A stretch of 64,000 nt of DNA from Hoyosella sp. YIM 151337 (GTDB lineage Bacteria; Actinomycetota; Actinomycetes; Mycobacteriales; Mycobacteriaceae): contig NZ_JAPEIQ010000031.1 in NCBI RefSeq assembly GCF_026041215.1, positions 1-64,000 of the forward strand, written 5' to 3'. Shown here in pieces: positions 1 through 64,000 of this stretch; position 1 is the first letter of the stretch, and every line of letters starts with the position of its first letter. The notes beneath the pieces were generated by a model. The model worked only from the letters and a program-made list of their open reading frames with translations, did not search any database and was not told where the DNA came from. The translations under genes were made by a program, and so were the position numbers.

Positions 1-1
1 C

Positions 2-214
2 CAGAACGGCTTCGCCATCGACGCCACCTACGGCATCTCCGGCACCAACAGCGAAGCCGTGTTCTTCGCCAACAACTACCCCGGCGCACAAACCGACACC
101 CAGGCCACCCGCATCGACGGCGACAACACCGCCCACCTCGGCATCAACAGCAACGTCACCACCGGCGCCCCCTACATGGTCGCCAGCTACACCCTCACCG
201 GACTCCTCGGCTAG
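2..214 (+). CDS. C-terminal fragment of an unrecognised, probably secreted protein
   Basis: The window opens inside this gene; the last 70 codons read without a stop to TAG at 212-214. The visible tail is rich in Thr, Asn, Gly and Ala, has almost no charged residues and no Cys, and looks like a beta-rich extracellular domain. Codon use is strongly biased to C in the third position, as in a well expressed gene. I do not recognise the family. A strong hairpin follows 16 bp after the stop, so the gene ends its transcription unit. Confidence 0.7.
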   Translation, partial: QNGFAIDATYGISGTNSEAVFFANNYPGAQTDTQATRIDGDNTAHLGINSNVTTGAPYMVASYTLTGLLG

Positions 215-230
215 CCAGCCACCTGCTCAC

Positions 231-266
231 CTATCAGCGACAGCACCCCAGTGCTGTCGCTGATAG
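231..266 (+). terminator. Perfect 16-bp stem-loop terminator
   Basis: A perfect inverted repeat with 16-bp arms (231-246 and 251-266) and a 4-nt loop lies just after the stop of the partial gene and before the 3' end of the convergent SDR gene. There is no T tract, which is normal for actinobacterial terminators. It could serve both strands. Confidence 0.85.
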
Positions 267-286
267 TCGCCAGACCTACCGAAGAA

Positions 287-1141
287 TCAGCAGCCGCCGG
301 ACCCCGTCACGCTGGTGGCCCGCTGCTCGAGACGGCTGATCATTCGCTGCGTGCGCTTGTCCCGGACAAGCAATGCATCGAAGCCGACGTTAACCAGCCC
401 GCGCAGCAGCGCGTACGCCGTCCATGCTCGGGGCGCGATCGTGCGGGCAGACCGTCGCGCTATGCCGTCGCAGATTGTCACCGCAGCATCTCGCGCGGTG
501 ATGCGCTGGCTGAACGGCCACGGGAAACGGTCACCGAGTTCGCGGCCGAGTTCATCGTCGTCGAGCATTGCCTGAGTCATCGCGGTCTCGACAATGCCGA
601 AGTACGCCACCTGGGCGGTGGCCCCGTGGACTGCCAGTTCGATACGTAGCGCGCGGCCTAGTTGCTCCACCGCCGCTTTGGTGATCATGTACGGCGATCC
701 GGCCATACCCGGGGCGAACGCAGCGACGGAGGCGACAACAACCACGTGTCCGCGAGTAGCGATCACATCGTCAAGGACCGGTCGCACAGTGTTGTAGACA
801 CCGGTGAGATTGATGCCGACCACGCGATCAAATTCGGTGTCATCCATGACCCGCAGCGTCGCCGGTTTTGGCGTGACGCCAGCATTAGCGACAACGATGT
901 CAATGGGACCTAGTTCGGCCTGAACTTTCTTAACCGCGAGCTTCATGGCGTCACGATCTGAAACGCTGACACCGATGCCGATGTCGCACGCTGCCTTTAC
1001 CGCGGCCGCCTCATCGACATCGAGGATCGCGACCCGTGCACCGCGCCGAGCGAGCTGCCTTGCCACTTCGAGGCCGATGCCCCCGCCACCACCGGTGACC
1101 AGTGCGGTCCTGCCCCGCACATCCAGTACGTCATCAGCCAT
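287..1141 (-). CDS. Short-chain dehydrogenase/reductase (SDR)
   Basis: 284-residue classical SDR, expected to oxidise or reduce an alcohol/ketone pair with NAD(P). The N-terminal cofactor loop TGGGGGIG is at about residues 16-23, NAG follows at about 87, and the catalytic Ser with a YMITK active-site motif sits near residues 141-156. A C-terminal extension of about 60 residues past the core resembles SDRs found beside BVMOs (SadH-like). The start ATG overlaps the end of the upstream BVMO gene by 8 bp, so the two are translationally coupled. It is the last gene of the operon starting at 4581. A secondary alcohol/ketone interconversion just before the BVMO step is inferred from context. Confidence 0.9.
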   Translation of the reverse strand: MADDVLDVRGRTALVTGGGGGIGLEVARQLARRGARVAILDVDEAAAVKAACDIGIGVSVSDRDAMKLAVKKVQAELGPIDIVVANAGVTPKPATLRVMDDTEFDRVVGINLTGVYNTVRPVLDDVIATRGHVVVVASVAAFAPGMAGSPYMITKAAVEQLGRALRIELAVHGATAQVAYFGIVETAMTQAMLDDDELGRELGDRFPWPFSQRITARDAAVTICDGIARRSARTIAPRAWTAYALLRGLVNVGFDALLVRDKRTQRMISRLEQRATSVTGSGGC

Positions 1142-2615
1142 TGCAGCCTGCCTTGATCACATAGTCACTGCTGTTGAAGTTCTTTACGCGGCTTCGGTAT
1201 TCGAAGCTCCAGTTGGGATATAGCCCGGCGTTACGACCATCGGGAGTGGTGTAGTAGCTCTTGCAGCCACCTTTCAGCCACACCGTGTTTTCGCTTCGCT
1301 CTTCGACTTCCGCCATGAACCTGTGCTGTACCTCTGGGCGCACCTCGATGCGCTGGGCGCGGAACGAGTCGATCGTTTTCAGTGCGTCGATGATGTAGCT
1401 GATCTGCTGCTCGATCATGTAAATCGCGGACTGATTCCCGACCGCACCAAATGGACCGAGAATCGAGAACACATTAGGAAACCCAGCGGTTGTGACGCCG
1501 AGGTAGCTCTGTGGCCGCTGCTCGTAGCGCTCACCGAGCGAAATCCCTGCGGGACCGAAGATCCGTGCCACCGCGCCTGGCGGCATGGTAAATCCGGTCC
1601 CGAATATGATCGTGTCCACGGGATGCTCCGTACCATCGCGCGTGGTGATGCTGCGCGGCCTGATTTCTGCGATCCCGCTTGTTTCCACGGTGACGTTCGG
1701 TTGTGTCAGTGCTGGCAGATACGAGTCCGAGAAGATGGCACGTTTGCACCCGATCATGTAGTCGGGGGTGAGCTTTCGGCGCAGTTCGGGGTCTCGAACT
1801 TGGCGCAGCAACTGCAGCCGCCCGAATGCTTCGAATGGGTGCCGGAATCGGCGATCGACGAAACCCGGCAGACCGAAGCTCTCGATCATGCCGTAGTACG
1901 CGGCACGCAATCCGCGCTGCACAGCGGGGACCTTGCGCAACAATGCCCGCTCCGGGGCGAGCGTCGGACGGTCCAGACGTGACACAATCCATGGTGCGCT
2001 GCGCTGAAAAACGGTGAGATGTTTGACGATTGGCTGGATCTCCGGGATGAACTGAACGGCCGAGGCGCCGGTGCCGATCACCGCGACGCGTTCGCCCGTC
2101 AGCTCATGTTGATGGTCCCAGTGCAGCGAGTGAAACGCCCTGCCCGCGAAGCTGTCGAGGCCAGGCAAAGTCGGTATCGACGCTTCGGTGAACAGGCCGG
2201 TCGCGGTCACCAGAATACGAGCGGTAAGCTCGCCGCTCGCTGTGTTGAGTCGCCAGTGCGACGCCTTGTCGTCCCACCGGGCCTCAAGGAGTTCCGAATT
2301 GAAACGCATGTGCCGGATGACGTCGTGATCTGCTGCCAATCGGCGCAGGTATGTCAGAATCTCGTGTTGTTTACCGTACATCCGAGACCAGTTCGGGTTG
2401 GGCGCAAACGAGTAGCTGTACAGGTGGGAAGGTACGTCGCAGGCGCAGCCTGGATAGGTGTTGTCGCGCCAGACACCGCCGATCGCCGCGGCGCGTTCAA
2501 GGACAAGGAAGTCGGTGAAGCCGGCTTCGCGCAGTTTGATGGACAGCCCGATTCCAGCGAACCCAGCTCCGATAATGACAATGTCGACGTGGTCGACGTC
2601 GTGCGGTTTCGGCAT
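1134..2615 (-). CDS. Flavin-containing / Baeyer-Villiger-type monooxygenase (copy 1)
   Basis: 493 residues, the usual length of class B flavoprotein monooxygenases. The FAD Rossmann motif GAGFAG is at 16-21, the BVMO fingerprint FxGxxxHxxxWD at 156-167 (F156, G158, H162, W166, D167) and the NADPH motif GTGASA at 181-186. The family inserts one oxygen from O2 next to a ketone to give an ester or lactone; some members (MymA, EthA) also act on S or N. It lies 14 bp after the reductase gene and overlaps the SDR gene by 8 bp, in the operon led by the PF10118 gene. It is one of three paralogues in the window. The substrate cannot be read from sequence. Confidence 0.92.
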   Translation of the reverse strand: MPKPHDVDHVDIVIIGAGFAGIGLSIKLREAGFTDFLVLERAAAIGGVWRDNTYPGCACDVPSHLYSYSFAPNPNWSRMYGKQHEILTYLRRLAADHDVIRHMRFNSELLEARWDDKASHWRLNTASGELTARILVTATGLFTEASIPTLPGLDSFAGRAFHSLHWDHQHELTGERVAVIGTGASAVQFIPEIQPIVKHLTVFQRSAPWIVSRLDRPTLAPERALLRKVPAVQRGLRAAYYGMIESFGLPGFVDRRFRHPFEAFGRLQLLRQVRDPELRRKLTPDYMIGCKRAIFSDSYLPALTQPNVTVETSGIAEIRPRSITTRDGTEHPVDTIIFGTGFTMPPGAVARIFGPAGISLGERYEQRPQSYLGVTTAGFPNVFSILGPFGAVGNQSAIYMIEQQISYIIDALKTIDSFRAQRIEVRPEVQHRFMAEVEERSENTVWLKGGCKSYYTTPDGRNAGLYPNWSFEYRSRVKNFNSSDYVIKAGCNG

Positions 2616-2629
2616 GAGGGTGAAGCTCC

Positions 2630-3685
2630 TTAGAGATCGAGTACCAGCGGCCCGGCAGCAGACCGCGAGATGCAGAGGAGCATCGACTCCCGCCGTTCTG
2701 ACTCAGTGAGCAGACGATCCCGGTGCTCAACGTCTCCGCATAGCACTCGTGTCTTGCACGAGCCGCAGAAGCCCTGCTGACAGGAGTAAGCGACACCCGG
2801 CAGGACGCGCCGGACTGCGGCTAACGCAGTTTCGTCCGCCGCGACGTCCACTGAGGCACCAGTTCGCGCGAGCGTGAGGTGAAACGGTGTGCCGCCGCGG
2901 ACCGGCGGTGCCGAGAACCTTTCCGTATGCAGCGACGCTGAGGTGCTGAACACTGGCAGCAACGAGCGGGCAGCGTCGAGCATGGGTGGTGGCCCACACA
3001 CGTATACCGCCGCCCCGCGTGGCGTGGCTTGAAGCTGGCCGGCAAGGTCGGGAGTGCCATACTCGTCGTCCGGCATGATGTGCGATGGTGCGCCGATCGC
3101 CCCGATTTCCGGCAGGAACGGCATGGTTACACGCGTCCGGCCGGTGTACACGAGGGTCGCCGGGACGCCCCGGCGGGCCGCGGCCCTCAACATCGGGAGG
3201 ATCGGAGTAATCCCGATTCCACCGGCGACGAAGAGGTACGCGGGTGCGTCGATCATCGGAAATGCGTTACGCGGCCCGCGTATTCGCAGCGTATCGCCCG
3301 GCCGCAGAACGTCATGGATCTCACTGGACGCGGAACCACCGGCGATCCTTCGTACTGCGATGCGATACCTGGTTTTGTCGGCGGGATCCCCGCACAGCGA
3401 ATATTGCCGCTGTCTTCCGGATGGGAGGAACACATCGAGGTGGGCACCGGGCGTCCACGCTGGCAGAGCTGCATAATCGGGCGCGGTAAACGCCACGCTG
3501 ACAACATCTTCAGCGATGTGTTCGATGCAGTCGACGAGAACATCGTGGTCGTAGCCGTCTCGGCGCACCGGCCGCGGCGTTCCGATGATGGGCACCTCCG
3601 GGCTGTTCACCACGACATTGCGATAAGCCGTCAGCGCTGTCGATAGCAGGGCGAGAGAGCGCTCGCGGGGCACTGCCGCCGTCAT
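2630..3685 (-). CDS. FAD/NAD(P)-2Fe-2S oxidoreductase (phthalate dioxygenase reductase type)
   Basis: 351 residues with the three modules of an oxygenase reductase: flavin-binding barrel with RQYSLCG at 93-99, NAD(P) domain with GGIGITP at 155-161 and CGPPPM near 230, and a C-terminal plant-type ferredoxin whose cluster ligands are C302, C307, C310 and C338. It should pass electrons from NAD(P)H one at a time to an oxygenase. BVMOs take NADPH directly and need no such partner. The 4-bp overlap with the upstream PF10118 gene (3682-3685) therefore suggests that this reductase serves the PF10118 protein. The partner is inference; the enzyme class is clear. Confidence 0.92.
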   Translation of the reverse strand: MTAAVPRERSLALLSTALTAYRNVVVNSPEVPIIGTPRPVRRDGYDHDVLVDCIEHIAEDVVSVAFTAPDYAALPAWTPGAHLDVFLPSGRQRQYSLCGDPADKTRYRIAVRRIAGGSASSEIHDVLRPGDTLRIRGPRNAFPMIDAPAYLFVAGGIGITPILPMLRAAARRGVPATLVYTGRTRVTMPFLPEIGAIGAPSHIMPDDEYGTPDLAGQLQATPRGAAVYVCGPPPMLDAARSLLPVFSTSASLHTERFSAPPVRGGTPFHLTLARTGASVDVAADETALAAVRRVLPGVAYSCQQGFCGSCKTRVLCGDVEHRDRLLTESERRESMLLCISRSAAGPLVLDL

Positions 3686-4581
3686 GATGTGCTCTCGGTC
3701 TCTGTGCTCTCCGCTGCTCGCGCGGCTGGTGAGATCGCGAGGTATCGGATCGCCGCGTCGAGGTCGCCCATGTCGGACGGGTGAAAGTTCGGGCGCAGGT
3801 ATTTCGGCATTTCGGTGATAAATACGGTGAAGCTGGGGATTTTCCCGCGCCGCGTGGCCGTGATGTAGTTCAGGATTGGGTGCTTCGCTTTTTCTGGCTC
3901 AGGATCGTTCCGAACGAGATATCGCATTGTCACGGCATACAGACCGATCAAGGTCGCGGCTGCAAGCAACGCGGTTCGAGTCCTGCGGGTGTAGCTTCCG
4001 TCGAGGTACTGGAAGGCGTCGAAAACGACGTTGCGGTGCTCGACTTCCTCAGCACCATGCCATCGAATGAGGTCGAGCATCATGGGGTGCATATCTTCGA
4101 TCTCTTCGGAGTCGAGGAACCACTGACCGATGACGGCAGTGAAGTGCTCCATCGCGGCGTAGAGACCGAGCCGTTCTTTGAGCCACTGCTTCTTTGCTCG
4201 CCCGGTGAGGCCCCGCTCCCCGATTACCCGGTCCGCGAAGTACTGCATCCGCTCGATCACCGGCTGTATAGGAACCCCGTTGCGTTCGAGGTGTTCGCGC
4301 ACGCCTTCGTGTGAGCTCGCGTGCATCGACTCTTGTCCGATAAAGCCCTGGACCTCTTCACGCAGTCGCTCGTCGTGGATATACGGCAGAGCTTCGGCGA
4401 GCGCCGCCGCCATCGCCCGCTCCCCTTCTGGCAGCACGAGATGCATGAAGTTGAAGAATTGAGTGGCTACCGGCTCACCCGGCAGGTAGTGCAGCGGCAC
4501 GCCTGACCAGTCGAACGTGACGTTGCGGGCGGTGATCGCGTACGCCTCGTTGGCGTACCGGCGCGAGGTTGTCGTACCCAT
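3682..4581 (-). CDS. PF10118-type 'metal-dependent hydrolase' with ferritin-like diiron ligand pattern
   Basis: 299 residues, matching the family annotated only as predicted metal-dependent hydrolase. The ligands visible look like a carboxylate-bridged diiron four-helix bundle: E54, E84-S-M-H87, E145 (next to H146) and E179-V-E-H182. A hydrophobic segment at about 204-222 could be a membrane anchor. AAAGGAG lies 6 nt before the ATG. It is the first gene of a four-gene operon, followed with 4-bp overlap by a 2Fe-2S reductase, then a BVMO and an SDR. I infer an O2-activating hydroxylase rather than a hydrolase. The tandem TetR-type operators lie 22-55 bp upstream of the start codon. Confidence 0.85.
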   Translation of the reverse strand: MGTTTSRRYANEAYAITARNVTFDWSGVPLHYLPGEPVATQFFNFMHLVLPEGERAMAAALAEALPYIHDERLREEVQGFIGQESMHASSHEGVREHLERNGVPIQPVIERMQYFADRVIGERGLTGRAKKQWLKERLGLYAAMEHFTAVIGQWFLDSEEIEDMHPMMLDLIRWHGAEEVEHRNVVFDAFQYLDGSYTRRTRTALLAAATLIGLYAVTMRYLVRNDPEPEKAKHPILNYITATRRGKIPSFTVFITEMPKYLRPNFHPSDMGDLDAAIRYLAISPAARAAESTETESTS

Positions 4582-4603
4582 GCAAGGCTCCTTTGCCTAA
4601 CTG

Positions 4604-4636
4604 GAATCAGACGATTCAACTTGAATCAGATGATTC
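4604..4636. promoter_or_regulatory. Tandem palindromic operators GAATC-N4-GATTC
   Basis: Two near-identical 14-bp palindromes, GAATCAGACGATTC at 4604-4617 and GAATCAGATGATTC at 4623-4636, have centres 19 bp apart in the gap between the divergent operon (start 4581) and TetR gene. The second reaches to 2 bp before the likely tetR ATG at 4639 and covers a plausible -10 (TCAGAT, 4626-4631). Binding by the neighbouring TetR protein would repress both directions; that is inference from position. Confidence 0.8.
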
Positions 4637-4638
4637 CA

Positions 4639-5310
4639 ATGGCACGGCCTCGTGTCAAGTACCATGAGCAAATGCAAATGGAGAGTTCCGCACCCGCCAA
4701 GAAGTGGCGTGGCCAGACTCTCCATGACCGAGCCGATGAACGGCGCGAGCAGCTGCTCGACACGGCGTACGACCTGGTTGCTGCGGAAGGCGTGGGCGCA
4801 CTCACGATGCGTGCGGTCACGCGAGCAGCCAACCTGTCACCGCGATACTTCTACGAAAGCTTCCCCGACCGCGATGCGCTTCTCTTCGCCGTCTTCGACC
4901 GAACCGTGGAACAACTGCAGCAGCGGGTGGCGGCTGCAATGGCCGATAGCGAAGGCATGGAGGCCAAGTGCCGCGCTGCGTTCAGCGCGGCTGCGCACGC
5001 CTTCGACGAGGATCCGCGGGCCGCACGTCTGCTGCTGCGCGAAGCACTCGCCGATAACATGCTGCGGGAACACGCACTAGCCGCGCTCCCTCATTTCGTC
5101 TTCGCGACTGCCACGCACTTCCTGCCTGAACCAGCGGACCAGCACGGGGTTGACGCACTGCGCCTGCAACTCGACATGTCAGCGCTATCCGGGGCCGTCG
5201 TCACACTGTTCCTCGACTGGACAGAAGACCGCCTTGCTATTCCGCGCGAGGAACTTGTCGACTACTGCACCGAACTGGTGGTCGGAATCCTCATCCGCCA
5301 CGCGGGCTGA
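4639..5310 (+). CDS. TetR-family regulator of the divergent BVMO/diiron operon
   Basis: TetR-type repressor with an N-terminal helix-turn-helix (segment TMRAVTRAANLSPRYFYESF) and a variable ligand-binding C-terminal half. The reading frame is open from a TTG at 4621, but that start lies inside the operator. ATG at 4639 leaves the operator upstream and sits 7 nt after a -10-like TCAGAT, as expected for a leaderless transcript, giving 223 residues. ATGs at 4672 and 4678 are also possible. The gene is divergent from the operon starting at 4581. Its 3' end overlaps the convergent esterase gene by 49 bp. The effector is unknown, probably a substrate or intermediate of the neighbouring pathway. Confidence 0.88.
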   Translation: MARPRVKYHEQMQMESSAPAKKWRGQTLHDRADERREQLLDTAYDLVAAEGVGALTMRAVTRAANLSPRYFYESFPDRDALLFAVFDRTVEQLQQRVAAAMADSEGMEAKCRAAFSAAAHAFDEDPRAARLLLREALADNMLREHALAALPHFVFATATHFLPEPADQHGVDALRLQLDMSALSGAVVTLFLDWTEDRLAIPREELVDYCTELVVGILIRHAG

Positions 5311-6269
5311 GCGCCGATCCTCGCCCGCACGAATTCACCGACATCACACAGCATTTCCCGGCCCTCGGCGGATGCGGGGAACAGCGCGCTGAAACCGTGG
5401 ATTTGGCCGCGCCACAGATGCAGGACGCACGAAACTCGCGCGTCACCAAGCCGGGCAGCCATCGCTTCGATGTCGGTGCGCAGAACTTCAGAACGCAACG
5501 CGACAAGCAGCACCGGAGGCAAGCCTGTGACATCGGCGTTCGCCGGAGAAAGCGCCGCATCCAGCTCGCCATCCACCTCGCCCCCGAGCCGCGCCACAGC
5601 CTCGAACACAGATATTGGCAGAAGCGCTTCAGTCTGCGCACCCGATGCTGCGCGCTTTGTCGCGCAATCGAGGTCGAGCCACGGCGAGATGCCGACAAGC
5701 CCACTCGGCAGTGGCATCCCCTTGTCCCGAGCGGCTATTGCTGTCGCGAAGGCCAGAAAGCCGCCCGCAGATTCGCCCGCTACGACGATCCGGTCAGCGG
5801 GGACGTCATGCTCCAGCAACCACCGGTAGCCGGAAACGCAGTCGCTCACCGAGTCACGGATCGTTGCGTGCGGCAATTTGCGGTAGCCGACATGCATGAC
5901 GGGCAGCCTCGCACACCCGGCAAGCAGCGCGATCATTCGCCGGTGGGTGTTGAGCCCGCCTGCTACAAACCCGCCGCCATGCAGGTACAGAAGCGCCCCA
6001 CCGGATGAGCCCTGCACGCCCCGGGGCGAGACAATCTCGGCCTCACAGGCGCCGAGCGACACTCGATGGTATTCGCAATCCCTGGGCCGGGGCAGAAGTC
6101 CTGCCGCCCGGTCGATCAGCGACGCGCTCGCCATGACAGTCGAGTTCAGCGGAAGCACGCCGAGAGTCGGCCGGACCACGGTGCGAGCGAGACTCACGAC
6201 AGCGCGCGAGCGCATGCTGGGACCGAAGACCCCGTTCCCGGCGTGGTGCACCACGGCGTATGCGGACAT
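5262..6269 (-). CDS. Alpha/beta hydrolase, HSL/LipR-type esterase
   Basis: 335-residue serine esterase of the hormone-sensitive-lipase group: oxyanion motif HGGG near residue 95 (YLHGGGFVAGG), nucleophile GESAGG near 165, and a late Asp and His (HGFSALF near 300) completing the triad. The start lies 6 bp after the fadD stop, so the two are cotranscribed. It could hydrolyse the ester formed by the nearby BVMO, with FadD activating the released acid; this is inference. A close relative sits at 39387-40379 in the second BVMO cluster. The 3' end overlaps the convergent tetR by 49 bp. Confidence 0.9.
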   Translation of the reverse strand: MSAYAVVHHAGNGVFGPSMRSRAVVSLARTVVRPTLGVLPLNSTVMASASLIDRAAGLLPRPRDCEYHRVSLGACEAEIVSPRGVQGSSGGALLYLHGGGFVAGGLNTHRRMIALLAGCARLPVMHVGYRKLPHATIRDSVSDCVSGYRWLLEHDVPADRIVVAGESAGGFLAFATAIAARDKGMPLPSGLVGISPWLDLDCATKRAASGAQTEALLPISVFEAVARLGGEVDGELDAALSPANADVTGLPPVLLVALRSEVLRTDIEAMAARLGDARVSCVLHLWRGQIHGFSALFPASAEGREMLCDVGEFVRARIGAQPAWRMRIPTTSSVQ

Positions 6270-6275
6270 GGCCAG

Positions 6276-8069
6276 CTAGGCACGTACCGTTTCAGCGCTG
6301 TAGAGCTCTTCGATGTCAGCTGCGTACCGCGCATCAATGGGCTTGCGCCGCAGTTTCATCGTGTGCGTCAGCACCTCGGAGCCTGGCTCCCAGTACTCTT
6401 CGAGCACACGATAGCGCTTGATCTGCTCCGCCCGGGAAAGCGACTGATTTGCATCCGCGACGGCACGATCGAGCGTCTCCCGGAGTTCCTTGCTCGCCAC
6501 CACGGAGGAGAGTTCGCCGCTGATACCGCGCCGCTCCGCAAACGCGGCGACTGCTTCCTGATCGAGGACAATGAGGGCAACGTTGTAGCTGCGATCGTTG
6601 CCGATTGCCACGACCTGCGAAATTAGCGGACACGCCGCTTTCACCGCGTTTTCGATGTTCGCCGGTGACATGTTCTTGCCACCGGCGCTGATGATGAGTT
6701 CTTTCTTGCGATCAATGATGGTGATGTACCCCTCCTCGTCGATCGTTGCGATGTCACCGGTGTGCAGCCAGCCTTCGCTGTCGATCGCCTCCGCGGTCTG
6801 TTCTGGGCGGTTACGGTATCCGCGCATGAGGATGGGACCCGCGATGAGCAATTCGCCATCGTCGGCGAGTTTCGCCCGGACGCCCGGGGCTGGTCTGCCG
6901 ACAGTGCCGAGTCGCATTTCCCCGTCCGGGCTCATGGTGCTCAGTCCGGAGAGTTCCGACATGCCCCACGCGTCCGATAGCGGTACCCCAAGGCCGATGA
7001 AGAACTTGATGACGTCTGGTGCGATCGGCGCAGCACCCGAGAGCGCAACGCGCGTCTGATCGAGACCGATCTTGTTCCGGATCTTGCCGAGTACCAGTTT
7101 GTCCGCGACAGCGAACTGGGCAGCGAGCAGCAGACCAGGCTTTTTGCCGCGACCGCTCATGGCCGCAACGTGCTGCCCCGTCGCGATCGCCCACTTGCAG
7201 AGCGCCTTCTTCACCGGGCTTTGCTCACCCTCAATGGCCGCAAGAAGGGCTACACGCACTTTCTGCCAGACTGTGGGAACCGCTCCGAAAACCGTGGGCC
7301 TGACGTCAGCGAGAGCCCCGACGACTTCCTTGGGGTTGGCGACGCAGGTTACCTGGTTGCCGCACACGGTCTGGATGTAGTGCGCGGACCAGCGGTCAGC
7401 GACATGGGCGCTCGGCAGAAAGGAAATGATCCGGTCCTCTGCAGTGACGCCCATGAGCAACTCTGAGCCTTCCACCTGCGCAAGCATGCCTGCGTGCGTG
7501 AGTTCCACGCCTTTGGGCGCGCCGGTCGTACCCGAGGTATAAATGAGCGTCAGGACGTCGCCTGGCGCGACTGCGCGCCAGGAACGCTCGAAATCGAATT
7601 CGGCCGGCGCAGCAGGCGGCACTGACTCGAGTGACCGCGTACCCTCTGGAGCGCCATCGATGCATACGATGTGCTGTACTGCGGTCTCTTGCGCCCCCTC
7701 GAGCAGCACCGGCACGAACGCCTTCTCGCAGATGACGACCTTATTGGCAGCATCGGTGAAGAGGAAGCGGATCTGGTCGGCTGAGGACGTGTTGTAGATC
7801 GAGAACGGAATCGCCCCAAGGTGCTGGGCCGCAGTGTCGACGAAATGGAATTCGGGCCGATTCGTCATCATGATCGCGACGGTGTCACCGTGCCCGATTC
7901 CTAGGGTATGCAGCTGGGACGCGATCGTTCGAACGCGCTCACCGTACTGTGCCCAGCTCACCCCTGTCGGAGAACCGGGCGTGCGCACTGCGGTACGGGA
8001 CGCGAAGTCGCGAACGGTGTTCTGGAAGGCTTCGCACATCGTCGTGGCTTGGGAAGATCGCGTGGTCAT
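6276..8069 (-). CDS. Long-chain fatty acid-CoA ligase (FadD family)
   Basis: 597-residue AMP-forming acyl-CoA synthetase. The ATP/AMP signature YTSGTTGAPKG is at 177-187, the adenylate-binding WGMSE and the hinge region with TGDIATIDEEGYI and IDRKKE are present, and the length fits long-chain FadD/FadD15-type enzymes. It activates free fatty acids to acyl-CoA with ATP. The start is supported by AAGGAG 5 nt upstream. The promoter carries the best copy of the regulon operator. The esterase gene follows 6 bp later in the same transcript. Confidence 0.93.
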   Translation of the reverse strand: MTTRSSQATTMCEAFQNTVRDFASRTAVRTPGSPTGVSWAQYGERVRTIASQLHTLGIGHGDTVAIMMTNRPEFHFVDTAAQHLGAIPFSIYNTSSADQIRFLFTDAANKVVICEKAFVPVLLEGAQETAVQHIVCIDGAPEGTRSLESVPPAAPAEFDFERSWRAVAPGDVLTLIYTSGTTGAPKGVELTHAGMLAQVEGSELLMGVTAEDRIISFLPSAHVADRWSAHYIQTVCGNQVTCVANPKEVVGALADVRPTVFGAVPTVWQKVRVALLAAIEGEQSPVKKALCKWAIATGQHVAAMSGRGKKPGLLLAAQFAVADKLVLGKIRNKIGLDQTRVALSGAAPIAPDVIKFFIGLGVPLSDAWGMSELSGLSTMSPDGEMRLGTVGRPAPGVRAKLADDGELLIAGPILMRGYRNRPEQTAEAIDSEGWLHTGDIATIDEEGYITIIDRKKELIISAGGKNMSPANIENAVKAACPLISQVVAIGNDRSYNVALIVLDQEAVAAFAERRGISGELSSVVASKELRETLDRAVADANQSLSRAEQIKRYRVLEEYWEPGSEVLTHTMKLRRKPIDARYAADIEELYSAETVRA

Positions 8070-8134
8070 CGCAACTCCTTGCGGTGTGAAAGATGAGAAT
8101 TCGGGTCAGTGCCGCGGAATCAGAGATCGATCAC

Positions 8135-8170
8135 ACAGTAGACCACTATTGACATTCTGCCAATAGTGGT
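8135..8170 (-). promoter_or_regulatory. fadD promoter with operator copy A
   Basis: A 29-bp inverted repeat: ACCACTATTG (8142-8151) and CAATAGTGGT (8161-8170) around the 9-bp core ACATTCTGC. On the minus strand it contains a -35-like TTGGCA (8163-8158) followed after 17 bp by TACTGT (8140-8135), so a bound repressor would block the fadD promoter. The same core occurs at 9010-9028 and 16115-16139. The TetR gene ending at 8190 is the likely source of the regulator. Confidence 0.82.
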
Positions 8171-8189
8171 CGGCAATCTTCCGGGTGCC

Positions 8190-8870
8190 CTACTCGTCCC
8201 AAACGAGGGCTTCACGCACGATGCCGAGCAGCGCACCACGCAGCATCGCGTGGACACGGTCCCTGGTCAGCGATTCGCGCAAAACCCACTCGCGAGCAGC
8301 CGCTTTCACCACACCGCCGTAGGCTCGAATCATGGCGCGCAGGTCATCCGGCGAGGATTCGAACCGGTTCAGCCCAACAACGTCGATCAGCCGCGATGCG
8401 GCGATGTCATCCGCCTCGTCAAGAACACGCATGACATCAGGGTCACCACCGAACCCCTCGGCCGACACCGCTGAGACCCACAATGTGCCGTGCCGCTCGA
8501 TGAAGTCCAGGAAGCCGGCGATCCAGGAGTCGATGCGCTCCTCCACGCTCCCAGCAGCGCTTCCCACCTCGTCGATTTCGGGCACGGTCACGAGCACCCT
8601 GACCACTTCGATGTAGAGCTCTCGCTTAGTGCCGAAGTAGTGGTGCATCAAACCCCGGGTCACCCCTGCGGCGGCTGCCAGCTCCGTCGTCGACACACTG
8701 GCGTAAGACTTCTCCTCAAACACCCGGATTGCGGCGCGGAGAATCTGTTTGCGGCGCTCATCAGGCTCGAAGCGCTGGCGGCGCGAACGAACCGGCGCGG
8801 CGCCCGCCGCACCAGCCTGCGGCAGTGGAACCACCTCGGCGGCCGTCTCAGTACCCATCGGTTCGCTCAC
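8190..8870 (-). CDS. TetR-family regulator, probable repressor of the fadD / acyl-CoA dehydrogenase / aldehyde dehydrogenase regulon
   Basis: 226-residue TetR-type protein with the DNA-binding helices in ASVSTTELAAAAGVTRGLMH and HYFGTKRELY near residues 55-85 and a ligand-binding C-terminal domain. The GTG start at 8870 follows a TACATT -10-like hexamer by 6 nt, so the transcript is probably leaderless. It sits between two copies of the shared operator (8142-8170 and 9010-9028), between fadD and the acyl-CoA dehydrogenase gene. This fits a local repressor sensing an acyl-CoA; the ligand is inference. Confidence 0.9.
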   Translation of the reverse strand: MSEPMGTETAAEVVPLPQAGAAGAAPVRSRRQRFEPDERRKQILRAAIRVFEEKSYASVSTTELAAAAGVTRGLMHHYFGTKRELYIEVVRVLVTVPEIDEVGSAAGSVEERIDSWIAGFLDFIERHGTLWVSAVSAEGFGGDPDVMRVLDEADDIAASRLIDVVGLNRFESSPDDLRAMIRAYGGVVKAAAREWVLRESLTRDRVHAMLRGALLGIVREALVWDE

Positions 8871-9009
8871 ACCCTCAATGTAACCAGGTCAGCAAGTACA
8901 TGCCGCCTCCGCCGAGGCTGACATCACGAAAGCCGGGAGCGCGGCCGTGCGGCCACCAGAGAGGCAGCCGCACTGGAGACGGATGCCATACGGCCCACTT
9001 TAATCGGGT

Positions 9010-9040
9010 TATTGACAGTTTGCCAATAGTTCGCGACGAT
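9010..9040 (+). promoter_or_regulatory. Acyl-CoA dehydrogenase promoter with operator copy B
   Basis: TATTG (9010-9014) and CAATA (9024-9028) flank the core ACAGTTTGC, the same layout as copies A and C. TTGACA (9012-9017) is a consensus -35 and GACGAT (9035-9040) a -10 after 17 bp, 27 bp before the ATG at 9068. The site also lies 140 bp upstream of the divergent TetR gene and could autoregulate it. Confidence 0.78.
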
Positions 9041-9067
9041 GTGACCTGACCACTTTGGGAGGACCAC

Positions 9068-10234
9068 ATGACGACCACTGCCCCCACCGCTGAGAAGCAC
9101 CCCTGGATGGACGAGGACCTCGCGGCAGTCTCCGAACTCGCCCGAAAATTCTTCGAGAAAGAAGTCACTCCGCACACTGAACGGTTCGTTCAGCAGGGCT
9201 ATCCGGACCGCGACGTTTACCGGAAAGCCGGCGATCTCGGGCTGCTCGGAATGTCGATCCCTGAGGAGTACAGCGGGGGTGGCGGGACGTTCGCGCACGA
9301 GATCGTTCTTTTCACCGAGCAGGTCCGCGCCTGCGAAAGCTCCCTGCAACTCGGCGTGCACACCGGCGTGGTCCTCCACTACCTGCTCGCCTACGCGGGC
9401 GAGGACCAAAAGCGCCGCTGGCTGCCGAAACTCACGTCCGGAGAATGGGTGGGCGCGATCGCCATGACCGAACCCGGAGCCGGGTCCGACCTCCAGGGCA
9501 TCACCACCCGCGCCGTGCGCGACGGAGACCATTATCTCGTCAGTGGCGCAAAGACGTTCATTTCGAACGGCCACAACTGTGACCTCGTCATCATTGCCGC
9601 GAAAACCGACCCGTCCAAGGGGGCGGCTGGCGTTTCGCTGATCGTCGCAGAAGTCAGCGACGAGACACCAGGATTCGAACGCGGCCGAATTCTCGATAAG
9701 ATCGGCCAGAAGGGCCAGGACACCACCGAGTTGTTTTTCGACAATCTCAAGGTGCCGGCCCAACACCTTCTCGGCGCGAGCGAAGGACTCGGGTTTTACC
9801 AGCTGATGGAACAGTTGCCGCAGGAACGCCTGATCGCGGCTGCGGCGGCCGTGGCCAGCATGGAACTCGCGGTGGAGGTCACCACCGAGTACACGAAGAC
9901 CCGAATGGCCTTCGGCAAGCCGCTGTTCGCGCTCCAGAACACCCGCTTCGAACTCGCACACTGCGCGAGTGTCGCCCAGATCGGGCGCGTATTCCTCGAC
10001 GACTGCATCGCAAAGCACCTGCGCGGCGAACTCGACGTCGCCACGGCAGCGATGGCGAAGTACTGGCTGACCGAGCAGCAGTGTGACGTCGCGACGCGAT
10101 GCCTTCAGCTCTTCGGCGGTTACGGGTACACGATGGAGTATCCGATCGCGAAGATTTTTACCGACTCGCGGATCCAGAAGATATACGCCGGCGCTAACGA
10201 AGTGATGAAGGAACTCATCGCTCGTTCCCTTTGA
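9068..10234 (+). CDS. Acyl-CoA dehydrogenase
   Basis: 388 residues with the family signatures AMTEPGAGSD (near 132-141) and QLFGGYGY with IYAGANEV at the end. Oxidises acyl-CoA to trans-2-enoyl-CoA using FAD and electron-transfer flavoprotein. The C-terminal position that is Glu in medium-chain enzymes (IYEG) is Ala here. E253 in QERLIAA sits where isovaleryl-CoA and long-chain enzymes carry their catalytic base, so a branched or long substrate is more likely. GGGAGG precedes the ATG by 5 nt. Divergent from the TetR gene and under operator copy B. The 3' end overlaps the convergent hydrolase gene by 20 bp. Confidence 0.93.
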   Translation: MTTTAPTAEKHPWMDEDLAAVSELARKFFEKEVTPHTERFVQQGYPDRDVYRKAGDLGLLGMSIPEEYSGGGGTFAHEIVLFTEQVRACESSLQLGVHTGVVLHYLLAYAGEDQKRRWLPKLTSGEWVGAIAMTEPGAGSDLQGITTRAVRDGDHYLVSGAKTFISNGHNCDLVIIAAKTDPSKGAAGVSLIVAEVSDETPGFERGRILDKIGQKGQDTTELFFDNLKVPAQHLLGASEGLGFYQLMEQLPQERLIAAAAAVASMELAVEVTTEYTKTRMAFGKPLFALQNTRFELAHCASVAQIGRVFLDDCIAKHLRGELDVATAAMAKYWLTEQQCDVATRCLQLFGGYGYTMEYPIAKIFTDSRIQKIYAGANEVMKELIARSL

Positions 10235-11012
10235 GAGCCCCCTGAGCTGTGTGCGTGAGAACATCCGCGCACAGCTCAGGGTTGTCATGCATGGGGAGGT
10301 GGCCGCAACCTGGCAGCGTCACGTGGGCGGCGAAGGGCAGCAGCGCCTCCGCGCGGCGATGCTGTGTCCAGTACGGCAGCAGCAGATCGCGACTCCCCCA
10401 CGCGATTGTCACTGGCACCTCCGGGGAGACATCCCCAGCTAGCCAGCGAAACTCGCTGAACGAGCGCAGCGCCTGGTGAAAGCCGTCCGCGCCACCCAGG
10501 CCAGCGAGGTCGCCCTCGATCGTCGGCATCGAGAGCGCGCCAGGCTGCCCGTAGAACAGGCCGAACAATCCGGCGCGGGTGATGCGGTTCGACGCCACCA
10601 GCGGCACGATTGGTCGGCCATATCGTGCGACCATCCGTGCCGCCAACAGCGCGGCCTGCGTCCACACCCGTTCCGGAGTGTTCCAGAACCCAATGGGCGA
10701 AAACGCCGTCACCGAACGGGCCAGCCCCCGGCGGGCGAGTTCCAGGCTGATACCACCGCCCATCGAATTGCCGGCGAGGTGCGGCCGGTCGAGGCCTTGG
10801 GCGTCGAGGAAGCCACGCACATGCTCGATCAAGTCCGGCACTGTCGTCGCGCCAGGGCTGGGCGGGCTGGCACCAAACCCGGGGAGATCAACGGCCCACA
10901 CCTGGAAGTCACGGGCCAGTAAGTCAAGCACTGGTTCCCAAACCTGCCAGCGGCTGCCGATTCCGTGGATCAGAACGAGCGGCTCCCCAGAACCCCGCAC
11001 CTCGTAAAGCAC
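10215..11012 (-). CDS. Alpha/beta hydrolase
   Basis: 265-residue alpha/beta hydrolase: oxyanion region VLIHGIGS near residue 15, nucleophile elbow GNSMGG near 82, a late acidic residue and GCGHLPMHDNPE near 237 with the catalytic His. It resembles the MhpC/haloperoxidase-like lactonases and esterases that often accompany BVMOs. The gene starts 2 bp after the cholesterol-oxidase-like gene and is the last of the operon beginning at 14949. Ester or lactone hydrolysis after the BVMO step is inferred from context. Confidence 0.9.
   Translation of the reverse strand: MLYEVRGSGEPLVLIHGIGSRWQVWEPVLDLLARDFQVWAVDLPGFGASPPSPGATTVPDLIEHVRGFLDAQGLDRPHLAGNSMGGGISLELARRGLARSVTAFSPIGFWNTPERVWTQAALLAARMVARYGRPIVPLVASNRITRAGLFGLFYGQPGALSMPTIEGDLAGLGGADGFHQALRSFSEFRWLAGDVSPEVPVTIAWGSRDLLLPYWTQHRRAEALLPFAAHVTLPGCGHLPMHDNPELCADVLTHTAQGALKGNER
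10241..10280. terminator. Hairpin between convergent genes, inside the hydrolase 3' end
   Basis: Arms 10241-10255 and 10266-10280 pair in 14 of 15 positions with a 10-nt loop. It starts 6 bp after the acyl-CoA dehydrogenase stop and lies within the last codons of the convergent hydrolase, so it can end the plus-strand transcript. Confidence 0.75.
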
Positions 11013-11014
11013 TC

Positions 11015-12742
11015 TTACTCCCCTGCCGCGCGTGTGATCGGTGTGATTGGCAGTCTAAGCGCTGCGGGCGCGGCCGCTGGGACTACCGGATTCTTCGGCT
11101 CCACCGGGCTCAGCCTGCGGTATGCCGCGCCCAGCGGTGGGCGCCGATCAGCTTCACCTTTATTCGGCCACAGCGCCATCGCGCGCTCAGCCTGCGCGGT
11201 GATGGTCAGGGACGGGTTGACGCCAAGATTCGCCGAGATCGTCGACCCGTCGGCGATGTGCAGGCCTTCATAGCCGTACACCCGGTGGTAGGGATCCACA
11301 ACTCCGTGTTCCGGCGAGTCGCCGATTGGGCAGCCACCGATGAAATGGCCGGTGATCGGGATGTTCGCCATCTCCGTCCAGCTGCCCTGCGGGATGCCGT
11401 TGATCTTTGCTGCGACACGTCTCGTGACCTCGTTGCCGACGGGAATCCAGACCGGCGGCGCGGCACCCTGGCCGTGCTTGGTCGTCATCTTCCGGCCGAA
11501 CAGCCCCCGTTTGGTGTACGTCGTAATCGAGTTATCGACCGTCTGCATGACCAGGAGCCCGATCATGCGTTCGGACCATCGTCGCGGGCTGTGGATACGC
11601 CACAGATCGCGACGCCGCCGCCACATTTCACGCAGGCCGAGAACCCAGCGGCGTTTGCCCTCCTGCGCATCCACGAGGACTGACGTGAGAAGTGAGAGCG
11701 CATTGCTGCCTTTTCCGTAACGCACCGGCTCGATGTGCGTGACGGAGTCGGGGTGGATCGAAGAGGTGATGGCGACACCTTTGGTGAAATCAGTGTCGTT
11801 GCTGCGAGATTTCGCGGCGAGCACCGCTTCGGAGTTGGTCCTGGTCAATTCACCGAGCCGCGGTGACACGTTCGGCAGCACCTTCTCGTCACGCATCCGG
11901 TGCAGGAGTCGCTGCGTTCCGAGCGCAGCGGCCGCGAACACCACGTGATCCGCTGTAAAGGTTGTCTTCCCCTTGCGGATCCAGCGGCCAGTGCGGACCG
12001 TGTCGATCGCATAACCCCCACCGTGCAGAGGCCGCACCGTCGTCGCAGTCGTCAGCGGATGCACTGTGGCGCCGGCCTTTTCCGCGAGATAAAGGTAGTT
12101 CTTCACCAGGGTGTTCTTCGCGCCGTGCCGACAGCCTGTCATGCATTCACCGCAATGGGTACACGTTCTGCGGCCCGGACCTTCGCCGCCGAAGTACGGG
12201 TCAGCTACCTCCCCGCCCGGCTTGGTGGCTTTGTCAGCGAAGAGGACACCAACCGGGGTGGGATGGTACGTGTCGTCAATGCCCATGTCTTTCGCGACAT
12301 CCAGCAGCACCCGGTCCGCCGCGGTGGTCGCAGGATTGAGAGTGACACCAAGCATCCTTTTCGCTTGGTCATAGTAAGGGCCCAGTTCATCGGCCCAATC
12401 GGTGATGTGCGCCCACTGCTTGTCCTTATAGAACGGCTCCGGCGGCTCATACAGCGTGTTGGCGTACACGAGCGAGCCGCCCCCAACACCGGAGCCGCTC
12501 ATGACGAACGTGTCATTGAGCAACGTCATCCGCTGGATCCCGAAGCAGCCCAGTTTCGGCGCCCAAAGGTACTCACGCAGGTGCCAGGAGTTCTTCGCGA
12601 ACTCGTGATCGGCGAACCGGCGCCCGGTTTCCAAAACACCAACGTTGTAACCTTTTTCGGTGAGACGCAGCGCTGTGACGCTGCCGCCGAATCCGGAACC
12701 TATGACGAGGACGTCGTAGTGTGGCCCCTGTTTCGCGGTCAT
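11015..12742 (-). CDS. GMC-family oxidoreductase, ChoD-type cholesterol oxidase homologue
   Basis: 575 residues, close in length and in many motifs to mycobacterial ChoD. FAD motif GSGFGG at 15-20, GVGGGS at 85-90, a four-cysteine cluster CxxCxxCxxxC at 194, 197, 200 and 204, and the C-terminal GVNPSLTITAQAE stretch. The family oxidises 3-beta-hydroxysterols or other alcohols with O2 or another acceptor. Genes with this Cys cluster are often called cholesterol oxidase, but the true substrate is uncertain. It lies 3 bp after the BVMO gene and 2 bp before a hydrolase, which favours oxidation of an alcohol in the BVMO pathway. Confidence 0.88.
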   Translation of the reverse strand: MTAKQGPHYDVLVIGSGFGGSVTALRLTEKGYNVGVLETGRRFADHEFAKNSWHLREYLWAPKLGCFGIQRMTLLNDTFVMSGSGVGGGSLVYANTLYEPPEPFYKDKQWAHITDWADELGPYYDQAKRMLGVTLNPATTAADRVLLDVAKDMGIDDTYHPTPVGVLFADKATKPGGEVADPYFGGEGPGRRTCTHCGECMTGCRHGAKNTLVKNYLYLAEKAGATVHPLTTATTVRPLHGGGYAIDTVRTGRWIRKGKTTFTADHVVFAAAALGTQRLLHRMRDEKVLPNVSPRLGELTRTNSEAVLAAKSRSNDTDFTKGVAITSSIHPDSVTHIEPVRYGKGSNALSLLTSVLVDAQEGKRRWVLGLREMWRRRRDLWRIHSPRRWSERMIGLLVMQTVDNSITTYTKRGLFGRKMTTKHGQGAAPPVWIPVGNEVTRRVAAKINGIPQGSWTEMANIPITGHFIGGCPIGDSPEHGVVDPYHRVYGYEGLHIADGSTISANLGVNPSLTITAQAERAMALWPNKGEADRRPPLGAAYRRLSPVEPKNPVVPAAAPAALRLPITPITRAAGE

Positions 12743-12745
12743 GCG

Positions 12746-14248
12746 TCACGCATCCTTTCCAGCGCGGGTGATGGAGTAGTCGGAAAGCCTCAGCCGTCGT
12801 GTTCGGAGCCAGTACGTCGAGACAGTGCCCGGCCAGTTGTTGGTGATGCGGCCGGCCGCGTTGCGGTACCAACTTGAGCACAGCGTCCACACCGAGCGGT
12901 CGAGGCGCTGCTGCAGCTTTTTGTTGAACTCGGCCTCGACTTCGGGGCGCACTTCGATCGCCGACCCCGGTCGTTTCGCGAGCACCTCCACGGCCTGCCG
13001 AATATAGCGGGCCTGCGCTTCGAGCATGTAGACGATCGACCCCGCGCCAAGATTCGTGTTCGGACCGTACATGACGAACATGTTGGGAAAGCCTGAGACG
13101 TTCATACCGAGGTAGGCGTGTGCGCCTTCGGGCCCCCACACATCTTGCAAGGCTTGCCGGTCCCGGCCGAAGATCTTGATCGGCCAGAGGAACTCTGTCC
13201 CTTTGAAGCCGGTGCCGTAGATGATGACATCGACCTCATGGTGGGCACCGTCAGCGGTGACGATGCCCTTTGGCGTCACTGCCGTGATCGCGCTGGTCTT
13301 GACGGTGACGTTCGGCCTGGTCAACGCTGGGTAATAGTCGTTCGACAACAACCCGCGCTTGCATCCCGCCTCATAGTCTGGTGTGAGCTTCGCACGCAAG
13401 TCTTCGTCCTCAACCTGCTTATGCAAGTGATTGAGCGCGAGCTTCGCCACGGGCGGCCGGATGGCCGGGATGTCAACGAGCGCGAGCGCGAGGAACTCGT
13501 AAATACCCCAGCTGAGGAATCGCTCGGCCAGCCGGACGGGCGGTATGCGCGTCAGCACAGTGTGGTGCAGAGGAGTGTATTCAACGTCAGGTTTCGGCAG
13601 CACCCACGCTGCCGACCGCTGGAACAGGGTCAGGTGGGACACGTCCGACACGATCTGCGGAACGAATTGGATCGCGCTAGCTCCCGTGCCGACAACCGCG
13701 ACCCGTTTGCCCTCGAGGTCAACGCTATGATTCCACTCCGCGGAGTGGAATGCCGGGCCTTCGAAATCGCTGATGCCCGGTAATTCTGGCAGCGCAGGGC
13801 GGGAAAGCTGTCCAGTAGCCATGATCAGCACATCAGCGGTGAGTTCAGCCCCGCCCGAAACCCGAATGGTCCAGGTACCGGTGTTCTCGCTGAACTCAGT
13901 TTCGGTGACCTCGGTGCTGAACTGGATCTTGCCGAGCAGATCGTACTTCTCGGCGACTCCCTTCAGGTACTGAAGGATGTCTGGCTGCTCCGAGAAGCGC
14001 TTGGGCCAGTCCGCCTTGGGCTCATACGAAAACGAGTACAGCGGTGACGGGGTGTCGCAGGCCGCGCCTGGGTAAGTGTTTTCCCGCCACACTCCGCCGA
14101 CGCCGTCCGCCCGCTCGAGGATCGTGATGTTGTGGAAACCCGCCCGCTCAAGTTCCATCGCCATACCGAGACCGGCGAAGCCCGCACCCACGATCACGAT
14201 GGACGGACCGCCCTGCGCGTTGGTGATGTGATTGTTTCGCATCGTCAT
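12746..14248 (-). CDS. Flavin-containing / Baeyer-Villiger-type monooxygenase (copy 2)
   Basis: 500 residues. FAD motif GAGFAG at 21-26, BVMO fingerprint F162, G164, H168, W172 (Asn follows the Trp instead of Pro/Asp), NADPH motif GTGASA at 187-192. Makes esters from ketones or oxidises heteroatoms. The ATG at 14248 overlaps the preceding stop by 4 bp; the second ATG, two codons later (14242), has better spacing to GGAG and may be the real start. Second gene of the operon with the decarboxylase-like protein, ChoD-like oxidase and alpha/beta hydrolase. The most C-terminal residues end in a basic, non-conserved tail. Confidence 0.92.
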   Translation of the reverse strand: MTMRNNHITNAQGGPSIVIVGAGFAGLGMAMELERAGFHNITILERADGVGGVWRENTYPGAACDTPSPLYSFSYEPKADWPKRFSEQPDILQYLKGVAEKYDLLGKIQFSTEVTETEFSENTGTWTIRVSGGAELTADVLIMATGQLSRPALPELPGISDFEGPAFHSAEWNHSVDLEGKRVAVVGTGASAIQFVPQIVSDVSHLTLFQRSAAWVLPKPDVEYTPLHHTVLTRIPPVRLAERFLSWGIYEFLALALVDIPAIRPPVAKLALNHLHKQVEDEDLRAKLTPDYEAGCKRGLLSNDYYPALTRPNVTVKTSAITAVTPKGIVTADGAHHEVDVIIYGTGFKGTEFLWPIKIFGRDRQALQDVWGPEGAHAYLGMNVSGFPNMFVMYGPNTNLGAGSIVYMLEAQARYIRQAVEVLAKRPGSAIEVRPEVEAEFNKKLQQRLDRSVWTLCSSWYRNAAGRITNNWPGTVSTYWLRTRRLRLSDYSITRAGKDA

Positions 14249-14949
14249 ACTCCATTTCGGGGCGCTGACGACACGCCCAGCGTGAACTCCATTGATTCCA
14301 GAATCAGCCCAGCATGACGGCCTGGTCGCAGCCAGCCGGACAGTGATTTGCCTGCGTCAACCTCCACAGTTACGAGCGCTGGCCGCGCCCGGCCCCAGGC
14401 CCGCATGGGTGCGTGGCGCACGACCCCGTCGGGCCACTGTTGTGCGAGCGAAATGGTCAGCGGAATCAGCGGTATTGCGGGCCCTAGGGGGCGCGCCGTG
14501 GCGTGCACCGTCCACGAGCTGCCGCGCGCAACCATCGTGGCCCCCGGTACGGGCGCACCCTCGAAGGATGAGAGTGTTTTGGGGAGCGACCAGTTGGATC
14601 GGCCACCGACCAAGCTGGTTTCCGAGTCGACCGACATGAACGGCACTGTGCCGACGATGCGGTGTCCGCGGCGAACCGCGACCGCGCCAAAGACTTCGCC
14701 GTAGCTGCCGACCGGCGTATCGGTGTAATGCACCATGCCGCCGACGACGCTCAGTCCCTTGTGGCTCCGCGCCAGTTCCGGCGCCAGCGCCTTAGTGGCT
14801 GCTCTGCCGCCGCGACCGAACCACAGCACCGATTGCGCCGAACACTTCCAGGGCGCAGGCGCGAGGTTGGGCCCGAGACGACTGGCTACACCCGGATCCA
14901 CATCCGATTCGGGTACGCCCGGCACGCGGACGAGTTCCTGGATCTCCAT
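14245..14949 (-). CDS. Acetoacetate decarboxylase-family protein
   Basis: The frame is open far upstream, but the ATG at 14949 has AAAGGAG 8 nt before it and gives 234 residues, the usual family size. The longer form would run through the divergent regulator gene. The segment SNWSLPKTLSSFEG carries a Lys at the place where acetoacetate decarboxylase has its Schiff-base lysine (..GxPK..); the normal Gly-aromatic context differs, so decarboxylase activity is uncertain. It heads the operon with BVMO copy 2 and is divergent from an AraC-type regulator. A role on a keto acid feeding the BVMO with a ketone is an inference. Confidence 0.82.
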   Translation of the reverse strand: MEIQELVRVPGVPESDVDPGVASRLGPNLAPAPWKCSAQSVLWFGRGGRAATKALAPELARSHKGLSVVGGMVHYTDTPVGSYGEVFGAVAVRRGHRIVGTVPFMSVDSETSLVGGRSNWSLPKTLSSFEGAPVPGATMVARGSSWTVHATARPLGPAIPLIPLTISLAQQWPDGVVRHAPMRAWGRARPALVTVEVDAGKSLSGWLRPGRHAGLILESMEFTLGVSSAPRNGV

Positions 14950-15046
14950 TGACGAAACTCCTTTACAGGCTGTTGATGCAACGCTATGCCGGTTGCTGCC
15001 GCGCTCCCATGAGCACTGGGGACAGATACTTGAGAAATTCGGCCAA

Positions 15047-16123
15047 ATGGCGTGTGATGTCAGGATGATCGATCGCTGGGAGATGCCGCGGTCTTGCGTG
15101 AGCGCTGCGATGCTCACCGAACTGGCAACGGAACACGGTGTCGCCGCCGCGCACGTCCTCCGCGGTACCGGCATTACCCCCCAGGTTCTGAAAGACCCCA
15201 CCGCGGAAATCACCGCAGGGCAAGAGCTCACACTGGTGCGCAATCTCATCAGCCACCTCGCCACTGTCGACGGTTTGGGCATTGCGGCCGGTAAGCGCTA
15301 CCACGCGCCCTCCTTCGGCCCACTTGGGTTCGCGATGATCAGCAGCCCCACGGTGCGCGAAGCCCTGGAGGTTGTCACACGGTGGTTCGAGTTGTCCTTC
15401 TCGTTCTCGACGCTCCGGCGCCACGACGACGATGCGACGATCACTGTCGTCCTCGATGACACTGGCGTACCTGCGGACATCAAGTGCTTCAACACCGAGC
15501 GCGATCTGTCGGCGATTTGCACGATGATCAGGTCGCTGTTGCCTTCGATGCCCATACTCCTCGCGGGCCTCGACATCGCCTTGCCTGAGCCCCGTTACGT
15601 CGCGAAATACGCCGACATTGCGGCGGCGGTCGCCACCGAGTTGCGTTTCGGCTCCGCCGTGACTGCGCTGCACATCGACGCCGCGCTGCTCCCTCTTCCA
15701 CTGCCGCAAGCGAACCGGCATATCGCGGAGATGTGTGTGCAGCAGTGCGCCACACTGTTACAGCGGCGGCGGGCGCGGGCGGGTGTGAGTGGTCACGTGC
15801 GTGATCACCTTCTGCGGCGGGGGCATGCTGCCGATCAGGACGAGGTCGCGCGGGAGCTCAGCATGAGTGTGCGTACGCTGCGGCGGCGGCTGACCGAGGA
15901 AGGCACGTCGTACCGCGAACTGGTCGCGGAAACACTCGGGATGCTCGCCGAAGAACTGTTGCGCACGGGGATGCCGGTGGAGCAGATCGCTGATCGGCTC
16001 GGTTACGCGGACGCATCAAGTTTCACCCATGCGTTTAAGTCATGGAAAGGGATGACTCCGGGGCGGTACGCGCGCGAGCGAGTCGGCAATCGGACCAGCC
16101 AGCCCATCCGGGCCGCTTATTGA
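15047..16123 (+). CDS. AraC-family regulator (VirS/ArgR-like, arabinose-binding-like N-terminal domain)
   Basis: About 352-358 residues depending on whether ATG 15047 or 15065 is used; the frame is open to 14735 but that part lies in the divergent gene. The N-terminal two thirds match the PF12625-type domain and the C-terminal 100 residues hold two helix-turn-helix units (ELSMSVRTLRRRLTEEGTSY and VEQIADRLGYADASSFTHAF). Members such as VirS activate a divergent operon with a BVMO and lipid enzymes in mycobacteria, the same arrangement as here. The divergent gap to the decarboxylase-like gene is about 100 bp. The last codons run into operator copy C. Confidence 0.88.
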   Translation: MACDVRMIDRWEMPRSCVSAAMLTELATEHGVAAAHVLRGTGITPQVLKDPTAEITAGQELTLVRNLISHLATVDGLGIAAGKRYHAPSFGPLGFAMISSPTVREALEVVTRWFELSFSFSTLRRHDDDATITVVLDDTGVPADIKCFNTERDLSAICTMIRSLLPSMPILLAGLDIALPEPRYVAKYADIAAAVATELRFGSAVTALHIDAALLPLPLPQANRHIAEMCVQQCATLLQRRRARAGVSGHVRDHLLRRGHAADQDEVARELSMSVRTLRRRLTEEGTSYRELVAETLGMLAEELLRTGMPVEQIADRLGYADASSFTHAFKSWKGMTPGRYARERVGNRTSQPIRAAY

Positions 16124-16147
16124 CATTCTGCCGATAAGCGTGATGAT
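16115..16147 (+). promoter_or_regulatory. Aldehyde dehydrogenase promoter with operator copy C
   Basis: GCTTATTG (16115-16122) and CGATAAGC (16132-16139) flank the core ACATTCTGC, identical to the core of copy A. TTGACA (16120-16125) serves as -35 and GATGAT (16142-16147) as a possible -10 after 16 bp, 51 bp upstream of the aldehyde dehydrogenase start. The left arm overlaps the stop codon of the AraC gene. It is 7 kb away from the TetR gene that probably binds it. Confidence 0.78.
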
Positions 16148-16198
16148 GGACACTGGAAGGCACCTATCTGTGCCAGCGCCGCTCACCGAAGGAGCTTC

Positions 16199-17719
16199 AT
16201 GTCCACCCCCAAAACCACGAAAGAACCCGCGCCCGCGCAACAGGCGTCGGCCCTCGCATCGGTTAACCCGGCAACCGGTGATGTCATCGCCGTGCACTCC
16301 GTCCAGACACCCGCCGAGGTGAATGCTGCCGTCGAACGCGCGCGCGAAGCCGCAGCCACGTGGCGCGACCTCGGTTTCGACGAACGAAAGAAATACCTGC
16401 TGAGATGGGTGACCTATCTCCTCGATCATGCGGAGCAGTTCAGCGATCTCATCCACGCTGAGAACGGCAAGCCGCGCGACGACGCGTACCTCGAGCTCGT
16501 CCTCGCCGTCGAACACGTTGCCTGGGCGGCGAAGCACGCGAAGAAAGCGCTCGCGCCCAAGAAGGTCAAACCCGGGGTTCTGATGGCGAATTTTTCCGCC
16601 GTCGTCGAGCAGCGGCCGCTCGGCGTGGTTGGCGTGATCGGCCCCTGGAATTACCCTGTCTACACCCCGATGGGGTCTATCGCGTACGCGCTCGCCGCCG
16701 GCAACGCGGTCGTATTCAAGCCCAGCGAGTACACGACGACCGTCGGAAATTACCTCGCCGATTCGTTCCGCCTGGCAAACCCGGGACTGCGAAATAACAT
16801 TTTTACGACCGTGAACGGTTACGGCGAGACCGGTGCTGCGCTCGTCAAGTCCGGCGTCGACAAAATCGCCTTCACCGGTTCGACCGCCACGGGTAAGCGC
16901 ATCATGGCGACCGCTGCCGAGTCGCTCACCCCAGTCCTGCTCGAATGCGGCGGCAAGGACGCGGCTATCGTCGCCGCGGACGCCGATGTCAAAGCCGCGG
17001 CGGATGCGATCGCGTTCGGGGCAATGGCCAACAGCGGGCAGACCTGCGTCGGTGTCGAGCGCGTCTACGTCGAGAAAGCGGTGGCCGACGAGTTTATCCG
17101 CGAAATTCGCACCATCATTTCCGGTTTGACACCTGGCGAAGGACCCGACTCCTCGTACGGCCCCATGACGATGCCCGCTCAGATCGACATCGTACGCAAG
17201 CACATTGCTGACGCGATCGAACATGGCGGCACCGCAATCGTCGGCGGACTCGATTCGGTCAAAGAACGCTTCATCGAACCGGTCGTTATTGTGGACGCGG
17301 ACGAGTCCTCTGCCGCAGTCCAGGAAGAGACCTTCGGCCCCACACTGACGATCCGCACCGTGAAATCAGTCAGTGAGGCGATTCGCCTGGCGAACGCGTC
17401 GAAGTACGGCCTCGCGTCCACCGTCTACTCGAAAAAGCAGGGTCTGGAAATCGCACGCCAGTTGCGGGCGGGCGCCACCTCCATCAACTCTGTGCTCGGC
17501 TTCGCAGCAATCCCAGCACTCCCCTTCGGCGGTGTTGGCGAGTCAGGCATTGGACGCATCCACGGCGAACCCGGTCTCAAGGAATTCACTCGCCCGCACG
17601 CGATCGCGAGCCAGCGGTTCGCGCTGCCCGGTATGGCGCTGCTGAGTTTCAAGCGATCCAAGATGACGACCGTGATCGTCAAGAAGGCAATGAAAGTCCT
17701 GCACGGCCGATACAAGTAA
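16199..17719 (+). CDS. Aldehyde dehydrogenase (NAD(P)-dependent, succinate-semialdehyde dehydrogenase-like)
   Basis: 506 residues. GPWNYP at 148-153, NAD(P) loop FTGSTATG near 225-232, catalytic general base E249 in LLECGGKD and nucleophile C283 in NSGQTCVG. Oxidises an aldehyde to the acid. GAAGGAG sits 5 nt before the ATG. Its promoter has the same operator as fadD and the acyl-CoA dehydrogenase, so it probably belongs to that fatty acid/hydrocarbon regulon. The hydrophobic and basic C-terminus (about 25 residues after the core) resembles membrane-associated fatty aldehyde dehydrogenases; that point is tentative. Confidence 0.93.
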   Translation: MSTPKTTKEPAPAQQASALASVNPATGDVIAVHSVQTPAEVNAAVERAREAAATWRDLGFDERKKYLLRWVTYLLDHAEQFSDLIHAENGKPRDDAYLELVLAVEHVAWAAKHAKKALAPKKVKPGVLMANFSAVVEQRPLGVVGVIGPWNYPVYTPMGSIAYALAAGNAVVFKPSEYTTTVGNYLADSFRLANPGLRNNIFTTVNGYGETGAALVKSGVDKIAFTGSTATGKRIMATAAESLTPVLLECGGKDAAIVAADADVKAAADAIAFGAMANSGQTCVGVERVYVEKAVADEFIREIRTIISGLTPGEGPDSSYGPMTMPAQIDIVRKHIADAIEHGGTAIVGGLDSVKERFIEPVVIVDADESSAAVQEETFGPTLTIRTVKSVSEAIRLANASKYGLASTVYSKKQGLEIARQLRAGATSINSVLGFAAIPALPFGGVGESGIGRIHGEPGLKEFTRPHAIASQRFALPGMALLSFKRSKMTTVIVKKAMKVLHGRYK

Positions 17720-17768
17720 GGGCCGGGAGCAGACGACGGCCCGGTGCACCGGCGCAATCACGTAAAAG

Positions 17769-17831
17769 ACGCACGGGAAACGGGACAGGTTCACAGCAAA
17801 AACTCGTGAACGTGTCCTGTTTCCCGTGCGT
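17769..17831. repeat. 63-bp dispersed hairpin repeat, copy 1
   Basis: Inverted repeat with 26-bp arms (17769-17794 and 17806-17831, 24 of 26 paired) and an 11-nt A-rich loop. The same 63-bp unit occurs at 55575-55637 with 58 of 63 bases identical, including the loop. Both copies lie in gaps between convergent genes, here after the aldehyde dehydrogenase and before the MpaB gene. It probably works as a bidirectional terminator, but the conservation exceeds what a terminator needs. Confidence 0.85.
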
Positions 17832-17878
17832 TTGGGGCAGTCGTGGGTGCCTCACTGGCTCCCGCGCGAGCACCCCCG

Positions 17879-18739
17879 CTACACCAGCGGCTGGCCGTTT
17901 CTCATGCGCCGCCGCGTGTCCCACAGGTATGTATTCATGGGGAAGCGCCGAATAATCCCTGGTGCGACCCGCAGCCCCGCGCCGAGCGCCCGGAACGCCG
18001 CGCGGTGCAGCCGGTCCTGGCGCGGTGTCCATGTCAGCTGCATTTCGTCGCGCAAGCGCGGCGGCAGTTGCCCCGTTACGAGGAAGCGATGCAGGCGCGC
18101 GCTAAGGATCCGCAGCGGCAGCGGCAGCGCTTTGAGATCAATCAGATCGTTCAGGTAGTCCCGCACCGTGTCATCGATGGACGTCGCGGCGAGCGTCTTC
18201 TGCCAGTATTCGCTGAACGCTTCCCGGTTCGCCGGCCACAGTTCCGGCGGCATTTGCAGGGTGGAGCCGAACCGGACGCAGTAGCGGTATAGTGCGTCAG
18301 CCTCAGCATCGTCGATGGGCCCATGAAGTCGCTCGGTGAGATCGACGACGCCGTAATAGAGGCACGCTGCGACCCATAGCTGCAGCGCGGGGCTGAACGC
18401 GTTGTACTTGACGGGGCTCTCCGGGCGCGAACGCACGAGCCGATGGGCCTGGTTCACAGCATCCCGATAGCGCGCCCGTTCTTCCTCAGTGCCTTGCAGT
18501 GCGATTGCGAGGTACGACAGCGTGGTCCGCAGCCGCTTGAAGGGGTGCAGCGTGACTTTTCCGCTATCCACCGGACTTTCCACCACGCCGTAGCCCACTG
18601 GGGGCAGACTCAGCTGCATGATGACGTTCGCTGCGCCACCGAGGAACGCAGCCGCGCCGTCGATGTGCTTCCACGTTTCCGCGTCGGCCGGCAGTTCAGG
18701 CTCACGGTGGTACGGCGTGTTTCGTGCGGCGCTCGTCAT
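17879..18739 (-). CDS. MpaB-family oxygenase-like protein (DUF2236)
   Basis: 286 residues similar to the DUF2236 family, which includes fungal MpaB and is distantly related to latex-clearing protein. The N-terminal half has the HPFKRLRTTLSYL and LVRSRPESPVKYNAFSPALQLWVAACLYYG segments typical of the group, and a second conserved block covers YWQKTLA. Members are thought to be haem-dependent oxygenases; many bacterial copies have no known role. The ATG at 18739 follows GGGGG-rich sequence. It is convergent with the aldehyde dehydrogenase across the hairpin repeat. Confidence 0.8.
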   Translation of the reverse strand: MTSAARNTPYHREPELPADAETWKHIDGAAAFLGGAANVIMQLSLPPVGYGVVESPVDSGKVTLHPFKRLRTTLSYLAIALQGTEEERARYRDAVNQAHRLVRSRPESPVKYNAFSPALQLWVAACLYYGVVDLTERLHGPIDDAEADALYRYCVRFGSTLQMPPELWPANREAFSEYWQKTLAATSIDDTVRDYLNDLIDLKALPLPLRILSARLHRFLVTGQLPPRLRDEMQLTWTPRQDRLHRAAFRALGAGLRVAPGIIRRFPMNTYLWDTRRRMRNGQPLV

Positions 18740-18783
18740 TGTGCGCTCCCCCTGGAAGCCCCGGCGTCAACCGAGAGTTGATA

Positions 18784-18798
18784 TTTGATCAAAATATA
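18784..18798 (-). promoter_or_regulatory. Candidate MpaB promoter with TTTGATCAAA palindrome
   Basis: An AT-rich island in a GC-rich gap: on the minus strand TATATT (18798-18793) is a good -10, and the 10-bp palindrome TTTGATCAAA (18784-18793) overlaps it, 45 bp upstream of the MpaB ATG. The palindrome could be an operator; no regulator gene is adjacent. Confidence 0.45.
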
Positions 18799-18855
18799 GC
18801 CCAGTTGGTCCACGGTATGAAGGCGGCACACCACACAATCTCCTCAGAAAACGGA

Positions 18856-18906
18856 CAGCCCCCGAACCGTATTACCAGTGGGACAACACCGGTGGTTCGG
18901 GGGCTG
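18856..18906 (-). terminator. Hairpin with 13-bp arms in the 18740-19162 gap
   Basis: Arms 18856-18868 and 18894-18906 pair perfectly around a 25-nt loop that can itself fold. Read on the minus strand it is followed by GTCCGTTTTC, a short T run. It ends a short minus-strand unit that starts near the mini-ORF at 19005, about 60 bp downstream of that ORF's stop, before the MpaB promoter. The rest of the 18740-19162 gap holds the MpaB promoter, the mini-ORF and the EF-G leader. Confidence 0.7.
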
Positions 18907-18966
18907 GGTAACTGCCTGGTATTCGCACGCTGCCTGCGGCAGAGGAATCCCTGAGCACACAGGCTG

Positions 18967-19005
18967 CTAGCGGGCAGCCACCTCACGTGTCCTAAAGCCA
19001 ATCAT
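18967..19005 (-). CDS. 12-codon mini-ORF with an extended Shine-Dalgarno sequence
   Basis: On the minus strand AAGGAGGTGGTCC (19023-19011) is followed after 5 nt by ATG and the peptide MIGFRTREVAAR, then TAG. The 13-nt stretch differs by one base from the full complement of the 16S rRNA 3' tail (AAGGAGGTGATCC), far longer than any other ribosome site in the window. A hairpin with T run follows. It may be a leader peptide, a small regulatory RNA with a coding part or a conserved small protein. I do not recognise the peptide. Confidence 0.5.
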   Translation of the reverse strand: MIGFRTREVAAR

Positions 19006-19162
19006 TCTTTGGACCACCTCCTTCCTCGTGTACAAGCGAAGGTACCCGCGCGTGAGACAACCGGCAATGGATTTTTTCCGAGCGGACGTTGGGTTGCGTC
19101 GCGCGGGGTAGTGTCGAGTTACCCAACCAGCGGCACATCCTTCCCGAGGGGAGGCGATCACC

Positions 19163-21178
19163 ATCGGCGCCAAGCGGATCCGCAACGTTGCTCTCGTGGG
19201 CCACCACGGCAACGGCAAAACCTCGCTTGCCGAAGCGCTCCTCGCGGCCGCAGGAGCAATCGGACGGGCCGGGCGCGTGGAGAACGGCAACACGACCCTG
19301 GACACCCAGCCCGAGGAACGTTCCCGAGCACAAACGCTCACACTCGGACTAGCGTCCTTCACGTGGAATGACTACCGTATCAACCTGATCGACACACCCG
19401 GGTATCTCGATTTCGCAGGCGATGCCGAAATCGCATTACAGGTCGCCGACATGGCAGTTTTTGTCGTCGACGGTGTCAGCGGGCTGCAAGTCAGCGATGA
19501 AATGATGTGGGCCGCCGCAGCCGAGCGCGGCCTCCCGCGGCTCGTTTTCATCAACAAAATGGACAAGGACCGAGCGTCGTTCGCGACCACGCTCGAAGAC
19601 GTTCGTGCCCACTTCGGTCAGGGAATCGAGCCGATCGAATTACCAGTCGGCGAGGCACGAGCGTTTACCGGCGTGACGGACCTGCTCAGCGAGCACACCT
19701 TCTTCTACGACACCGGGAGCACCGTCGAGCGGGATGAAGTCCCGCCGGAGATAGCCGCACAAGAACACGAAGAACACGAGCATCTCCTCGAGGACGTCAT
19801 TCAGATCGAGGACGACCTGCTTGCGCGCTACCTCGATGGCGAGACGATCACGGTGACTGAACTGGGCCGCGCGCTCAGGTCCGGCTTCGCGACCGCGACA
19901 TTGTGGCCAGTGCTGTGCGGATCGGCGACCGAAATGGTCGCCGTGGACCGGCTGCTCGACTTCATTTGCCGACTCGGCCCCGGTCCCGACGACCTTCCCG
20001 GCCCCCGCGTCGGCGAGAGCGGAAAAACTGTCACCCTCTCCTGCCGGGACGACGGCCCCACCGTGGGGTACGTCTTCAAAACACAGACCGATGAGTACGT
20101 CGGGCAAGTCGCCTACCTCAAGCTTCTCTCCGGAACGATCCATGCGGATGAGGTGCTCATCAACCAGCGCACTGGCGCGAAAGAACGGCTACACAACCTC
20201 CTTACCGTGCTGGGCAACAAGACGACCAGCATCGGAGTGGCCGAGGCCGGCGACATTATCGCGGCGATAAAACTGTCCGACGTCGCCACCGGTGACACCC
20301 TCGCGCCGCCAGGCTCAGCGCTTACGGTCGCGGCGGCCGCTACCCACCAGCCCGTGTACGCGATAGCGGTGTCCCCACAGCGCACCGGGGACGAGGACAA
20401 ACTAGCGACCGCGCTTGCCGAAATGGTGCGCGACGACCCGACACTGCATGTTGAGCGCGATCCGGACACGCACCAGCTCGTCATCCGCGGCGCCGGGGAC
20501 GTGCACGTTCAGGTCGCGCTTTCGCGGGTGCAGCGCCGGTTCGGGGTGTCTGTAGGCACTGAACCGGTGAAAGTCGCCTACCGCGAAACGCTCGCCAAAG
20601 CGGTGCAAACCGAGGGCCGTCATAAGAAGCAAAGCGGTGGACATGGCCAGTTCGGGGTTGCCACTGTTCGCTTCGAACCGCTCCCCCGCGACTCCGGCTT
20701 CGAGTTCCACGACGAGACGAAAGGTGGTGTCATTCCGAAGTCGCTCGTGCCTGCCGTCGGAAAAGGCATTTCTGAATCTATGGGGCGCGGCGGCCGGGAA
20801 GGCCACCCACTCGTCGATATCCGCGCCACGGTGACTGACGGAAAGCATCACTCCGTCGACTCTGACGAGTTCAGCTTCAGAATGGCAGGCGCCCTCGCAC
20901 TCAAAGAGGCGATCGAGCGCGTCGGCACGATCGTCCTCGAGCCGATCGTTCATGTTGAAGTCACCGTACCCGACGCGGTACAAGGCGACGTCCTTGCGGA
21001 TCTTGCACGGCGGCGCGGCCAGATCGAAGGCACCGAGCCTGCCACCGATGGACACACGACCATCATTGCGTCTGTGCCACAGGGGGAAGTTCTGGACTAC
21101 GCGGTGTCGCTGCGTTCGATGACACACGGCCGCGGCCGCTTCACCGCCGAGTTTGCCCGGTATCAGCAGCGGCCGTAA
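19163..21178 (+). CDS. EF-G-like translational GTPase (EF-G paralogue), apparent ATC start
   Basis: About 671 residues with G1 GHHGNGKT, G3 DTPGY and G4 NKMD, then the EF-G domain order through the ribosomal S5-like and C-terminal domains (KQSGGHGQFG, and PIVHVEVTVPD). The switch I motif RGITI of canonical EF-G is replaced by RAQTLTL, as in the EF-G-like paralogues whose role is unclear. The first ATG/GTG/TTG in frame is GTG 19196, directly before the P-loop, which would delete beta strand 1. The sequence upstream encodes that strand (KRIRNVALVG) and a GGGGAGG ribosome site lies 8 nt before ATC 19163, so I place the start there. TAGTGT at 19109-19114 is a likely -10. The 3' end overlaps cydC by 38 bp. 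Confidence 0.88.
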   Translation: MGAKRIRNVALVGHHGNGKTSLAEALLAAAGAIGRAGRVENGNTTLDTQPEERSRAQTLTLGLASFTWNDYRINLIDTPGYLDFAGDAEIALQVADMAVFVVDGVSGLQVSDEMMWAAAAERGLPRLVFINKMDKDRASFATTLEDVRAHFGQGIEPIELPVGEARAFTGVTDLLSEHTFFYDTGSTVERDEVPPEIAAQEHEEHEHLLEDVIQIEDDLLARYLDGETITVTELGRALRSGFATATLWPVLCGSATEMVAVDRLLDFICRLGPGPDDLPGPRVGESGKTVTLSCRDDGPTVGYVFKTQTDEYVGQVAYLKLLSGTIHADEVLINQRTGAKERLHNLLTVLGNKTTSIGVAEAGDIIAAIKLSDVATGDTLAPPGSALTVAAAATHQPVYAIAVSPQRTGDEDKLATALAEMVRDDPTLHVERDPDTHQLVIRGAGDVHVQVALSRVQRRFGVSVGTEPVKVAYRETLAKAVQTEGRHKKQSGGHGQFGVATVRFEPLPRDSGFEFHDETKGGVIPKSLVPAVGKGISESMGRGGREGHPLVDIRATVTDGKHHSVDSDEFSFRMAGALALKEAIERVGTIVLEPIVHVEVTVPDAVQGDVLADLARRRGQIEGTEPATDGHTTIIASVPQGEVLDYAVSLRSMTHGRGRFTAEFARYQQRP

Positions 21179-22853
21179 CCGGCCCCACACGGTGGAAACT
21201 GACCCCCGCATTCCGGTGGTCAGTTTCCACGATCGTGCGCGCAGGGACGAGGTGTGACACCACCACCACGGTGCGGTCGGGTGCCACCAAGCCGCTGGCC
21301 GGATCAAGCAGTTCCTCAAGGAGCCGTTCGGCATCATCTGCATCGAGGTGCTCAGCGGGCTCGTCGAGCAGGAGCACGCGGGCGGGCGAGAGGATCGCGC
21401 GGGCTAACAGAAGCCTTCGCCGCTGCCCCCCAGACACCGCCTCTTCGCCACCGGACAGCATCGTGTCGATACCATCGGGCAGCTCGCCCAGCCACTCACC
21501 CAGCCCTACCTCGTGCAGCACGGCCGCCATCTCTGCGTCAGTCGCGTCCGACCGGCCGACACGAAGATTTTCGCGGATCGTGGTCGCGAAGATATGCGCG
21601 TCCTCCGCGAAGAAGGATACAGTGCGGCGCAGCGCCGCCGGCTCCCACTCGTGCAGCGGCACGCCGCCTGCCGTGACGCTGCCGCTGATCGGCGGGATCA
21701 AGCCAGCGATCGTCATGAGGAGGGTCGATTTGCCAGCGCCGCTCGGGCCGGTGATGAGTATCCGGCTGCCCGCCGGCCACCGGAGGCCGAAGGGCCCAGT
21801 CTTCTCGCTGCCGTCCCAGCCGCATCGCAGGTCCTGTACCCGCAACTCGTAACCGCTTGGCGGGCGCGAGGGCTCTTTCGCTGTGGGCGGCTCAGCCGCT
21901 TCGTCCACCAGTGCCATCACGCGGTGCGCCGCGCGCTGGGCCCGCTGCAAGTGCACAGCGGCCTCCGGCAACACGGACGTCGCTTCGAAGGCCGCTAGCG
22001 GCAGCAGGACGAGGATGCCAAGAGAGGTGAGCGCGATCTCGCCCGCCGCATAAAGCTGCATACCGATGAGCAGCGCACCGGCCACACTCGCCCCCACCGC
22101 GATTGGCGTCACTGCCCCAGCCCCGGCCGCAGAAATCGCTGCTTTGTCCACCGAGCGGTCCGCAGAACCTATAGCCCTGTCCGCACGGTTTAGCGATCCG
22201 CTAATCTGCCCGGAAACCTGTAACTCTGCGGCGTGGTCGAGGACATTCATTGCGGCCTCGCGGTGTTCGCTGCGATAGTGGTCGGCGTCGTATTCACGAT
22301 GCCGGGCAGCAGCCGCAGCCAGCGCCGGAGCGAGCACACCGGCAGCAACCAGCGCCACCGCGAGGATTAGCGCAGCAGCGGGCGCGATCAGCGCCATCGC
22401 CCCGACAGCCGCGATGCCGAGCAGCACGGCAACCGCGATGGGAACGACACACCGGACCACCGTTTCGCCGAGCGTGTCGATGTCTTCGCCGGTGCGGGCC
22501 AGCAGCCCGCCGCGACTTGCGCCCAGCGCCGCGCGCGGATAGCCGCGAGCAAGCCGGTCATAAACGGATGTGCGCGCGGCAACGGTCCCGCGGAGCGCAA
22601 GATCGTGCGTTGCGAGCCGGTCCAGATAACGAAAGACGCCCCGGCTAATCCCCAGCGCACGCACCGCGACTACCGCGACAGTGAGATCGAGGACGGGCGG
22701 CATTTCAAACGCACGCATAATCAGCCACGCCGATACACCCGCCAGTGTGAGCGCGGAAGCCAGTGTGATGGTGGCCGCGGTGATCGCGACAACGGCCCGG
22801 CCCTTGGGGATTTCTAAAAGCGCCAGCGCGCGAGATAGCGTGGTCACACGCAC
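21141..22853 (-). CDS. cydC: Cytochrome bd assembly ABC exporter subunit CydC
   Basis: 570 residues: six-helix membrane domain (about 1-310) followed by an ATPase with Walker A GPSGAGKST, signature VSGGQRRRLLLARA and Walker B VLLLDEP. With CydD it forms the heterodimeric thiol/haem-linked exporter required to assemble cytochrome bd. The start overlaps the end of cydD by 10 bp. The gene order cydA-cydB-cydD-cydC is that of mycobacteria. The last 13 codons extend into the convergent EF-G gene, and a hairpin (21192-21230) is embedded in the coding end. Confidence 0.92.
   Translation of the reverse strand: MRVTTLSRALALLEIPKGRAVVAITAATITLASALTLAGVSAWLIMRAFEMPPVLDLTVAVVAVRALGISRGVFRYLDRLATHDLALRGTVAARTSVYDRLARGYPRAALGASRGGLLARTGEDIDTLGETVVRCVVPIAVAVLLGIAAVGAMALIAPAAALILAVALVAAGVLAPALAAAAARHREYDADHYRSEHREAAMNVLDHAAELQVSGQISGSLNRADRAIGSADRSVDKAAISAAGAGAVTPIAVGASVAGALLIGMQLYAAGEIALTSLGILVLLPLAAFEATSVLPEAAVHLQRAQRAAHRVMALVDEAAEPPTAKEPSRPPSGYELRVQDLRCGWDGSEKTGPFGLRWPAGSRILITGPSGAGKSTLLMTIAGLIPPISGSVTAGGVPLHEWEPAALRRTVSFFAEDAHIFATTIRENLRVGRSDATDAEMAAVLHEVGLGEWLGELPDGIDTMLSGGEEAVSGGQRRRLLLARAILSPARVLLLDEPAEHLDADDAERLLEELLDPASGLVAPDRTVVVVSHLVPARTIVETDHRNAGVSFHRVGPVTAAADTGQTRR
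21192..21230. terminator. Hairpin with perfect 13-bp arms in the cydC 3' end
   Basis: GTGGAAACTGACC (21192-21204) and its exact complement (21218-21230) flank a 13-nt loop, starting 14 bp after the EF-G stop. It lies within the last codons of cydC. It can terminate the EF-G transcript; a ribosome on cydC would have to read through it. Confidence 0.75.
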
Positions 22854-24499
22854 CGCCCGGCGCTGTGTTCAACGCTGATTACCCGGTCTGCCACATCGAG
22901 TACACGGCGATGGTGTGCCACCACCACGACGGTCTTGCCGCGTTCTGCGCAGTCACGCAGCGCCCCCAGTACGTGCTCAGCGGATGCGGCGTCGAGATGC
23001 GCGGTGGGCTCGTCAAGCAGCAGAACATCCGCGTCCACGGCTAACGCGCGTGTCAGGGCGAGGCGCTGACGCTGTCCAAGCGACAGGCCCACCCCGCCCG
23101 CACCGAGCATTGTCTCCAGCCCTTCGGGCAGTTCTGCGAGCACCGCGCCGAAACCGGTCCGCGCCGCAGCGGCAGCAAGATCCGGCACGGCACCGCCGAG
23201 TTCCAGGTTCGCGCGGACGGTCCCCGGCACCAGCACCGGTTTCTGTGGCACCCATGCGACGTGCTGCCACCACTCGCCGCGGTCGATGTCGCTAACGTCG
23301 ACACCATTCACTGTGACAGAACCCGCGTCCGGCTCCACCAGTACGAGCATCGCGTGGAGAGCAGATGACTTGCCGGCCCCGTTGGGTCCGGCAAGGACGG
23401 TGACTTCGCCGGGCCGGAACTCCGCGTTCAGTCCGTCTGGCGCGTATCCGTCCCGGGCGCGCAGCCGCAGTCCGCTCAGCGCGATCGTGTACGGCCCAGG
23501 CGGGGCGGGAGGCCCGGAGCGCTGGTCAGCAGTCGGCCCCTCAAGCAGTCTGAAGGCCTTGTTCGCTGCGGTCACTCCGTCTTCGGCAGCATGAAATTGG
23601 GCACCAACCATACGCAGCGGCAAGTACACCTCGGCCGCGAGGATCAGCGCTACGAGGCCTGGCTGCAGCTCCATGTTCCCGTAAACCAGCCGCAGGCCGA
23701 CGCTGACAGCGACGAGCGCGACGCACAGCGTCGCGAACATCTCTAACACCATGGATGACAGAAAGGCTATTCGCAGCGATGCCATCGTGGTACGGCGGTG
23801 CTGCTCGCCGAGTTCCTGCACGCGCTGTGTTTGACCTTGCTCGCGGGCGAGCGCGCGCAACGTTGGCAGGCCCGCGATAAGATCTAGCAGCTGGGCGGAC
23901 AGCTGGGACATCGCTCGCAACTTCGTGCGGGACTTTCCGCGCGTCAGCAATCCGATCAGGATCATGAACGTCGGAATGAGCGGCAACGTGAAGAAAATAA
24001 TCAGCGCCGACGTCATGTCGTTCATTGCGATCACCACAAGAACAGCGGGCGGCACAACCGCAGCGAGTGCGAGCGCGGGCAGGTAGCCCGTGAGATACGG
24101 GCCGAGACCGTCCAAACCACCAGTCTTGTGCGTCAACACCAGTACCGCGTCATCGCGCACCTCCGCGCGGCGGCGCGGCGGCAGCTGCGCAACCGCGCCG
24201 AGAACGTCATTCTTGAGGCCCCGGACGACGGCTGCCGCGCTGCGGTGCGCGAAACGGGTATGCACCCACATTGCACCCGCTCGTATCAGCACGGCTCCGG
24301 CAAGGATTGCGAACTCCGCTGTCCACGCGCTCAGGGTGCGCCGCGCCGGATCAGTTGCGATTCCCGCGAGAATCGCCGCGATCATCAGAGCCATGACGAT
24401 GACGGTCGCGGCCGTCACGACACCCATGACGACCGTCAGCACCAGGTACGGCCGTACCGGCGCGGACAGTCGCCACAGTCGCGGGTCGAAAGGTTTCAT
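22844..24499 (-). CDS. cydD: Cytochrome bd assembly ABC exporter subunit CydD
   Basis: 551 residues: N-terminal six-helix domain (PVRPYLVLTVVMGVVTAATV at 15-34 is the first helix) and ATPase domain with Walker A GPNGAGKSS, signature LSLGQRQRLALTRA and Walker B VLLLDEPTAHLD. Partner of CydC. The ATG overlaps the cydB stop by 4 bp and the stop overlaps cydC by 10 bp, so all are translationally coupled. Confidence 0.92.
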   Translation of the reverse strand: MKPFDPRLWRLSAPVRPYLVLTVVMGVVTAATVIVMALMIAAILAGIATDPARRTLSAWTAEFAILAGAVLIRAGAMWVHTRFAHRSAAAVVRGLKNDVLGAVAQLPPRRRAEVRDDAVLVLTHKTGGLDGLGPYLTGYLPALALAAVVPPAVLVVIAMNDMTSALIIFFTLPLIPTFMILIGLLTRGKSRTKLRAMSQLSAQLLDLIAGLPTLRALAREQGQTQRVQELGEQHRRTTMASLRIAFLSSMVLEMFATLCVALVAVSVGLRLVYGNMELQPGLVALILAAEVYLPLRMVGAQFHAAEDGVTAANKAFRLLEGPTADQRSGPPAPPGPYTIALSGLRLRARDGYAPDGLNAEFRPGEVTVLAGPNGAGKSSALHAMLVLVEPDAGSVTVNGVDVSDIDRGEWWQHVAWVPQKPVLVPGTVRANLELGGAVPDLAAAAARTGFGAVLAELPEGLETMLGAGGVGLSLGQRQRLALTRALAVDADVLLLDEPTAHLDAASAEHVLGALRDCAERGKTVVVVAHHRRVLDVADRVISVEHSAGRCV

Positions 24500-25530
24500 T
24501 TTCGCACTTTAAGCCCGATGGAGTCGGGAATGTGCTCGGTTGAGATGCGCTTTCGGAATACCCAGTACGTCCAGCCCTGGTAGATCATCACGACGGGCGC
24601 GAGGAACGCCGCAGCCCAGGTCATTACGGTCAGGGTGTACGGCGATGACGCCGCATCGGCAACCGTCAGGCTCCATTCAGGGTTGAGCGAGGAGGGCATG
24701 ACATCGGGGAAGAGTGAACCGAAGAGCAGCGCGGTCGCTGCCCCGATCGCCGCGAACGTGGCCGCGAACGCTCGGCCCTCGCGCTCGCGGGCAGTCATGA
24801 CGACCGCGATCGCCAGCCCGGCTGCCGCGATTGCCGTGAAGACCCAGGTGAGGTCGGAGCCGTACGCGAACTGCGTCCAGATTGCGAAGCCGCCCGCCAC
24901 CAGGAAGGTCGGCGGGGCCAGCATCTTGGCGGTCCGAACCGCGTCGGTACGCACCTCACCGGCGGTCTTGAGTGCGATGAAGACCGCACCGTGCAGAAGG
25001 AACAGCATCGCCGTAGTGATGCCACCGAGAATCGCGTACGGCGTGAGGATCGCTCCCCACACGCTCGTGATCTGCTTGTTCTCGTCGATCGGGGTGCCGC
25101 TGACGATCGCTGCGAACGCGACGCCCCAGAGCACCGCGGGGATCCACGACCCGATGATGATGCCGGCGTCGCACCGTGCCCGCCACTTGTCGTCGTCGAT
25201 CTTGCCGCGGAATTCGATGGCGACGGCGCGGAAGATCAGCGCAAGCAGGATCAGAAGCAGCGGAATGTAAAAGCCTGAGAACAGGGTCGCATACCAGTCC
25301 GGGAACGCCGCGAACATCGCGCCGCCCGCGGTAATGAGCCACACCTCGTTGCCGTCCCACACGGGGCCGATTGTGTTGAGCGTGGTTCGGCGGCGCTTGT
25401 CCGCGTTCATCCTCGATTTGCGGCCCAGGAATGGCATGAGCATGCCGACGCCGAAGTCGAAGCCCTCGAGGACGAAGTAGCCGAGAAACAGGAAGGCGAT
25501 GAGTATGAACCAGAGCGTGGTGAGTTCCAT
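24496..25530 (-). CDS. cydB: Cytochrome bd ubiquinol/menaquinol oxidase subunit II
   Basis: 344 residues with about eight to nine membrane helices, starting LWFILIAFLFLGYFVLEGFDFGVGML, the conserved CydB N-terminus, and the GPVWDGNEVWLITAGGAMFAAFP block near 55-78. Subunit II of the high-affinity cytochrome bd terminal oxidase in the cytoplasmic membrane. It begins 15 bp after cydA and overlaps cydD by 4 bp. Length is normal for the actinobacterial form. Confidence 0.95.
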   Translation of the reverse strand: MELTTLWFILIAFLFLGYFVLEGFDFGVGMLMPFLGRKSRMNADKRRRTTLNTIGPVWDGNEVWLITAGGAMFAAFPDWYATLFSGFYIPLLLILLALIFRAVAIEFRGKIDDDKWRARCDAGIIIGSWIPAVLWGVAFAAIVSGTPIDENKQITSVWGAILTPYAILGGITTAMLFLLHGAVFIALKTAGEVRTDAVRTAKMLAPPTFLVAGGFAIWTQFAYGSDLTWVFTAIAAAGLAIAVVMTAREREGRAFAATFAAIGAATALLFGSLFPDVMPSSLNPEWSLTVADAASSPYTLTVMTWAAAFLAPVVMIYQGWTYWVFRKRISTEHIPDSIGLKVRK

Positions 25531-25545
25531 CTTCAGACTCCCGGC

Positions 25546-27054
25546 TTAGTAGGCGAACGACAGTGGCTTGACTTCCTCGCCGGTGTCGTCGTCGGGCTTG
25601 TGCGGATGTTTGTCGTGCTCGAGCGGGCCTTCTATGACGTATCGCCTGATCAGGTAGAACCAGACTCCGGCTAGCAGGCCGTAAACCAGGGTGAATGTGA
25701 CCAGCGAGGTCAGGACCATCCCGGCCGAGTGGTTCGAGACCGCGTCTGCGGTCATGAGCCGGATTTGGTCGACGCCGGTGAGGTTCGGCACGACCACCCA
25801 CGGCTGGCGACCCATTTCGGTGAAGATCCAGCCGAAGCTGTTCGCGAGGAACGGCGTGGGAATCGCGAGAATGGAGAGAGCCGCGAACCACTTCTGGTCG
25901 GGGACCCGGTTGCGCCGGGTCACCCACAGACCGGCGAAAGCAAGGATGGCCGAGCCAGCTGCTAGTCCGATCATCAAGCGGAACGACCAGTACGTGATGA
26001 ACAGATTTGGCGCGTAATCGCCCTCACCATACCGCTCTGTGTACATCTCCTGAAGTTCCACGACGCCCATGAGTTCGGCATTGAAGTCGTTGGTCGCCAG
26101 GAATGAGGTCAGTCCCGGAATCGCGAGGATGTGGCGGACGTTCTCGCAGTCGTTGTTGTGATCGCCCAGGGTCAACAGCGAGAATTCGGCGCCCCGTTCG
26201 GTGTGGCACAGAGCTTCAGCGGAAGCCATCTTCATTGGCTGCTGCTCGAACATGAGTTTGGCCTGGATGTCGCCGGTGACACCGAGCGCGACGCCCGAGG
26301 CGATCATCACACCGAGGGCCATCCGGGTGACGGGCCGCCACATCGTGCGCGCTTCCTCTATGAGTTCAACCGCCTGCACCGGGTCGGCATGCTTCGCCTG
26401 CCGCATGCGCCGGACCATCCACCAGCCGCCGACGCCGGCGACGAATGTCGCCGCGGTGAGGAAGCTGCCCGCGATGGTATGCGGGAACGCGGCGAGTGCC
26501 GTGGGGTTGGTCAGAAGTTCCCAAATGCTGCTCAGCTCGGCTCGGCCTGTTTCTTCGTTGAATACAGCGCCGACGGGGTGCTGCATGAACGAATTGGCGA
26601 CGATGATGAAGTACGCCGACGCGTTGACACCGATCGCCACCAGCCAAATCGTCGCGAGGTGTACGAGTCGTGGCAATCTCCCCCAGCCGAAGATCCACAA
26701 CCCGAGGAACGTCGATTCGATGAAGAAGGCGGCGAGGCCTTCGAGCGCGAGCGGCGCACCAAACACATCACCGATGAACCGGGAGTATTCGCTCCAGTTC
26801 ATGCCGAACTGGAATTCCTGGACGATGCCGGTGACGATACCGAGCGCGAAATTGATCAAGAAAAGTTTTCCGAAAAATTTCGTGAGCCGGTACCAATGGT
26901 CCTTGCCTGTGACCATCCACATCGTCTGCATCACCGCAACGAGCGGCGCGAGGCCAATCGTGAGTGGCACAAAGATGAAGTGGTACACGGTTGTGACACC
27001 AAACTGCCACCGGGCGATATCCAGCGCTTCCAGGCTGTTCACGGCGATCTCCAA
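25546..27054 (-). CDS. cydA: Cytochrome bd ubiquinol/menaquinol oxidase subunit I
   Basis: 502 residues, nine or so membrane helices. RWQFGVTTVYHFIFVPLTIG at the N-terminus carries the first haem-ligand His (H25), and the quinol-side GWIFTEMGRQPW motif is intact near residue 400. It oxidises menaquinol and reduces O2 to water at low oxygen without pumping protons. The short loop between the helices after the Q region suggests the Q-loop-short form usual in actinobacteria. First gene of cydABDC, with a long palindrome 77-97 bp upstream of the start. Confidence 0.96.
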   Translation of the reverse strand: MEIAVNSLEALDIARWQFGVTTVYHFIFVPLTIGLAPLVAVMQTMWMVTGKDHWYRLTKFFGKLFLINFALGIVTGIVQEFQFGMNWSEYSRFIGDVFGAPLALEGLAAFFIESTFLGLWIFGWGRLPRLVHLATIWLVAIGVNASAYFIIVANSFMQHPVGAVFNEETGRAELSSIWELLTNPTALAAFPHTIAGSFLTAATFVAGVGGWWMVRRMRQAKHADPVQAVELIEEARTMWRPVTRMALGVMIASGVALGVTGDIQAKLMFEQQPMKMASAEALCHTERGAEFSLLTLGDHNNDCENVRHILAIPGLTSFLATNDFNAELMGVVELQEMYTERYGEGDYAPNLFITYWSFRLMIGLAAGSAILAFAGLWVTRRNRVPDQKWFAALSILAIPTPFLANSFGWIFTEMGRQPWVVVPNLTGVDQIRLMTADAVSNHSAGMVLTSLVTFTLVYGLLAGVWFYLIRRYVIEGPLEHDKHPHKPDDDTGEEVKPLSFAY

Positions 27055-27130
27055 ACTAGGGCGGGCTGGCCCCTCCGGTTGGAAGGTTCAGCCGAGAACC
27101 ACCGGCACTCCTCGGCCATAAACTGACCGT

Positions 27131-27169
27131 ACTACTACTAAAAGTAGTAGTCACTACGCCCTGTAGTAG
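27131..27169. promoter_or_regulatory. TACTAC/GTAGTA palindrome upstream of cydA
   Basis: ACTACTACT (27131-27139) and AGTAGTAGT (27143-27151) are perfect 9-bp arms around AAA, followed by a further GTAGTAG half-site at 27163-27169. It lies in the 313-bp divergent gap between cydA and the CoA-transferase gene, nearer to cydA. The TACTAC/GTAGTA core resembles BlaI/CopY-type operators (TACTACA/TGTAGTA), from memory of that family. Nothing else in this gap stands out. Confidence 0.6.
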
Positions 27170-27367
27170 ACGTTGGTCACACTGGGAAAGCGGCGTACCT
27201 GCAGAGATAAACCCGAAAGTTCTCGACAACAGCTTCTGAGCTTCCTCTTTCTGGCCGGGGCAGCGCAGTGCCAAACGGCATGTCTTCCCAGGGACTGAAG
27301 TCCCATATGCAGCCCCGGACGAACTGGACCGAATGGACGGGCCACCCTGCAACACATCACTGCAACA

Positions 27368-28546
27368 ATGGTGATCGTGACTGCAGACACACACAGCGGC
27401 CCCTTGCAGGGCGTCCGCGTGCTTGAAATGGGACAGCTCATCGCGGGCCCATTCGCAGGCAGCCGCCTCGCCGACTTCGGAGCTGACGTCATCAAGATCG
27501 AGCCACCAGGCCGCGGCGATCCAATGCGTGACTGGGGCAAGAAAGTCAACGAAACGAGTCTGTGGTGGGCGGTAATCGCACGCAACAAGAGGTCTGTCGC
27601 CGCCGACCTGAGCACCGATGAGGGGCGCGACGTCATCCGTGAACTAGCCAGGGACGCTGACGCGATCGTTGAGAACTTCCGGCCAGGAACCCTGGAACGC
27701 TGGGGCCTCGGGCCCGATGAGCTGCACGCGATCAATCCACGGCTGATCATTGTCCGAATCTCCGGATTCGGCCAGACCGGGCCCTACTCGGCACGGCCGG
27801 GATTCGCGAGCGTCGGCGAAGCCATGGGCGGCTTGCGTTACATCAACGGGTTCCCTGGCGAGGTCCCGCCCCGATGTGGCATCTCCCTCGGCGACACGCT
27901 CGCCGCGCTCTTCGCGTTCGAAGGACTCCTCATGGCACTGTACTGGCGCGACGCACGCGGCGGCACCGGCCAGGTCGTCGACGCGTCCATCCTCGAGAGC
28001 TGTTTCGCGATGCTCGAATCAACTCTTCCCGACTACGACAAACTCGGTGTCGTGCGCGAGCCCACGGGCACCAGCCTGAAGAACCTGGCGCCGAGCAACG
28101 TGTACCCCACCAAGGAAGGCCGTCACATCGTGATCGCCGCGAACGCGGATCCCATGTTCCGGCGACTCGCTGCAGCGATGAACAAACCAGAACTCGCCGA
28201 AGACCCGCGCTTCGCCACCCATATCCCGCGCGGCGAGAATGCCGAAGAGATCGACCGAATCATCACTGAGTGGTCCTCGAGTTTGACGTACGCGGACGTG
28301 ACCCGCTCGCTGGACGCCCACGCGGTGGTGTGGGGCCCAATCAACTCGATCGCCGACATCGTTGCCGATCCGCACGCCCAAGAACGCGGCATGATCGTTC
28401 GGCAACCTGATGAACGGTTTGGCGAGCTCGCGGTGCCCGGCGTCGTACCGAAGCTGTCGAAAACACCTGGCAGGGTGAATTGGCTGGGCCGCGCGGAACC
28501 CGGCGACGACAACGCCGTAGTCCTGCGAAGGACGGAACATGAGTGA
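27368..28546 (+). CDS. CaiB/BaiF (class III) CoA-transferase
   Basis: 392 residues. Opens with the family start LQGVRVLEMGQLIAGPFAG, followed by ADFGADVIKIEPPGRGDPMRDW and the RNKRSVAADL block; the catalytic Asp is in ISLGDTLAAL near residue 177. Transfers CoA between a carboxylic acid and an acyl-CoA without ATP. The stop overlaps the HMG-CoA lyase start by 8 bp, so both act in one route, probably degradation of a branched acid such as leucine or an isoprenoid; that is inference. Divergent from cydA. Confidence 0.92.
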   Translation: MVIVTADTHSGPLQGVRVLEMGQLIAGPFAGSRLADFGADVIKIEPPGRGDPMRDWGKKVNETSLWWAVIARNKRSVAADLSTDEGRDVIRELARDADAIVENFRPGTLERWGLGPDELHAINPRLIIVRISGFGQTGPYSARPGFASVGEAMGGLRYINGFPGEVPPRCGISLGDTLAALFAFEGLLMALYWRDARGGTGQVVDASILESCFAMLESTLPDYDKLGVVREPTGTSLKNLAPSNVYPTKEGRHIVIAANADPMFRRLAAAMNKPELAEDPRFATHIPRGENAEEIDRIITEWSSSLTYADVTRSLDAHAVVWGPINSIADIVADPHAQERGMIVRQPDERFGELAVPGVVPKLSKTPGRVNWLGRAEPGDDNAVVLRRTEHE

Positions 28547-29444
28547 CATCACAATCGCTGAAGTCGGCCCGCGCGACGGGCTACAGAACCTCGGCCGAGA
28601 GTTTTCGATAGCTGAGCGCGTGGAGCTGATCAATCGACTCACCAGCGCATCCCCCGCACTTGTGGAAGCAGTCAGCTTCGTCAACGACCGGCGTGTGCCC
28701 CAGATGGCGGGCGCTGAGCGCATTCTGCAGGAGATCGCCCGGCCCGAGGGAGTGCTGATCGCGGCGCTTGTCCTGAACACGCGCGGTGTGCAGCGCGCCC
28801 TCGAATGCGACCTCGACGAGGTGCGCTTCGCTGTGTCAGCCACCGATGCATTCAACCTTCGCAACGTCAACGCACCGGTTGCAGCGACCGTCGCTGATTT
28901 CGGGGCTGCAGCGGCGCCGCTGCATGCGGCCGGCAGGAAGCTCACAGCGGTGATCGCAGTGAGCTTCGGATGTCCGTTCACGGGCCGTGTCGCGCCCAGT
29001 TCCGTCGTCGATCTCGCAGGCAAGCTCGTCGACGCGGGCGCAGACGAACTGGTTCTCGCCGACACGATCGGCTGTGCGGTTCCGACGCAGGTGCGAGACC
29101 TCCTAAACCGGATGCGCACGCGCTGGCCTGAACTACCCCTCGGTCTGCACCTGCACAACACCCGCAACACCGGCTACCTGAACGCACTTGTCGGTGTTGA
29201 AGCAGGCGCGACCACGCTCGACGCATCTGTTGGCGGTCTCGGCGGCTGCCCGTTCGCACCCAATGCGACGGGCAACATCGCCACTGAGGACCTCGCGTTC
29301 ATCTTGCGCAATATGGGGATCGAGACCGGGATCAACCTTGACGCACTGATCGCCGCCTCACAATGGATCGGCCGGTTCGTTCCGGGCGAGATCAGCGGCC
29401 AGGTGGCGAAAGCCGGTCTTTTCCCGGAGGTCGCCGAGCACTAG
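28539..29444 (+). CDS. Hydroxymethylglutaryl-CoA lyase
   Basis: 301 residues, TIM-barrel of the HMGL-like family: EVGPRDGLQN at the start, metal-binding region LHLHNTRNTG near 203-212, and the signature GGLGGCPFAPNATGNIATED with its catalytic Cys near 233-245. Cleaves HMG-CoA to acetyl-CoA and acetoacetate in leucine and related catabolism. Coupled by 8-bp overlap to the CoA-transferase gene, an arrangement common in actinobacteria. Convergent with pabC, 12 bp apart. Confidence 0.93.
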   Translation: MSDITIAEVGPRDGLQNLGREFSIAERVELINRLTSASPALVEAVSFVNDRRVPQMAGAERILQEIARPEGVLIAALVLNTRGVQRALECDLDEVRFAVSATDAFNLRNVNAPVAATVADFGAAAAPLHAAGRKLTAVIAVSFGCPFTGRVAPSSVVDLAGKLVDAGADELVLADTIGCAVPTQVRDLLNRMRTRWPELPLGLHLHNTRNTGYLNALVGVEAGATTLDASVGGLGGCPFAPNATGNIATEDLAFILRNMGIETGINLDALIAASQWIGRFVPGEISGQVAKAGLFPEVAEH

Positions 29445-29462
29445 CGCAACACCTGGCTAGTC
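29441..29462 (+). terminator. Short hairpin with T run after the HMG-CoA lyase gene
   Basis: ACTAGC (29441-29446) pairs with GCTAGT (29457-29462), followed by CCGCTTTTTCG. The stem is only 6 bp, but the T run and the position at the lyase stop between convergent genes suit a terminator. Confidence 0.4.
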
Positions 29463-30314
29463 CGCTTTTTCGACCGCGCGGTCAATCAGGCGAGCAACGT
29501 CGAGAGCGAGTTTCGGCTCCGGCATCCGAATGCCGTTGACGGACGTGATGCGCGCGCCAAGCGCCACACTAGACACCAGCCAGGCCCCGTCCGCGTTGAG
29601 CAGGTCGACGACGGTAAGCGGCGCGTAAGAGGCCTGGAAGCCATGCTCGTCGGCCATATCGAACACAGCTCGCTGTGTGGTGCCGGGCAGGACACCGTAG
29701 TCAACAGGTGGTGTCACGAGTTCGCGACCGCGGAGGATCATCACCGTCGAGCGCGGCCCCTCGAGCACGTATCCGTCCGAGCTCACGAAGATCACGTCGT
29801 CCGCCCCGTTGCGGGCGGCATACCGGATTGCCGCCATATTCACCGCATATGACAACGTTTTCGCACCTAACAGCAGCCAGGGCGCGTATTCCTTCAAGTC
29901 GCTCGCGTAGCCGCGTTCGAGCGAGATCACGGTGACACCACTCGAGCGGGCTTGATGCACCCGCTGGTTGAGCGGGCTCACGAGCACGTATGCAGTCACC
30001 GCGCTCCCGGCATACTCGCGCCCCCGGCTGTACACAAGCCGCAGCACGCCCTCGCGGCGGTCGCCCCAGCGCTGCACCGCCATCGCAACCGCGTCGCGCC
30101 ATTCCTGTGCATTCTGTTCTGGCAATTCGAGCATCGCGGCAGATTGCGCGAGACGCTTCAAGTGCGCCTCTAAGTTCAGCGCGCGGCCGCGCCGAACAAG
30201 AATTGTTTCAAACACACCATCTCCCCGCAGCGCAGCCATATCGTCTGCGTGCAGGAGAGGTTCGTCCGCGTCACGAAGCTCACAATCGAGCGTCACCAGA
30301 ACCTGCTCAGCCAT
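29457..30314 (-). CDS. pabC: Aminodeoxychorismate lyase / class IV aminotransferase
   Basis: 285 residues from ATG 30314. PLP fold-type IV protein: GDGVFETILVRRGRALNLEAHLKRL near 30-55, PLP lysine in GAKTLSYAVNMAA near 160 and the second half GVLPGTTQRAVFDMA. Converts aminodeoxychorismate to 4-aminobenzoate and pyruvate for folate synthesis; branched-chain aminotransferase is the alternative. The frame is open up to 30413, but TACGCT (30327-30322) stands exactly 7 nt before ATG 30314, as in a leaderless gene. The neighbouring ygfZ matches the mycobacterial order. Confidence 0.87.
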   Translation of the reverse strand: MAEQVLVTLDCELRDADEPLLHADDMAALRGDGVFETILVRRGRALNLEAHLKRLAQSAAMLELPEQNAQEWRDAVAMAVQRWGDRREGVLRLVYSRGREYAGSAVTAYVLVSPLNQRVHQARSSGVTVISLERGYASDLKEYAPWLLLGAKTLSYAVNMAAIRYAARNGADDVIFVSSDGYVLEGPRSTVMILRGRELVTPPVDYGVLPGTTQRAVFDMADEHGFQASYAPLTVVDLLNADGAWLVSSVALGARITSVNGIRMPEPKLALDVARLIDRAVEKAD

Positions 30315-30321
30315 ATACAAA

Positions 30322-30349
30322 AGCGTATTCGGCGCCGCAGCCGTAGGAT
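30322..30349. promoter_or_regulatory. Divergent leaderless promoters of pabC and ygfZ
   Basis: On the minus strand TACGCT (30327-30322) ends 7 nt before the pabC ATG. On the plus strand TAGGAT (30344-30349) ends 7 nt before the ygfZ GTG at 30357. Both fit TANNNT plus 7 nt to the start codon, the spacing of actinobacterial leaderless transcripts, and neither gene has a ribosome site. The two start codons are only 42 bp apart. Confidence 0.72.
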
Positions 30350-30356
30350 CGTTGAC

Positions 30357-31508
30357 GTGGCCGATCCTGAAGCACGCGAACAAGGCAGCGCTACCGACCT
30401 CAGCCCCGGGCATTCAGCCGCGACCTATTCAAGTCCGCTGCTCGCTGTACCAGGCGCTGTCCCAGCCCCGGAAGAATGGCCTGATCAGGGCGTTGCCTGG
30501 CACTGCGGTGATCCTCTTGTCGAACAGCGTGCAGGCGCCGAAGCGCTTGCGGTGATCGACCGCTCACACCGCACTGTGATATCCGTGACAGGCGCAGATC
30601 GCCTCACATGGCTGCACTCCCTGGCCAGTCAGAGTTTCACCGACCTCGCCGAGGGCCAGACCGCCGAAAGCCTGATTCTCGATGTCAATGGACGGATCGA
30701 GCACCACTTCATCGCGACGCATTTCGGTGAGACCCTCTGGCTTGACACGGAACGTGACCGCGCACCGGCGCTGCTCGGGTATCTCCGCAAGATGATCTTC
30801 TGGTCCAAGGTCGAGGTCACCGAAACCGACATGGCCGTCGTCTCCCTCCTCGGCCCTCGTGTCTCGGATGCTGTCGCGGACATCAGCCAGGCGCAGCCCT
30901 TCGCGAGCGGCTTCACCCGGCCGCTCGCCTGGCCCGCCGAGGGCCGTGCGGATGCGATCGTGCCCCGCGCTGAACTGCGTGTCGTGTGGCAGCGTCTCAC
31001 CGATGCCGGCGCGCACCCTGCGGGCACCTGGGCCTTCGAAGCGCTGCGGGTTACCGCGCTGCGTCCCAGGGTCGGCGTCGACACCGATGAGCGCACCATT
31101 CCGCATGAAGCTCGCTGGATCGGAACCGCGGCCCAGCATGGCGCGGTCCACCTGGAGAAGGGCTGCTATCGGGGCCAGGAGACAGTCGCCCGGGTGCATA
31201 ACCTGGGACGGCCGCCCCGGCACCTCGTTTTGCTCCACCTCGATGGCTCCGACGAGCATCGCCCTGTCACTGGTGATCCGGTCAGCACCGGCGGCCGCGC
31301 GGTCGGCCGCGTTGGCACCGTGGTGGACCATTTCGAATACGGGCCTATCGCGCTGGGATTACTCAAGCGAACCGTGCCCGTAGACAGCGAACTCACCGCA
31401 GGCGCTCCCGGCCGGGAAGTCGCGGCATCGATCGACCCTGATTCGCTGCCCAGTTACGACGAGGTCCAGCCAGGCCGCGCCGCCGTCGACAAACTGCGGG
31501 GACGCTGA
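30357..31508 (+). CDS. ygfZ: Folate-binding protein YgfZ (GcvT-like, Fe-S assembly)
   Basis: 383 residues from GTG 30357. The GcvT-type fold holds the YgfZ signature KGCYRGQETVARVHNLG near residue 275, including the conserved Cys. The family binds tetrahydrofolate and helps repair or assemble certain Fe-S enzymes. The frame is open from GTG 30249, but that would overlap pabC. The choice of 30357 rests on TAGGAT 7 nt upstream. The asparaginase gene starts 14 bp after the stop and is probably cotranscribed. Confidence 0.88.
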   Translation: MADPEAREQGSATDLSPGHSAATYSSPLLAVPGAVPAPEEWPDQGVAWHCGDPLVEQRAGAEALAVIDRSHRTVISVTGADRLTWLHSLASQSFTDLAEGQTAESLILDVNGRIEHHFIATHFGETLWLDTERDRAPALLGYLRKMIFWSKVEVTETDMAVVSLLGPRVSDAVADISQAQPFASGFTRPLAWPAEGRADAIVPRAELRVVWQRLTDAGAHPAGTWAFEALRVTALRPRVGVDTDERTIPHEARWIGTAAQHGAVHLEKGCYRGQETVARVHNLGRPPRHLVLLHLDGSDEHRPVTGDPVSTGGRAVGRVGTVVDHFEYGPIALGLLKRTVPVDSELTAGAPGREVAASIDPDSLPSYDEVQPGRAAVDKLRGR

Positions 31509-31522
31509 AAGCAGGCTGACAC

Positions 31523-32476
31523 ATGCGCTACGTTCCACTAGTCAACGTCATCAGGTCAGGGTTCGTGGAGTGCGTCCACCACGGCGCCCTGGTCGTATTG
31601 TCCCCACGTGGCCACATTCGACACTTGCGGGGCAGCGCGGATACACCGATTTATCCACGGTCCACCAATAAGCCGCTGCAAGCAGTCGGTTTGCTGCGCG
31701 CCGGGTACGAGCCCGCTGATGACGAGCATCTCGCGCTTGCCAGCGCGTCTCACGAAGGCGAGCCGGACCACGTCGCGATTGTCGAGGGGATGCTGGACAA
31801 GATCGGTGCGACAGAAGACATGCTGCAATGCCCGCCCGATCTGCCATCGAATGAGACAGCCCGCGCGCGGGTGATCCACCGTGCTGAAGGGTTGCGACGC
31901 GCCTACATGAACTGCTCCGGCAAGCATGCTGCGATGCTGGCGGCGTGCCTGCAGCACGACTGGCCGACCGCGAACTACATGGCTCCGAACCACCCCCTAC
32001 AAACGCACCTGGCAGCGACGGTGCGTGAACTCACCGGAGAAGCCGAGCACCCGCTGGGTGTGGACGGGTGCGGGCTGCCAATCGTGCCGGTGTCACTGAC
32101 CGGACTTGCCCGCGCGTTCCAGAAGCTCGTTACCGCTGTTGACGGCACTTTCGAGCACCAGGTCGCCGACGTCATACGCAAGCATCCTTACCTGCTGTCC
32201 GGAACGGGAAAGACAGATGTCACCCTCATTCGGGCGGTACCTGGCCTCGTGTGCAAGTCGGGCGCGGATGGAGTGTTCGCCGGCGCCCTGCCCGACGGGT
32301 CGGCGTTCGCATTCAAGATCGCCGACGGTCACGAACGGCCGCGGCTACCGCTCGCGGCAGCGGTCCTGCGCGCGCTCGACGCGCCCGGAGCCAGCCGGAT
32401 CCCGGCGACTCCAGTGCTCGGTGGCGGCGAGCCCGTTGGAGAGGTACAGATCACAGTAGATGCCGTGCAGTTCTGA
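31523..32476 (+). CDS. Asparaginase (asparaginase II / PF06089 type)
   Basis: 317 residues. Family segments RSTNKPLQAVGLLRAG near 47-62, SASHEGEPDH near 75-84, NCSGKHAAMLAAC near 135-147 and DGCGLPIVPVSL near 180 are all present. Hydrolyses L-asparagine to aspartate and ammonia in the cytoplasm; this Rhizobium etli AnsA-type group is unrelated to bacterial type I/II enzymes. The nucleophile is not settled from sequence alone. It follows ygfZ in one transcription unit. Confidence 0.9.
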   Translation: MRYVPLVNVIRSGFVECVHHGALVVLSPRGHIRHLRGSADTPIYPRSTNKPLQAVGLLRAGYEPADDEHLALASASHEGEPDHVAIVEGMLDKIGATEDMLQCPPDLPSNETARARVIHRAEGLRRAYMNCSGKHAAMLAACLQHDWPTANYMAPNHPLQTHLAATVRELTGEAEHPLGVDGCGLPIVPVSLTGLARAFQKLVTAVDGTFEHQVADVIRKHPYLLSGTGKTDVTLIRAVPGLVCKSGADGVFAGALPDGSAFAFKIADGHERPRLPLAAAVLRALDAPGASRIPATPVLGGGEPVGEVQITVDAVQF

Positions 32477-32562
32477 CTGACCCGCGTAACAGACCGGCGG
32501 AGAAGGCAACAGACAGCAACAAACACAGCTAGCCCACGAAAATGCGGTAGGCTTCACATCGC

Positions 32563-32597
32563 TTGCGGCCGCAAACGGAGACGTCATTGCGGCGCAA
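32563..32597 (+). promoter_or_regulatory. Paired TTGCG/CGCAA palindromes upstream of the DUF3073 gene
   Basis: TTGCGGCCGCAA (32563-32574) and TTGCGGCGCAA (32587-32597) are perfect palindromes with the same half-site, 24 bp apart, and a -10-like TAGAGT follows at 32613-32618. They occupy the only non-coding stretch here (32477-32697) and lie about 100 bp before the DUF3073 start. They look like a tandem operator; GC-rich sequence makes chance more likely than usual. Confidence 0.45.
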
Positions 32598-32697
32598 GTC
32601 CGCGTCTCGCGGTAGAGTGTTTGCCAGGAAGAACATCAGACACGAACGGGGTCGCCAAATCCCCAGGCCACCCCGACATCGCGCGAGGGGGTCAGCC

Positions 32698-32904
32698 ATG
32701 GGCCGCGGCCGGGCTAAGGCGAAGCAGACCAAGGTTGCACGGGCACTGAAATACAGCTCACCGGACACCGACTTCGATCGGCTCCAGCGAGAACTGTCGG
32801 GAGCGGCATCGAACTCCCCGCGAGACGATGCCTACTCTGACGACCCGTACGAGCACGAGTACTCGCGCTGGGTCGATGACGACGACGCTAGCTGGAGTCG
32901 ATGA
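32698..32904 (+). CDS. DUF3073 small acidic/basic protein
   Basis: 68 residues: basic N-terminus MGRGRAKAKQTKVARALKY followed by a Ser/Asp-rich acidic tail ending in DDDDASW. This is the actinobacterial DUF3073 family, normally next to purM in mycobacteria (Rv0810c). The function is unknown; the split charge and small size suggest a nucleic-acid or ribosome-associated protein, but that is speculation. GAGGGGG lies 6 nt before the ATG. Convergent with purM across a strong terminator. Confidence 0.9.
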   Translation: MGRGRAKAKQTKVARALKYSSPDTDFDRLQRELSGAASNSPRDDAYSDDPYEHEYSRWVDDDDASWSR

Positions 32905-32926
32905 GGTTCTAGCTTCCCTTTGACAT

Positions 32927-32964
32927 AACAGGCGGGGTGCCTCTCGCGAGGCACCCCGCCTGTT
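32927..32964. terminator. Strong bidirectional terminator between DUF3073 and purM
   Basis: Perfect 17-bp arms (32927-32943 and 32948-32964) with a TCGC loop; a further TGAC/GTCA pair extends the stem beyond a 2-nt bulge. It is 22 bp after the DUF3073 stop and 17 bp after the purM stop on the other strand, so it serves both. Confidence 0.93.
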
Positions 32965-32981
32965 GTCACAACGGAACTAGG

Positions 32982-34070
32982 TCAGAACCTGGGGTGCTCT
33001 CCCACGAGGACCGCGCGAGTGTCGTCCCCCGCGTGCACCTCGTTCGCTTTGCGCACCGTGCCGAGCGTCCAGCAGTCAACGTGGCGTGCGGTGAGCACGG
33101 CAAGCGTCCGGTCGACGTCGTCAGGCGCGACGATGGCCACCATTCCCACGCCCATGTTGAACGTGCGCTCCATCTCGGCTTCCATGACCTTGCCGCGTTG
33201 CGCGATCATGCGGAAAACGGGAGCCGGACTCCAGGTGCCACGGTCAAGTTCAGCAACCAGCCCTTTCGGCATCACGCGCGCCAGGTTCTCGGTGAGTCCC
33301 CCACCCGTCACGTGGGCGAAGGTGCGCACATCGGCTTCTGCGATCACCGCGAGGCAGTCACGCGCATAAATGCGCGTCGGCTCGAGCAGCTCTTCACCAA
33401 GAGTCCGCCCGAACTCTTCGACATGTCCAGCAAGGGACATGCGGTCAATTTCGAGAAGGACCTTGCGCGCCAGCGAGTACCCGTTCGAATGCAGGCCTGA
33501 CGATGCCATCCCAATCACGACATCGCCGGGCCGGACCCGGTCAGGGCCCAGCACCGAGTCGGCTTCAACAACGCCTATTCCGGTCGCGGACAGGTCGTAA
33601 TCGGCTTCGCCCATCATGCCTGGGTGCTCGGCGGTCTCCCCGCCGAGCAGCGCACAACCGGCCTGCACACAGCCCTCGGCGATGCCGGACACGATCTGCG
33701 CGACCCGCTCCGGAACGACCTTTCCGACCGCAATGTAGTCCTGCAGGAAAAGCGGCTCAGCGCCGCATACGACAAGGTCATCCACGACCATCGCAACGAG
33801 GTCAAGACCTACCGTGTCGTGCTTATCCATCGTCTGCGCGATGGCAATTTTCGTGCCGACTCCGTCGGTAGAGGCTGCGAGCAGCGGTTCACGGTACTTG
33901 TTCTTGAGCGCAAACAGACCCGCGAACCCACCGAGCCCTCCGACAACCTCCGGCCGAGTAGCTTTCTTTGCGAGTGGCTTAAAAAGCTCCACCGCGCGAT
34001 CGCCAGCGTCGATATCGACTCCGGCTGCCGCGTAAGAAGCCCCGGCCGTGGTGGTGTTGTCGTCGATCAT
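32982..34070 (-). CDS. purM: Phosphoribosylformylglycinamidine cyclo-ligase (AIR synthetase)
   Basis: 362 residues. ATP-dependent closure of FGAM to AIR, the fifth step of purine synthesis. The N-terminal block SYAAAGVDIDAGDRAVELFK, GGFAGLFAL, the DGVGTK motif near 65-70 and the GGETAEHPGM motif near 140 are all intact. Most relatives place purM directly after purF in the same direction; here the two are separated by seven genes and 7.5 kb although the orientation is kept. A small GTTAC-N3-GTAAC palindrome lies 34 bp upstream. Confidence 0.97.
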   Translation of the reverse strand: MIDDNTTTAGASYAAAGVDIDAGDRAVELFKPLAKKATRPEVVGGLGGFAGLFALKNKYREPLLAASTDGVGTKIAIAQTMDKHDTVGLDLVAMVVDDLVVCGAEPLFLQDYIAVGKVVPERVAQIVSGIAEGCVQAGCALLGGETAEHPGMMGEADYDLSATGIGVVEADSVLGPDRVRPGDVVIGMASSGLHSNGYSLARKVLLEIDRMSLAGHVEEFGRTLGEELLEPTRIYARDCLAVIAEADVRTFAHVTGGGLTENLARVMPKGLVAELDRGTWSPAPVFRMIAQRGKVMEAEMERTFNMGVGMVAIVAPDDVDRTLAVLTARHVDCWTLGTVRKANEVHAGDDTRAVLVGEHPRF

Positions 34071-34168
34071 GAGGTTCGTGTGCTCCGCCCCTGGTATGTC
34101 ACAGTTACGGTGTAACGCTACCGGACATCACCAGGAGACGGAGCGGCCTGCCGCCACGTTTCAGACCG

Positions 34169-35161
34169 TCACTTATTGAGTTCAGCGAAGTCGACGCCGG
34201 TAAGCTCCACTGATTTTTCCCAGAGCGCCCGTGCTAGGTCGCGATCGTCCGCGTCCCTGCTGCGGTGACACCTGCTGACCGGGCCTTTGACGCCGCCGAA
34301 TTCAGTGGGGCCGAGAAAATCGTTGTTGCGCACGTCAGGCATTGTCGCCGCGTAGAGGGTACTGTGGGCACCTTCCTCGACCGAGGCCGCGGTGAGGGCG
34401 ATGATCTGGCGGACCATGCGGCGCAGGCCCATTGTCGGGACGATCGGGTCAAACAGATCGGTAGCTGCCGCGCCCGGGTGCACCGCCACCGAGGTGAGCG
34501 GGACGTCCACAGCCTCGGCACGACGCGCGAGCTCAGCGGCGAACAGCATATTCGCGACCTTTGACTGCACGTACGCGTTGATACGCAAATACTTGCGGCG
34601 TTTGAAGTTGAGATCATCCACGTCGAGCTTGCCCTGGTGATGCATAATCGAGCTCACTGTGACAACACGGCTGGAGCTCGCCGAGAGCAGCCGCGGCAGC
34701 AGCAGTCCTGTCAGCGCGAAATGGCCCAGATGGTTCACACCGATCTGGGATTCGAAGCCGTCATCAGTTTCCTTGTAAGGCACCGCCATCAGGCCCGCGT
34801 TGTTTATCAAAACATCGATCGAATCTGTGTGCTCGGCAATCTCCTCCGCACATGCGCGGACACTGCTGAGGTCACCGAGGTTGAGGTGAGCCAGTGACGG
34901 CTTGGCACCCGAGGCGACCGAACTGATCTCATCGAGCGCAGCTTTCGCGCGCTCGAGGTTTCTGCATGCGATGATCACGGAGGCACCCGCCGCGGCCAGC
35001 ACTCTCGCTGACTGTTTGCCAAGACCTCCATCACCGCCCGTGATGACGATCGTCTTCCCTTCCTGAGAGGGGATGTCGGCTGGGGAGAAATCGTGCGCGG
35101 CTAGGGGATCAGCATGCTTATGGCCAGTCCCTGGCCGTGACGCTGTTGAGTTTGCAGACAT
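34169..35161 (-). CDS. SDR oxidoreductase, retinol-dehydrogenase-like
   Basis: 330 residues from ATG 35161, chosen because AGGGAG lies 8 nt before it; the frame is open to 35191. Motifs: ITGGDGGLGKQSA near 40-52, NNAG near 120, and a catalytic Ser with an YVQSK active site near residue 190. Acts on an alcohol/ketone substrate with NADP. It is the gene nearest purM and lies in the same direction as the BVMO cluster upstream, after the MerR gene, so it could be the last member of that transcript. Confidence 0.88.
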   Translation of the reverse strand: MSANSTASRPGTGHKHADPLAAHDFSPADIPSQEGKTIVITGGDGGLGKQSARVLAAAGASVIIACRNLERAKAALDEISSVASGAKPSLAHLNLGDLSSVRACAEEIAEHTDSIDVLINNAGLMAVPYKETDDGFESQIGVNHLGHFALTGLLLPRLLSASSSRVVTVSSIMHHQGKLDVDDLNFKRRKYLRINAYVQSKVANMLFAAELARRAEAVDVPLTSVAVHPGAAATDLFDPIVPTMGLRRMVRQIIALTAASVEEGAHSTLYAATMPDVRNNDFLGPTEFGGVKGPVSRCHRSRDADDRDLARALWEKSVELTGVDFAELNK

Positions 35162-35238
35162 TGTTCTCACTCCCTGTGATCTGCCCCACACCTCGATCTT
35201 AGTCCGTGGTATGCGCAGTGCCGCAACGGAAGCTTCAC

Positions 35239-35967
35239 TTAATCCTGGGTCGACGTGTCCTCATCATCCGTGCGGTTCAAGCCCCGCTTGAGGTTTTCGT
35301 CGACGGCGCGCGCGAGCAGAATGTGAACGGACCGCACCGCGACGTGTGTGAGTTGCTTGAGCTGGTCGATGGCACGCGCAACATCATGTGGCCTCGCGAA
35401 CTGGTCATGGCGTTCAGGGCCACTCACTTCAAGTGCCGCACGAATCATTATTTGGGCGATCTCGTTCGTGCGCTCCGCAACATCCGCCATGACGCGGATG
35501 AGCGGGCGTAACTCGAACCCAAACTGCTGTAGTTCGACGAACGCCTGCACCAGCTGGGGCTCAGCGAATTCGACCGTATCCCCGTCGATCCTTGCCATCT
35601 TCATGGCCACGAGCTGGTCCAGTAGCTCGCTATCGCGGCCGAGGCGTGCCCGCACCGCAGCTAACGGCACTTCGAGTGTCTCGTCACGAACCCAGCCCAC
35701 AGCTGCCGACCCGGGCAGCCCGAGGATCTCGGCGAGACTCTTGCCGTTCTCCCACCCGGCGATGAAGTCTGCGATGTGGTTAATTGTGAATCCCCGTTGC
35801 AGCAGAGTATTGATGAGCTTGAGCCGCTCGAGGTGCGAGTCGTCATAAAAGTTCGTCCGGCCCTGCCGGTGGGGTTCGGGGAGCAATCCGCGCTCTTTGT
35901 ACGCGCGGACATTGCGAGTGGTGACGCCAGCCGCACGAGCTAGGTCATCAATCCGATACTCCGGCAT
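35239..35967 (-). CDS. MerR-family transcriptional regulator
   Basis: 242 residues. N-terminal winged helix-turn-helix YRIDDLARAAGVTTRNVRAYKERGLL followed by a coiled-coil-like linker and a 150-residue C-terminal domain with no visible Cys-based metal site, so it probably senses an organic ligand. It starts 72 bp after the BVMO stop in the same direction. It may regulate the module through the 28-bp operator at 40416-40443; this link is inference. Confidence 0.88.
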   Translation of the reverse strand: MPEYRIDDLARAAGVTTRNVRAYKERGLLPEPHRQGRTNFYDDSHLERLKLINTLLQRGFTINHIADFIAGWENGKSLAEILGLPGSAAVGWVRDETLEVPLAAVRARLGRDSELLDQLVAMKMARIDGDTVEFAEPQLVQAFVELQQFGFELRPLIRVMADVAERTNEIAQIMIRAALEVSGPERHDQFARPHDVARAIDQLKQLTHVAVRSVHILLARAVDENLKRGLNRTDDEDTSTQD

Positions 35968-36039
35968 TGCAGCAGTGCCTCCCTCGCGCTCCGGTACGAC
36001 ATGTTACTGCCGCGGACCGGGCCGAGGGAGGCGGCTCAC

Positions 36040-37566
36040 TCAACGGCTGCTGCGCAAGACCTCCGGTGCTCGCGATGAATCGGAGTGAGCATGACTGTGC
36101 GGCATGCTGGCGCAGTCGTAGTCAGAGACGTCGAACGTACGCAGCTGATTGATGTACTGCGTGGCGAATCCGGGATACATGGTGGGGTTGAACCCCTCTT
36201 CGGTCAGATACCAGCTCTGGCACCCGGAATTCCAGGTGGTGCTGCGAAGCCGGCGCTGAATTGACACGTTGTACCGGTCCTGGCGCTGCTCGTTCACGTC
36301 GAGCAGCACGCGACGGGCCAGGATTTCTTCAACTCCCGCAACGATGTAGTCGATCTGAGCCTCCATGTAGACGAGCGCTGAGTTGTGCCCTGGCCCTGAG
36401 TTCGGTCCGAAGGTGATGAACAGGTTCGGATATCCCGAAACCGCGACGCTTTTGAAGGCATACGCTCCCTTGCCCCACTCTGCCGCCAGCACTCGCCCTC
36501 CGCGGCCCACGACGGGTATCGGAGTTCCCGTCTTCGACACGTCGAATCCGGTGGCGAAAACGATGCAGTCGAATTGATGCTCGATGCCCTCAGCGGTCCT
36601 GATGCCGCGCTCCGAGATCCGGTCAATCGGCCACGTGACGAGCTTGCAGTTGTCACGCTGCAGCGAATGGTAGTAGTCGCTGCTCATCAGCAGTCTTTTG
36701 CAACCGGCGTGGAAGTCGGGTGTCAGCTGGCGGCGCAGCCACGGATCCTTTACCTGCGTGCGGAGGTGTGCTTTGCCGGCTATCTCGATGATTCGGGTGA
36801 ACGGGGTGTTCCACACCGCTCCTAACGCCACCGATTCGTGACCCCAGTACCAGGCGGCGCGGGCGACCTGCTGGGCGATCGGGAACTGCCGATAAATCTG
36901 CTTTGTGAGATGGTGTGTCGGACGGTTTACCCGCGGCAGGACCCAGCCCGGCGTGCGCTGAAATACCTTCACGGACGAGGCTTGCCGGACGAGCTCGGGA
37001 ATGATCTGTACGGCGCTTGCGCCGGTGCCGACAACAGCGACCTTCTTCTCGCGGAAATCGTAGGTGTGATCCCAGCGTGCGCTGTGGATTTTGTGGCCCC
37101 GATAGTCGTCCAGCCCGCGGATCGCCGGAAAGCTCGCGTTCGCAAGTGGCCCAGACGCGAGAATCACTGATCGCGCATAGACCGGTGCCGCAGCAGTTTC
37201 GACGTGGACTCGCCAAAACCCAGCATCCTCATCAAAAACGAGGTCGTTGACGTTGTGGCCGAACCTAATGAAAGGCCGCACGCCGAAATCGTCAGCTATG
37301 CGTTCGATGTAGGTAAGGATCTCCCCGCTTGTGGAATACGTATGCGACCAGTCGGGATTGGGCGCGAAACCGTAGGAGTACAGCCTCGATGGGATATCAC
37401 AGGCAGCCCCGGGATAGGTGTTGTCCCGCCACGTTCCACCAATCCGATCGCCGCGCTCGAAAACGGCGATGTTCGTGATGTTCCGTTGTCTGAGCCGGAT
37501 AGCCGCGCCAATGCCCGCGAACCCTGCACCGATGATGGCCACATCCAGTGGCTGTGCGGCACTCAT
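36040..37566 (-). CDS. Flavin-containing / Baeyer-Villiger-type monooxygenase (copy 3)
   Basis: 508 residues. FAD motif GAGFAG at 13-18, fingerprint Y155, G157, H161, W165, D166 (Tyr in place of the first Phe), NADPH motif GTGASA at 180-185. It ends with a His/Ser-rich tail SHAHSDSSRAP that is not part of the core. The ATG overlaps the stop of the diiron-like gene by 4 bp. Last enzyme gene of the esterase-SDR-diiron-BVMO operon, the likely ketone-to-ester step. Confidence 0.92.
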   Translation of the reverse strand: MSAAQPLDVAIIGAGFAGIGAAIRLRQRNITNIAVFERGDRIGGTWRDNTYPGAACDIPSRLYSYGFAPNPDWSHTYSTSGEILTYIERIADDFGVRPFIRFGHNVNDLVFDEDAGFWRVHVETAAAPVYARSVILASGPLANASFPAIRGLDDYRGHKIHSARWDHTYDFREKKVAVVGTGASAVQIIPELVRQASSVKVFQRTPGWVLPRVNRPTHHLTKQIYRQFPIAQQVARAAWYWGHESVALGAVWNTPFTRIIEIAGKAHLRTQVKDPWLRRQLTPDFHAGCKRLLMSSDYYHSLQRDNCKLVTWPIDRISERGIRTAEGIEHQFDCIVFATGFDVSKTGTPIPVVGRGGRVLAAEWGKGAYAFKSVAVSGYPNLFITFGPNSGPGHNSALVYMEAQIDYIVAGVEEILARRVLLDVNEQRQDRYNVSIQRRLRSTTWNSGCQSWYLTEEGFNPTMYPGFATQYINQLRTFDVSDYDCASMPHSHAHSDSSRAPEVLRSSR

Positions 37567-38483
37567 GCGACTGGCTCGTAGGTCAGCTCTTTCGACCAGG
37601 CTGGCTGGCCGGGAAGAAGCCGGTGCGGAATGCGCTCAGTCGCTTTCACGAGCGCGTCAGCGACAATGTGATATGGATGGCCACGGTTGATCACCATTCC
37701 CGCGTGGGCCTTCACGATCTGGTACATCGGGACGCGGCGTGCGTAAGCGCTCCGTTCCCCAACACTCTTGAATCGGCGCATCGCAACGTACAGCCGCTCT
37801 TCGTCGACGCCCATCGCGACGACGTTGTCACGCATTTTGTTCAGCAGCGGGACGTAACTCAGAACGCCAATCAGCAGTGACGGGTTGAGCCATCCGCCAA
37901 CGAGGTCAATGAACAATTTGCGCACCGTGGCATGGCCCAGCAGGTCCATGACTGCATAATCCGTCGCGAGGTGGCGCGCCTCGTCAGCGTTGATCTTCTT
38001 GAAAACCTCCTGCGCGACCGGATCCGGCACTTCATCGGTGATGAATTTGATCAGGGCGCCGTCCAGGGCGACTTCAAGCATGGGGATCACGGTCCCAAGG
38101 AAAGACAGCGACATCCCGTCCGAGTACTTGTCGAGGAAATCGATTACCAGTTTGACATTGACGTTGGGTTCAGGAATCTCGTCGCCGTCCAGCATCCCCC
38201 ACCGCCGCATGAGCGCCAATTCTGCGTTCGCATGCTTTTGCTCCTCGGCGTGGAAGTATTTGTAGATTTCCCGCAAGGTCGCGGTCGGCGCCTTTTTCGC
38301 CATAGCCGCGAACCCGCGTGCACCCACATTTTCGATCCACATGAGATCCGCCATGAACGGCTTCAACTTGGCGTAAAGCTCCGGCGTGATTGTGTCCGCA
38401 CCTGGGGCATCCCAATCAATGTCGGCGAGCGACCATTGCCGGTTCTTGATCTTTCGCAGCATGTCATCGAAATCGAATGTCAT
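37563..38483 (-). CDS. Ferritin-like diiron carboxylate protein, candidate oxygenase
   Basis: 306 residues from ATG 38483 (AGGAG 7 nt upstream); a longer open frame to 39017 runs through the SDR gene and is not used. It shows a full diiron set in the order of four-helix oxygenases: E51, E81-Q-K-H84, E137 and E168-A-R-H171. The 30-residue gap between the first two ligands equals that in the PF10118 protein at 3682-4581, though overall sequence similarity is low. The gene starts 2 bp after the SDR stop and overlaps BVMO copy 3 by 4 bp. Hydroxylation of a hydrocarbon with electrons from the divergent KshB-like reductase is inferred. Confidence 0.82.
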   Translation of the reverse strand: MTFDFDDMLRKIKNRQWSLADIDWDAPGADTITPELYAKLKPFMADLMWIENVGARGFAAMAKKAPTATLREIYKYFHAEEQKHANAELALMRRWGMLDGDEIPEPNVNVKLVIDFLDKYSDGMSLSFLGTVIPMLEVALDGALIKFITDEVPDPVAQEVFKKINADEARHLATDYAVMDLLGHATVRKLFIDLVGGWLNPSLLIGVLSYVPLLNKMRDNVVAMGVDEERLYVAMRRFKSVGERSAYARRVPMYQIVKAHAGMVINRGHPYHIVADALVKATERIPHRLLPGQPAWSKELTYEPVA

Positions 38484-38485
38484 AG

Positions 38486-39385
38486 CTAGACTCCTGTTCT
38501 TTCCGCATCCGCACTGCTTGCTTTCTCGTCCGCCGTGCCGTCGGGCAGCAGCCGCGGCAGCAAGCTGAGAAAGTAGGTGTATTGGGCAGGGAAATGCCTC
38601 TTGAGGTGCCAAACTAGGCGCGCGTCGAGTTGCGGCAGAACGTAAAGTCGCCCCGCGTCGTGCGCGTCGAGGGTCATTTTCGCGACGTTTTCGGGCGTGT
38701 AACCGGTCCAGCGCATCAGTGCCTCGGCGAGCGTGGACGACTGCGGTGTGATCCGCCCATCCCGCGCCACGTTCGTTTTCACGAAGGTGGGGCACAGTAC
38801 AGTGACCGTCACGCCGTGCCTGCGCAGTTCGGCGGCCATCGTCTCCGAAAGTGACACCACGGCGGCTTTGGAGACGTTGTAGGGCGCCATCATGGGGGCG
38901 GCGGCGAACCCTGCAGCCGACGCGACATTGATGACGCCGCCATGCCCGGCACGCAACTGCGGCGCGAACGTCTCGCAGCCGTGCACGACACCCCACAGGT
39001 TGATATCGAGTGCCCATTTCCAGTCATCCAGGCCAATATCACCGACTGGCTTACCACCAATCCCGACACCCGCGTTGTTGATCACCAGGGTGGCGGGGCC
39101 ATCGAAGATCAGCTCGGCATGCAGCGCGAGACTTTCAACATCCGCACGTCGTCCGACATCACAGAAGAAGGCATGCGCCTTAGCTCCGTAGATCCGGCTG
39201 ATGGTCTGCACCGTCGCGTCAGCGCGGCCCTTGTCGATATCGGCACAGATCACCTCACCGCCGCGTTTCGCTAACTCGATGGCGAACGCCCGTCCAATGC
39301 CACTGCCCGCGCCCGTAACAACCGCCCGCGCGCCGCGTGAAGGTGCGGAGCGGCCGCGCGACAGAAATGGTGCCACAATCCCCAC
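38486..39385 (-). CDS. SDR oxidoreductase, SadH-like
   Basis: 299 residues. Cofactor loop VVTGAGSGIGRAFA near 22-35, NNAGVG near 107, and a catalytic Ser with YNVSK near 170. The tail VLPQLDARLVWHLKRHFPAQYTYFLSLLPRLLP resembles SadH of the mycobacterial mymA operon. GTG start, with GGAGG 9 nt upstream. It sits 1 bp after the esterase gene and 2 bp before the diiron gene. The probable role is oxidation of a secondary alcohol to the ketone used by the BVMO. Confidence 0.9.
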   Translation of the reverse strand: MGIVAPFLSRGRSAPSRGARAVVTGAGSGIGRAFAIELAKRGGEVICADIDKGRADATVQTISRIYGAKAHAFFCDVGRRADVESLALHAELIFDGPATLVINNAGVGIGGKPVGDIGLDDWKWALDINLWGVVHGCETFAPQLRAGHGGVINVASAAGFAAAPMMAPYNVSKAAVVSLSETMAAELRRHGVTVTVLCPTFVKTNVARDGRITPQSSTLAEALMRWTGYTPENVAKMTLDAHDAGRLYVLPQLDARLVWHLKRHFPAQYTYFLSLLPRLLPDGTADEKASSADAERTGV

Positions 39386-39386
39386 G

Positions 39387-40379
39387 TCAGCTCACCTCCG
39401 CGTATTCGCCGACTGCCATACCGTGGGCCGCCTGAATAAACGCCGCAGCACGGCGCAGCGCTCCGGCCGCTTCGGGGATGATGAGGGGAAGGGCTTGAAA
39501 GACGTGCATCTGATCCGGCCACACCTCGAGTTCGCACCTGCCCCCCGCGGCCGTCACCATGGCGTACAGGTATTCAGCATCGGCTTTCAGCATCTCGGCG
39601 CCACCGGCCTGCACCAGAATCGGTGGCAAACTCACCCCGGTGCGCAAAGAGAGACCCAGCCTCGGGTGATCCTCCGGCTCGTTGCAGGAGTACATGTCCA
39701 CCATCCGGCGGGCCGCCTGCGCTGAGATCATCGGATCCTTGCGCACGGCCTCTTGCGCTCTCGCCCGGTTCAGCGTGAGGTCGACCAGTGGCGAGAACAT
39801 CACTGCCCCGGCCGGCTGGGCTTGCCCCTGGCGGGCATTCTCGATCAGCAGATCCATCGCAAGGTGGCCGCCGGCTGAGTCACCCGCCACCACGATGTCC
39901 TGCGGCCGGAAACCGCGCTCTTGTAGCCATCGATAGCCAGCCTCAACATCATCTGCGGCCGCCGGAAAACAATGCTCAGGAGCAAGGCGGTAGTCCGTGA
40001 GAAACACCGGAACGCCCGTCGTCTTCGACAGCCTGGACGCGAGCCCGCGGTGCGTGCGCGCTGAGCAGACTACGTAGCCGCTGCCGTGGATGTAGTAGAT
40101 CGCCTTGTCGGCACGCGTGACACCGGGTGCCGACACCCATTCGCCGCGCACCACGGCGTCGCGGACGGGGACCACCGTCGTACCCGGCAGTGGCGGCCCC
40201 AGCGCCGCCATGAAGGTCGCCACCATCGTGCGGCCGAACCATACCCCGGCGGCATTCGAGGGAAGTGCGTTGTTGAGCCGCCGCACGCTTGCCCGAGTCA
40301 CCATCGCGGCGGTCCGCGATTGGAAGGAACCGGTCAGCGGTACAGCAGCCGTCGACAGATAGCTGGAAGGGGTCGACAT
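39387..40379 (-). CDS. Alpha/beta hydrolase, HSL/LipR-type esterase
   Basis: 330 residues from ATG 40379 (AAGGG 4 nt upstream); the open frame to 40439 would cross the operator. Oxyanion motif near residues 85-95 reads IHGSGYVV instead of the usual HGGG, a visible departure, while GDSAGG near 160, a late Asp and HVFQALP near 295 supply the triad. Related to the esterase at 5262-6269. First gene of the operon; it can hydrolyse the ester made by BVMO copy 3. Confidence 0.87.
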   Translation of the reverse strand: MSTPSSYLSTAAVPLTGSFQSRTAAMVTRASVRRLNNALPSNAAGVWFGRTMVATFMAALGPPLPGTTVVPVRDAVVRGEWVSAPGVTRADKAIYYIHGSGYVVCSARTHRGLASRLSKTTGVPVFLTDYRLAPEHCFPAAADDVEAGYRWLQERGFRPQDIVVAGDSAGGHLAMDLLIENARQGQAQPAGAVMFSPLVDLTLNRARAQEAVRKDPMISAQAARRMVDMYSCNEPEDHPRLGLSLRTGVSLPPILVQAGGAEMLKADAEYLYAMVTAAGGRCELEVWPDQMHVFQALPLIIPEAAGALRRAAAFIQAAHGMAVGEYAEVS

Positions 40380-40415
40380 TGACCCTTGAATACGCATATC
40401 GAAAGCATCACCGAC

Positions 40416-40443
40416 CAATGTGCCATTTGTCAATGGCACATTG
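40416..40443. promoter_or_regulatory. 28-bp operator between the divergent esterase operon and reductase
   Basis: CAATGTGCCATT (40416-40427) and AATGGCACATTG (40432-40443) are perfect 12-bp arms around TGTC. It is centred between the esterase start (40379) and the reductase start (40506), so one regulator can control both. It excludes the longer open frames on both sides as real starts. No regulator gene is adjacent; the MerR gene at 35239 is the nearest candidate. Confidence 0.85.
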
Positions 40444-40505
40444 ATCGGTGCACAATCGGGCTCAGCCGACCGCTCGCCATCGCCGAGCTGCAGAAAGGGA
40501 GTTAT

Positions 40506-41573
40506 ATGACCAGTTCAACCGTCGAGCAGCGTGCGCACGCACTTCGCGTATCACGCGTCGTCCGAGAAACTGCAGACGCCCTCTCCATCGTTTTTGACAT
40601 GCCTGCCGACGCCCGAAGCGAGTTCACATACTCGCCTGGGCAATTCCTGACGGTGCGCATACCTCACGAGACAGGCGCGATCGCGAGGTGCTACTCGCTT
40701 TCGAGCGCCCCTGCGGTTGACAGCGACCTGCAGATCACGGTCAAGAGAACCCAGCACGGGTACGCGTCGAATTGGATTTGCGACAATATCGAGCCGGGTT
40801 CCTCGCTGCTTTCGCTGCGCCCTGCCGGGATGTTCTCACCCCGCAGATGGGATGCGGATCTCGTTCTTGTGGCAGCTGGCAGCGGCATCACGCCGATCAT
40901 GTCGATCCTCAAAACCGCGCTCGCTTGTCACTCGAACCGGGTTGTCCTCATTTACGCCAACCGAGACATCCGCGACGTCATATTCCACAACGGAATCACG
41001 CAGCTCGAAGCTCGATATTCACACCGGCTTGACGTCATACACTGGCTCGACTCTGTCGACGGGCCACCCATCCCAGAGAAACTTGCCGACCGTATCGCGG
41101 CTGTCCCTCCAAGTGCACACGCCTACCTGTGCGGCCCTGCAGAGTTCATGAAAGTCGCGGAAACAGTACTGCTCGGGTGCGGCGTCAGCGCGGCCAGCAT
41201 CCATCGGGAGGTATTCGCATCGCTGCCCACGGATCCGTTCGCACCGCCGCGGTCACCTTTCCGCCCAACAACCTCGCTCACCGAAGCTAGTCAGCAAGCG
41301 ACGCGGGTTCGCGCCGAAATCGACGGCGAAACGCACACTATCGATTGGCCGCAGGGCGAAGTCCTGCTTGACGCGCTGCTCTCTGAGAACCTGGACGCGC
41401 CATACGTCTGCCGTGAAGGCAATTGCGGCGCGTGCGCCTTCACCTTGCGCGAAGGTGAAGTGGAAATGCTCTGCAACGACACTCTCGACGATTACGACCT
41501 CGAGAAGGGATTGCGTCTCGCGTGCCAGTCGGTAGCGTTAACCGACACCGTCTCGATCGCCTTCGATCAATGA
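40506..41573 (+). CDS. FAD/NAD(P)-2Fe-2S reductase, KshB-like
   Basis: 355 residues from ATG 40506, preceded by AAAGGGAG; the in-frame GTG/ATG starts further up lie in the operator. FAD motif RCYSLSS at 61-67, NAD(P) domain GSGITP at 125-130, ferredoxin Cys ligands C302, C307, C310 and C340. It resembles KshB, the reductase of 3-ketosteroid 9-alpha-hydroxylase, and related diiron-oxygenase reductases. Divergent from the esterase operon under a shared operator, so it probably feeds the ferritin-like diiron protein. Convergent with purF. Confidence 0.92.
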   Translation: MTSSTVEQRAHALRVSRVVRETADALSIVFDMPADARSEFTYSPGQFLTVRIPHETGAIARCYSLSSAPAVDSDLQITVKRTQHGYASNWICDNIEPGSSLLSLRPAGMFSPRRWDADLVLVAAGSGITPIMSILKTALACHSNRVVLIYANRDIRDVIFHNGITQLEARYSHRLDVIHWLDSVDGPPIPEKLADRIAAVPPSAHAYLCGPAEFMKVAETVLLGCGVSAASIHREVFASLPTDPFAPPRSPFRPTTSLTEASQQATRVRAEIDGETHTIDWPQGEVLLDALLSENLDAPYVCREGNCGACAFTLREGEVEMLCNDTLDDYDLEKGLRLACQSVALTDTVSIAFDQ

Positions 41574-41617
41574 GCCCGCAAGCTAAGCCCGGGTGCCCGC
41601 CGGGGAACGGAGACGAT

Positions 41618-43219
41618 TCAGGAAGGTGCTGCAGTGCCGCGGCGTGTTGCCACGGCAGACGGTTCTGTATGGGACGTTTCAATAGACTTCGCCGCCGAGT
41701 CAAACATCGCTTCGAGCACGTTCTTCCCGATGCGGCTGTCGTCTGACAATTCGATCGGGTAGACGCCGTCGAAACACGCGCGGCAGAGTCGCGATGACTC
41801 CTGCTCGGTGGCGGCAGTCATCCCCTCGATCGAAATGTAACCGAGCGAGTCCGAACCGATGGATGAACGCACAGCCTCGAGCATCTCTTCTGCGGAATCC
41901 GCCCCGTTAGCAATGAGTTCAGCTGGCGACGCGAAGTCGATGCCGTAGAAGCAGGGCCACTTGACGGGGGGTGATGCGATGCGGACGTGGATTTCTGCGG
42001 CCCCTGCTTCGCGGAGCATCCGCACTAGGGCACGCTGCGTATTTCCGCGCACGATGGAATCGTCCACAACAACTAGACGTTTGCCCTTGATCATGTCTCG
42101 CAATGGATTCAGTTTCAGCCGGATACCGAGCTGACGGATCGTTTGGGACGGCTGAATGAACGTACGCCCCACATACGCGTTCTTCATCAGCCCCTGACCG
42201 TAAGGAATGCCAGAACCCTGCGCATAGCCGATAGCGGCTGGCGTGCCTGACTCAGGGACCGGGATCACGAGGTCCGCGTCCACAGGGTGTTCGCCCGCGA
42301 GCTTGCGGCCGATCTCCACTCGGGCCGCATGGACGGAACGGCCCGCAATCGAGCTGTCCGGCCGGGCCAAATAGACGTACTCAAACACGCAGCCTTTGGG
42401 CTCCGGTTTGGCGAACTTCATCGAACGAACCCCATCGGCGTCGATCGCGAGCAGCTCCCCCGGCTCGATCTCCCGGACGAACGAGGCACCGACGATGTCG
42501 AGCGCCGACGTTTCACTCGCGACGACCCAGCCACGATCCAGGCGCCCCAGGCACAACGGCCGCACCCCATGGGGATCGCGCGCCGCGTAGAGGGTGTTCT
42601 CGTCCATGAATGTCAAGCAGAAAGCGCCTTTGAGCTGAGGGAACAGCTCCATCGCGGCCTGCTCGACAGTGATATCCGCCGCGGCGTGCGCGAGCAGTGC
42701 CCCGACAATGTCGGAGTCCGACGTGGCAGCCTTGCGCCTGCGGCCGGCGAGCAAGCCCGCCTCGCGCGCCTTCGCCGCCAGCTCCGCGGTGTTGACCAGG
42801 TTTCCGTTATGCCCAAGCGCGATTCCTGTACCTGCGCTCGTTGTGCGGAAAATCGGCTGGGCGTTCTCCCACGTGGTAGCGCCGGTAGTCGAGTAACGAC
42901 AGTGCCCCACGGCGACGTGGCCCCGCATCGCCACGAGCGTCTGCTCGTCGAAGACCTGACTGACGAGACCGAGGTCTTTGAAAACCAGCACCTGGCGCCC
43001 GTCACCGACAGCGATGCCTGCGGCTTCCTGACCACGGTGCTGCAGTGCGTAGAGACCGTAATACGTCAGCTTCGCGACATCTTCACCGGGCGCCCACACA
43101 CCGAACACACCACATTCCTCGCGGGGCTCAGGTTCGACGTCCGGGGCGTGCTCGGTGAGTTGAGTTGATGCATCAAATACAGAGTTCTCATTGTCCGAGT
43201 CGCTGCGGTGGCTGCTCAC
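41618..43219 (-). CDS. purF: Amidophosphoribosyltransferase
   Basis: 533 residues from GTG 43219, where AAGGGAG lies 9 nt upstream; an ATG nine codons earlier (43246) has no ribosome site. Catalyses the first step of purine synthesis. A propeptide of about 35 residues precedes the N-terminal nucleophile in CGVFGVWAPG, as in B. subtilis-type PurF that carries an Fe-S cluster and is processed. The PRPP motif VVVDDSIVRGNT is near residue 370. Four C-terminal Cys residues are consistent with cluster binding. Followed downstream by the catabolic module instead of purM. Confidence 0.96.
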   Translation of the reverse strand: MSSHRSDSDNENSVFDASTQLTEHAPDVEPEPREECGVFGVWAPGEDVAKLTYYGLYALQHRGQEAAGIAVGDGRQVLVFKDLGLVSQVFDEQTLVAMRGHVAVGHCRYSTTGATTWENAQPIFRTTSAGTGIALGHNGNLVNTAELAAKAREAGLLAGRRRKAATSDSDIVGALLAHAAADITVEQAAMELFPQLKGAFCLTFMDENTLYAARDPHGVRPLCLGRLDRGWVVASETSALDIVGASFVREIEPGELLAIDADGVRSMKFAKPEPKGCVFEYVYLARPDSSIAGRSVHAARVEIGRKLAGEHPVDADLVIPVPESGTPAAIGYAQGSGIPYGQGLMKNAYVGRTFIQPSQTIRQLGIRLKLNPLRDMIKGKRLVVVDDSIVRGNTQRALVRMLREAGAAEIHVRIASPPVKWPCFYGIDFASPAELIANGADSAEEMLEAVRSSIGSDSLGYISIEGMTAATEQESSRLCRACFDGVYPIELSDDSRIGKNVLEAMFDSAAKSIETSHTEPSAVATRRGTAAPS

Positions 43220-43296
43220 TACGGGACGCTCCCTTAATGCCGGCATCGGGGGTCAACTCAGTTTACGGTGAACCACCGACACCTAGCGAACCCGGA

Positions 43297-43707
43297 CTAC
43301 AACCGGACGATTGGCAGCCACCTGACGATCTCACCCGCGCGCGTTCCCGAAACGCTGATGTCTCCCGCATCGACTGCGGCCTGGAAATCGATCCGGCCGG
43401 CCGCGAGGAGGAGCCACGTCCGCGCGTCGGTTTCCATCACGTTCGGCGGCGTGCCTCGCGTGTGACGCGGCCCTTCGATGCACTGCACCGCAATCAACGG
43501 CGGCACACGCACTTCGACGCTCGCCCCCGGGGCGGCCTGAGCCAGCGCCTGGGCCGTAAGTCGGACCGCGGCCGCAACCTGCTGTTTTGGTGGTTCCTCC
43601 AAGGCGCTGGTGGCATTATCTTGACGCAGCCAGCCAGCGATCGCGAGAACCGCCGCACGCACCTCTTCAGGATCCGCGGACCGGCGCCGCGCGGAAGGTC
43701 TGGTCAT
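43297..43707 (-). CDS. Sterol carrier family protein (SCP-like)
   Basis: 136 residues, the small protein found immediately upstream of purF in mycobacteria (Rv0807 position). A mixed alpha/beta layout with the C-terminal block ARTWLLLAAGRIDFQAAVDAGDISVSGTRAGEIVRWLPIVRL is typical of SCP2-type lipid carriers and of the maleylpyruvate-isomerase-like group. The substrate is unknown. The start overlaps the CPBP gene by 4 bp. It probably reads into purF, about 78 bp away. Confidence 0.83.
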   Translation of the reverse strand: MTRPSARRRSADPEEVRAAVLAIAGWLRQDNATSALEEPPKQQVAAAVRLTAQALAQAAPGASVEVRVPPLIAVQCIEGPRHTRGTPPNVMETDARTWLLLAAGRIDFQAAVDAGDISVSGTRAGEIVRWLPIVRL

Positions 43708-44432
43708 GGCTGACTACCATATGACACCGGTGTCCGCAGGCGGGCCGCGAGCAGCGCACCGCCCGCATTGGCAGTTACATGCGCGATCATCGGTGCCACC
43801 ACGCTGCCGCTGCGGCGGGCAAGCAACGTGAACACCACACCTCCAGCTGTGGTGAACAACACGGTGGGGACTACCGGATCTCCGCTCGCTCGGGCGGGAA
43901 CGACGTGCCACAAGCCGAACACCGCCGCGCTCGTCAGCAGTGCGGCCGCACGGCCCGCCCGGTCGCCCGACTGTCGCGTGAATACTCGCTCCAGCATCGG
44001 ATCGAGCGCTGCCCGGAACGCTAGTTCCTCGCACAGCACCGTCCCGACGGGGATGTGGTAAGCCACCCACGCGATGAGTTCGCCCGCCGTGAGGTCCCGG
44101 ACAGCGCCCTCGCTGACGATTGCACCACGCAACCGCGGAAGTACACCCGCAACAGTGAACACGACCGCGGGGAGCGCCGCGACCACCATCCCGGTGCGCA
44201 CCCCCGACGGGATGGTGGTGAAGGACAGTCGAAGTTCGGTGCCATTGAGTCCGGCCGCCCGAGCAGCGGCAACCGCCGCGACCCCCACCGCCGCGTTCGC
44301 TGGTGCACGCCAGTGCGGCGGCCATCGAAGCCCCGGGAGCGCAGCGTTATTCCACGCCAGCAGCGCGGCACTGAGCGCCCCCGCACCGGCGAGGTATTTG
44401 CGCACCTGGGCGCGCCTGCCGACTGCGTTCAT
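43704..44432 (-). CDS. CPBP-family intramembrane metalloprotease
   Basis: 242 residues with about six to seven membrane helices. The motifs of the Abi/Rce1-like family are present: EELAFR near 135-140, FGLWHV near 175 and HVTANAGG near 217. Cleaves or modifies prenylated or other membrane proteins in relatives; the bacterial role is unknown. Overlaps its neighbours by 4 bp on both sides, making a chain of coupled genes from 46258 to 43297. Confidence 0.87.
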   Translation of the reverse strand: MNAVGRRAQVRKYLAGAGALSAALLAWNNAALPGLRWPPHWRAPANAAVGVAAVAAARAAGLNGTELRLSFTTIPSGVRTGMVVAALPAVVFTVAGVLPRLRGAIVSEGAVRDLTAGELIAWVAYHIPVGTVLCEELAFRAALDPMLERVFTRQSGDRAGRAAALLTSAAVFGLWHVVPARASGDPVVPTVLFTTAGGVVFTLLARRSGSVVAPMIAHVTANAGGALLAARLRTPVSYGSQP

Positions 44433-46258
44433 CGATCGGAGTCTCCGATGGGGCTGTGGCGGGGCGTCTGGTACCGCGAAATGGAGCGCAAGACCTCATG
44501 AGCCTGCGCGGTGTCAGCTGCAGTCCAGCCTTGCGGCTCGCCGATCGCGAGCCAGCCGTCCAGGATGACCGAGCTGTACAAATGACCGTGTCCGTGCGGA
44601 ATCCGCGCGGCATTCGCAAGGTCGGAGGAGATCTGCCAGAAGGTAACGATCGGTCGCCACTGGATCGACGGAGACACATCGTAACCAGGTGGTTCACGCA
44701 ACCAATCGGGCCGCTGGAACAGCAGGTCCGGCGACCACCACACCACCGGGTCACTAGGGTGCTGAATGTACAGGACACGCGGTTCCAGCCATGGCGCTTC
44801 CACGCCCGCGCCGACAAGATCCTCGCGCCGATTCGCGAACCGCACAACCAAGCCGCCCGCGTACGTGGGCCGGATCTCCGGTGAGCCTGGGTCACGGCGC
44901 TCAGTCAGTGATCGCCACAACGGGTTCGAGTTAACAGGGCCGATCCAGAGGGCGCCGGATACCCTCGCACGCAGATCTGCCAGGCCGTCGAAGGCTGCTT
45001 CGGAGCCAAACGATCCGAGGCTCTCGCCGTAGACGTACAGTCGTGGCCGTGTCTCGGGATCCTGGCGCAGCCATTCCTGATGCACGCCGTCGAACAGTGC
45101 CCGCCCTGCCTCCGCGGCAACATCACGGTCTACCAGGAAAGAGAGCGCACTTGGCAGGAATGAATACTGGACACCCACGAACGCGGTATCGCCGCGATAC
45201 ATCAATTCGAGGGATTGCATCGCGTTTGGATTGATCCAGCCGGTGCCTGTCGTGGTTGCGACAACCAGGACCTCGCGCTCGAAGGCACCTGACCGGCGGA
45301 GCTCCTCGATCGCCAGGGCAACGCGCTCCTCTTGTGTTTCGGCCGAGTCGAGACCAACGTAAGCGCGAATCGGTTCGACCGCAGGGCGGCCGAGAGCGGT
45401 TTCGAGTTCCGGCGCACGCAGCCCGCCAGCGACCATCCGACGGCCTTCACGGCCCAGCGTGTCCCAGGGCACCAAGGACTCGGGGCTGCCGGATCGTTCA
45501 GGTTCGGCGGGCTGGATAACTCGCGGGTCCATCGTTTCGTTTTGCACCGCGAACGCCGAGTTCGCGAAGGTGACGAATCCACGGACGAGCACGCCGTCAA
45601 CCAGGGTGATGACCATCGCGGCCACGACGATGATCCCCACCGCGTTGACCAGGGGCTCCGGCAGATGCAGGAGACGCCGAATGCCTTTGCCAACCAGCCG
45701 GACGCAGGTGCGCAGCGCGCGCACCACAAGAATGATCACTGCGGCAATGCCGATCGACAGGGCGCCCGTGCGCAGGAATCCGGTCGTAGTAGTGCCTTCC
45801 ATCCCCAGCAAGCTGGTGATTTCGTTCTGCCACCCCGCCGCAGCTACGAGCGCTGAAAGCATGAGAACGAGCGTGCCTGTGCCAACGGTGCCGCGGATCC
45901 ACCACACAACCTTGCGGGGTGGGGACGGCCACTCAAGCAGCGGGAGTATGACTGACCGAATGAACCAGCTCAGCACCACACCGGCGCCATACCCGGCGGC
46001 GAGGCTAATTCCGGACGTTAAACCCTGGTAATGCCACTCGCGGGGCAGCAGCGACGGTGTGAGCGACCAGGCAAAGAAGACCCCCGCCACCGCGAGGCCC
46101 GTCAGGTCGAGGCGCAGCGAGAACCAGACTCTGCGGGCCGTGCGCTGAGCAGCCGTTCGCCGGGGCGATGAGGAGGTCGCGGCTGTTGGCACAGGCGACG
46201 GGCCGGCTTCCACCGTGGTCTCGGAGCCAGGTGTTGCCGGGGTCGGCCGTCGCAACAC
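44429..46258 (-). CDS. Membrane-anchored alpha/beta hydrolase family protein (PF10081/PF15420 type)
   Basis: 609 residues: a cytoplasmic Thr/Ser/Pro-rich start of about 40, then five or so membrane helices between 50 and 230 and a large extracytoplasmic catalytic domain. The nucleophile elbow is GESLGSFGSEA near residue 410. This two-domain architecture is annotated only as alpha/beta-hydrolase family in actinobacteria. A lipid or cell-envelope substrate is plausible from its location. First of the gene chain with CPBP and SCP proteins. Confidence 0.86.
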   Translation of the reverse strand: MLRRPTPATPGSETTVEAGPSPVPTAATSSSPRRTAAQRTARRVWFSLRLDLTGLAVAGVFFAWSLTPSLLPREWHYQGLTSGISLAAGYGAGVVLSWFIRSVILPLLEWPSPPRKVVWWIRGTVGTGTLVLMLSALVAAAGWQNEITSLLGMEGTTTTGFLRTGALSIGIAAVIILVVRALRTCVRLVGKGIRRLLHLPEPLVNAVGIIVVAAMVITLVDGVLVRGFVTFANSAFAVQNETMDPRVIQPAEPERSGSPESLVPWDTLGREGRRMVAGGLRAPELETALGRPAVEPIRAYVGLDSAETQEERVALAIEELRRSGAFEREVLVVATTTGTGWINPNAMQSLELMYRGDTAFVGVQYSFLPSALSFLVDRDVAAEAGRALFDGVHQEWLRQDPETRPRLYVYGESLGSFGSEAAFDGLADLRARVSGALWIGPVNSNPLWRSLTERRDPGSPEIRPTYAGGLVVRFANRREDLVGAGVEAPWLEPRVLYIQHPSDPVVWWSPDLLFQRPDWLREPPGYDVSPSIQWRPIVTFWQISSDLANAARIPHGHGHLYSSVILDGWLAIGEPQGWTAADTAQAHEVLRSISRYQTPRHSPIGDSDR

Positions 46259-46281
46259 CGCTCACCTCCCCGTGTGACATA

Positions 46282-46337
46282 GAAACGCCGCGCCCGTAGG
46301 CACCGCGCGCTATCGCGGTGCCTGCTGCGGGTGTTTC
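46282..46337 (-). terminator. Terminator downstream of purL
   Basis: AGGCACCGCG (46298-46307) pairs exactly with 46314-46323 around CGCTAT; outer GAAAC (46282-46286) and GTTTC (46333-46337) and intervening G/C pairs extend it with internal bulges. It lies 44 bp after the purL stop on the minus strand. Confidence 0.82.
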
Positions 46338-46380
46338 TGCGCGGGACGTTCCCGTAACGGCCCCGCAGCGTGGGGCGGCC

Positions 46381-48708
46381 TCAGCCTGTAGTGTGCCCGA
46401 AAAGCTCCGGAAGCGCGCCTTCAAAACGCTCACGCAGCGTGTCCAGCGTAAACGTGAATTGATCTTGAACCTCGACGGTGTCGGACCCATCGATTACAAC
46501 GCCAATCCGCACCCAGGGCATTCCGCGCATCGTGCACATCGAGGTGAAACGGGGCTCCTCAGTGCGCGGTACTGCGGCAAGCACACGACCAGCTGACTCG
46601 GAGAAGAGCGCCACGAATGGATCAGAGCCCTCGGGCAGCACAACCCGGCATCCGGTTTCAGACGCCAATGCCATTTCGACGACAGCTTGCGCTAGACCGC
46701 CTTCAGAGAGATCGTGCGCGCCGTTGATCAGCCCGTCCCTGCTCGCTGCGACCAGGATCTCGGCGAGCAGACGCTCGTGATCGAGATCAACCCGTGGCGG
46801 AACACCACCGACATGCTTATGAGCGACCTGCGCCCACACCGACCCGTCGAATTCATCAAGCGTTTCGCCGAGGAGGATGAGGCTTTCACCTTCATCGTGG
46901 CCGAAGGTTTGCGGCGTCCTGCGCGTGACATCATCGAGCACACCAAGCACACCAACAACCGGTGTGGGCAAAATTGCCTGGCTGCCCGTTTGGTTGTAGA
47001 AGCTGACGTTGCCGCCGGTGACAGGGATGCCCAGCGCCGCGCAGCCATCCGCCAGCCCGCGCACAGCCTGCTGGAACTGCCACATCACAGCAGGGTCCTC
47101 CGGAGAGCCGAAGTTGAGGCAGTTGGTCACCGCTTTTGGCACCGCGCCCGTTGTCGCAACGTTCCGGTAAGCCTCAGCGAGTGCAAGCTGCGCACCCTGG
47201 TACGGGTCGAGCAGCGTGTAATGGCCATTGCAGTCCGTCGCCAGCGCGATGCCACGGTTCGATTCCTCGTCGATACGCACGACACCGGCGTCCGCGCCCT
47301 CAGCCAGCACAGTATTGCCACGCACGTAACGGTCATACTGCTCCGTGATCCAAGCACGGCTGCACAGCTGAGGTGACGAAATCAGCGCGAGAAGCGTCTC
47401 CCCCAGTTCTTCTGGCGTCGATGGCCGCGCCAGTCCCGATGTCGTGCTCGCGCGCAGTTCATCCTGCACGACCGGCCGCTGCACTGGACGCTCATAAACT
47501 GGCCCCTCGTGTGCGACCGTGCGCGGGGGTACATCGACAACTGTTTCCCCATGCCACGTGATCTGCAGCCGGTCACCGTCGGTGACCTCGCCGATGACAG
47601 TGGCGATGACGTCCCACTTGCGGCACACCTCCATAAAGGCATCAACCTTGTCTGGAGAAACGACCGCGCACATCCGCTCCTGCGATTCCGACGACAGAAT
47701 CTCGGCTGCGGTCATATTGGTGGCACGCAGCGGAACCGTGTCGAGCTTAACGTGCATGCCCCCATCGCCCGCCGCAGCGAGTTCCGACGTTGCACAGGCC
47801 AGCCCGGCGCCGCCCAGATCCTGAATGCCAACCACGAGGCCGCGCCGGTACAACTCAAGCGAGCACTCGATAAGCACCTTCTCCATGAACGGGTCGCCAA
47901 CCTGCACTGACGGCAGTTTCTTCCGCCCGGAACCCGTCTCGTCCCCCTCGAACGTTTCGGATGCCAAAACAGACACGCCACCAATACCGTCAAGGCCCGT
48001 GCGCGCACCGTAGAGGATGATCTTGTTACCGGTGCCGGAGGCGTGTGCCAGGTGCAAGTCCTCCACCCGCATGACACCTGCGCAGAGCGCATTCACCAGC
48101 GGATTTCCCTGATAGGACGGATCAAAAACGGTTTCCCCGCCGATATTGGGCAGGCCAAGGGAGTTGCCGTAACCGCCGACGCCGCGCACCACCCCGTCAA
48201 CCACGCGGCGAGTGTCAGAGTGATCGGCGGCACCGAACCGCAGTTGATCCATTACCGCGATCGGGCGGGCGCCCATGGCGAGAATGTCCCGGACAATACC
48301 GCCGACTCCCGTCGCTGCGCCCTGATACGGCTCCACGTACGACGGATGGTTGTGGCTCTCCACCTTGAAAGTGACTGCCCAGCCGTCACCGATGTCCACA
48401 ACACCAGCGTTCTCACCGATGCCAGCGAGCATCTGCTCGCGCATTTCCGCCGTGGTGGTTTCACCGAAGTACCGGAGATGCACTTTCGACGACTTATAGG
48501 AGCAGTGCTCGCTCCACATCACCGAATACATCGCAAGCTCAGCGTCTGTGGGCCGGCGCCCCAAAATCTCCCTGATGCGGGCGTACTCGTCGTCTTTCAG
48601 ACCGAGTTCACGGTAGGGCTGCGGAATGTCAGGCGTCGATGCGGCATGTGACACCGAATCGATGCGCGAGGAGGTGTGACCAGTTGCGGACGGAGCTGGT
48701 GACGACAC
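46381..48708 (-). CDS. purL: Phosphoribosylformylglycinamidine synthase, large subunit
   Basis: 775 residues from GTG 48708 (AAAGGA upstream); a later GTG at 48654 would give 757 and the frame stays open to 49038, but that enters the divergent gene's promoter. It is the short, three-subunit type of PurL, which works with PurQ and PurS (both here at 55640-56565). Motifs: [12 protein letters not shown] near 65, the ATP/metal block with [26 protein letters not shown] near 115-140, and DLGGAGL near 285. Divergent from the DUF4129 operon. Confidence 0.95.
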
Positions 48709-48841
48709 GGAAACCTGGGTCCTTTCGACGTGGCAGTACGCCGAGCAGCAGTCTACCGGCAAGAACTGACAACCCGTTCCCGCCTCACGCGAGATGCTCG
48801 TTCCGCGACGGCGATCCCGCCCTCCGTGACACCATGACCAA

Positions 48842-49813
48842 ATGACCGGGCAGCGTACGCCAGTTCGCGACGCCCAGCACCGCCCCGCCACGCCCGGGGC
48901 GGTGCTGCTCACTGCTGGCGTCCTGTTTGTGCTCGCGGGGTCGCTGAACACTGCACCGCTCGACGGTGAACCACTACTGCCGGAGAACTGGACATATGGC
49001 GCCGTCGTGGCGATCTTGCTCCTCTCGATAGCGCTCACCGCGATGTCCGTCTACGTGGTGTGGCGCTACCCGCGTGCCCGGCTGATACAGGTGCGTGCCC
49101 CGCTACCACGTGCGCGGCCAACCCGCTCGGGCCAACAGCGCGATTGGCGCACTATCGCGCTGTTCTTGCTGTATTTCGCCGTGATTACTGCGTTGTTCAC
49201 CGCGATCAACCGGCTGCTGGGCCCCCGCGAACTGCCCGTGGATAACGGTGCGGCCGAGCCCGCGGACAGCGCGCCCCTGCCGCAGCAGGACGTCGCTCCA
49301 CCGCCTGCTGAGGGCCCTGACCTGACGCCGGTCCTCCTCACTGGCCTGCTCTTGCTGATCATTCTGCTCGCGGCGGGCACGGTGCTTACGATGCGCGGCC
49401 GCAAATACATCCGTCCCGAGGCGGGTTACGGCTCCACCACCGAGCCGGAAGCAAAAACCGGAACCGGGGAAGCCCAGCTCGCGGCGGCAGCGCAGCGGGG
49501 CCTCGACACGATCACGAAACCCGCGCCCGACCCGCGCGCGGCAATCATCGCGTGCTACGCCGAAATGGAGGCAGCACTGAGCGAGGACGATGCGACCGCC
49601 CCGCACGAGTCCGATACACCCTCCGAAGTGCTCGCCCGCGCGGTCTCCCGTGGACACGTCCGGCCCGAACCTGCGGAAGCTCTAGTGACCCTCTTCGCAG
49701 AAGCCCGGTACAGCGCACACACGATGACAAAAGACCACCAGGCGTACGCGTCGAACTTGCTCCGGAACCTGCTCAGCGACGTGAGGAGGATGCCATTCGC
49801 ACCATCGTCGTAA
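48842..49813 (+). CDS. DUF4129 membrane protein
   Basis: 323 residues, membrane helices near 18-37, 53-73, 102-121 and 167-186, an acidic/proline-rich extracytoplasmic loop between the third and fourth, and a C-terminal cytoplasmic DUF4129 domain ([12 protein letters not shown] ... [13 protein letters not shown]). DUF4129 proteins occur with DUF58 and MoxR genes, often near transglutaminase domains, and are thought to act in envelope assembly. The stop overlaps the next gene by 19 bp. First gene of the five-gene operon to 53105. Confidence 0.87.
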
Positions 49814-50298
49814 CCGGGCTGTGCAGCGTTGTGGTACTTGAAATCCTGCTTGTCGCGGCTGGTGCGTACACTCGGGTGCCCCTCGTGACGGCCACTGCGG
49901 CCGCGATCGTCCTGGCACTCATCCTTTATCGCGTGCGGCGCTTCGCCCGTGCGGACACCAGCGTTTCCGACCTCAACGCGGTACATGCGGCCGCATCGCA
50001 GCAAGAAATGCTGAACCGCTGGCGAGCGAGAGCCGCATTCACCATCAGCTGGGCTGATGGCACGCGCGGTGACTGGGATCTGCACCTGCGTCCGGTGCTA
50101 GCCCGTGAATTCGAGCAGGTCACAAAGGTTCGCGCGCACCGAAACCACATTCAGTATGAGGCCGCTGGTGAGATGCTCTTCGGCCCGTCGCTCTGGCAAT
50201 GGGTAGATGCGTCGCAGGGCGCGCGCGACCGCCGCGACGAACCAGGCCCGGGCCGGGGTGTTCTCGCCGAGATACTCGCCAGATTGGAGCGCGCGTGA
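49795..50298 (+). CDS. Small membrane protein of the MoxR-DUF58 operon, apparent ATT start
   Basis: 167 residues from ATT 49795: two adjacent membrane helices (about residues 3-22 and 29-44) and a cytoplasmic domain of 120 residues. No ATG, GTG or TTG occurs in this frame between 49552 and 49795 at a usable site, and AGGAGG (49784-49789) lies 5 nt before ATT. The next GTG (V12) would cut the first helix and has no ribosome site. I do not recognise the family; similar position-conserved proteins sit between DUF4129 and MoxR genes. It overlaps the MoxR gene by GTGA (4 bp). Confidence 0.78.
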   Translation: MRTIVVTGLCSVVVLEILLVAAGAYTRVPLVTATAAAIVLALILYRVRRFARADTSVSDLNAVHAAASQQEMLNRWRARAAFTISWADGTRGDWDLHLRPVLAREFEQVTKVRAHRNHIQYEAAGEMLFGPSLWQWVDASQGARDRRDEPGPGRGVLAEILARLERA

Positions 50299-51338
50299 CC
50301 GCACCTGAGCAGTCAGACAGCACGGCAGCACCAGCAGCACGGTCAGCACCGTCAGCACCGCCCCGCGATCCGCGCGCCGCCGAGACGACGCGCCGGGCGG
50401 CTGCGGTTCTCAGCGAAATCGAGAACGCTGTGGTCGGCAAGCGTGAAGCGCTGACGAGCATACTGCTCGCGGTACTGGCCGGCGGCCACGTACTCATCGA
50501 GGACCTTCCTGGGCTCGGGAAAACGCTCATCGCACGTTCCTTCGCGGCCGCCTTCGGCCTTGACTTCAACCGAATACAGTTCACACCCGATCTGCTCCCC
50601 TCCGACCTGCTCGGCGCAACCGTGTACGACATGCGGTCTGGGGCGTTCGAGTTCCGGGAAGGGCCGGCGTTCACCAACCTTCTCCTCGCCGACGAAATAA
50701 ACCGGACTCCGCCGAAAACGCAGTCGGCCCTGCTCGAGGCGATGGCAGAAGGACAGATCACCATCGACGGGCTCACGCACACGCTGCCAAAGCCGTTCAT
50801 CGTGCTCGCGACCGACAACCCGATCGAGTACGAGGGCACCTACCCGCTGCCCGAGGCTCAGCTCGATCGCTTCGCGATGCGGCTCAGCCTCGGCTATTTG
50901 GACCCTGCCGGTGAGCAGGCGATGCTGCAGCGGCGGATTGATCGTGGCTCCAAGCCCGCTGTCGTCAGCCAGGTACTCAGCGCGCAGGATCTCCTCGATA
51001 TGCGTGAATCGCTTGAACACGTATCCGTGCACCCTGACGTCCTGCGTTACGTCATTTCGATAGCAAACGCCACGCGCAACCACACGCAGATCGAGGTTGG
51101 CGCGAGTCCGCGCGCGGAACTCGACCTCGTACAGCTTGCGCGCGGCCGCGCGCTTCTCAATGGGCGCGACTTCGTCATCCCGGAGGATGTCAAAGCGCTC
51201 GCAGTGTCCGCGATTGCCCACCGGATCACGCTGCGGCCCGAGATGTGGGTGCGCCGCATCAGTGGCGCCCAGATCGTCAATGAGCTGCTGGGCCGGATCC
51301 CCACCCCGAGGATCGAAGCCAGGGAACACCGTGATTAA
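50295..51338 (+). CDS. MoxR-family AAA+ ATPase
   Basis: 347 residues from GTG 50295, which overlaps the previous stop by 4 bp; GGAG precedes it. Walker A DLPGLGKT near 72-79, Walker B LLADEINRTPPKTQSALLEAM near 130-150, sensor region ATDNPIEYEGTYPLPEAQLDRF near 175-196. MoxR ATPases act as chaperones that insert metal or fold partner proteins, commonly a DUF58 or vWA protein encoded next to them. The stop overlaps the DUF58 gene by 8 bp. Confidence 0.93.
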   Translation: MTAPEQSDSTAAPAARSAPSAPPRDPRAAETTRRAAAVLSEIENAVVGKREALTSILLAVLAGGHVLIEDLPGLGKTLIARSFAAAFGLDFNRIQFTPDLLPSDLLGATVYDMRSGAFEFREGPAFTNLLLADEINRTPPKTQSALLEAMAEGQITIDGLTHTLPKPFIVLATDNPIEYEGTYPLPEAQLDRFAMRLSLGYLDPAGEQAMLQRRIDRGSKPAVVSQVLSAQDLLDMRESLEHVSVHPDVLRYVISIANATRNHTQIEVGASPRAELDLVQLARGRALLNGRDFVIPEDVKALAVSAIAHRITLRPEMWVRRISGAQIVNELLGRIPTPRIEAREHRD

Positions 51339-52614
51339 GAACAGCGGGAGCACTGGGATTACTGCCGCGCTACGCTGGCGGCCTTCCACGCTCGCGATTC
51401 TCCTCGCGATGTGTGGCAGCAGCGGGCTGATCGCGGGGCTTGTCGCGCAGGATCCCCGTCTCGCGATCTTCGCGGCGCCCTTCTTGGGGGCGGTGAGCAC
51501 CGCCGCCTGGGCGGCACGCGGCCGGGGGCGCCTCGCTACGGAGGTTGTGATTACCGCCGAGCCTGAGCTCAGCAGGATATTCGAGAGGGAATCGGTGACT
51601 TTGCGGTGTGCCGCGCACGCGATCGACGGGATGGCCGTGCTGTCCGTGACGCCGGTTGCCGCAGCTGGTCTCACCCTCACCCAGTTGCGTGCTGATGGCA
51701 GTTTCGACGCGTCCGCGACCCGCTGGGGTAATTACCCCATCGCAATCGAAGTGCACGCGAGCGCACCTGGTGGTTTGCTCGACGCTACCGTCCGCGAAAC
51801 CCCCGCCCGGATCCACGCCTATCCCCTGGCCCCGCCTAACCAAACCCCGCTACCACCCACAAAGCTGCCCGACCGGATTGGCACACACCTGACAAAGCGG
51901 TACGGCCCCGGCGTCGAATATGCCGATACACGCGGCTACCTGCCGGGTGACCCTTTGCATGCGATCAATTGGAAAGTCAGCGCGAGAACGGGACGCATGC
52001 ACGTCACAGAACGTTTCACCGACCGTGCGGCCGATATTGTCGCCATCATCGACACCTACCCGCACGCGCCCGGCCCCGCGAGCAATGGTCTCGAGCGCGC
52101 AGTGCGGGGCGCAGCCCAAATCACCCAGTCAGCGCTGCAGCGCGGCGATCGCGCAGGAGTGATAGCACTGGGCACACGAGCTCGGTGGCTTGGCGCTGAG
52201 TTGGGAAGGAAGCAGTTCTATCGCATACTCGACGCGGTTCTGGCCGCGGGTGACGATCACCACTTGATTCGCGGAACGCTCGCGCCAGTCGACGCGGTGC
52301 CGCGCGGCGCGGTAATTATCGGCTTCTCACCACTGCTAGAAACGCAGTTTTCGCTGGCAATGATCGAACTGCGTCGTCGCGGGCACACCGTTGTCCTCGT
52401 CGACGTCCTTGGGTCGGAACCGCCTTTCGATGACGAATTGGACGACATCAGTGCCCGGATGTGGCGTATCGAACGACGCAGCCAGGCTCGTGACCTCGGC
52501 ACGGTCGGCATCGATATCCTCGAGTGGGAGTGGACGGACGAGTCGGGCGCCGGGCTTGAGCACGCCTTCCGCTTGATTTCGAGGCGACCTGTGCGCCCGC
52601 GGCGGCGAGTATGA
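51331..52614 (+). CDS. DUF58 domain protein
   Basis: 427 residues from GTG 51331. Two membrane helices near residues 20-60, then a long variable region and the DUF58 signature VEYADTRGYLPGDPLHAINWKVSARTGRMHVTERF near 195-225, followed by a vWA-like fold. It is the usual partner of MoxR and DUF4129 proteins. There is a 4-bp ATGA overlap with the next gene. No transglutaminase gene accompanies it here, unlike many such loci. Confidence 0.9.
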   Translation: MIKNSGSTGITAALRWRPSTLAILLAMCGSSGLIAGLVAQDPRLAIFAAPFLGAVSTAAWAARGRGRLATEVVITAEPELSRIFERESVTLRCAAHAIDGMAVLSVTPVAAAGLTLTQLRADGSFDASATRWGNYPIAIEVHASAPGGLLDATVRETPARIHAYPLAPPNQTPLPPTKLPDRIGTHLTKRYGPGVEYADTRGYLPGDPLHAINWKVSARTGRMHVTERFTDRAADIVAIIDTYPHAPGPASNGLERAVRGAAQITQSALQRGDRAGVIALGTRARWLGAELGRKQFYRILDAVLAAGDDHHLIRGTLAPVDAVPRGAVIIGFSPLLETQFSLAMIELRRRGHTVVLVDVLGSEPPFDDELDDISARMWRIERRSQARDLGTVGIDILEWEWTDESGAGLEHAFRLISRRPVRPRRRV

Positions 52615-53105
52615 TTCCACGGCTCGCGTATCCCCTCCTGATTGTCGTCAGTGGATGGGCCGCGGCCGGGGCGCTGCTTCTCGGACACACAGCAGCGCAC
52701 GAGACGCTTGGTCTGGTCGCAATGGCGGGCGCGGCCGCCGCGGGCATATTCAGTGTGTGCGCGCTGCACCAGGGATTTGGCGCAGCGGCCTCCGTCCTCA
52801 CGATCCACGGCCTGATCGTGGTTCTGCTCGTCAGCGAACAACCGCTGCTTGCGGTTATCGTCGCTGGCCTGGCTGCGCTCATTCACGTCCTGGCTGTGCA
52901 GGCCCGGCGCGAGCCCCGCCTTGGCGGCCACATTCTCACGCGGCTGATACCCGGTGCAGCGGTGGTGACTGTGGTTGCCGCCACTGGGGTTTTGCTGCCG
53001 GGCGTGAGCCCGTGGCTGTCGCTCGTCGCACCGATCGCAGCGATCCTCGCGGTCGCGTTGCCGCTGCGCGTCACACTGCGCGCTCCCGCGCGCGATACGC
53101 CGTAA
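52611..53105 (+). CDS. Small integral membrane protein of the MoxR-DUF58 operon
   Basis: 164 residues, about five helices with little else (LAYPLLIVVSGWAAAGALLLG, LGLVAMAGAAAAGIFSVCA, LTIHGLIVVLLVSEQPLLAVIVAG and so on). No family recognised. Starts within the DUF58 stop by 4 bp and ends 35 bp inside the convergent acyltransferase gene. Role presumably in the envelope with its operon partners. Confidence 0.82.
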   Translation: MIPRLAYPLLIVVSGWAAAGALLLGHTAAHETLGLVAMAGAAAAGIFSVCALHQGFGAAASVLTIHGLIVVLLVSEQPLLAVIVAGLAALIHVLAVQARREPRLGGHILTRLIPGAAVVTVVAATGVLLPGVSPWLSLVAPIAAILAVALPLRVTLRAPARDTP

Positions 53106-54144
53106 CCGCCTGACGCTCCGGCTCACCGGGAATGAACTGCAGCGGCGCGGGCAGCCTGAATAGCCATGGCATACCGATCGAGAGCAGCACGCGATGGAGG
53201 GCGAGCGCGCCGAGGATTCCGATCAGCGCGATAACGAGGGGGCCAGCACGGCGCACATACTCCGGTTCAGGCAGAGCACCGAGCACCAGCCAGCCATAAC
53301 TGACGGTTCCCATCGCGATTTCGTGCATGAGGTACACCGGGAGCGTGAGCGCACCGAGGCGGGACAGCGCACCGACGGCGGGGCGCCACCTTATGCGTGC
53401 TGCCGCGAGGACTCCGAAAACCAGCCCGAAAAGGGTGATGATGATTGCCGTCGGTGCATACTCTCCCAGCTCTGTCCGCCACGCTAGGTAGATCGCGCCG
53501 AAGTACGCGGCGGCCGCTGCCGCGACTGCAGGCAGCGAAGTCCGCGCGGCAAGACGGTGAAGTGGTGTCGCGGCATGCAGCCCTAGCAGAAAGAACATGA
53601 AGTAGGCGGCCATGTTCTGCCATGTCCACGGCATTTCAGTGAGCGAGCGCCCAGCGAGCGCGATGATGACCGCAGCGACAACCTGGACGGGGACACTTAA
53701 GCGCTGGAGCAGTTTCGCGCCGATAAAATAGAGGGCTAGCGCGTAGATGAACCACAGGCCGTTATGCGGAACCACCAGGCCGGTCACCACGTTCCAGGGT
53801 GTGGATTCTTCGCGAGTCAGGCTCGCGCCCGGCACCGCAACAAAATACGCATAACGTAAAACCAGCCAGAGCAGGTACAGGTAGAGCAGCAACCCGACCC
53901 GGTTGCGCAGCACAAACGTCCAGCTCTTGCTCAGCGATTTTCCCGCGAAAAGTCCAGCTACCAGGAAAAAAAGTGGCATGCGGACCGGCTCGAGGAATTG
54001 ATTGAGTGTGACCCACATATCGGAGCCGTAGCCGCGGGTAATCATGAAGTTCGTAGCGTGAAAGACGACGACAAGGGCGATGCATGCACCTTTCGCCACG
54101 TCGGCCCACTCAACCCGGTTTCCCGTGGCCGCTGGCGCAGACAC
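53071..54144 (-). CDS. Acyltransferase family 3 membrane protein
   Basis: 357 residues, ten or so membrane helices. Opens with the family motif VEWADVAKGACIALVVVFHATNF (catalytic His in VVFHA near 29) and continues with GLWFIYALALYFI. These enzymes O-acylate sugars or lipids of the envelope with acyl-CoA; the fucose-4-O-acetylase-like subgroup is closest by layout. GTG start with GGAGGGAG 6 nt upstream. It overlaps the convergent membrane gene by 35 bp. Confidence 0.86.
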   Translation of the reverse strand: MSAPAATGNRVEWADVAKGACIALVVVFHATNFMITRGYGSDMWVTLNQFLEPVRMPLFFLVAGLFAGKSLSKSWTFVLRNRVGLLLYLYLLWLVLRYAYFVAVPGASLTREESTPWNVVTGLVVPHNGLWFIYALALYFIGAKLLQRLSVPVQVVAAVIIALAGRSLTEMPWTWQNMAAYFMFFLLGLHAATPLHRLAARTSLPAVAAAAAAYFGAIYLAWRTELGEYAPTAIIITLFGLVFGVLAAARIRWRPAVGALSRLGALTLPVYLMHEIAMGTVSYGWLVLGALPEPEYVRRAGPLVIALIGILGALALHRVLLSIGMPWLFRLPAPLQFIPGEPERQAVTAYRARERAV

Positions 54145-54279
54145 GAATCACTCCCTCCACAGCGCTTGATTCCGCTTCACCGTAACGCAAAAGCAGCAAC
54201 GCAGTGGACCCCCGTGTGATTACAGACACATGACAATAATTCGCGCCGTTGGTATTGTGGCTGGTTATGCCACGGCGGA

Positions 54280-55551
54280 ATGCCAAATGACGTCTTTTCA
54301 CACGCGAGGTCGAATCGATTAATGCAGCTACGTGACCGTGCCGTTGCGACTGGACTCACCACCCGAGCCGTCCGAATTGCACCTATTGTGGGTCTTGTTA
54401 TTACGGCCAGTGCAGTCGCATTCTTGGTCCTGCAAACGCTGGACAAAGGCCTGATCGATCTTGCCGTGTTCCGTGCGGCGGGGCGAGCATTCCTCGACGG
54501 CACTCCGCTTTACAGTGACGAATTCGCGCGGCCGTATGGATTACGTTTTATTTACGCACCGTTTGCTGCCATGTTGTTTACGCCGATGGCAATAATTCCT
54601 GTTGGCGCCCTGGAAATGGCGTGGACGATCGGAAATATTGTGCTGGTGTGGTGGATTCTCGGCGCACTTCTCCGCCGCGCCGGAGTCAGCCGCGGCAGCC
54701 AGTACATTGCCGTCGCACTGCTCGGTATCGCGCTCCTGCTCGAGCCCGTACGCGCCTCCTTTTTCTTTGGGCAGATCAACATCACACTGATGGCGCTTGT
54801 CGTGGCCGACTGCGCCGGTGTGATACCGCGCCGCTACCGGGGCATCGCCACCGGTATCGCGGCCGCGATCAAAGTCACGCCGGCGGCGTTCGGTGTGCTG
54901 TTCCTGCTGCGCCGCGACTTCCGCGCGTTCTTTCAGGCTATCGCCACCGGAATCGCGACGATCATCATTGGATTCCTCGTCGCCCCACAGGCGTCCCTCT
55001 TCTACTGGGCTGAAGAGTTCTTCCGGACCGACCGCGCCGGCAGTCACGAATACCGGCCAAATCAAGCACTGACGGGTGTGCTCGCGCGTCTTGGCCTCGA
55101 AGGCAGCCTGCAGGAAGTGCTGTGGCTGATCGGCGCACTGACGATCGTCGCCGCGGCCACCTGGGCGGCATACCGGTTCGCCAGGGCGGGCGATGGTTAC
55201 GTCGACTTTGGGCTCATCGCGCTCGCGTCACTCGCTGCCGCACCTTTCGCCGTCTCGCACCACTGGGTGTACACGATCATGCTGGTGCCGATGCTCGTCG
55301 CGCCCCGCTACGCTCGCTGGCGACTGCTCATCGGCGCAGCGATCGTCACGTACATCGTGGGCCCGTACAAATATGTGGAAGCCGGGAGTGGGCCAAACCT
55401 GGAGACATTCACCATCCAGAACGGACACTTCTGGGCGGCGATGGCGCTCCTGGCCGCTGCCGTCGTCGCCGCTATGCGTCTGCCCCGCACCGTGCCTGCG
55501 GAGAAGACGGCGGAGCCTCAGCTTGCGATGGCCAGCGCCAGCGGCCGATAG
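54280..55551 (+). CDS. GT87-family polyprenol-phosphate-mannose mannosyltransferase
   Basis: 423 residues, about ten helices. The GT87 (DUF2029/PF09594) family signatures are the first extracytoplasmic loop LDKGLIDLAVFRAAGRAFLDGTPLY with D60 as the likely base, and FGQINITLMALVV near 170. In mycobacteria these enzymes add alpha-1,2-mannose to lipoarabinomannan or PIM from polyprenyl-phosphomannose. ATG 54280 and ATG 54322 are both possible starts. It ends at the second 63-bp hairpin repeat. Confidence 0.88.
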   Translation: MPNDVFSHARSNRLMQLRDRAVATGLTTRAVRIAPIVGLVITASAVAFLVLQTLDKGLIDLAVFRAAGRAFLDGTPLYSDEFARPYGLRFIYAPFAAMLFTPMAIIPVGALEMAWTIGNIVLVWWILGALLRRAGVSRGSQYIAVALLGIALLLEPVRASFFFGQINITLMALVVADCAGVIPRRYRGIATGIAAAIKVTPAAFGVLFLLRRDFRAFFQAIATGIATIIIGFLVAPQASLFYWAEEFFRTDRAGSHEYRPNQALTGVLARLGLEGSLQEVLWLIGALTIVAAATWAAYRFARAGDGYVDFGLIALASLAAAPFAVSHHWVYTIMLVPMLVAPRYARWRLLIGAAIVTYIVGPYKYVEAGSGPNLETFTIQNGHFWAAMALLAAAVVAAMRLPRTVPAEKTAEPQLAMASASGR

Positions 55552-55574
55552 CCGGGCACCCAAGCCAGCCCCGA

Positions 55575-55637
55575 ACGCACGGGAAACGGGACAGGTTCAC
55601 AGCAAAAGCTCGTGAACCTGTCCCGTTTCCTGTGAGT
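55575..55637. repeat. 63-bp dispersed hairpin repeat, copy 2
   Basis: Same unit as at 17769-17831, with 58 of 63 bases identical: left arm identical over 26 bp, one loop base different. It lies between the convergent GT87 gene and purQ, 23 bp from the former and 2 bp from the purQ stop. Arms pair in 24 of 26 positions. The substitutions shift rather than break the stem. Confidence 0.85.
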
Positions 55638-55639
55638 CT

Positions 55640-56323
55640 TTAGCGCGACTGCGCCAGCACACCGTCCAGCACGGAGAGAAACAGGCCGAGCCCGTCGTCG
55701 CTTGGTCCTGTCAGGGGCTCTGTGGCGTGCTCAGGGTGCGGCATCAAACCGACCACGCGGCCATTTTCCGACGAGATGCCCGCAATCCCCCGCTGCGAAC
55801 CATTGGGGTTCTCGCCGGCGTACCGGAACACCACTCGGCCTTCACCTTCAAGCTCGTCGAGCACCTGCTGCGGCGCTTGATAGCGCCCCTCGCCCGACTT
55901 CAGCGGAATGACAATTTCCGCGCCCGCCTCATACCGCGTTGTCCACGCCGTCGTGTTGTTCTCCACACGCAGCCACTCATCGCGGCAAATGAAGTGCAGG
56001 CCTTCATTCCGGGTGAGCGCACCAGGCAGCAAGCCGGATTCACAGAGAACCTGGAAACCATTGCAGATACCAAGGACCGGCATACCGCGTTCTGCCGCGC
56101 GAATGACTTCGCCCATCACTGGCGCGAATCGGGCGATCGCGCCCGCACGCAGGTAATCGCCGTACGAGAACCCGCCAGGCACGACGATCGCGTCGACGTC
56201 TTTCAGGTCCGCATTAGCGTGCCACAGGGCGACATCCTCAGCTCCCGCGATACGCACGGCACGCGCGGCATCGACATCATCTAGCGTCCCTGGAAAGGTA
56301 ATGACCCCAATCCGTGCGCTCAC
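55640..56323 (-). CDS. purQ: Phosphoribosylformylglycinamidine synthase, glutaminase subunit
   Basis: 227 residues from GTG 56323, which overlaps the purS stop by 4 bp (GTGA). Class I glutamine amidotransferase: [10 protein letters not shown] near 10, [14 protein letters not shown] near 52-65, nucleophile Cys in GICNGFQVL near 86-94 and catalytic His in PHPEHA near 197. Supplies ammonia to PurL. The frame is open to 56353 but that would start inside purS. Coupled to purS as usual. Confidence 0.95.
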
Positions 56324-56565
56324 TGCGCACCGTCCAGGCGCGTGACAGTCCACTCCTCGATCACGGTGTTCGCCAGGAAGGACTCAGCTATCCGGGCTAG
56401 CGTCGCGTCGTCGACAGAATCGTCGACTTCTAATTCGAAGCGCTTGCCCTGACGCACCTCGGAAACACCCTCGAACCCGAGGCGGGGCAGCGCCCGCACG
56501 ATCGCCTGGCCCTGGGGGTCCAGAATCTCCGCCTTGGGCATCACACTGACAACAACCCGGGCCAC
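56320..56565 (-). CDS. purS: Phosphoribosylformylglycinamidine synthase subunit PurS
   Basis: 81 residues, normal for PurS. The sequence [19 protein letters not shown] and [17 protein letters not shown] match the family that bridges PurL and PurQ in the three-subunit FGAM synthase. GTG start with GAGGAG upstream. It opens the purSQ operon; purL is 7.6 kb away and in the same direction. Confidence 0.94.
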
Positions 56566-56649
56566 CCGGCACTCCTCAACATCAGTTATGCAGAAAAAAC
56601 TCGCGTCGACAGCTTACAAGGCAAGCGCTGCGAGACGCATACTGTCCCC

Positions 56650-57294
56650 ATGCGCCTCACCCACTTCGGACACTCGTGCATCCTCGCCGAACTGGACGGA
56701 ACCCGCATCCTCTTTGATCCCGGCAACTTTTCGCACGGCTTCGAAGGGATCACCGGACTCGACGCGATACTCATCACCCATCAACATCCCGACCATGCCG
56801 ACGTGCAGCGACTGCCTGCGCTGACTGACGCGAACCCTGGCGCCGCACTCTACGCAGACCCGCAAACGGCGGCCCAGCTCGGTGGCCGGTGGCAGGCGGT
56901 GCACCCCGGACAGCGGTTCACGGTCGGAGCCGTCGAAGCGTCTGTTGGTGGCGGGCGTCACGCCGTGATCCACCCGGACATCCCGGTGATAGATAACGTC
57001 GCGTACCTCCTGGGCACAGAATCTGCACCAGGGCAACTGTTACACCCCGGGGACTCCCTCTTTGTGCCGTGGCAGCCAGTGGACGTCCTCGCAATACCTG
57101 CAGCCGCACCATGGATGAAGGTCTCGGAGGCGGTGGACTACCTGCGGGCTGTGTGCCCGCGCGTCGCCGTGCCGATCCACCAGGGTTTGCTGTCCGACAA
57201 CGGTCTGGGCATCTATTACGGGCGCCTCAGCGAAATGTCGCGGGATGACACTGAGTTCCGCACACTTTCCCCGGAAGACGCGGTGGAGGTGTAG
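56650..57294 (+). CDS. MBL-fold metallohydrolase (UPF0173-like)
   Basis: 214 residues. Starts MRLTHFGHSCILAEL, with the metal motif THQHPDHAD near 47-55 and a C-terminal histidine in PIHQGLLSDNG. Family members hydrolyse a wide range of esters and phosphoesters; no specific substrate can be named. Located next to purS in mycobacteria also. There is no ribosome site before ATG 56650 but a CATACT/TACTGT -10-like sequence is 4-6 nt upstream, so the transcript is probably leaderless. Divergent from purS. Confidence 0.87.
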   Translation: MRLTHFGHSCILAELDGTRILFDPGNFSHGFEGITGLDAILITHQHPDHADVQRLPALTDANPGAALYADPQTAAQLGGRWQAVHPGQRFTVGAVEASVGGGRHAVIHPDIPVIDNVAYLLGTESAPGQLLHPGDSLFVPWQPVDVLAIPAAAPWMKVSEAVDYLRAVCPRVAVPIHQGLLSDNGLGIYYGRLSEMSRDDTEFRTLSPEDAVEV

Positions 57295-57302
57295 ACAGCG
57301 GA

Positions 57303-57332
57303 TTAGACTCTACCGTCACGTAAGGGTAGAGT
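57303..57332 (+). promoter_or_regulatory. MerR-type promoter/operator for SulP-MerR
   Basis: ACTCTACC (57307-57314) and GGTAGAGT (57325-57332) are perfect arms around a 10-bp centre. They lie between TTAGAC (57303-57308) as -35 and TAGAGT (57327-57332) as -10, an 18-bp spacing that is longer than optimal, as in promoters activated by MerR proteins through DNA distortion. The MerR gene two steps downstream (59023) is the likely regulator, making an autoregulated bicistron. Confidence 0.78.
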
Positions 57333-57466
57333 TCTGGACTGCTCGCTGCAGTCGCGTCACCGCCGGTTCCGGCGCGAGCACCTAAACACTCGCATTGGCG
57401 CAGACCAGCGCTGTTTTAGCACGCCGCTGGAATGAGCGGCGCGCCAGATTTGAAAGGGCGCCCCAC

Positions 57467-59002
57467 GTGGCACTGCAAGCTGCACCCGACCCCGAGGCCA
57501 CCAATATTCCCAGGGGATGGACGGTACTGGGCGCATTGCGTTCCCCGAAGCGCCTCAAAATCGAAGTTCTTGCAGGCCTGGTCGTCGCACTCGCGCTTAT
57601 CCCCGAAGCAATCGCGTTCTCGATTATCGCGGGCGTGGATCCACGGGTTGGCCTCTTTGCCTCCTTCACGATGGCCGTAACCATCGCGATCGCCGGCGGT
57701 CGACCTGCCATGATTTCGGCTGCCACCGGCGCCATCGCCCTCGTCATCGCGCCAGTCGCGCGCGACTACGGACTCGATTACCTGATCGCGACGGTCATTC
57801 TCGCTGGCATTCTGCAGATCGTCTTGAGCGTGCTTGGAATCGCAAAGCTCATGCGGTTCATTCCGCGAAGCGTCATGGTCGGTTTCGTCAATGCGCTAGC
57901 GATTTTGATCTTCATGTCGCAGATTCCGCACCTCATCGGAGTACCTGCTCTTGTCTATCCGATGGTGGCGCTCGGACTTCTGATCATCGTGCTGCTGCCA
58001 CGAGTGACCACCATCGTTCCCGCCCCACTGGTGGCGATAGTGATCCTCACGGCCGCCACCATGATCCTCGCTCTGAACGTGCCGAATGTCGGAGACGAGG
58101 GCGAATTGCCGGACGCACTCCCCTCCTTCCTTATCCCAGACGTTCCGATGACGTTCGAGACGCTACGGATAATCGCGCCCTACGCGCTGGCTATGGCACT
58201 CGTCGGAATCCTCGAGTCGTTGCTGACAGCAAAACTCGTCGACGACATCACCGACACGCACTCGAACAAGACCACTGAAACGCGCGGCCAGGGACTTGCG
58301 AACATCGTCACCGGTTTCTTCGGCGGCATGGGCGGCTGTGCGATGGTTGGGCAGACCATGATCAACGTCAAGGTCTCAGCGGCACGTACTCGTATCTCGA
58401 CCTTTCTTGCGGGGCTTTTCCTGCTCATCCTGGTTGTCGGGCTCGGTAACCTCGTTGCACAGATTCCGATGGCCGCACTGGTCGCCGTCATGATCATGGT
58501 GTCCGTGAGCACGCTCGACTGGCACTCCGTGGCACCCGCAACACTGCGCCGGATGCCGAAGAGCGAAACGCTGGTCATGGTTGTCACCGTCGTAATGACC
58601 GTCCTGACCCACAACCTCGCGATTGGCGTCATCCTCGGAGTAGTGACGGCTATGGTTCTTTTTGCGCGACGGGTCGCGCATTTCACCACTGTCGAAAAAG
58701 TATGGGAGGCCGACACGACGCACGACGGCGAGCCGGACACGCGCGTTTACCGAGTGACGGGCGAGCTATTCTTCGCGTCAAGCAACGACCTCTATTACCA
58801 GTTCGACTACACGCGAGACCCGAGTCACGTGGTCATTGACATGAGCGACTCTCACATCTGGGACGCTTCAACGGTGGCGGCACTCGACGCGGTAACCGAA
58901 AAGTACAAGCGAAAGGGCAAGACCGTCGAAATCCGGGGTCTGAACCTCGACAGCTTGCAGCGGCATCAGCGTTTATCTGGCAACCTCGGCGCAGGGCATT
59001 AG
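57467..59002 (+). CDS. SulP-family anion transporter with STAS domain
   Basis: 511 residues from GTG 57467 (AAAGGG 8 nt upstream); an in-frame TTG at 57395 lacks a ribosome site. Roughly ten to twelve membrane helices open with LIPEAIAFSIIAGVDPRVGLFASF, then GGMGGCAMVGQTMINVKVSAARTR near 300 and a C-terminal STAS domain with DMSDSHIWDASTVAALD near 460. The family moves sulfate, bicarbonate or other anions. GTG selection shortens the N-terminus by 24 residues. A MerR gene 20 bp downstream regulates it in all likelihood. Confidence 0.9.
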   Translation: MALQAAPDPEATNIPRGWTVLGALRSPKRLKIEVLAGLVVALALIPEAIAFSIIAGVDPRVGLFASFTMAVTIAIAGGRPAMISAATGAIALVIAPVARDYGLDYLIATVILAGILQIVLSVLGIAKLMRFIPRSVMVGFVNALAILIFMSQIPHLIGVPALVYPMVALGLLIIVLLPRVTTIVPAPLVAIVILTAATMILALNVPNVGDEGELPDALPSFLIPDVPMTFETLRIIAPYALAMALVGILESLLTAKLVDDITDTHSNKTTETRGQGLANIVTGFFGGMGGCAMVGQTMINVKVSAARTRISTFLAGLFLLILVVGLGNLVAQIPMAALVAVMIMVSVSTLDWHSVAPATLRRMPKSETLVMVVTVVMTVLTHNLAIGVILGVVTAMVLFARRVAHFTTVEKVWEADTTHDGEPDTRVYRVTGELFFASSNDLYYQFDYTRDPSHVVIDMSDSHIWDASTVAALDAVTEKYKRKGKTVEIRGLNLDSLQRHQRLSGNLGAGH

Positions 59003-59022
59003 CTAATTGACGGAGGTTTCAC

Positions 59023-59433
59023 GTGCAGGGCGATGGCCTCATGCAAATTGGACAAGCCGCAGAGCGGACCGGCCTCTCCATCCGCACCCTCCGGCACTAC
59101 GAGGAGGTCGGACTGGTCGCGCCATCCGAGCGCAGTACCGGTGGTTTCCGCCTTTACACCGAAGACGACATCTCACGGCTGATGGTCATCCGCCGGATGA
59201 AGCCACTGGATTTCACGCTCGCCGAGATGCGGCAGCTTCTCGACGCCCTCGATCAGCTTCGCGACGCGAACAGTGCGCAGGAAACTCGCGTAGCGGCCGC
59301 CGAAGTTCTCGCTGGCTTCCATCAGCGCGCACAGCACGCGGTCCAACGATTGCGCAAGCATCTGGACTACGCAGAAGAACTCACCAACGTACTCGCGCGC
59401 CACAGCGCTGATCCGGAAGGATCTGGGCGGTAA
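59023..59433 (+). CDS. MerR-family regulator
   Basis: 136 residues. N-terminal helix-turn-helix MQIGQAAERTGLSIRTLRHYEEVGLV, then a wing and dimerisation helix (ARHSADPEGSGR tail). No Cys-rich metal loop, so it does not look like a CueR/ZntR metal sensor. GTG start with ACGGAGG 6 nt upstream, 20 bp after sulP. It probably binds the palindrome at 57307-57332. Confidence 0.88.
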   Translation: MQGDGLMQIGQAAERTGLSIRTLRHYEEVGLVAPSERSTGGFRLYTEDDISRLMVIRRMKPLDFTLAEMRQLLDALDQLRDANSAQETRVAAAEVLAGFHQRAQHAVQRLRKHLDYAEELTNVLARHSADPEGSGR

Positions 59434-59448
59434 GAGCGCCCAGATCCT
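59418..59448 (+). terminator. Hairpin with 12-bp arms at the end of the MerR gene
   Basis: AGGATCTGGGCG (59418-59429) pairs exactly with 59437-59448 around a 7-nt loop containing the merR stop. It ends the SulP-MerR unit and lies 20 bp from the convergent permease stop. Confidence 0.87.
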
Positions 59449-59468
59449 CCCGGATCTGTGTCGCCGGG

Positions 59469-62021
59469 TCAGACGTCGGCGATGGCTTCGAGCGGTTTGG
59501 TGCGGGCCGCCCGTCCCGCTGGCCACAACGCGGCGAGGACACCCACGATTGCCGAACCGACCAGCATGGCAGCCACTTGCAGCCACGGCACCGCCACGAT
59601 TGTCAGTCCTTCATCGCGGAGCGTGCGCACGAAACCCCATCCGAACAGCAACCCCATCGACAGGCCGACCACCGCACCGAACACCGCGATGAGCGCGGAT
59701 TCGATGTAGATCGTGCGGCGGATCTGCTGCCGGAACATACCTACCGCGCGGAGCATGCCGATCTCGCGTTTTCGTTCCACCACCGACAGTGCGAGCGTGT
59801 TGACGATCCCCAGGATCGCGATCACCACGGCGAGGGCGAGCAACGCGTACAGCAGCGCCAAAATCATGTCGACTTGCGCGGACTGCGCGCTCTTGTACTC
59901 CTCGAGGTCCTGAACCTGGACCACGACGAACCGCTCGACCGCGTCCTCGAGCGCGGTGCGCACCTGCTCCAGGTTGGCCCCTGATTCGGCCCGCACCATC
60001 ACCGCCGCGGTCACCTGCACGAAACTCGGAATGAGCGCATTCATTGCCTGGTCGGACAGCGTCATCGACCCCACCAACTGGTTCACCGTGTAGATGCCGG
60101 AAATCGTGACATCGACGGTGCCGTCGCGAGACGGACGGGTGAGTTCGACCTGATCGCCGACCGACCAATTGAAGCGTTCCGCGGTGCCCTCGTCGACAAG
60201 CATCGAGGACCCATCCAGGGTCGCTTCGCCCTCGACCATGTCGAAGGAGAGAATCCCGTCGATGCCCCCGGCCACACCAGCACCGGTGACCCGGTCATCG
60301 TCGTCGTCACCGACAAAAGCGGTAGCGAAGTTGATCGCGGCGGCACGTTCGACACCCTGGGCTGCCCCAGTCACCTGCGCCACACCAGCCGGAACCCCGG
60401 TTTGCATCGGTCCGCTCAGCACGAAGTCGGCCTCGATGCCCTGATCGATGAGCGCGTCGATACTGACCTTCGCGGATGTGCCGAGCACGCTGATGGTTGT
60501 CACCAGCATCAGGCCGAGAGTGAGCGCGAACGCGGTCGCCGCGGTCCGGCGCGGGTTGCGCACCGCATTTGTGCGGGCCAGCTTGCCCAGCGGCCCAAAC
60601 GGCTTCGCCGCGATCCCCAGCACGCGGATAGCAGGCTGCGCGAGACCCGGCGTCGCAAACAAAACCGCGAGAATCAGCAACCCAGCGCCTATGCCCACCA
60701 CTGTCGCACCGGTGCGGCCGGTGTATTGCATCCCCCACACGACTGCGGCGATACCTGGCACCGCGAGCGCGGCACCGATGATCGTACGGGTGCGCACAGA
60801 TTCCGCTGATACGGAAAACTCCTCGCGCATCGCCGCGACAGGTGGCACCCGCGAGGCACGGCGCGCCGGCGCATATGCGCTCAGCACGGTCACAAGAATG
60901 CCCACCGCGAACGCAACCACCACGGTGCGCGGTTCTAGCGCCAGCGGACCGCTCGGCAGGCCAAGCCCGAACGCGTCCATGACAACGCGCAACGTGTAGG
61001 CCAGTGCGACGCCGAGACCAAGGCCTACGGCACTGCCGATCACGCCGACGACCAGTGCCTCGAATACAACGGACCGGCTAATCTGCCGGCGACTCGCGCC
61101 GATCGCACGCAGCAGCGCCATTTCGCGCAGCCGCTGCGCCACGATCATCGCGAACGTGTTGTAGATGATGAAGGTGCCGACAACCAGGGCAATCGCACCG
61201 AATGCGAGCAGAAAGTAGTTGACGAACGAGAGGTTCTGTTCAAGCTCGCTCTGCTGTTGGGCGCGAGCCTCCTCACCCGTCTGAACCTGCAGCCCCTCAG
61301 GCACCGCCGCCTGCACCTCGTCACGCAACTGTTCCTGGGTCACCCCGGGCACAGCCGCAAGATCTACCCGCGAAACATGCTCCCCATCGGTAAACAGTTC
61401 ACGCGCCTGCTCCGCAGTGAACTGGACCCCCACGAAACCGCCAACATCAACGGGCAGGGTGTATAGCCCGCTCACCGTGACGGTGAACGTACCCACATTC
61501 GGCACCAGCACGTCGAGTTCATCACCAACAGCCACATCTCCGCGCTCAGCACCTGACTGGTTGATAATCACCTGGCCGGACTGCTCCGGCGCGTCGCCGT
61601 CGACAATCTCGACGGGCTGCCCAATACCGGTGTTCGGCGGCAAATACGTTTGCCCGATACTCGGTGCCCCGCCAGTCTGAATGGCGGTCCCGTCCTTGAT
61701 CAGCACGACCTGCCCGCTTGCCGCCTCTACCGAAGCACGGACATTCGGCAACTCCGCGATCCGGTTAGCCTCATCCAGCGGAATACCGAGCGAACCCTGC
61801 TGTTCAGGTGTGACTCGGACGTCAACACCGATCGTGTCACCCGCGAAAATGTCGTCGAAGGTCTTCTTTAGCGTATCCGTGAAGACAAACGAGCCCGCGA
61901 CGAACGCGGTGCCGAGCACCACCGCGAGAACAGTCAGGAAGAGACGCAGCTTGTGCGCCAACAAATTGCGCGTCGATACCTTGCGCATAGGCGCGCGCGA
62001 CGGCTTGAGCGTCACCGCCAT
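59469..62021 (-). CDS. ABC transporter permease, MacB/FtsX-type with two FtsX domains
   Basis: 850 residues: helix near 25, a large extracytoplasmic domain, FtsX block near 260-410 with three helices, then a second helix pair, another extracytoplasmic domain and the C-terminal FtsX block. It has the layout of large actinobacterial permeases that export lipoproteins, peptides or drugs, or that couple to cell-wall enzymes. It overlaps the ATPase gene by 1 bp (TGATG). Export of an envelope substrate is inferred only from architecture. Confidence 0.9.
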   Translation of the reverse strand: MAVTLKPSRAPMRKVSTRNLLAHKLRLFLTVLAVVLGTAFVAGSFVFTDTLKKTFDDIFAGDTIGVDVRVTPEQQGSLGIPLDEANRIAELPNVRASVEAASGQVVLIKDGTAIQTGGAPSIGQTYLPPNTGIGQPVEIVDGDAPEQSGQVIINQSGAERGDVAVGDELDVLVPNVGTFTVTVSGLYTLPVDVGGFVGVQFTAEQARELFTDGEHVSRVDLAAVPGVTQEQLRDEVQAAVPEGLQVQTGEEARAQQQSELEQNLSFVNYFLLAFGAIALVVGTFIIYNTFAMIVAQRLREMALLRAIGASRRQISRSVVFEALVVGVIGSAVGLGLGVALAYTLRVVMDAFGLGLPSGPLALEPRTVVVAFAVGILVTVLSAYAPARRASRVPPVAAMREEFSVSAESVRTRTIIGAALAVPGIAAVVWGMQYTGRTGATVVGIGAGLLILAVLFATPGLAQPAIRVLGIAAKPFGPLGKLARTNAVRNPRRTAATAFALTLGLMLVTTISVLGTSAKVSIDALIDQGIEADFVLSGPMQTGVPAGVAQVTGAAQGVERAAAINFATAFVGDDDDDRVTGAGVAGGIDGILSFDMVEGEATLDGSSMLVDEGTAERFNWSVGDQVELTRPSRDGTVDVTISGIYTVNQLVGSMTLSDQAMNALIPSFVQVTAAVMVRAESGANLEQVRTALEDAVERFVVVQVQDLEEYKSAQSAQVDMILALLYALLALAVVIAILGIVNTLALSVVERKREIGMLRAVGMFRQQIRRTIYIESALIAVFGAVVGLSMGLLFGWGFVRTLRDEGLTIVAVPWLQVAAMLVGSAIVGVLAALWPAGRAARTKPLEAIADV

Positions 62022-62788
62022 CAGATCTTCTCCAGCGTCTTCATCTTGTCCATGATCGAATCGGCGTCTGGGTTGCGCAGCTCATCGACAATCTTGCCGT
62101 CGGACAGAAAAACGACACGGTCAGAGAAACTCGCTGCCTTAGGATCATGCGTCACGATCACCACGGTCTGCTCGAACTCGTCCACCGCTGCGCGCAAAAT
62201 GTCGAGCACCTCATTACCGGAACGAGAGTCGAGGTTCCCGGTCGGCTCGTCACCGAAAATGATCTCCGGCTGACCGACAAGCGCGCGTGCACACGCGACC
62301 CGCTGCTGCTGGCCACCCGAGAGTTCGCTGGGCCGGTGGTCCAGCCGATCCGCGAGCCCCAAGCGGGACACCACCGTGTTCAGCCACTCCTCGTTCGGCG
62401 CCCGGCCGGCGATGTCCAGCGGCAACGTAATGTTCTCCAGCGCGGTCAACGTGGGCACAAGGTTGAACGCCTGGAATACGAAGCCAATCCGGTCACGGCG
62501 CAACTGCGTCATCTGCTTGTCGCTCAGACTCGTCAACTCGGTGCCGCCAATATCGACCGAGCCCGACGACGCCGAATCCAGGCCCGCCAGGCAATGCATC
62601 AGCGTCGACTTTCCCGACCCCGATGGCCCCATGATCGCGGTGAACTCAGCACGACGGAACTCCACGTCGACCTCGTCGAGCGCCCTCACCTGGGTGTTTC
62701 CAGAACCATAAACTTTCGTGAGGCGAGCTGCCCGCGCAGCTATCCCGTCCGTCACAGGGTTTGTCGATTCGACCATGGCCACCATCAT
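62021..62788 (-). CDS. ABC transporter ATP-binding protein, MacB/LolD-type
   Basis: 255 residues. Walker A GPSGSGKST near 58, signature LSGGQQQRVACARAL near 155, Walker B IIFGDEPTGNLDS near 178-190 and the D-loop. Partner of the 850-residue permease, one base overlapping. Several in-frame ATGs near the start (62788, 62785, 62776) make the exact N-terminus uncertain. Upstream are 101 bp without a clear gene before the flavoprotein, containing only the small GTCACATGAC palindrome. Confidence 0.92.
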   Translation of the reverse strand: MMVAMVESTNPVTDGIAARAARLTKVYGSGNTQVRALDEVDVEFRRAEFTAIMGPSGSGKSTLMHCLAGLDSASSGSVDIGGTELTSLSDKQMTQLRRDRIGFVFQAFNLVPTLTALENITLPLDIAGRAPNEEWLNTVVSRLGLADRLDHRPSELSGGQQQRVACARALVGQPEIIFGDEPTGNLDSRSGNEVLDILRAAVDEFEQTVVIVTHDPKAASFSDRVVFLSDGKIVDELRNPDADSIMDKMKTLEKI

Positions 62789-62889
62789 TCCAATGGCGTC
62801 GGGACTCCGCTATCGGGGCACACCCTGATCTTGTTTTCCGGGTGTCACATTTTCGTAGCCGTCACATGACAGGGCTGCGATCACCGCAC

Positions 62890-64000
62890 CTAAACGACGG
62901 CTGCAGCCGCGGCGCGCCCCGCCGCTCGGCCCGAGAAAATACAGCCCCCGAGGAAGCTTCCCTCGAGCGCACGGTACCCGTGGACGCCGCCCCCGCCGAA
63001 CCCGGCCACTTCGCCCGCGGCAAACAAGCCGGGAAAAGGATCTCCGTCCGGCGTCAGCACCTGAGAATCCAGATTGGTCTCGAGGCCGCCGAGCGTCTTA
63101 CGGGTCAACAGGTGCAGGCGCACCGCTATGAGCGGTCCCGCGTCAGGATCAAGAAGCGCGTGTGGGGCGACCACTCGCGATAACCGGTCCGCCCGGTAGC
63201 CGCGAGCCGCGCGTATCGCCATGACCTGTGCGTCCTTGCCGAACGGATTTGTGACGTCGCGGTCACGCGCCTCGATAACGCGCCGCATTTCCGCGGCGTC
63301 GAGGAGGTCGTCACCGGTCAGGTCGTTCATCGCGTCAACCAAGTCCTCGACGTTGTGACGCACGAGGAAGTCTGCGCCCTTCTGCTTGAACGCTTCAACG
63401 GGTGTCGGCGCTCCGGGACGCACCCGCTCCATGACTTTGCGGATACTGCGTCCCGTGAGGTCCGGGTTCTGCTCGGATCCTGACAAGCTGAATTCTTTTT
63501 CGATAATGCGCTCATTGAGCACGAACCACGTGTAGCTGTGGCCAGTTTTCGCGATATGCGCGAGCGTCCCTAACGTATCGAATCCGGGAAACAGTGGCGC
63601 GGGGAGCCGCTTGCCGGTGGCGTCGAGCCACAGCGAGGACGGACCTGGCAGAATCCGAATTCCGTGGTCGGGCCAGATCGGATCGTAGTTGGTGATGCCT
63701 TCGGTGTAGTGCCACATGCGGTCACGATTGACGAGGCTAGCGCCCGCAGACTCCGCGATCTCGAGCATGCGCCCATCTACATGGGCTGGGACGCCTGAGA
63801 GCATATGCGGTGGCGGTGTCCCCAGGCGTGCGGGCCAGTTCTTCCGAATAAGTTCTGGGTTACCGCCTATTCCACCGCTGGTGACGACCACCGCTTGGGC
63901 GGTGAACTCGAATTCGCCGACGGCTGTTCGCGACGTGCGGACACCGCGCGGCTCATCAGCTGGTTCGAGCACAGTGCCGCGGACTCCCGTCACCGTGCCG
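62890..64000 (-). CDS. KstD-like FAD-binding dehydrogenase (3-ketosteroid dehydrogenase/fumarate reductase family), 5' part missing
   Basis: 370 codons in frame to the window edge without a stop, so the N-terminal Rossmann part lies outside. The visible region contains VVVTSGGIGGNPEL, the substrate-domain segment NYDPIWPDHGIRILPGPSSLWLDATGKRL and the C-terminal GLFAAGEVAGFGGGGVHGYRALEGSFLGGCIFSGR, characteristic of the flavoprotein group with fumarate reductase and 3-ketosteroid dehydrogenases. The mycobacterial homologue in this neighbourhood is Rv0785. Which substrate it oxidises is not known. Confidence 0.86.
   Translation of the reverse strand, partial: GTVTGVRGTVLEPADEPRGVRTSRTAVGEFEFTAQAVVVTSGGIGGNPELIRKNWPARLGTPPPHMLSGVPAHVDGRMLEIAESAGASLVNRDRMWHYTEGITNYDPIWPDHGIRILPGPSSLWLDATGKRLPAPLFPGFDTLGTLAHIAKTGHSYTWFVLNERIIEKEFSLSGSEQNPDLTGRSIRKVMERVRPGAPTPVEAFKQKGADFLVRHNVEDLVDAMNDLTGDDLLDAAEMRRVIEARDRDVTNPFGKDAQVMAIRAARGYRADRLSRVVAPHALLDPDAGPLIAVRLHLLTRKTLGGLETNLDSQVLTPDGDPFPGLFAAGEVAGFGGGGVHGYRALEGSFLGGCIFSGRAAGRAAAAAVV

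Follow-up and report, generated by a model that had tools for sequence, protein, structure and literature searches.

Does a bacterial protein that is named a metal-dependent hydrolase in databases act instead as an oxygen-activating diiron enzyme at the head of an oxidation pathway? The question is raised by four tightly coupled genes of Hoyosella sp. YIM 151337 (RefSeq assembly GCF_026041215.1), located in the window, i.e., the whole 64,000-nucleotide stretch analysed (contig NZ_JAPEIQ010000031.1, positions 1 to 64,000, forward strand). In a first-pass annotation, a PF10118 protein with ferritin-like diiron ligands, a 2Fe-2S reductase, a Baeyer-Villiger monooxygenase (BVMO) and a short-chain dehydrogenase (SDR) were proposed as a candidate subterminal oxidation pathway, and PF10118 proteins of this type as O2-activating hydroxylases. 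What had been observed there was confirmed in every coordinate, overlap and residue; the interpretation was supported in part.

Gene arrangement and protein families

The four ORFs are on the minus strand: PF10118 gene, 3682–4581 (299 aa); reductase, 2630–3685 (351 aa); BVMO, 1134–2615 (493 aa); SDR, 287–1141 (284 aa); 4-bp overlap at 3682–3685, 14-bp gap at 2616–2629, 8-bp overlap at 1134–1141. The first protein was assigned by Pfam to Metal_hydrol (PF10118, "Predicted metal-dependent hydrolase") at E 1.4e-73, 248 bits against a gathering score of 33.2. The reductase has FAD, NAD and C-terminal plant-type 2Fe-2S domains in this order, with the motifs CQQGFCGSC, RQYS and GGIGITP, and is of the phthalate dioxygenase reductase (PDR) type; nearest solved structures: P450 monooxygenase chains 6laa/6kbh and phthalate dioxygenase reductase 2pia (E 7.7e-51). 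Its partner here is a PF10118 protein, not a Rieske oxygenase or P450. The BVMO contains GAGFAG (16), FAGRAFHSLHWD (156–167) and GTGASA (181), which fit the two Rossmann GxGxxG/A motifs and the type I fingerprint FxGxxxHxxxW[PD]; cyclohexanone, phenylacetone and steroid monooxygenases are among its nearest solved structures. The SDR has TGxxxGxG, NAG and YxxxK, scores over the PRK05872 cut-off and is a proposed secondary-alcohol dehydrogenase.

Beside the operon lie a hormone-sensitive-lipase (HSL)-type esterase (5262–6269, minus strand; GESAG, Ser nucleophile), a candidate ester hydrolase, and a FadD11-like acyl-CoA ligase (6276–8069, minus strand) that scores below the cut-off of that model. 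The esterase was not found beside the H. altamirensis operon.

Ligand set and predicted fold

The six ligands proposed in the first-pass annotation are present at the given positions: E54 (codon 4420–4422, predicted helix 37–67), E84xxH87 (4321–4332, helix 71–100), E145 (4147–4149, helix 127–157) and E179xxH182 (helix 166–193). They are invariant in 29 of 29 aligned sequences of a phylum-wide sample (a fragment of 93 profile positions was left out) and in 87 of 87 sequences after addition of Burkholderia, Acinetobacter and Pseudoalteromonas; the window is one of the rows in both alignments. Further residues that had not been listed, H91 (4309–4311), W174, H175, E178 and E181, are also invariant. 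H175 was identified as a seventh AurF-type ligand, so that the last group reads H175xxxE179xxH182 (4036–4059); the same motif is seen in the alignment of the AurF family. With H175, order and spacing (E, ExxH, E, HxxxExxH) match the 3-His/4-carboxylate site of the N-oxygenases AurF, CmlI and DnfA (PMC9478400). The DnfA gene cluster also encodes DnfB, an FNR-like protein with a 2Fe-2S domain (PMC9478400). PF10118 differs from these N-oxygenases (PF11583) in being a separate Pfam family with no cross-match at E 0.001, in the extra invariant H91 and E181, and in its neighbours, which are those of carbon, not nitrogen, oxidation.

The AlphaFold model is a confident four-helix bundle (pLDDT 88.1, pTM 0.86) with one ligand group on each of four long helices; convergence of the ligands in space is inferred from this order. 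In Foldseek, CmlI was ranked first (E 0.032, probability 1.00), followed by NrdF and R2lox, no hit reaching E 0.001; VIA Z: 13.3 (ribonucleotide reductase R2), 12.9 (CmlI), 12.0 (R2-like ligand-binding oxidase), 11.9 (AurF), values near 13 being within the range for which the method itself advises caution with helical bundles. The rows inspected (50 of 287 from Foldseek, 50 from VIA) are nearly all ferritin-like proteins, although absence from such partial lists does not exclude a hydrolase fold. No solved relative was found in the PDB by sequence at E up to 1; a profile search at E up to 10 gave four weak hits only, the best being a 4-chloro-allylglycine synthase at E 0.099, which was not counted.

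In profile–profile alignment PF10118 scored 34.1 against AurF (best of 100 column shuffles 20.6) and 31.9 against R2 (best 21.9); both alignments place the two ExxH motifs in ligand register, that with AurF also the extra His, that with R2 also E145. Controls were two TetR profiles, SDR, esterase, FadD, BVMO and reductase profiles and reversed AurF and R2 profiles; the highest of these were BVMO, 25.6 over 17 columns, and TetR, 23.6. The hhalign probabilities are low (5.9 to 50.8%), whereas AurF and R2 find each other at 82.7%, so PF10118 is the more distant relative, and E145 is not aligned to the AurF ligand in three of the comparisons. The R2 alignment shows invariant ExxH, E and ExxH but no HxxxE before the last His, and the operon studied here carries an electron donor rather than a radical-accepting subunit.

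Taken together, the PF10118 protein is very probably a ferritin-like (R2/AurF-type) non-heme diiron oxygenase, and its family has probably been misnamed. A genuine metal-dependent hydrolase is highly unlikely: only database names speak for it, whereas the model is a helical ferritin-like bundle with an AurF-type ligand order and the overlapping partner is an electron-transfer protein. The same seven-ligand order and CmlI as the best Foldseek hit speak for an N-oxygenase acting on an amine, but this reading is very unlikely in view of the SDR, BVMO, esterase and acyl-CoA ligase neighbours and the absence of a PF11583 match at E 0.001. A diiron oxidase or desaturase, removing hydrogens without inserting oxygen and using the reductase as electron donor, is also unlikely; R2lox and stearoyl-ACP desaturase are among the Foldseek hits and such sites support desaturation too, but BVMO and SDR partners need an oxygen-bearing carbon, and a desaturase would still require a later hydration step.

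Linkage to the reductase

Co-occurrence of PF10118 genes with such reductases, named beforehand as a test of the proposal, was examined in several sets of loci. Among 80 related loci (the best of at least 585 confirmed stretches; all Actinomycetota, many of them Nocardia, possibly sharing species with the phylum sample), a close homologue of the reductase (150 bits or more) lies downstream on the same strand within 300 bp in 72 and within 3 kb in 77, with 0 in 677,700 bp of flank beyond 5 kb; at more than 60 bits the count is 78 of 80. One of these loci ends 25 bp after the gene. The arrangement is not due to chance, although the reductase, BVMO and hydrolase profiles were built from loci of the same sets, so that the background concerns close homologues only, and ungapped ORFs were used, so that broken genes can be missed.

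In the broader samples the linkage weakens: the reductase is found at 16 of 30 places in the phylum sample (two of the 30 from the window's own genome) and at 0 of 13 places in one Burkholderia and one A. baumannii record. On a quick tree of 87 sequences, with long branches flagged, the linkage requires 3 label changes and is confined to one actinobacterial clade. The reductase is a true partner, but only in this clade, and the claim that PF10118 proteins generally go with such reductases is rejected for the family. The second PF10118 gene of the own genome also overlaps its reductase gene by 4 bp, and that reductase is the closest of the other hits to the window's (58%, next 41%); the 41% homologue lies between a P450 and a Rieske oxygenase gene. 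The second pair gave no pathway context, being followed by PHP-domain and glycoside hydrolase-like genes.

Pathway neighbours and proposed reaction

Reductase, BVMO and SDR occur together in 39 of the 80 loci. In the phylum sample, BVMO lies within 3.5 kb on the same strand in 4 of 30. SDR and BVMO also flank PF10118 without the reductase in the Burkholderia record and twice in the 4.09-Mb A. baumannii record; three of the four strong BVMOs of the latter lie in this one cluster. Linkage of SDR and BVMO beyond the actinobacterial clade supports the oxidation pathway.

A second type of partner was found, namely hydrolases with the epoxide-hydrolase signature (HGxP and an HDWG Asp nucleophile), alone or fused to an SDR (PRK05855 type). 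They lie within 2.5 kb on the same strand in 14 of 80 related loci, 9 of 30 places of the phylum sample, 2 of 13 proteobacterial places and 2 of 9 plasmid regions (selected from 74 matching records; a tenth region, without annotation, was not counted), against 0 beyond 5 kb in all four sets, again for close homologues only. All 25 examined have both motifs; the nearest solved relatives of the two examples tested are mostly epoxide hydrolases. An R. fascians plasmid has PF10118, reductase and a limonene epoxide hydrolase family gene (another fold); on an Acinetobacter plasmid an Asp-type hydrolase gene overlaps PF10118 by 4 bp; the Burkholderia locus has BVMO, SDR, PF10118 and the hydrolase together. 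These partners fit epoxidation better than hydroxylation in other lineages: the diiron site would epoxidise an alkene, and an epoxide hydrolase would open the product before the dehydrogenase and BVMO steps, as in limonene-type catabolism. As a general account this remains a less likely alternative, since the window operon and the 44 BVMO-type loci among the 80 have no such hydrolase, the esterase beside the window operon has a Ser nucleophile, and Asp-type hydrolases may act on other substrates.

The best reading for the window is reductase-fed C-H hydroxylation. In this view, electrons from NAD(P)H would pass through FAD and 2Fe-2S to the diiron site (E54, E84, H87, E145, H175, E179, H182), which would activate O2 and insert one O atom into an unactivated CH2 of a lipophilic substrate; the SDR would oxidise the secondary alcohol to a ketone, the BVMO would turn the ketone into an ester, and the HSL-type esterase and FadD11-like ligase would then give an acid and acyl-CoA. 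Gene order, families, motifs, ligand conservation, predicted fold, clade-wide reductase linkage and SDR/BVMO linkage outside that clade rest on the computations, whereas iron binding and metal identity, O2 chemistry, electron flow, substrate class, the subterminal alcohol as product, the order of steps and regulation are inferred. The explanation as a whole is somewhat more likely than not; its diiron O2-activating part is held with high confidence, the complete hydroxylation–ketone–ester route in this operon being about as likely as not.

The logic of secondary alcohol to ketone to ester to alcohol plus acid is shared with subterminal alkane oxidation by the sad cluster (SadD BVMO, SadA/SadB esterases; PMC12753306, PMC6304351). 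The sadC gene encodes an alcohol dehydrogenase. In the window, a hydroxylase candidate and its reductase lie in the operon. The mymA operon of Mycobacterium tuberculosis likewise brings together BVMO, SDR, esterase and FadD genes, and is not known to contain a PF10118 or PDR-type reductase gene. MymA is a BVMO (PMC9044951).

No functional study of PF10118 was found in titles and abstract openings of the literature searched, and no paper with COG3687, IPR016516, UCP07580, Metal_hydrol or PIRSF007580, in a collection without most subscription journals, so that absence from print does not follow. One study lists a PF10118 group among candidate proteases under the name metal-dependent hydrolase (PMC8960859); another tabulates an Acinetobacter "metal-dependent hydrolase", which may or may not be a PF10118 protein, and an SDR among genes induced by antibiotics (PMC4201530). 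If the PF10118 proteins are diiron oxygenases, many annotations change (at least 585 stretches) and a compact two-gene C-H oxygenase becomes available. In a proteomic study of long-chain alkane growth no specific subterminal monooxygenase was identified (PMC6304351), although LadA, AlmA or P450s are named for that step by others (PMC13055320, PMC12753306); this operon makes the question directly testable with two proteins. More tentatively, PF10118 may be a whole, mislabelled family of AurF/R2-like diiron monooxygenases, present in Actinomycetota and Pseudomonadota, that carries out the first oxygen insertion of BVMO-dependent subterminal oxidation in one set of lineages and epoxidation in another; the actinobacterial clade would have acquired a dedicated reductase, making it a self-contained two-component hydroxylase, possibly an unrecognised subterminal hydroxylase of hydrocarbon and lipid degraders.

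Regulatory region

A TetR-family regulator is encoded divergently (4621–5310, plus strand; true start probably at a later in-frame ATG) and, in the proposed model, would repress the operon through a double palindrome. A promoter-like site, TTGACA-17-AATCAT (4630–4658, minus strand), overlaps the second palindrome but is no better than expected from shuffled sequence (1 found, mean 1.1). The two tandem GAATCN4GATTC palindromes (4604–4636) are a candidate TetR operator; the tandem pair occurs once in the whole genome with up to 2 mismatches and is also present in H. altamirensis.

Operon and its flanks

The window represents the first 64 kb of a contig (C25) of a 4.9-Mb genome. Four minus-strand genes, PF10118 (3682–4581), reductase (2630–3685), BVMO (1134–2615) and SDR (287–1141), were found in this order, with an overlap of 4 bp, a gap of 14 bp and an overlap of 8 bp, respectively; the arrangement described in the first-pass annotation was thus confirmed. 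The closest named PF10118 relative was that of Hoyosella altamirensis, 80% identical by tblastn and 82% in the alignment. The contig begins inside a truncated plus-strand ORF (2–214, 71 codons) that converges on the end of the operon, so the operon ends at the SDR on this side. On the other side a TetR gene diverges at 4621, and beyond it on the minus strand an HSL-type esterase (5262–6269) and a FadD11-like ligase (6276–8069) are located. Between PF10118 and tetR two tandem GAATCN4GATTC palindromes were found at 4604 and 4623 (4604–4636), overlapping a promoter-like site; 3 such sites were counted in the window (mean of shuffled sequences 0.09). The tandem pair occurs once in the genome with up to two mismatches allowed, and it is also present upstream of the H. 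altamirensis operon; a dedicated local repressor is the natural reading, by inference.

PF10118 protein

All six residues proposed earlier as diiron ligands (E54, E84, H87, E145, E179 and H182) were found at these positions. In the alignment of 29 sequences of the phylum sample, and in that of 87 sequences with Burkholderia, Acinetobacter, Pseudoalteromonas and more actinobacteria added, E54, E84, H87, H91, E145, W174, H175, E178, E179, E181 and H182 did not vary. H175 is of importance: H175xxxE179xxH182 is the helix motif of the AurF family, the 23-sequence alignment of which showed invariant E82, E113, H116, E164, H192, E196 and H199. Lit. data: E88, E123, H126, E182, H209, E213 and H216 are listed for DnfA as the diiron motif shared with AurF and CmlI (PMC9478400). 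The order in PF10118 is the same and the spacing nearly the same; H91 and E181 have no counterpart in that list and may be second-shell residues or extra ligands.

Predicted fold and profile comparison

AlphaFold2 on 42 sequences gave a model of pLDDT 88.1 and pTM 0.86, with predicted long helices 37–67, 71–100, 127–157 and 166–193, each carrying one ligand group; a further helix, 197–224, contains the most hydrophobic segment (205–223). The first Foldseek hits were CmlI (E 0.032 and 0.035, probability 1.00), then NrdF and R2lox; none reached E 0.001 or better. VIA-align Z: 13.3 (R2), 12.9 (CmlI), 12.0 (R2lox), 11.9 (AurF); such values can be generic for helical bundles, according to the note of the program. 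Sequence profiles gave an independent, weak but specific signal: scores of 34.1 (AurF) and 31.9 (R2) were obtained against maxima of 20.6 and 21.9 in 100 column shuffles each, and 25.6 or less for seven unrelated families, and the profiles were aligned in the ligand register. The hhalign probabilities were only 29.5% and 20.0% in this comparison, 14.5% and 50.8% with the 29-sequence alignment, and 5.9% for AurF with the alignment of close relatives, whereas AurF and R2 found each other at 82.7%.

Reductase

The domain order and motifs of the reductase are those of phthalate dioxygenase reductase. Of 80 related loci, 72 have it within 300 bp and 77 within 3 kb downstream, against none in 677,700 bp of more distant flank (this background concerns close homologues only). 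The other PF10118 gene of the same genome also overlaps its reductase by 4 bp, and that reductase is the closest of the other hits to the one of the window (58% identity; 17 rows in all, some of them pieces of one gene). The next (41%), the third closest reductase, lies between a P450 and a VanA-like Rieske oxygenase gene, all overlapping by 4 bp (locus L233 on contig C39 of the same genome, 10071–13500), another reductase–oxygenase set that shows the sort of partner this family serves. The general linkage of PF10118 proteins with such reductases, which was to be checked according to the first-pass annotation, was examined across genomes and is not family-wide: the reductase was found at 16 of 30 PF10118 places in a 296-genome phylum sample (17 genomes with the family) and at 0 of 13 places in a Burkholderia and an A. 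baumannii record. On a tree of 87 sequences the label changes three times, which may be one gain and two losses; other members must use other donors. This limits the general claim but does not touch the ligand evidence.

Pathway partners

Reductase, BVMO and SDR occur together in 39 of the 80 loci; an esterase of the type found in the window lies within 6.5 kb in 12 of 80 and a FadD in 27 of 80. The whole PF10118–reductase–BVMO–SDR operon is also carried by a contig filed as a Bifidobacterium breve MAG (L061), probably misbinned. In the phylum sample BVMO was found within 3.5 kb in 4 of 30 and SDR in 9 of 30 places, so this partnership too belongs to some lineages only. Outside the reductase clade, BVMO–SDR–PF10118–hydrolase was found in Burkholderia (locus L152) and PF10118–SDR–BVMO twice, divergently, in A. 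baumannii (locus L160), one copy beside a TetR gene; three of the four strong BVMOs of that 4.09-Mb record lie in this cluster. Because the SDR and BVMO partners recur across two phyla, the proposed sequence CH2 to alcohol to ketone to ester gains support; BVMO-dependent subterminal oxidation is known chemistry (PMC6304351, PMC13055320, PMC12753306).

A second, unexpected partner was found in other lineages, where PF10118 stands beside an alpha/beta-hydrolase with HGxP and an Asp nucleophile (HDWG), alone or fused to an SDR; both motifs were present in all 25 examined. The PRK05855-type epoxide-hydrolase-like/SDR fusion, which resembles mycobacterial EphD, lies just upstream of PF10118 in loci L070, L071, L074–L076, L085, L087, L099, L246 and others. 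For the two examples tested, the nearest solved proteins were mostly epoxide hydrolases. Such genes lie within 2.5 kb on the same strand in 14 of 80 (related loci), 9 of 30 (phylum sample), 2 of 13 (Burkholderia and A. baumannii records) and 2 of 9 (plasmid regions) places, and none beyond 5 kb; the profile used was built from these partners. On a mobilizable plasmid of Rhodococcus fascians (pGS01; locus L247, 5974–8827) PF10118, reductase and a limonene-1,2-epoxide hydrolase family gene, of an unrelated fold, stand in a row with 4-bp overlaps. On the 87-row tree BVMO linkage changes 6 times and Asp-hydrolase linkage 8 times, losses included, so each association may have arisen more than once. 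This suggests that some members make epoxides; for the window, the neighbouring esterase of which has a Ser nucleophile, hydroxylation remains the better reading.

Taken together, the interpretation of the first-pass annotation was supported in part. Gene order, invariance of the ligands and the clade-restricted linkage with the reductase come from the analysis itself, whereas metal-dependent activation of O2, convergence of the ligands in one site and the hydroxylation step are inferred from sequence, model and gene context: an O2-activating diiron enzyme is strongly favoured, a two-component system with this reductase holds for one clade, and a subterminal hydroxylase is plausible as a hypothesis. 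The protein is not AurF by profile, yet its predicted site is of that kind. No functional study of PF10118 was found in the literature searched.

Further PF10118 loci and related genes

Of 74 plasmid records with PF10118, 54 are from Acinetobacter; in the two Acinetobacter plasmids inspected (L113, L250), PF10118 lies near P450, ferredoxin, FAD reductase, BtrH-like and PaaI thioesterase genes. Two tandem PF10118 paralogues were found in A. baumannii (L155, 5956–7950), with nine PF10118 genes in that record, most of them without the oxidative partners searched for. A 4.09-Mb A. baumannii record labelled plasmid (L114/W02, NZ_CP104448.1) is evidently a chromosome.

Two more BVMO-like genes and one more FAD/2Fe-2S reductase are present in the window (12767–14203, 36115–37551 and 40548–41465); 20 BVMO-like rows were found in the genome, some of them split pieces of one gene. 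The same genome contains three AurF-family (PF11583) genes, on its contigs C34, C6 and C29.
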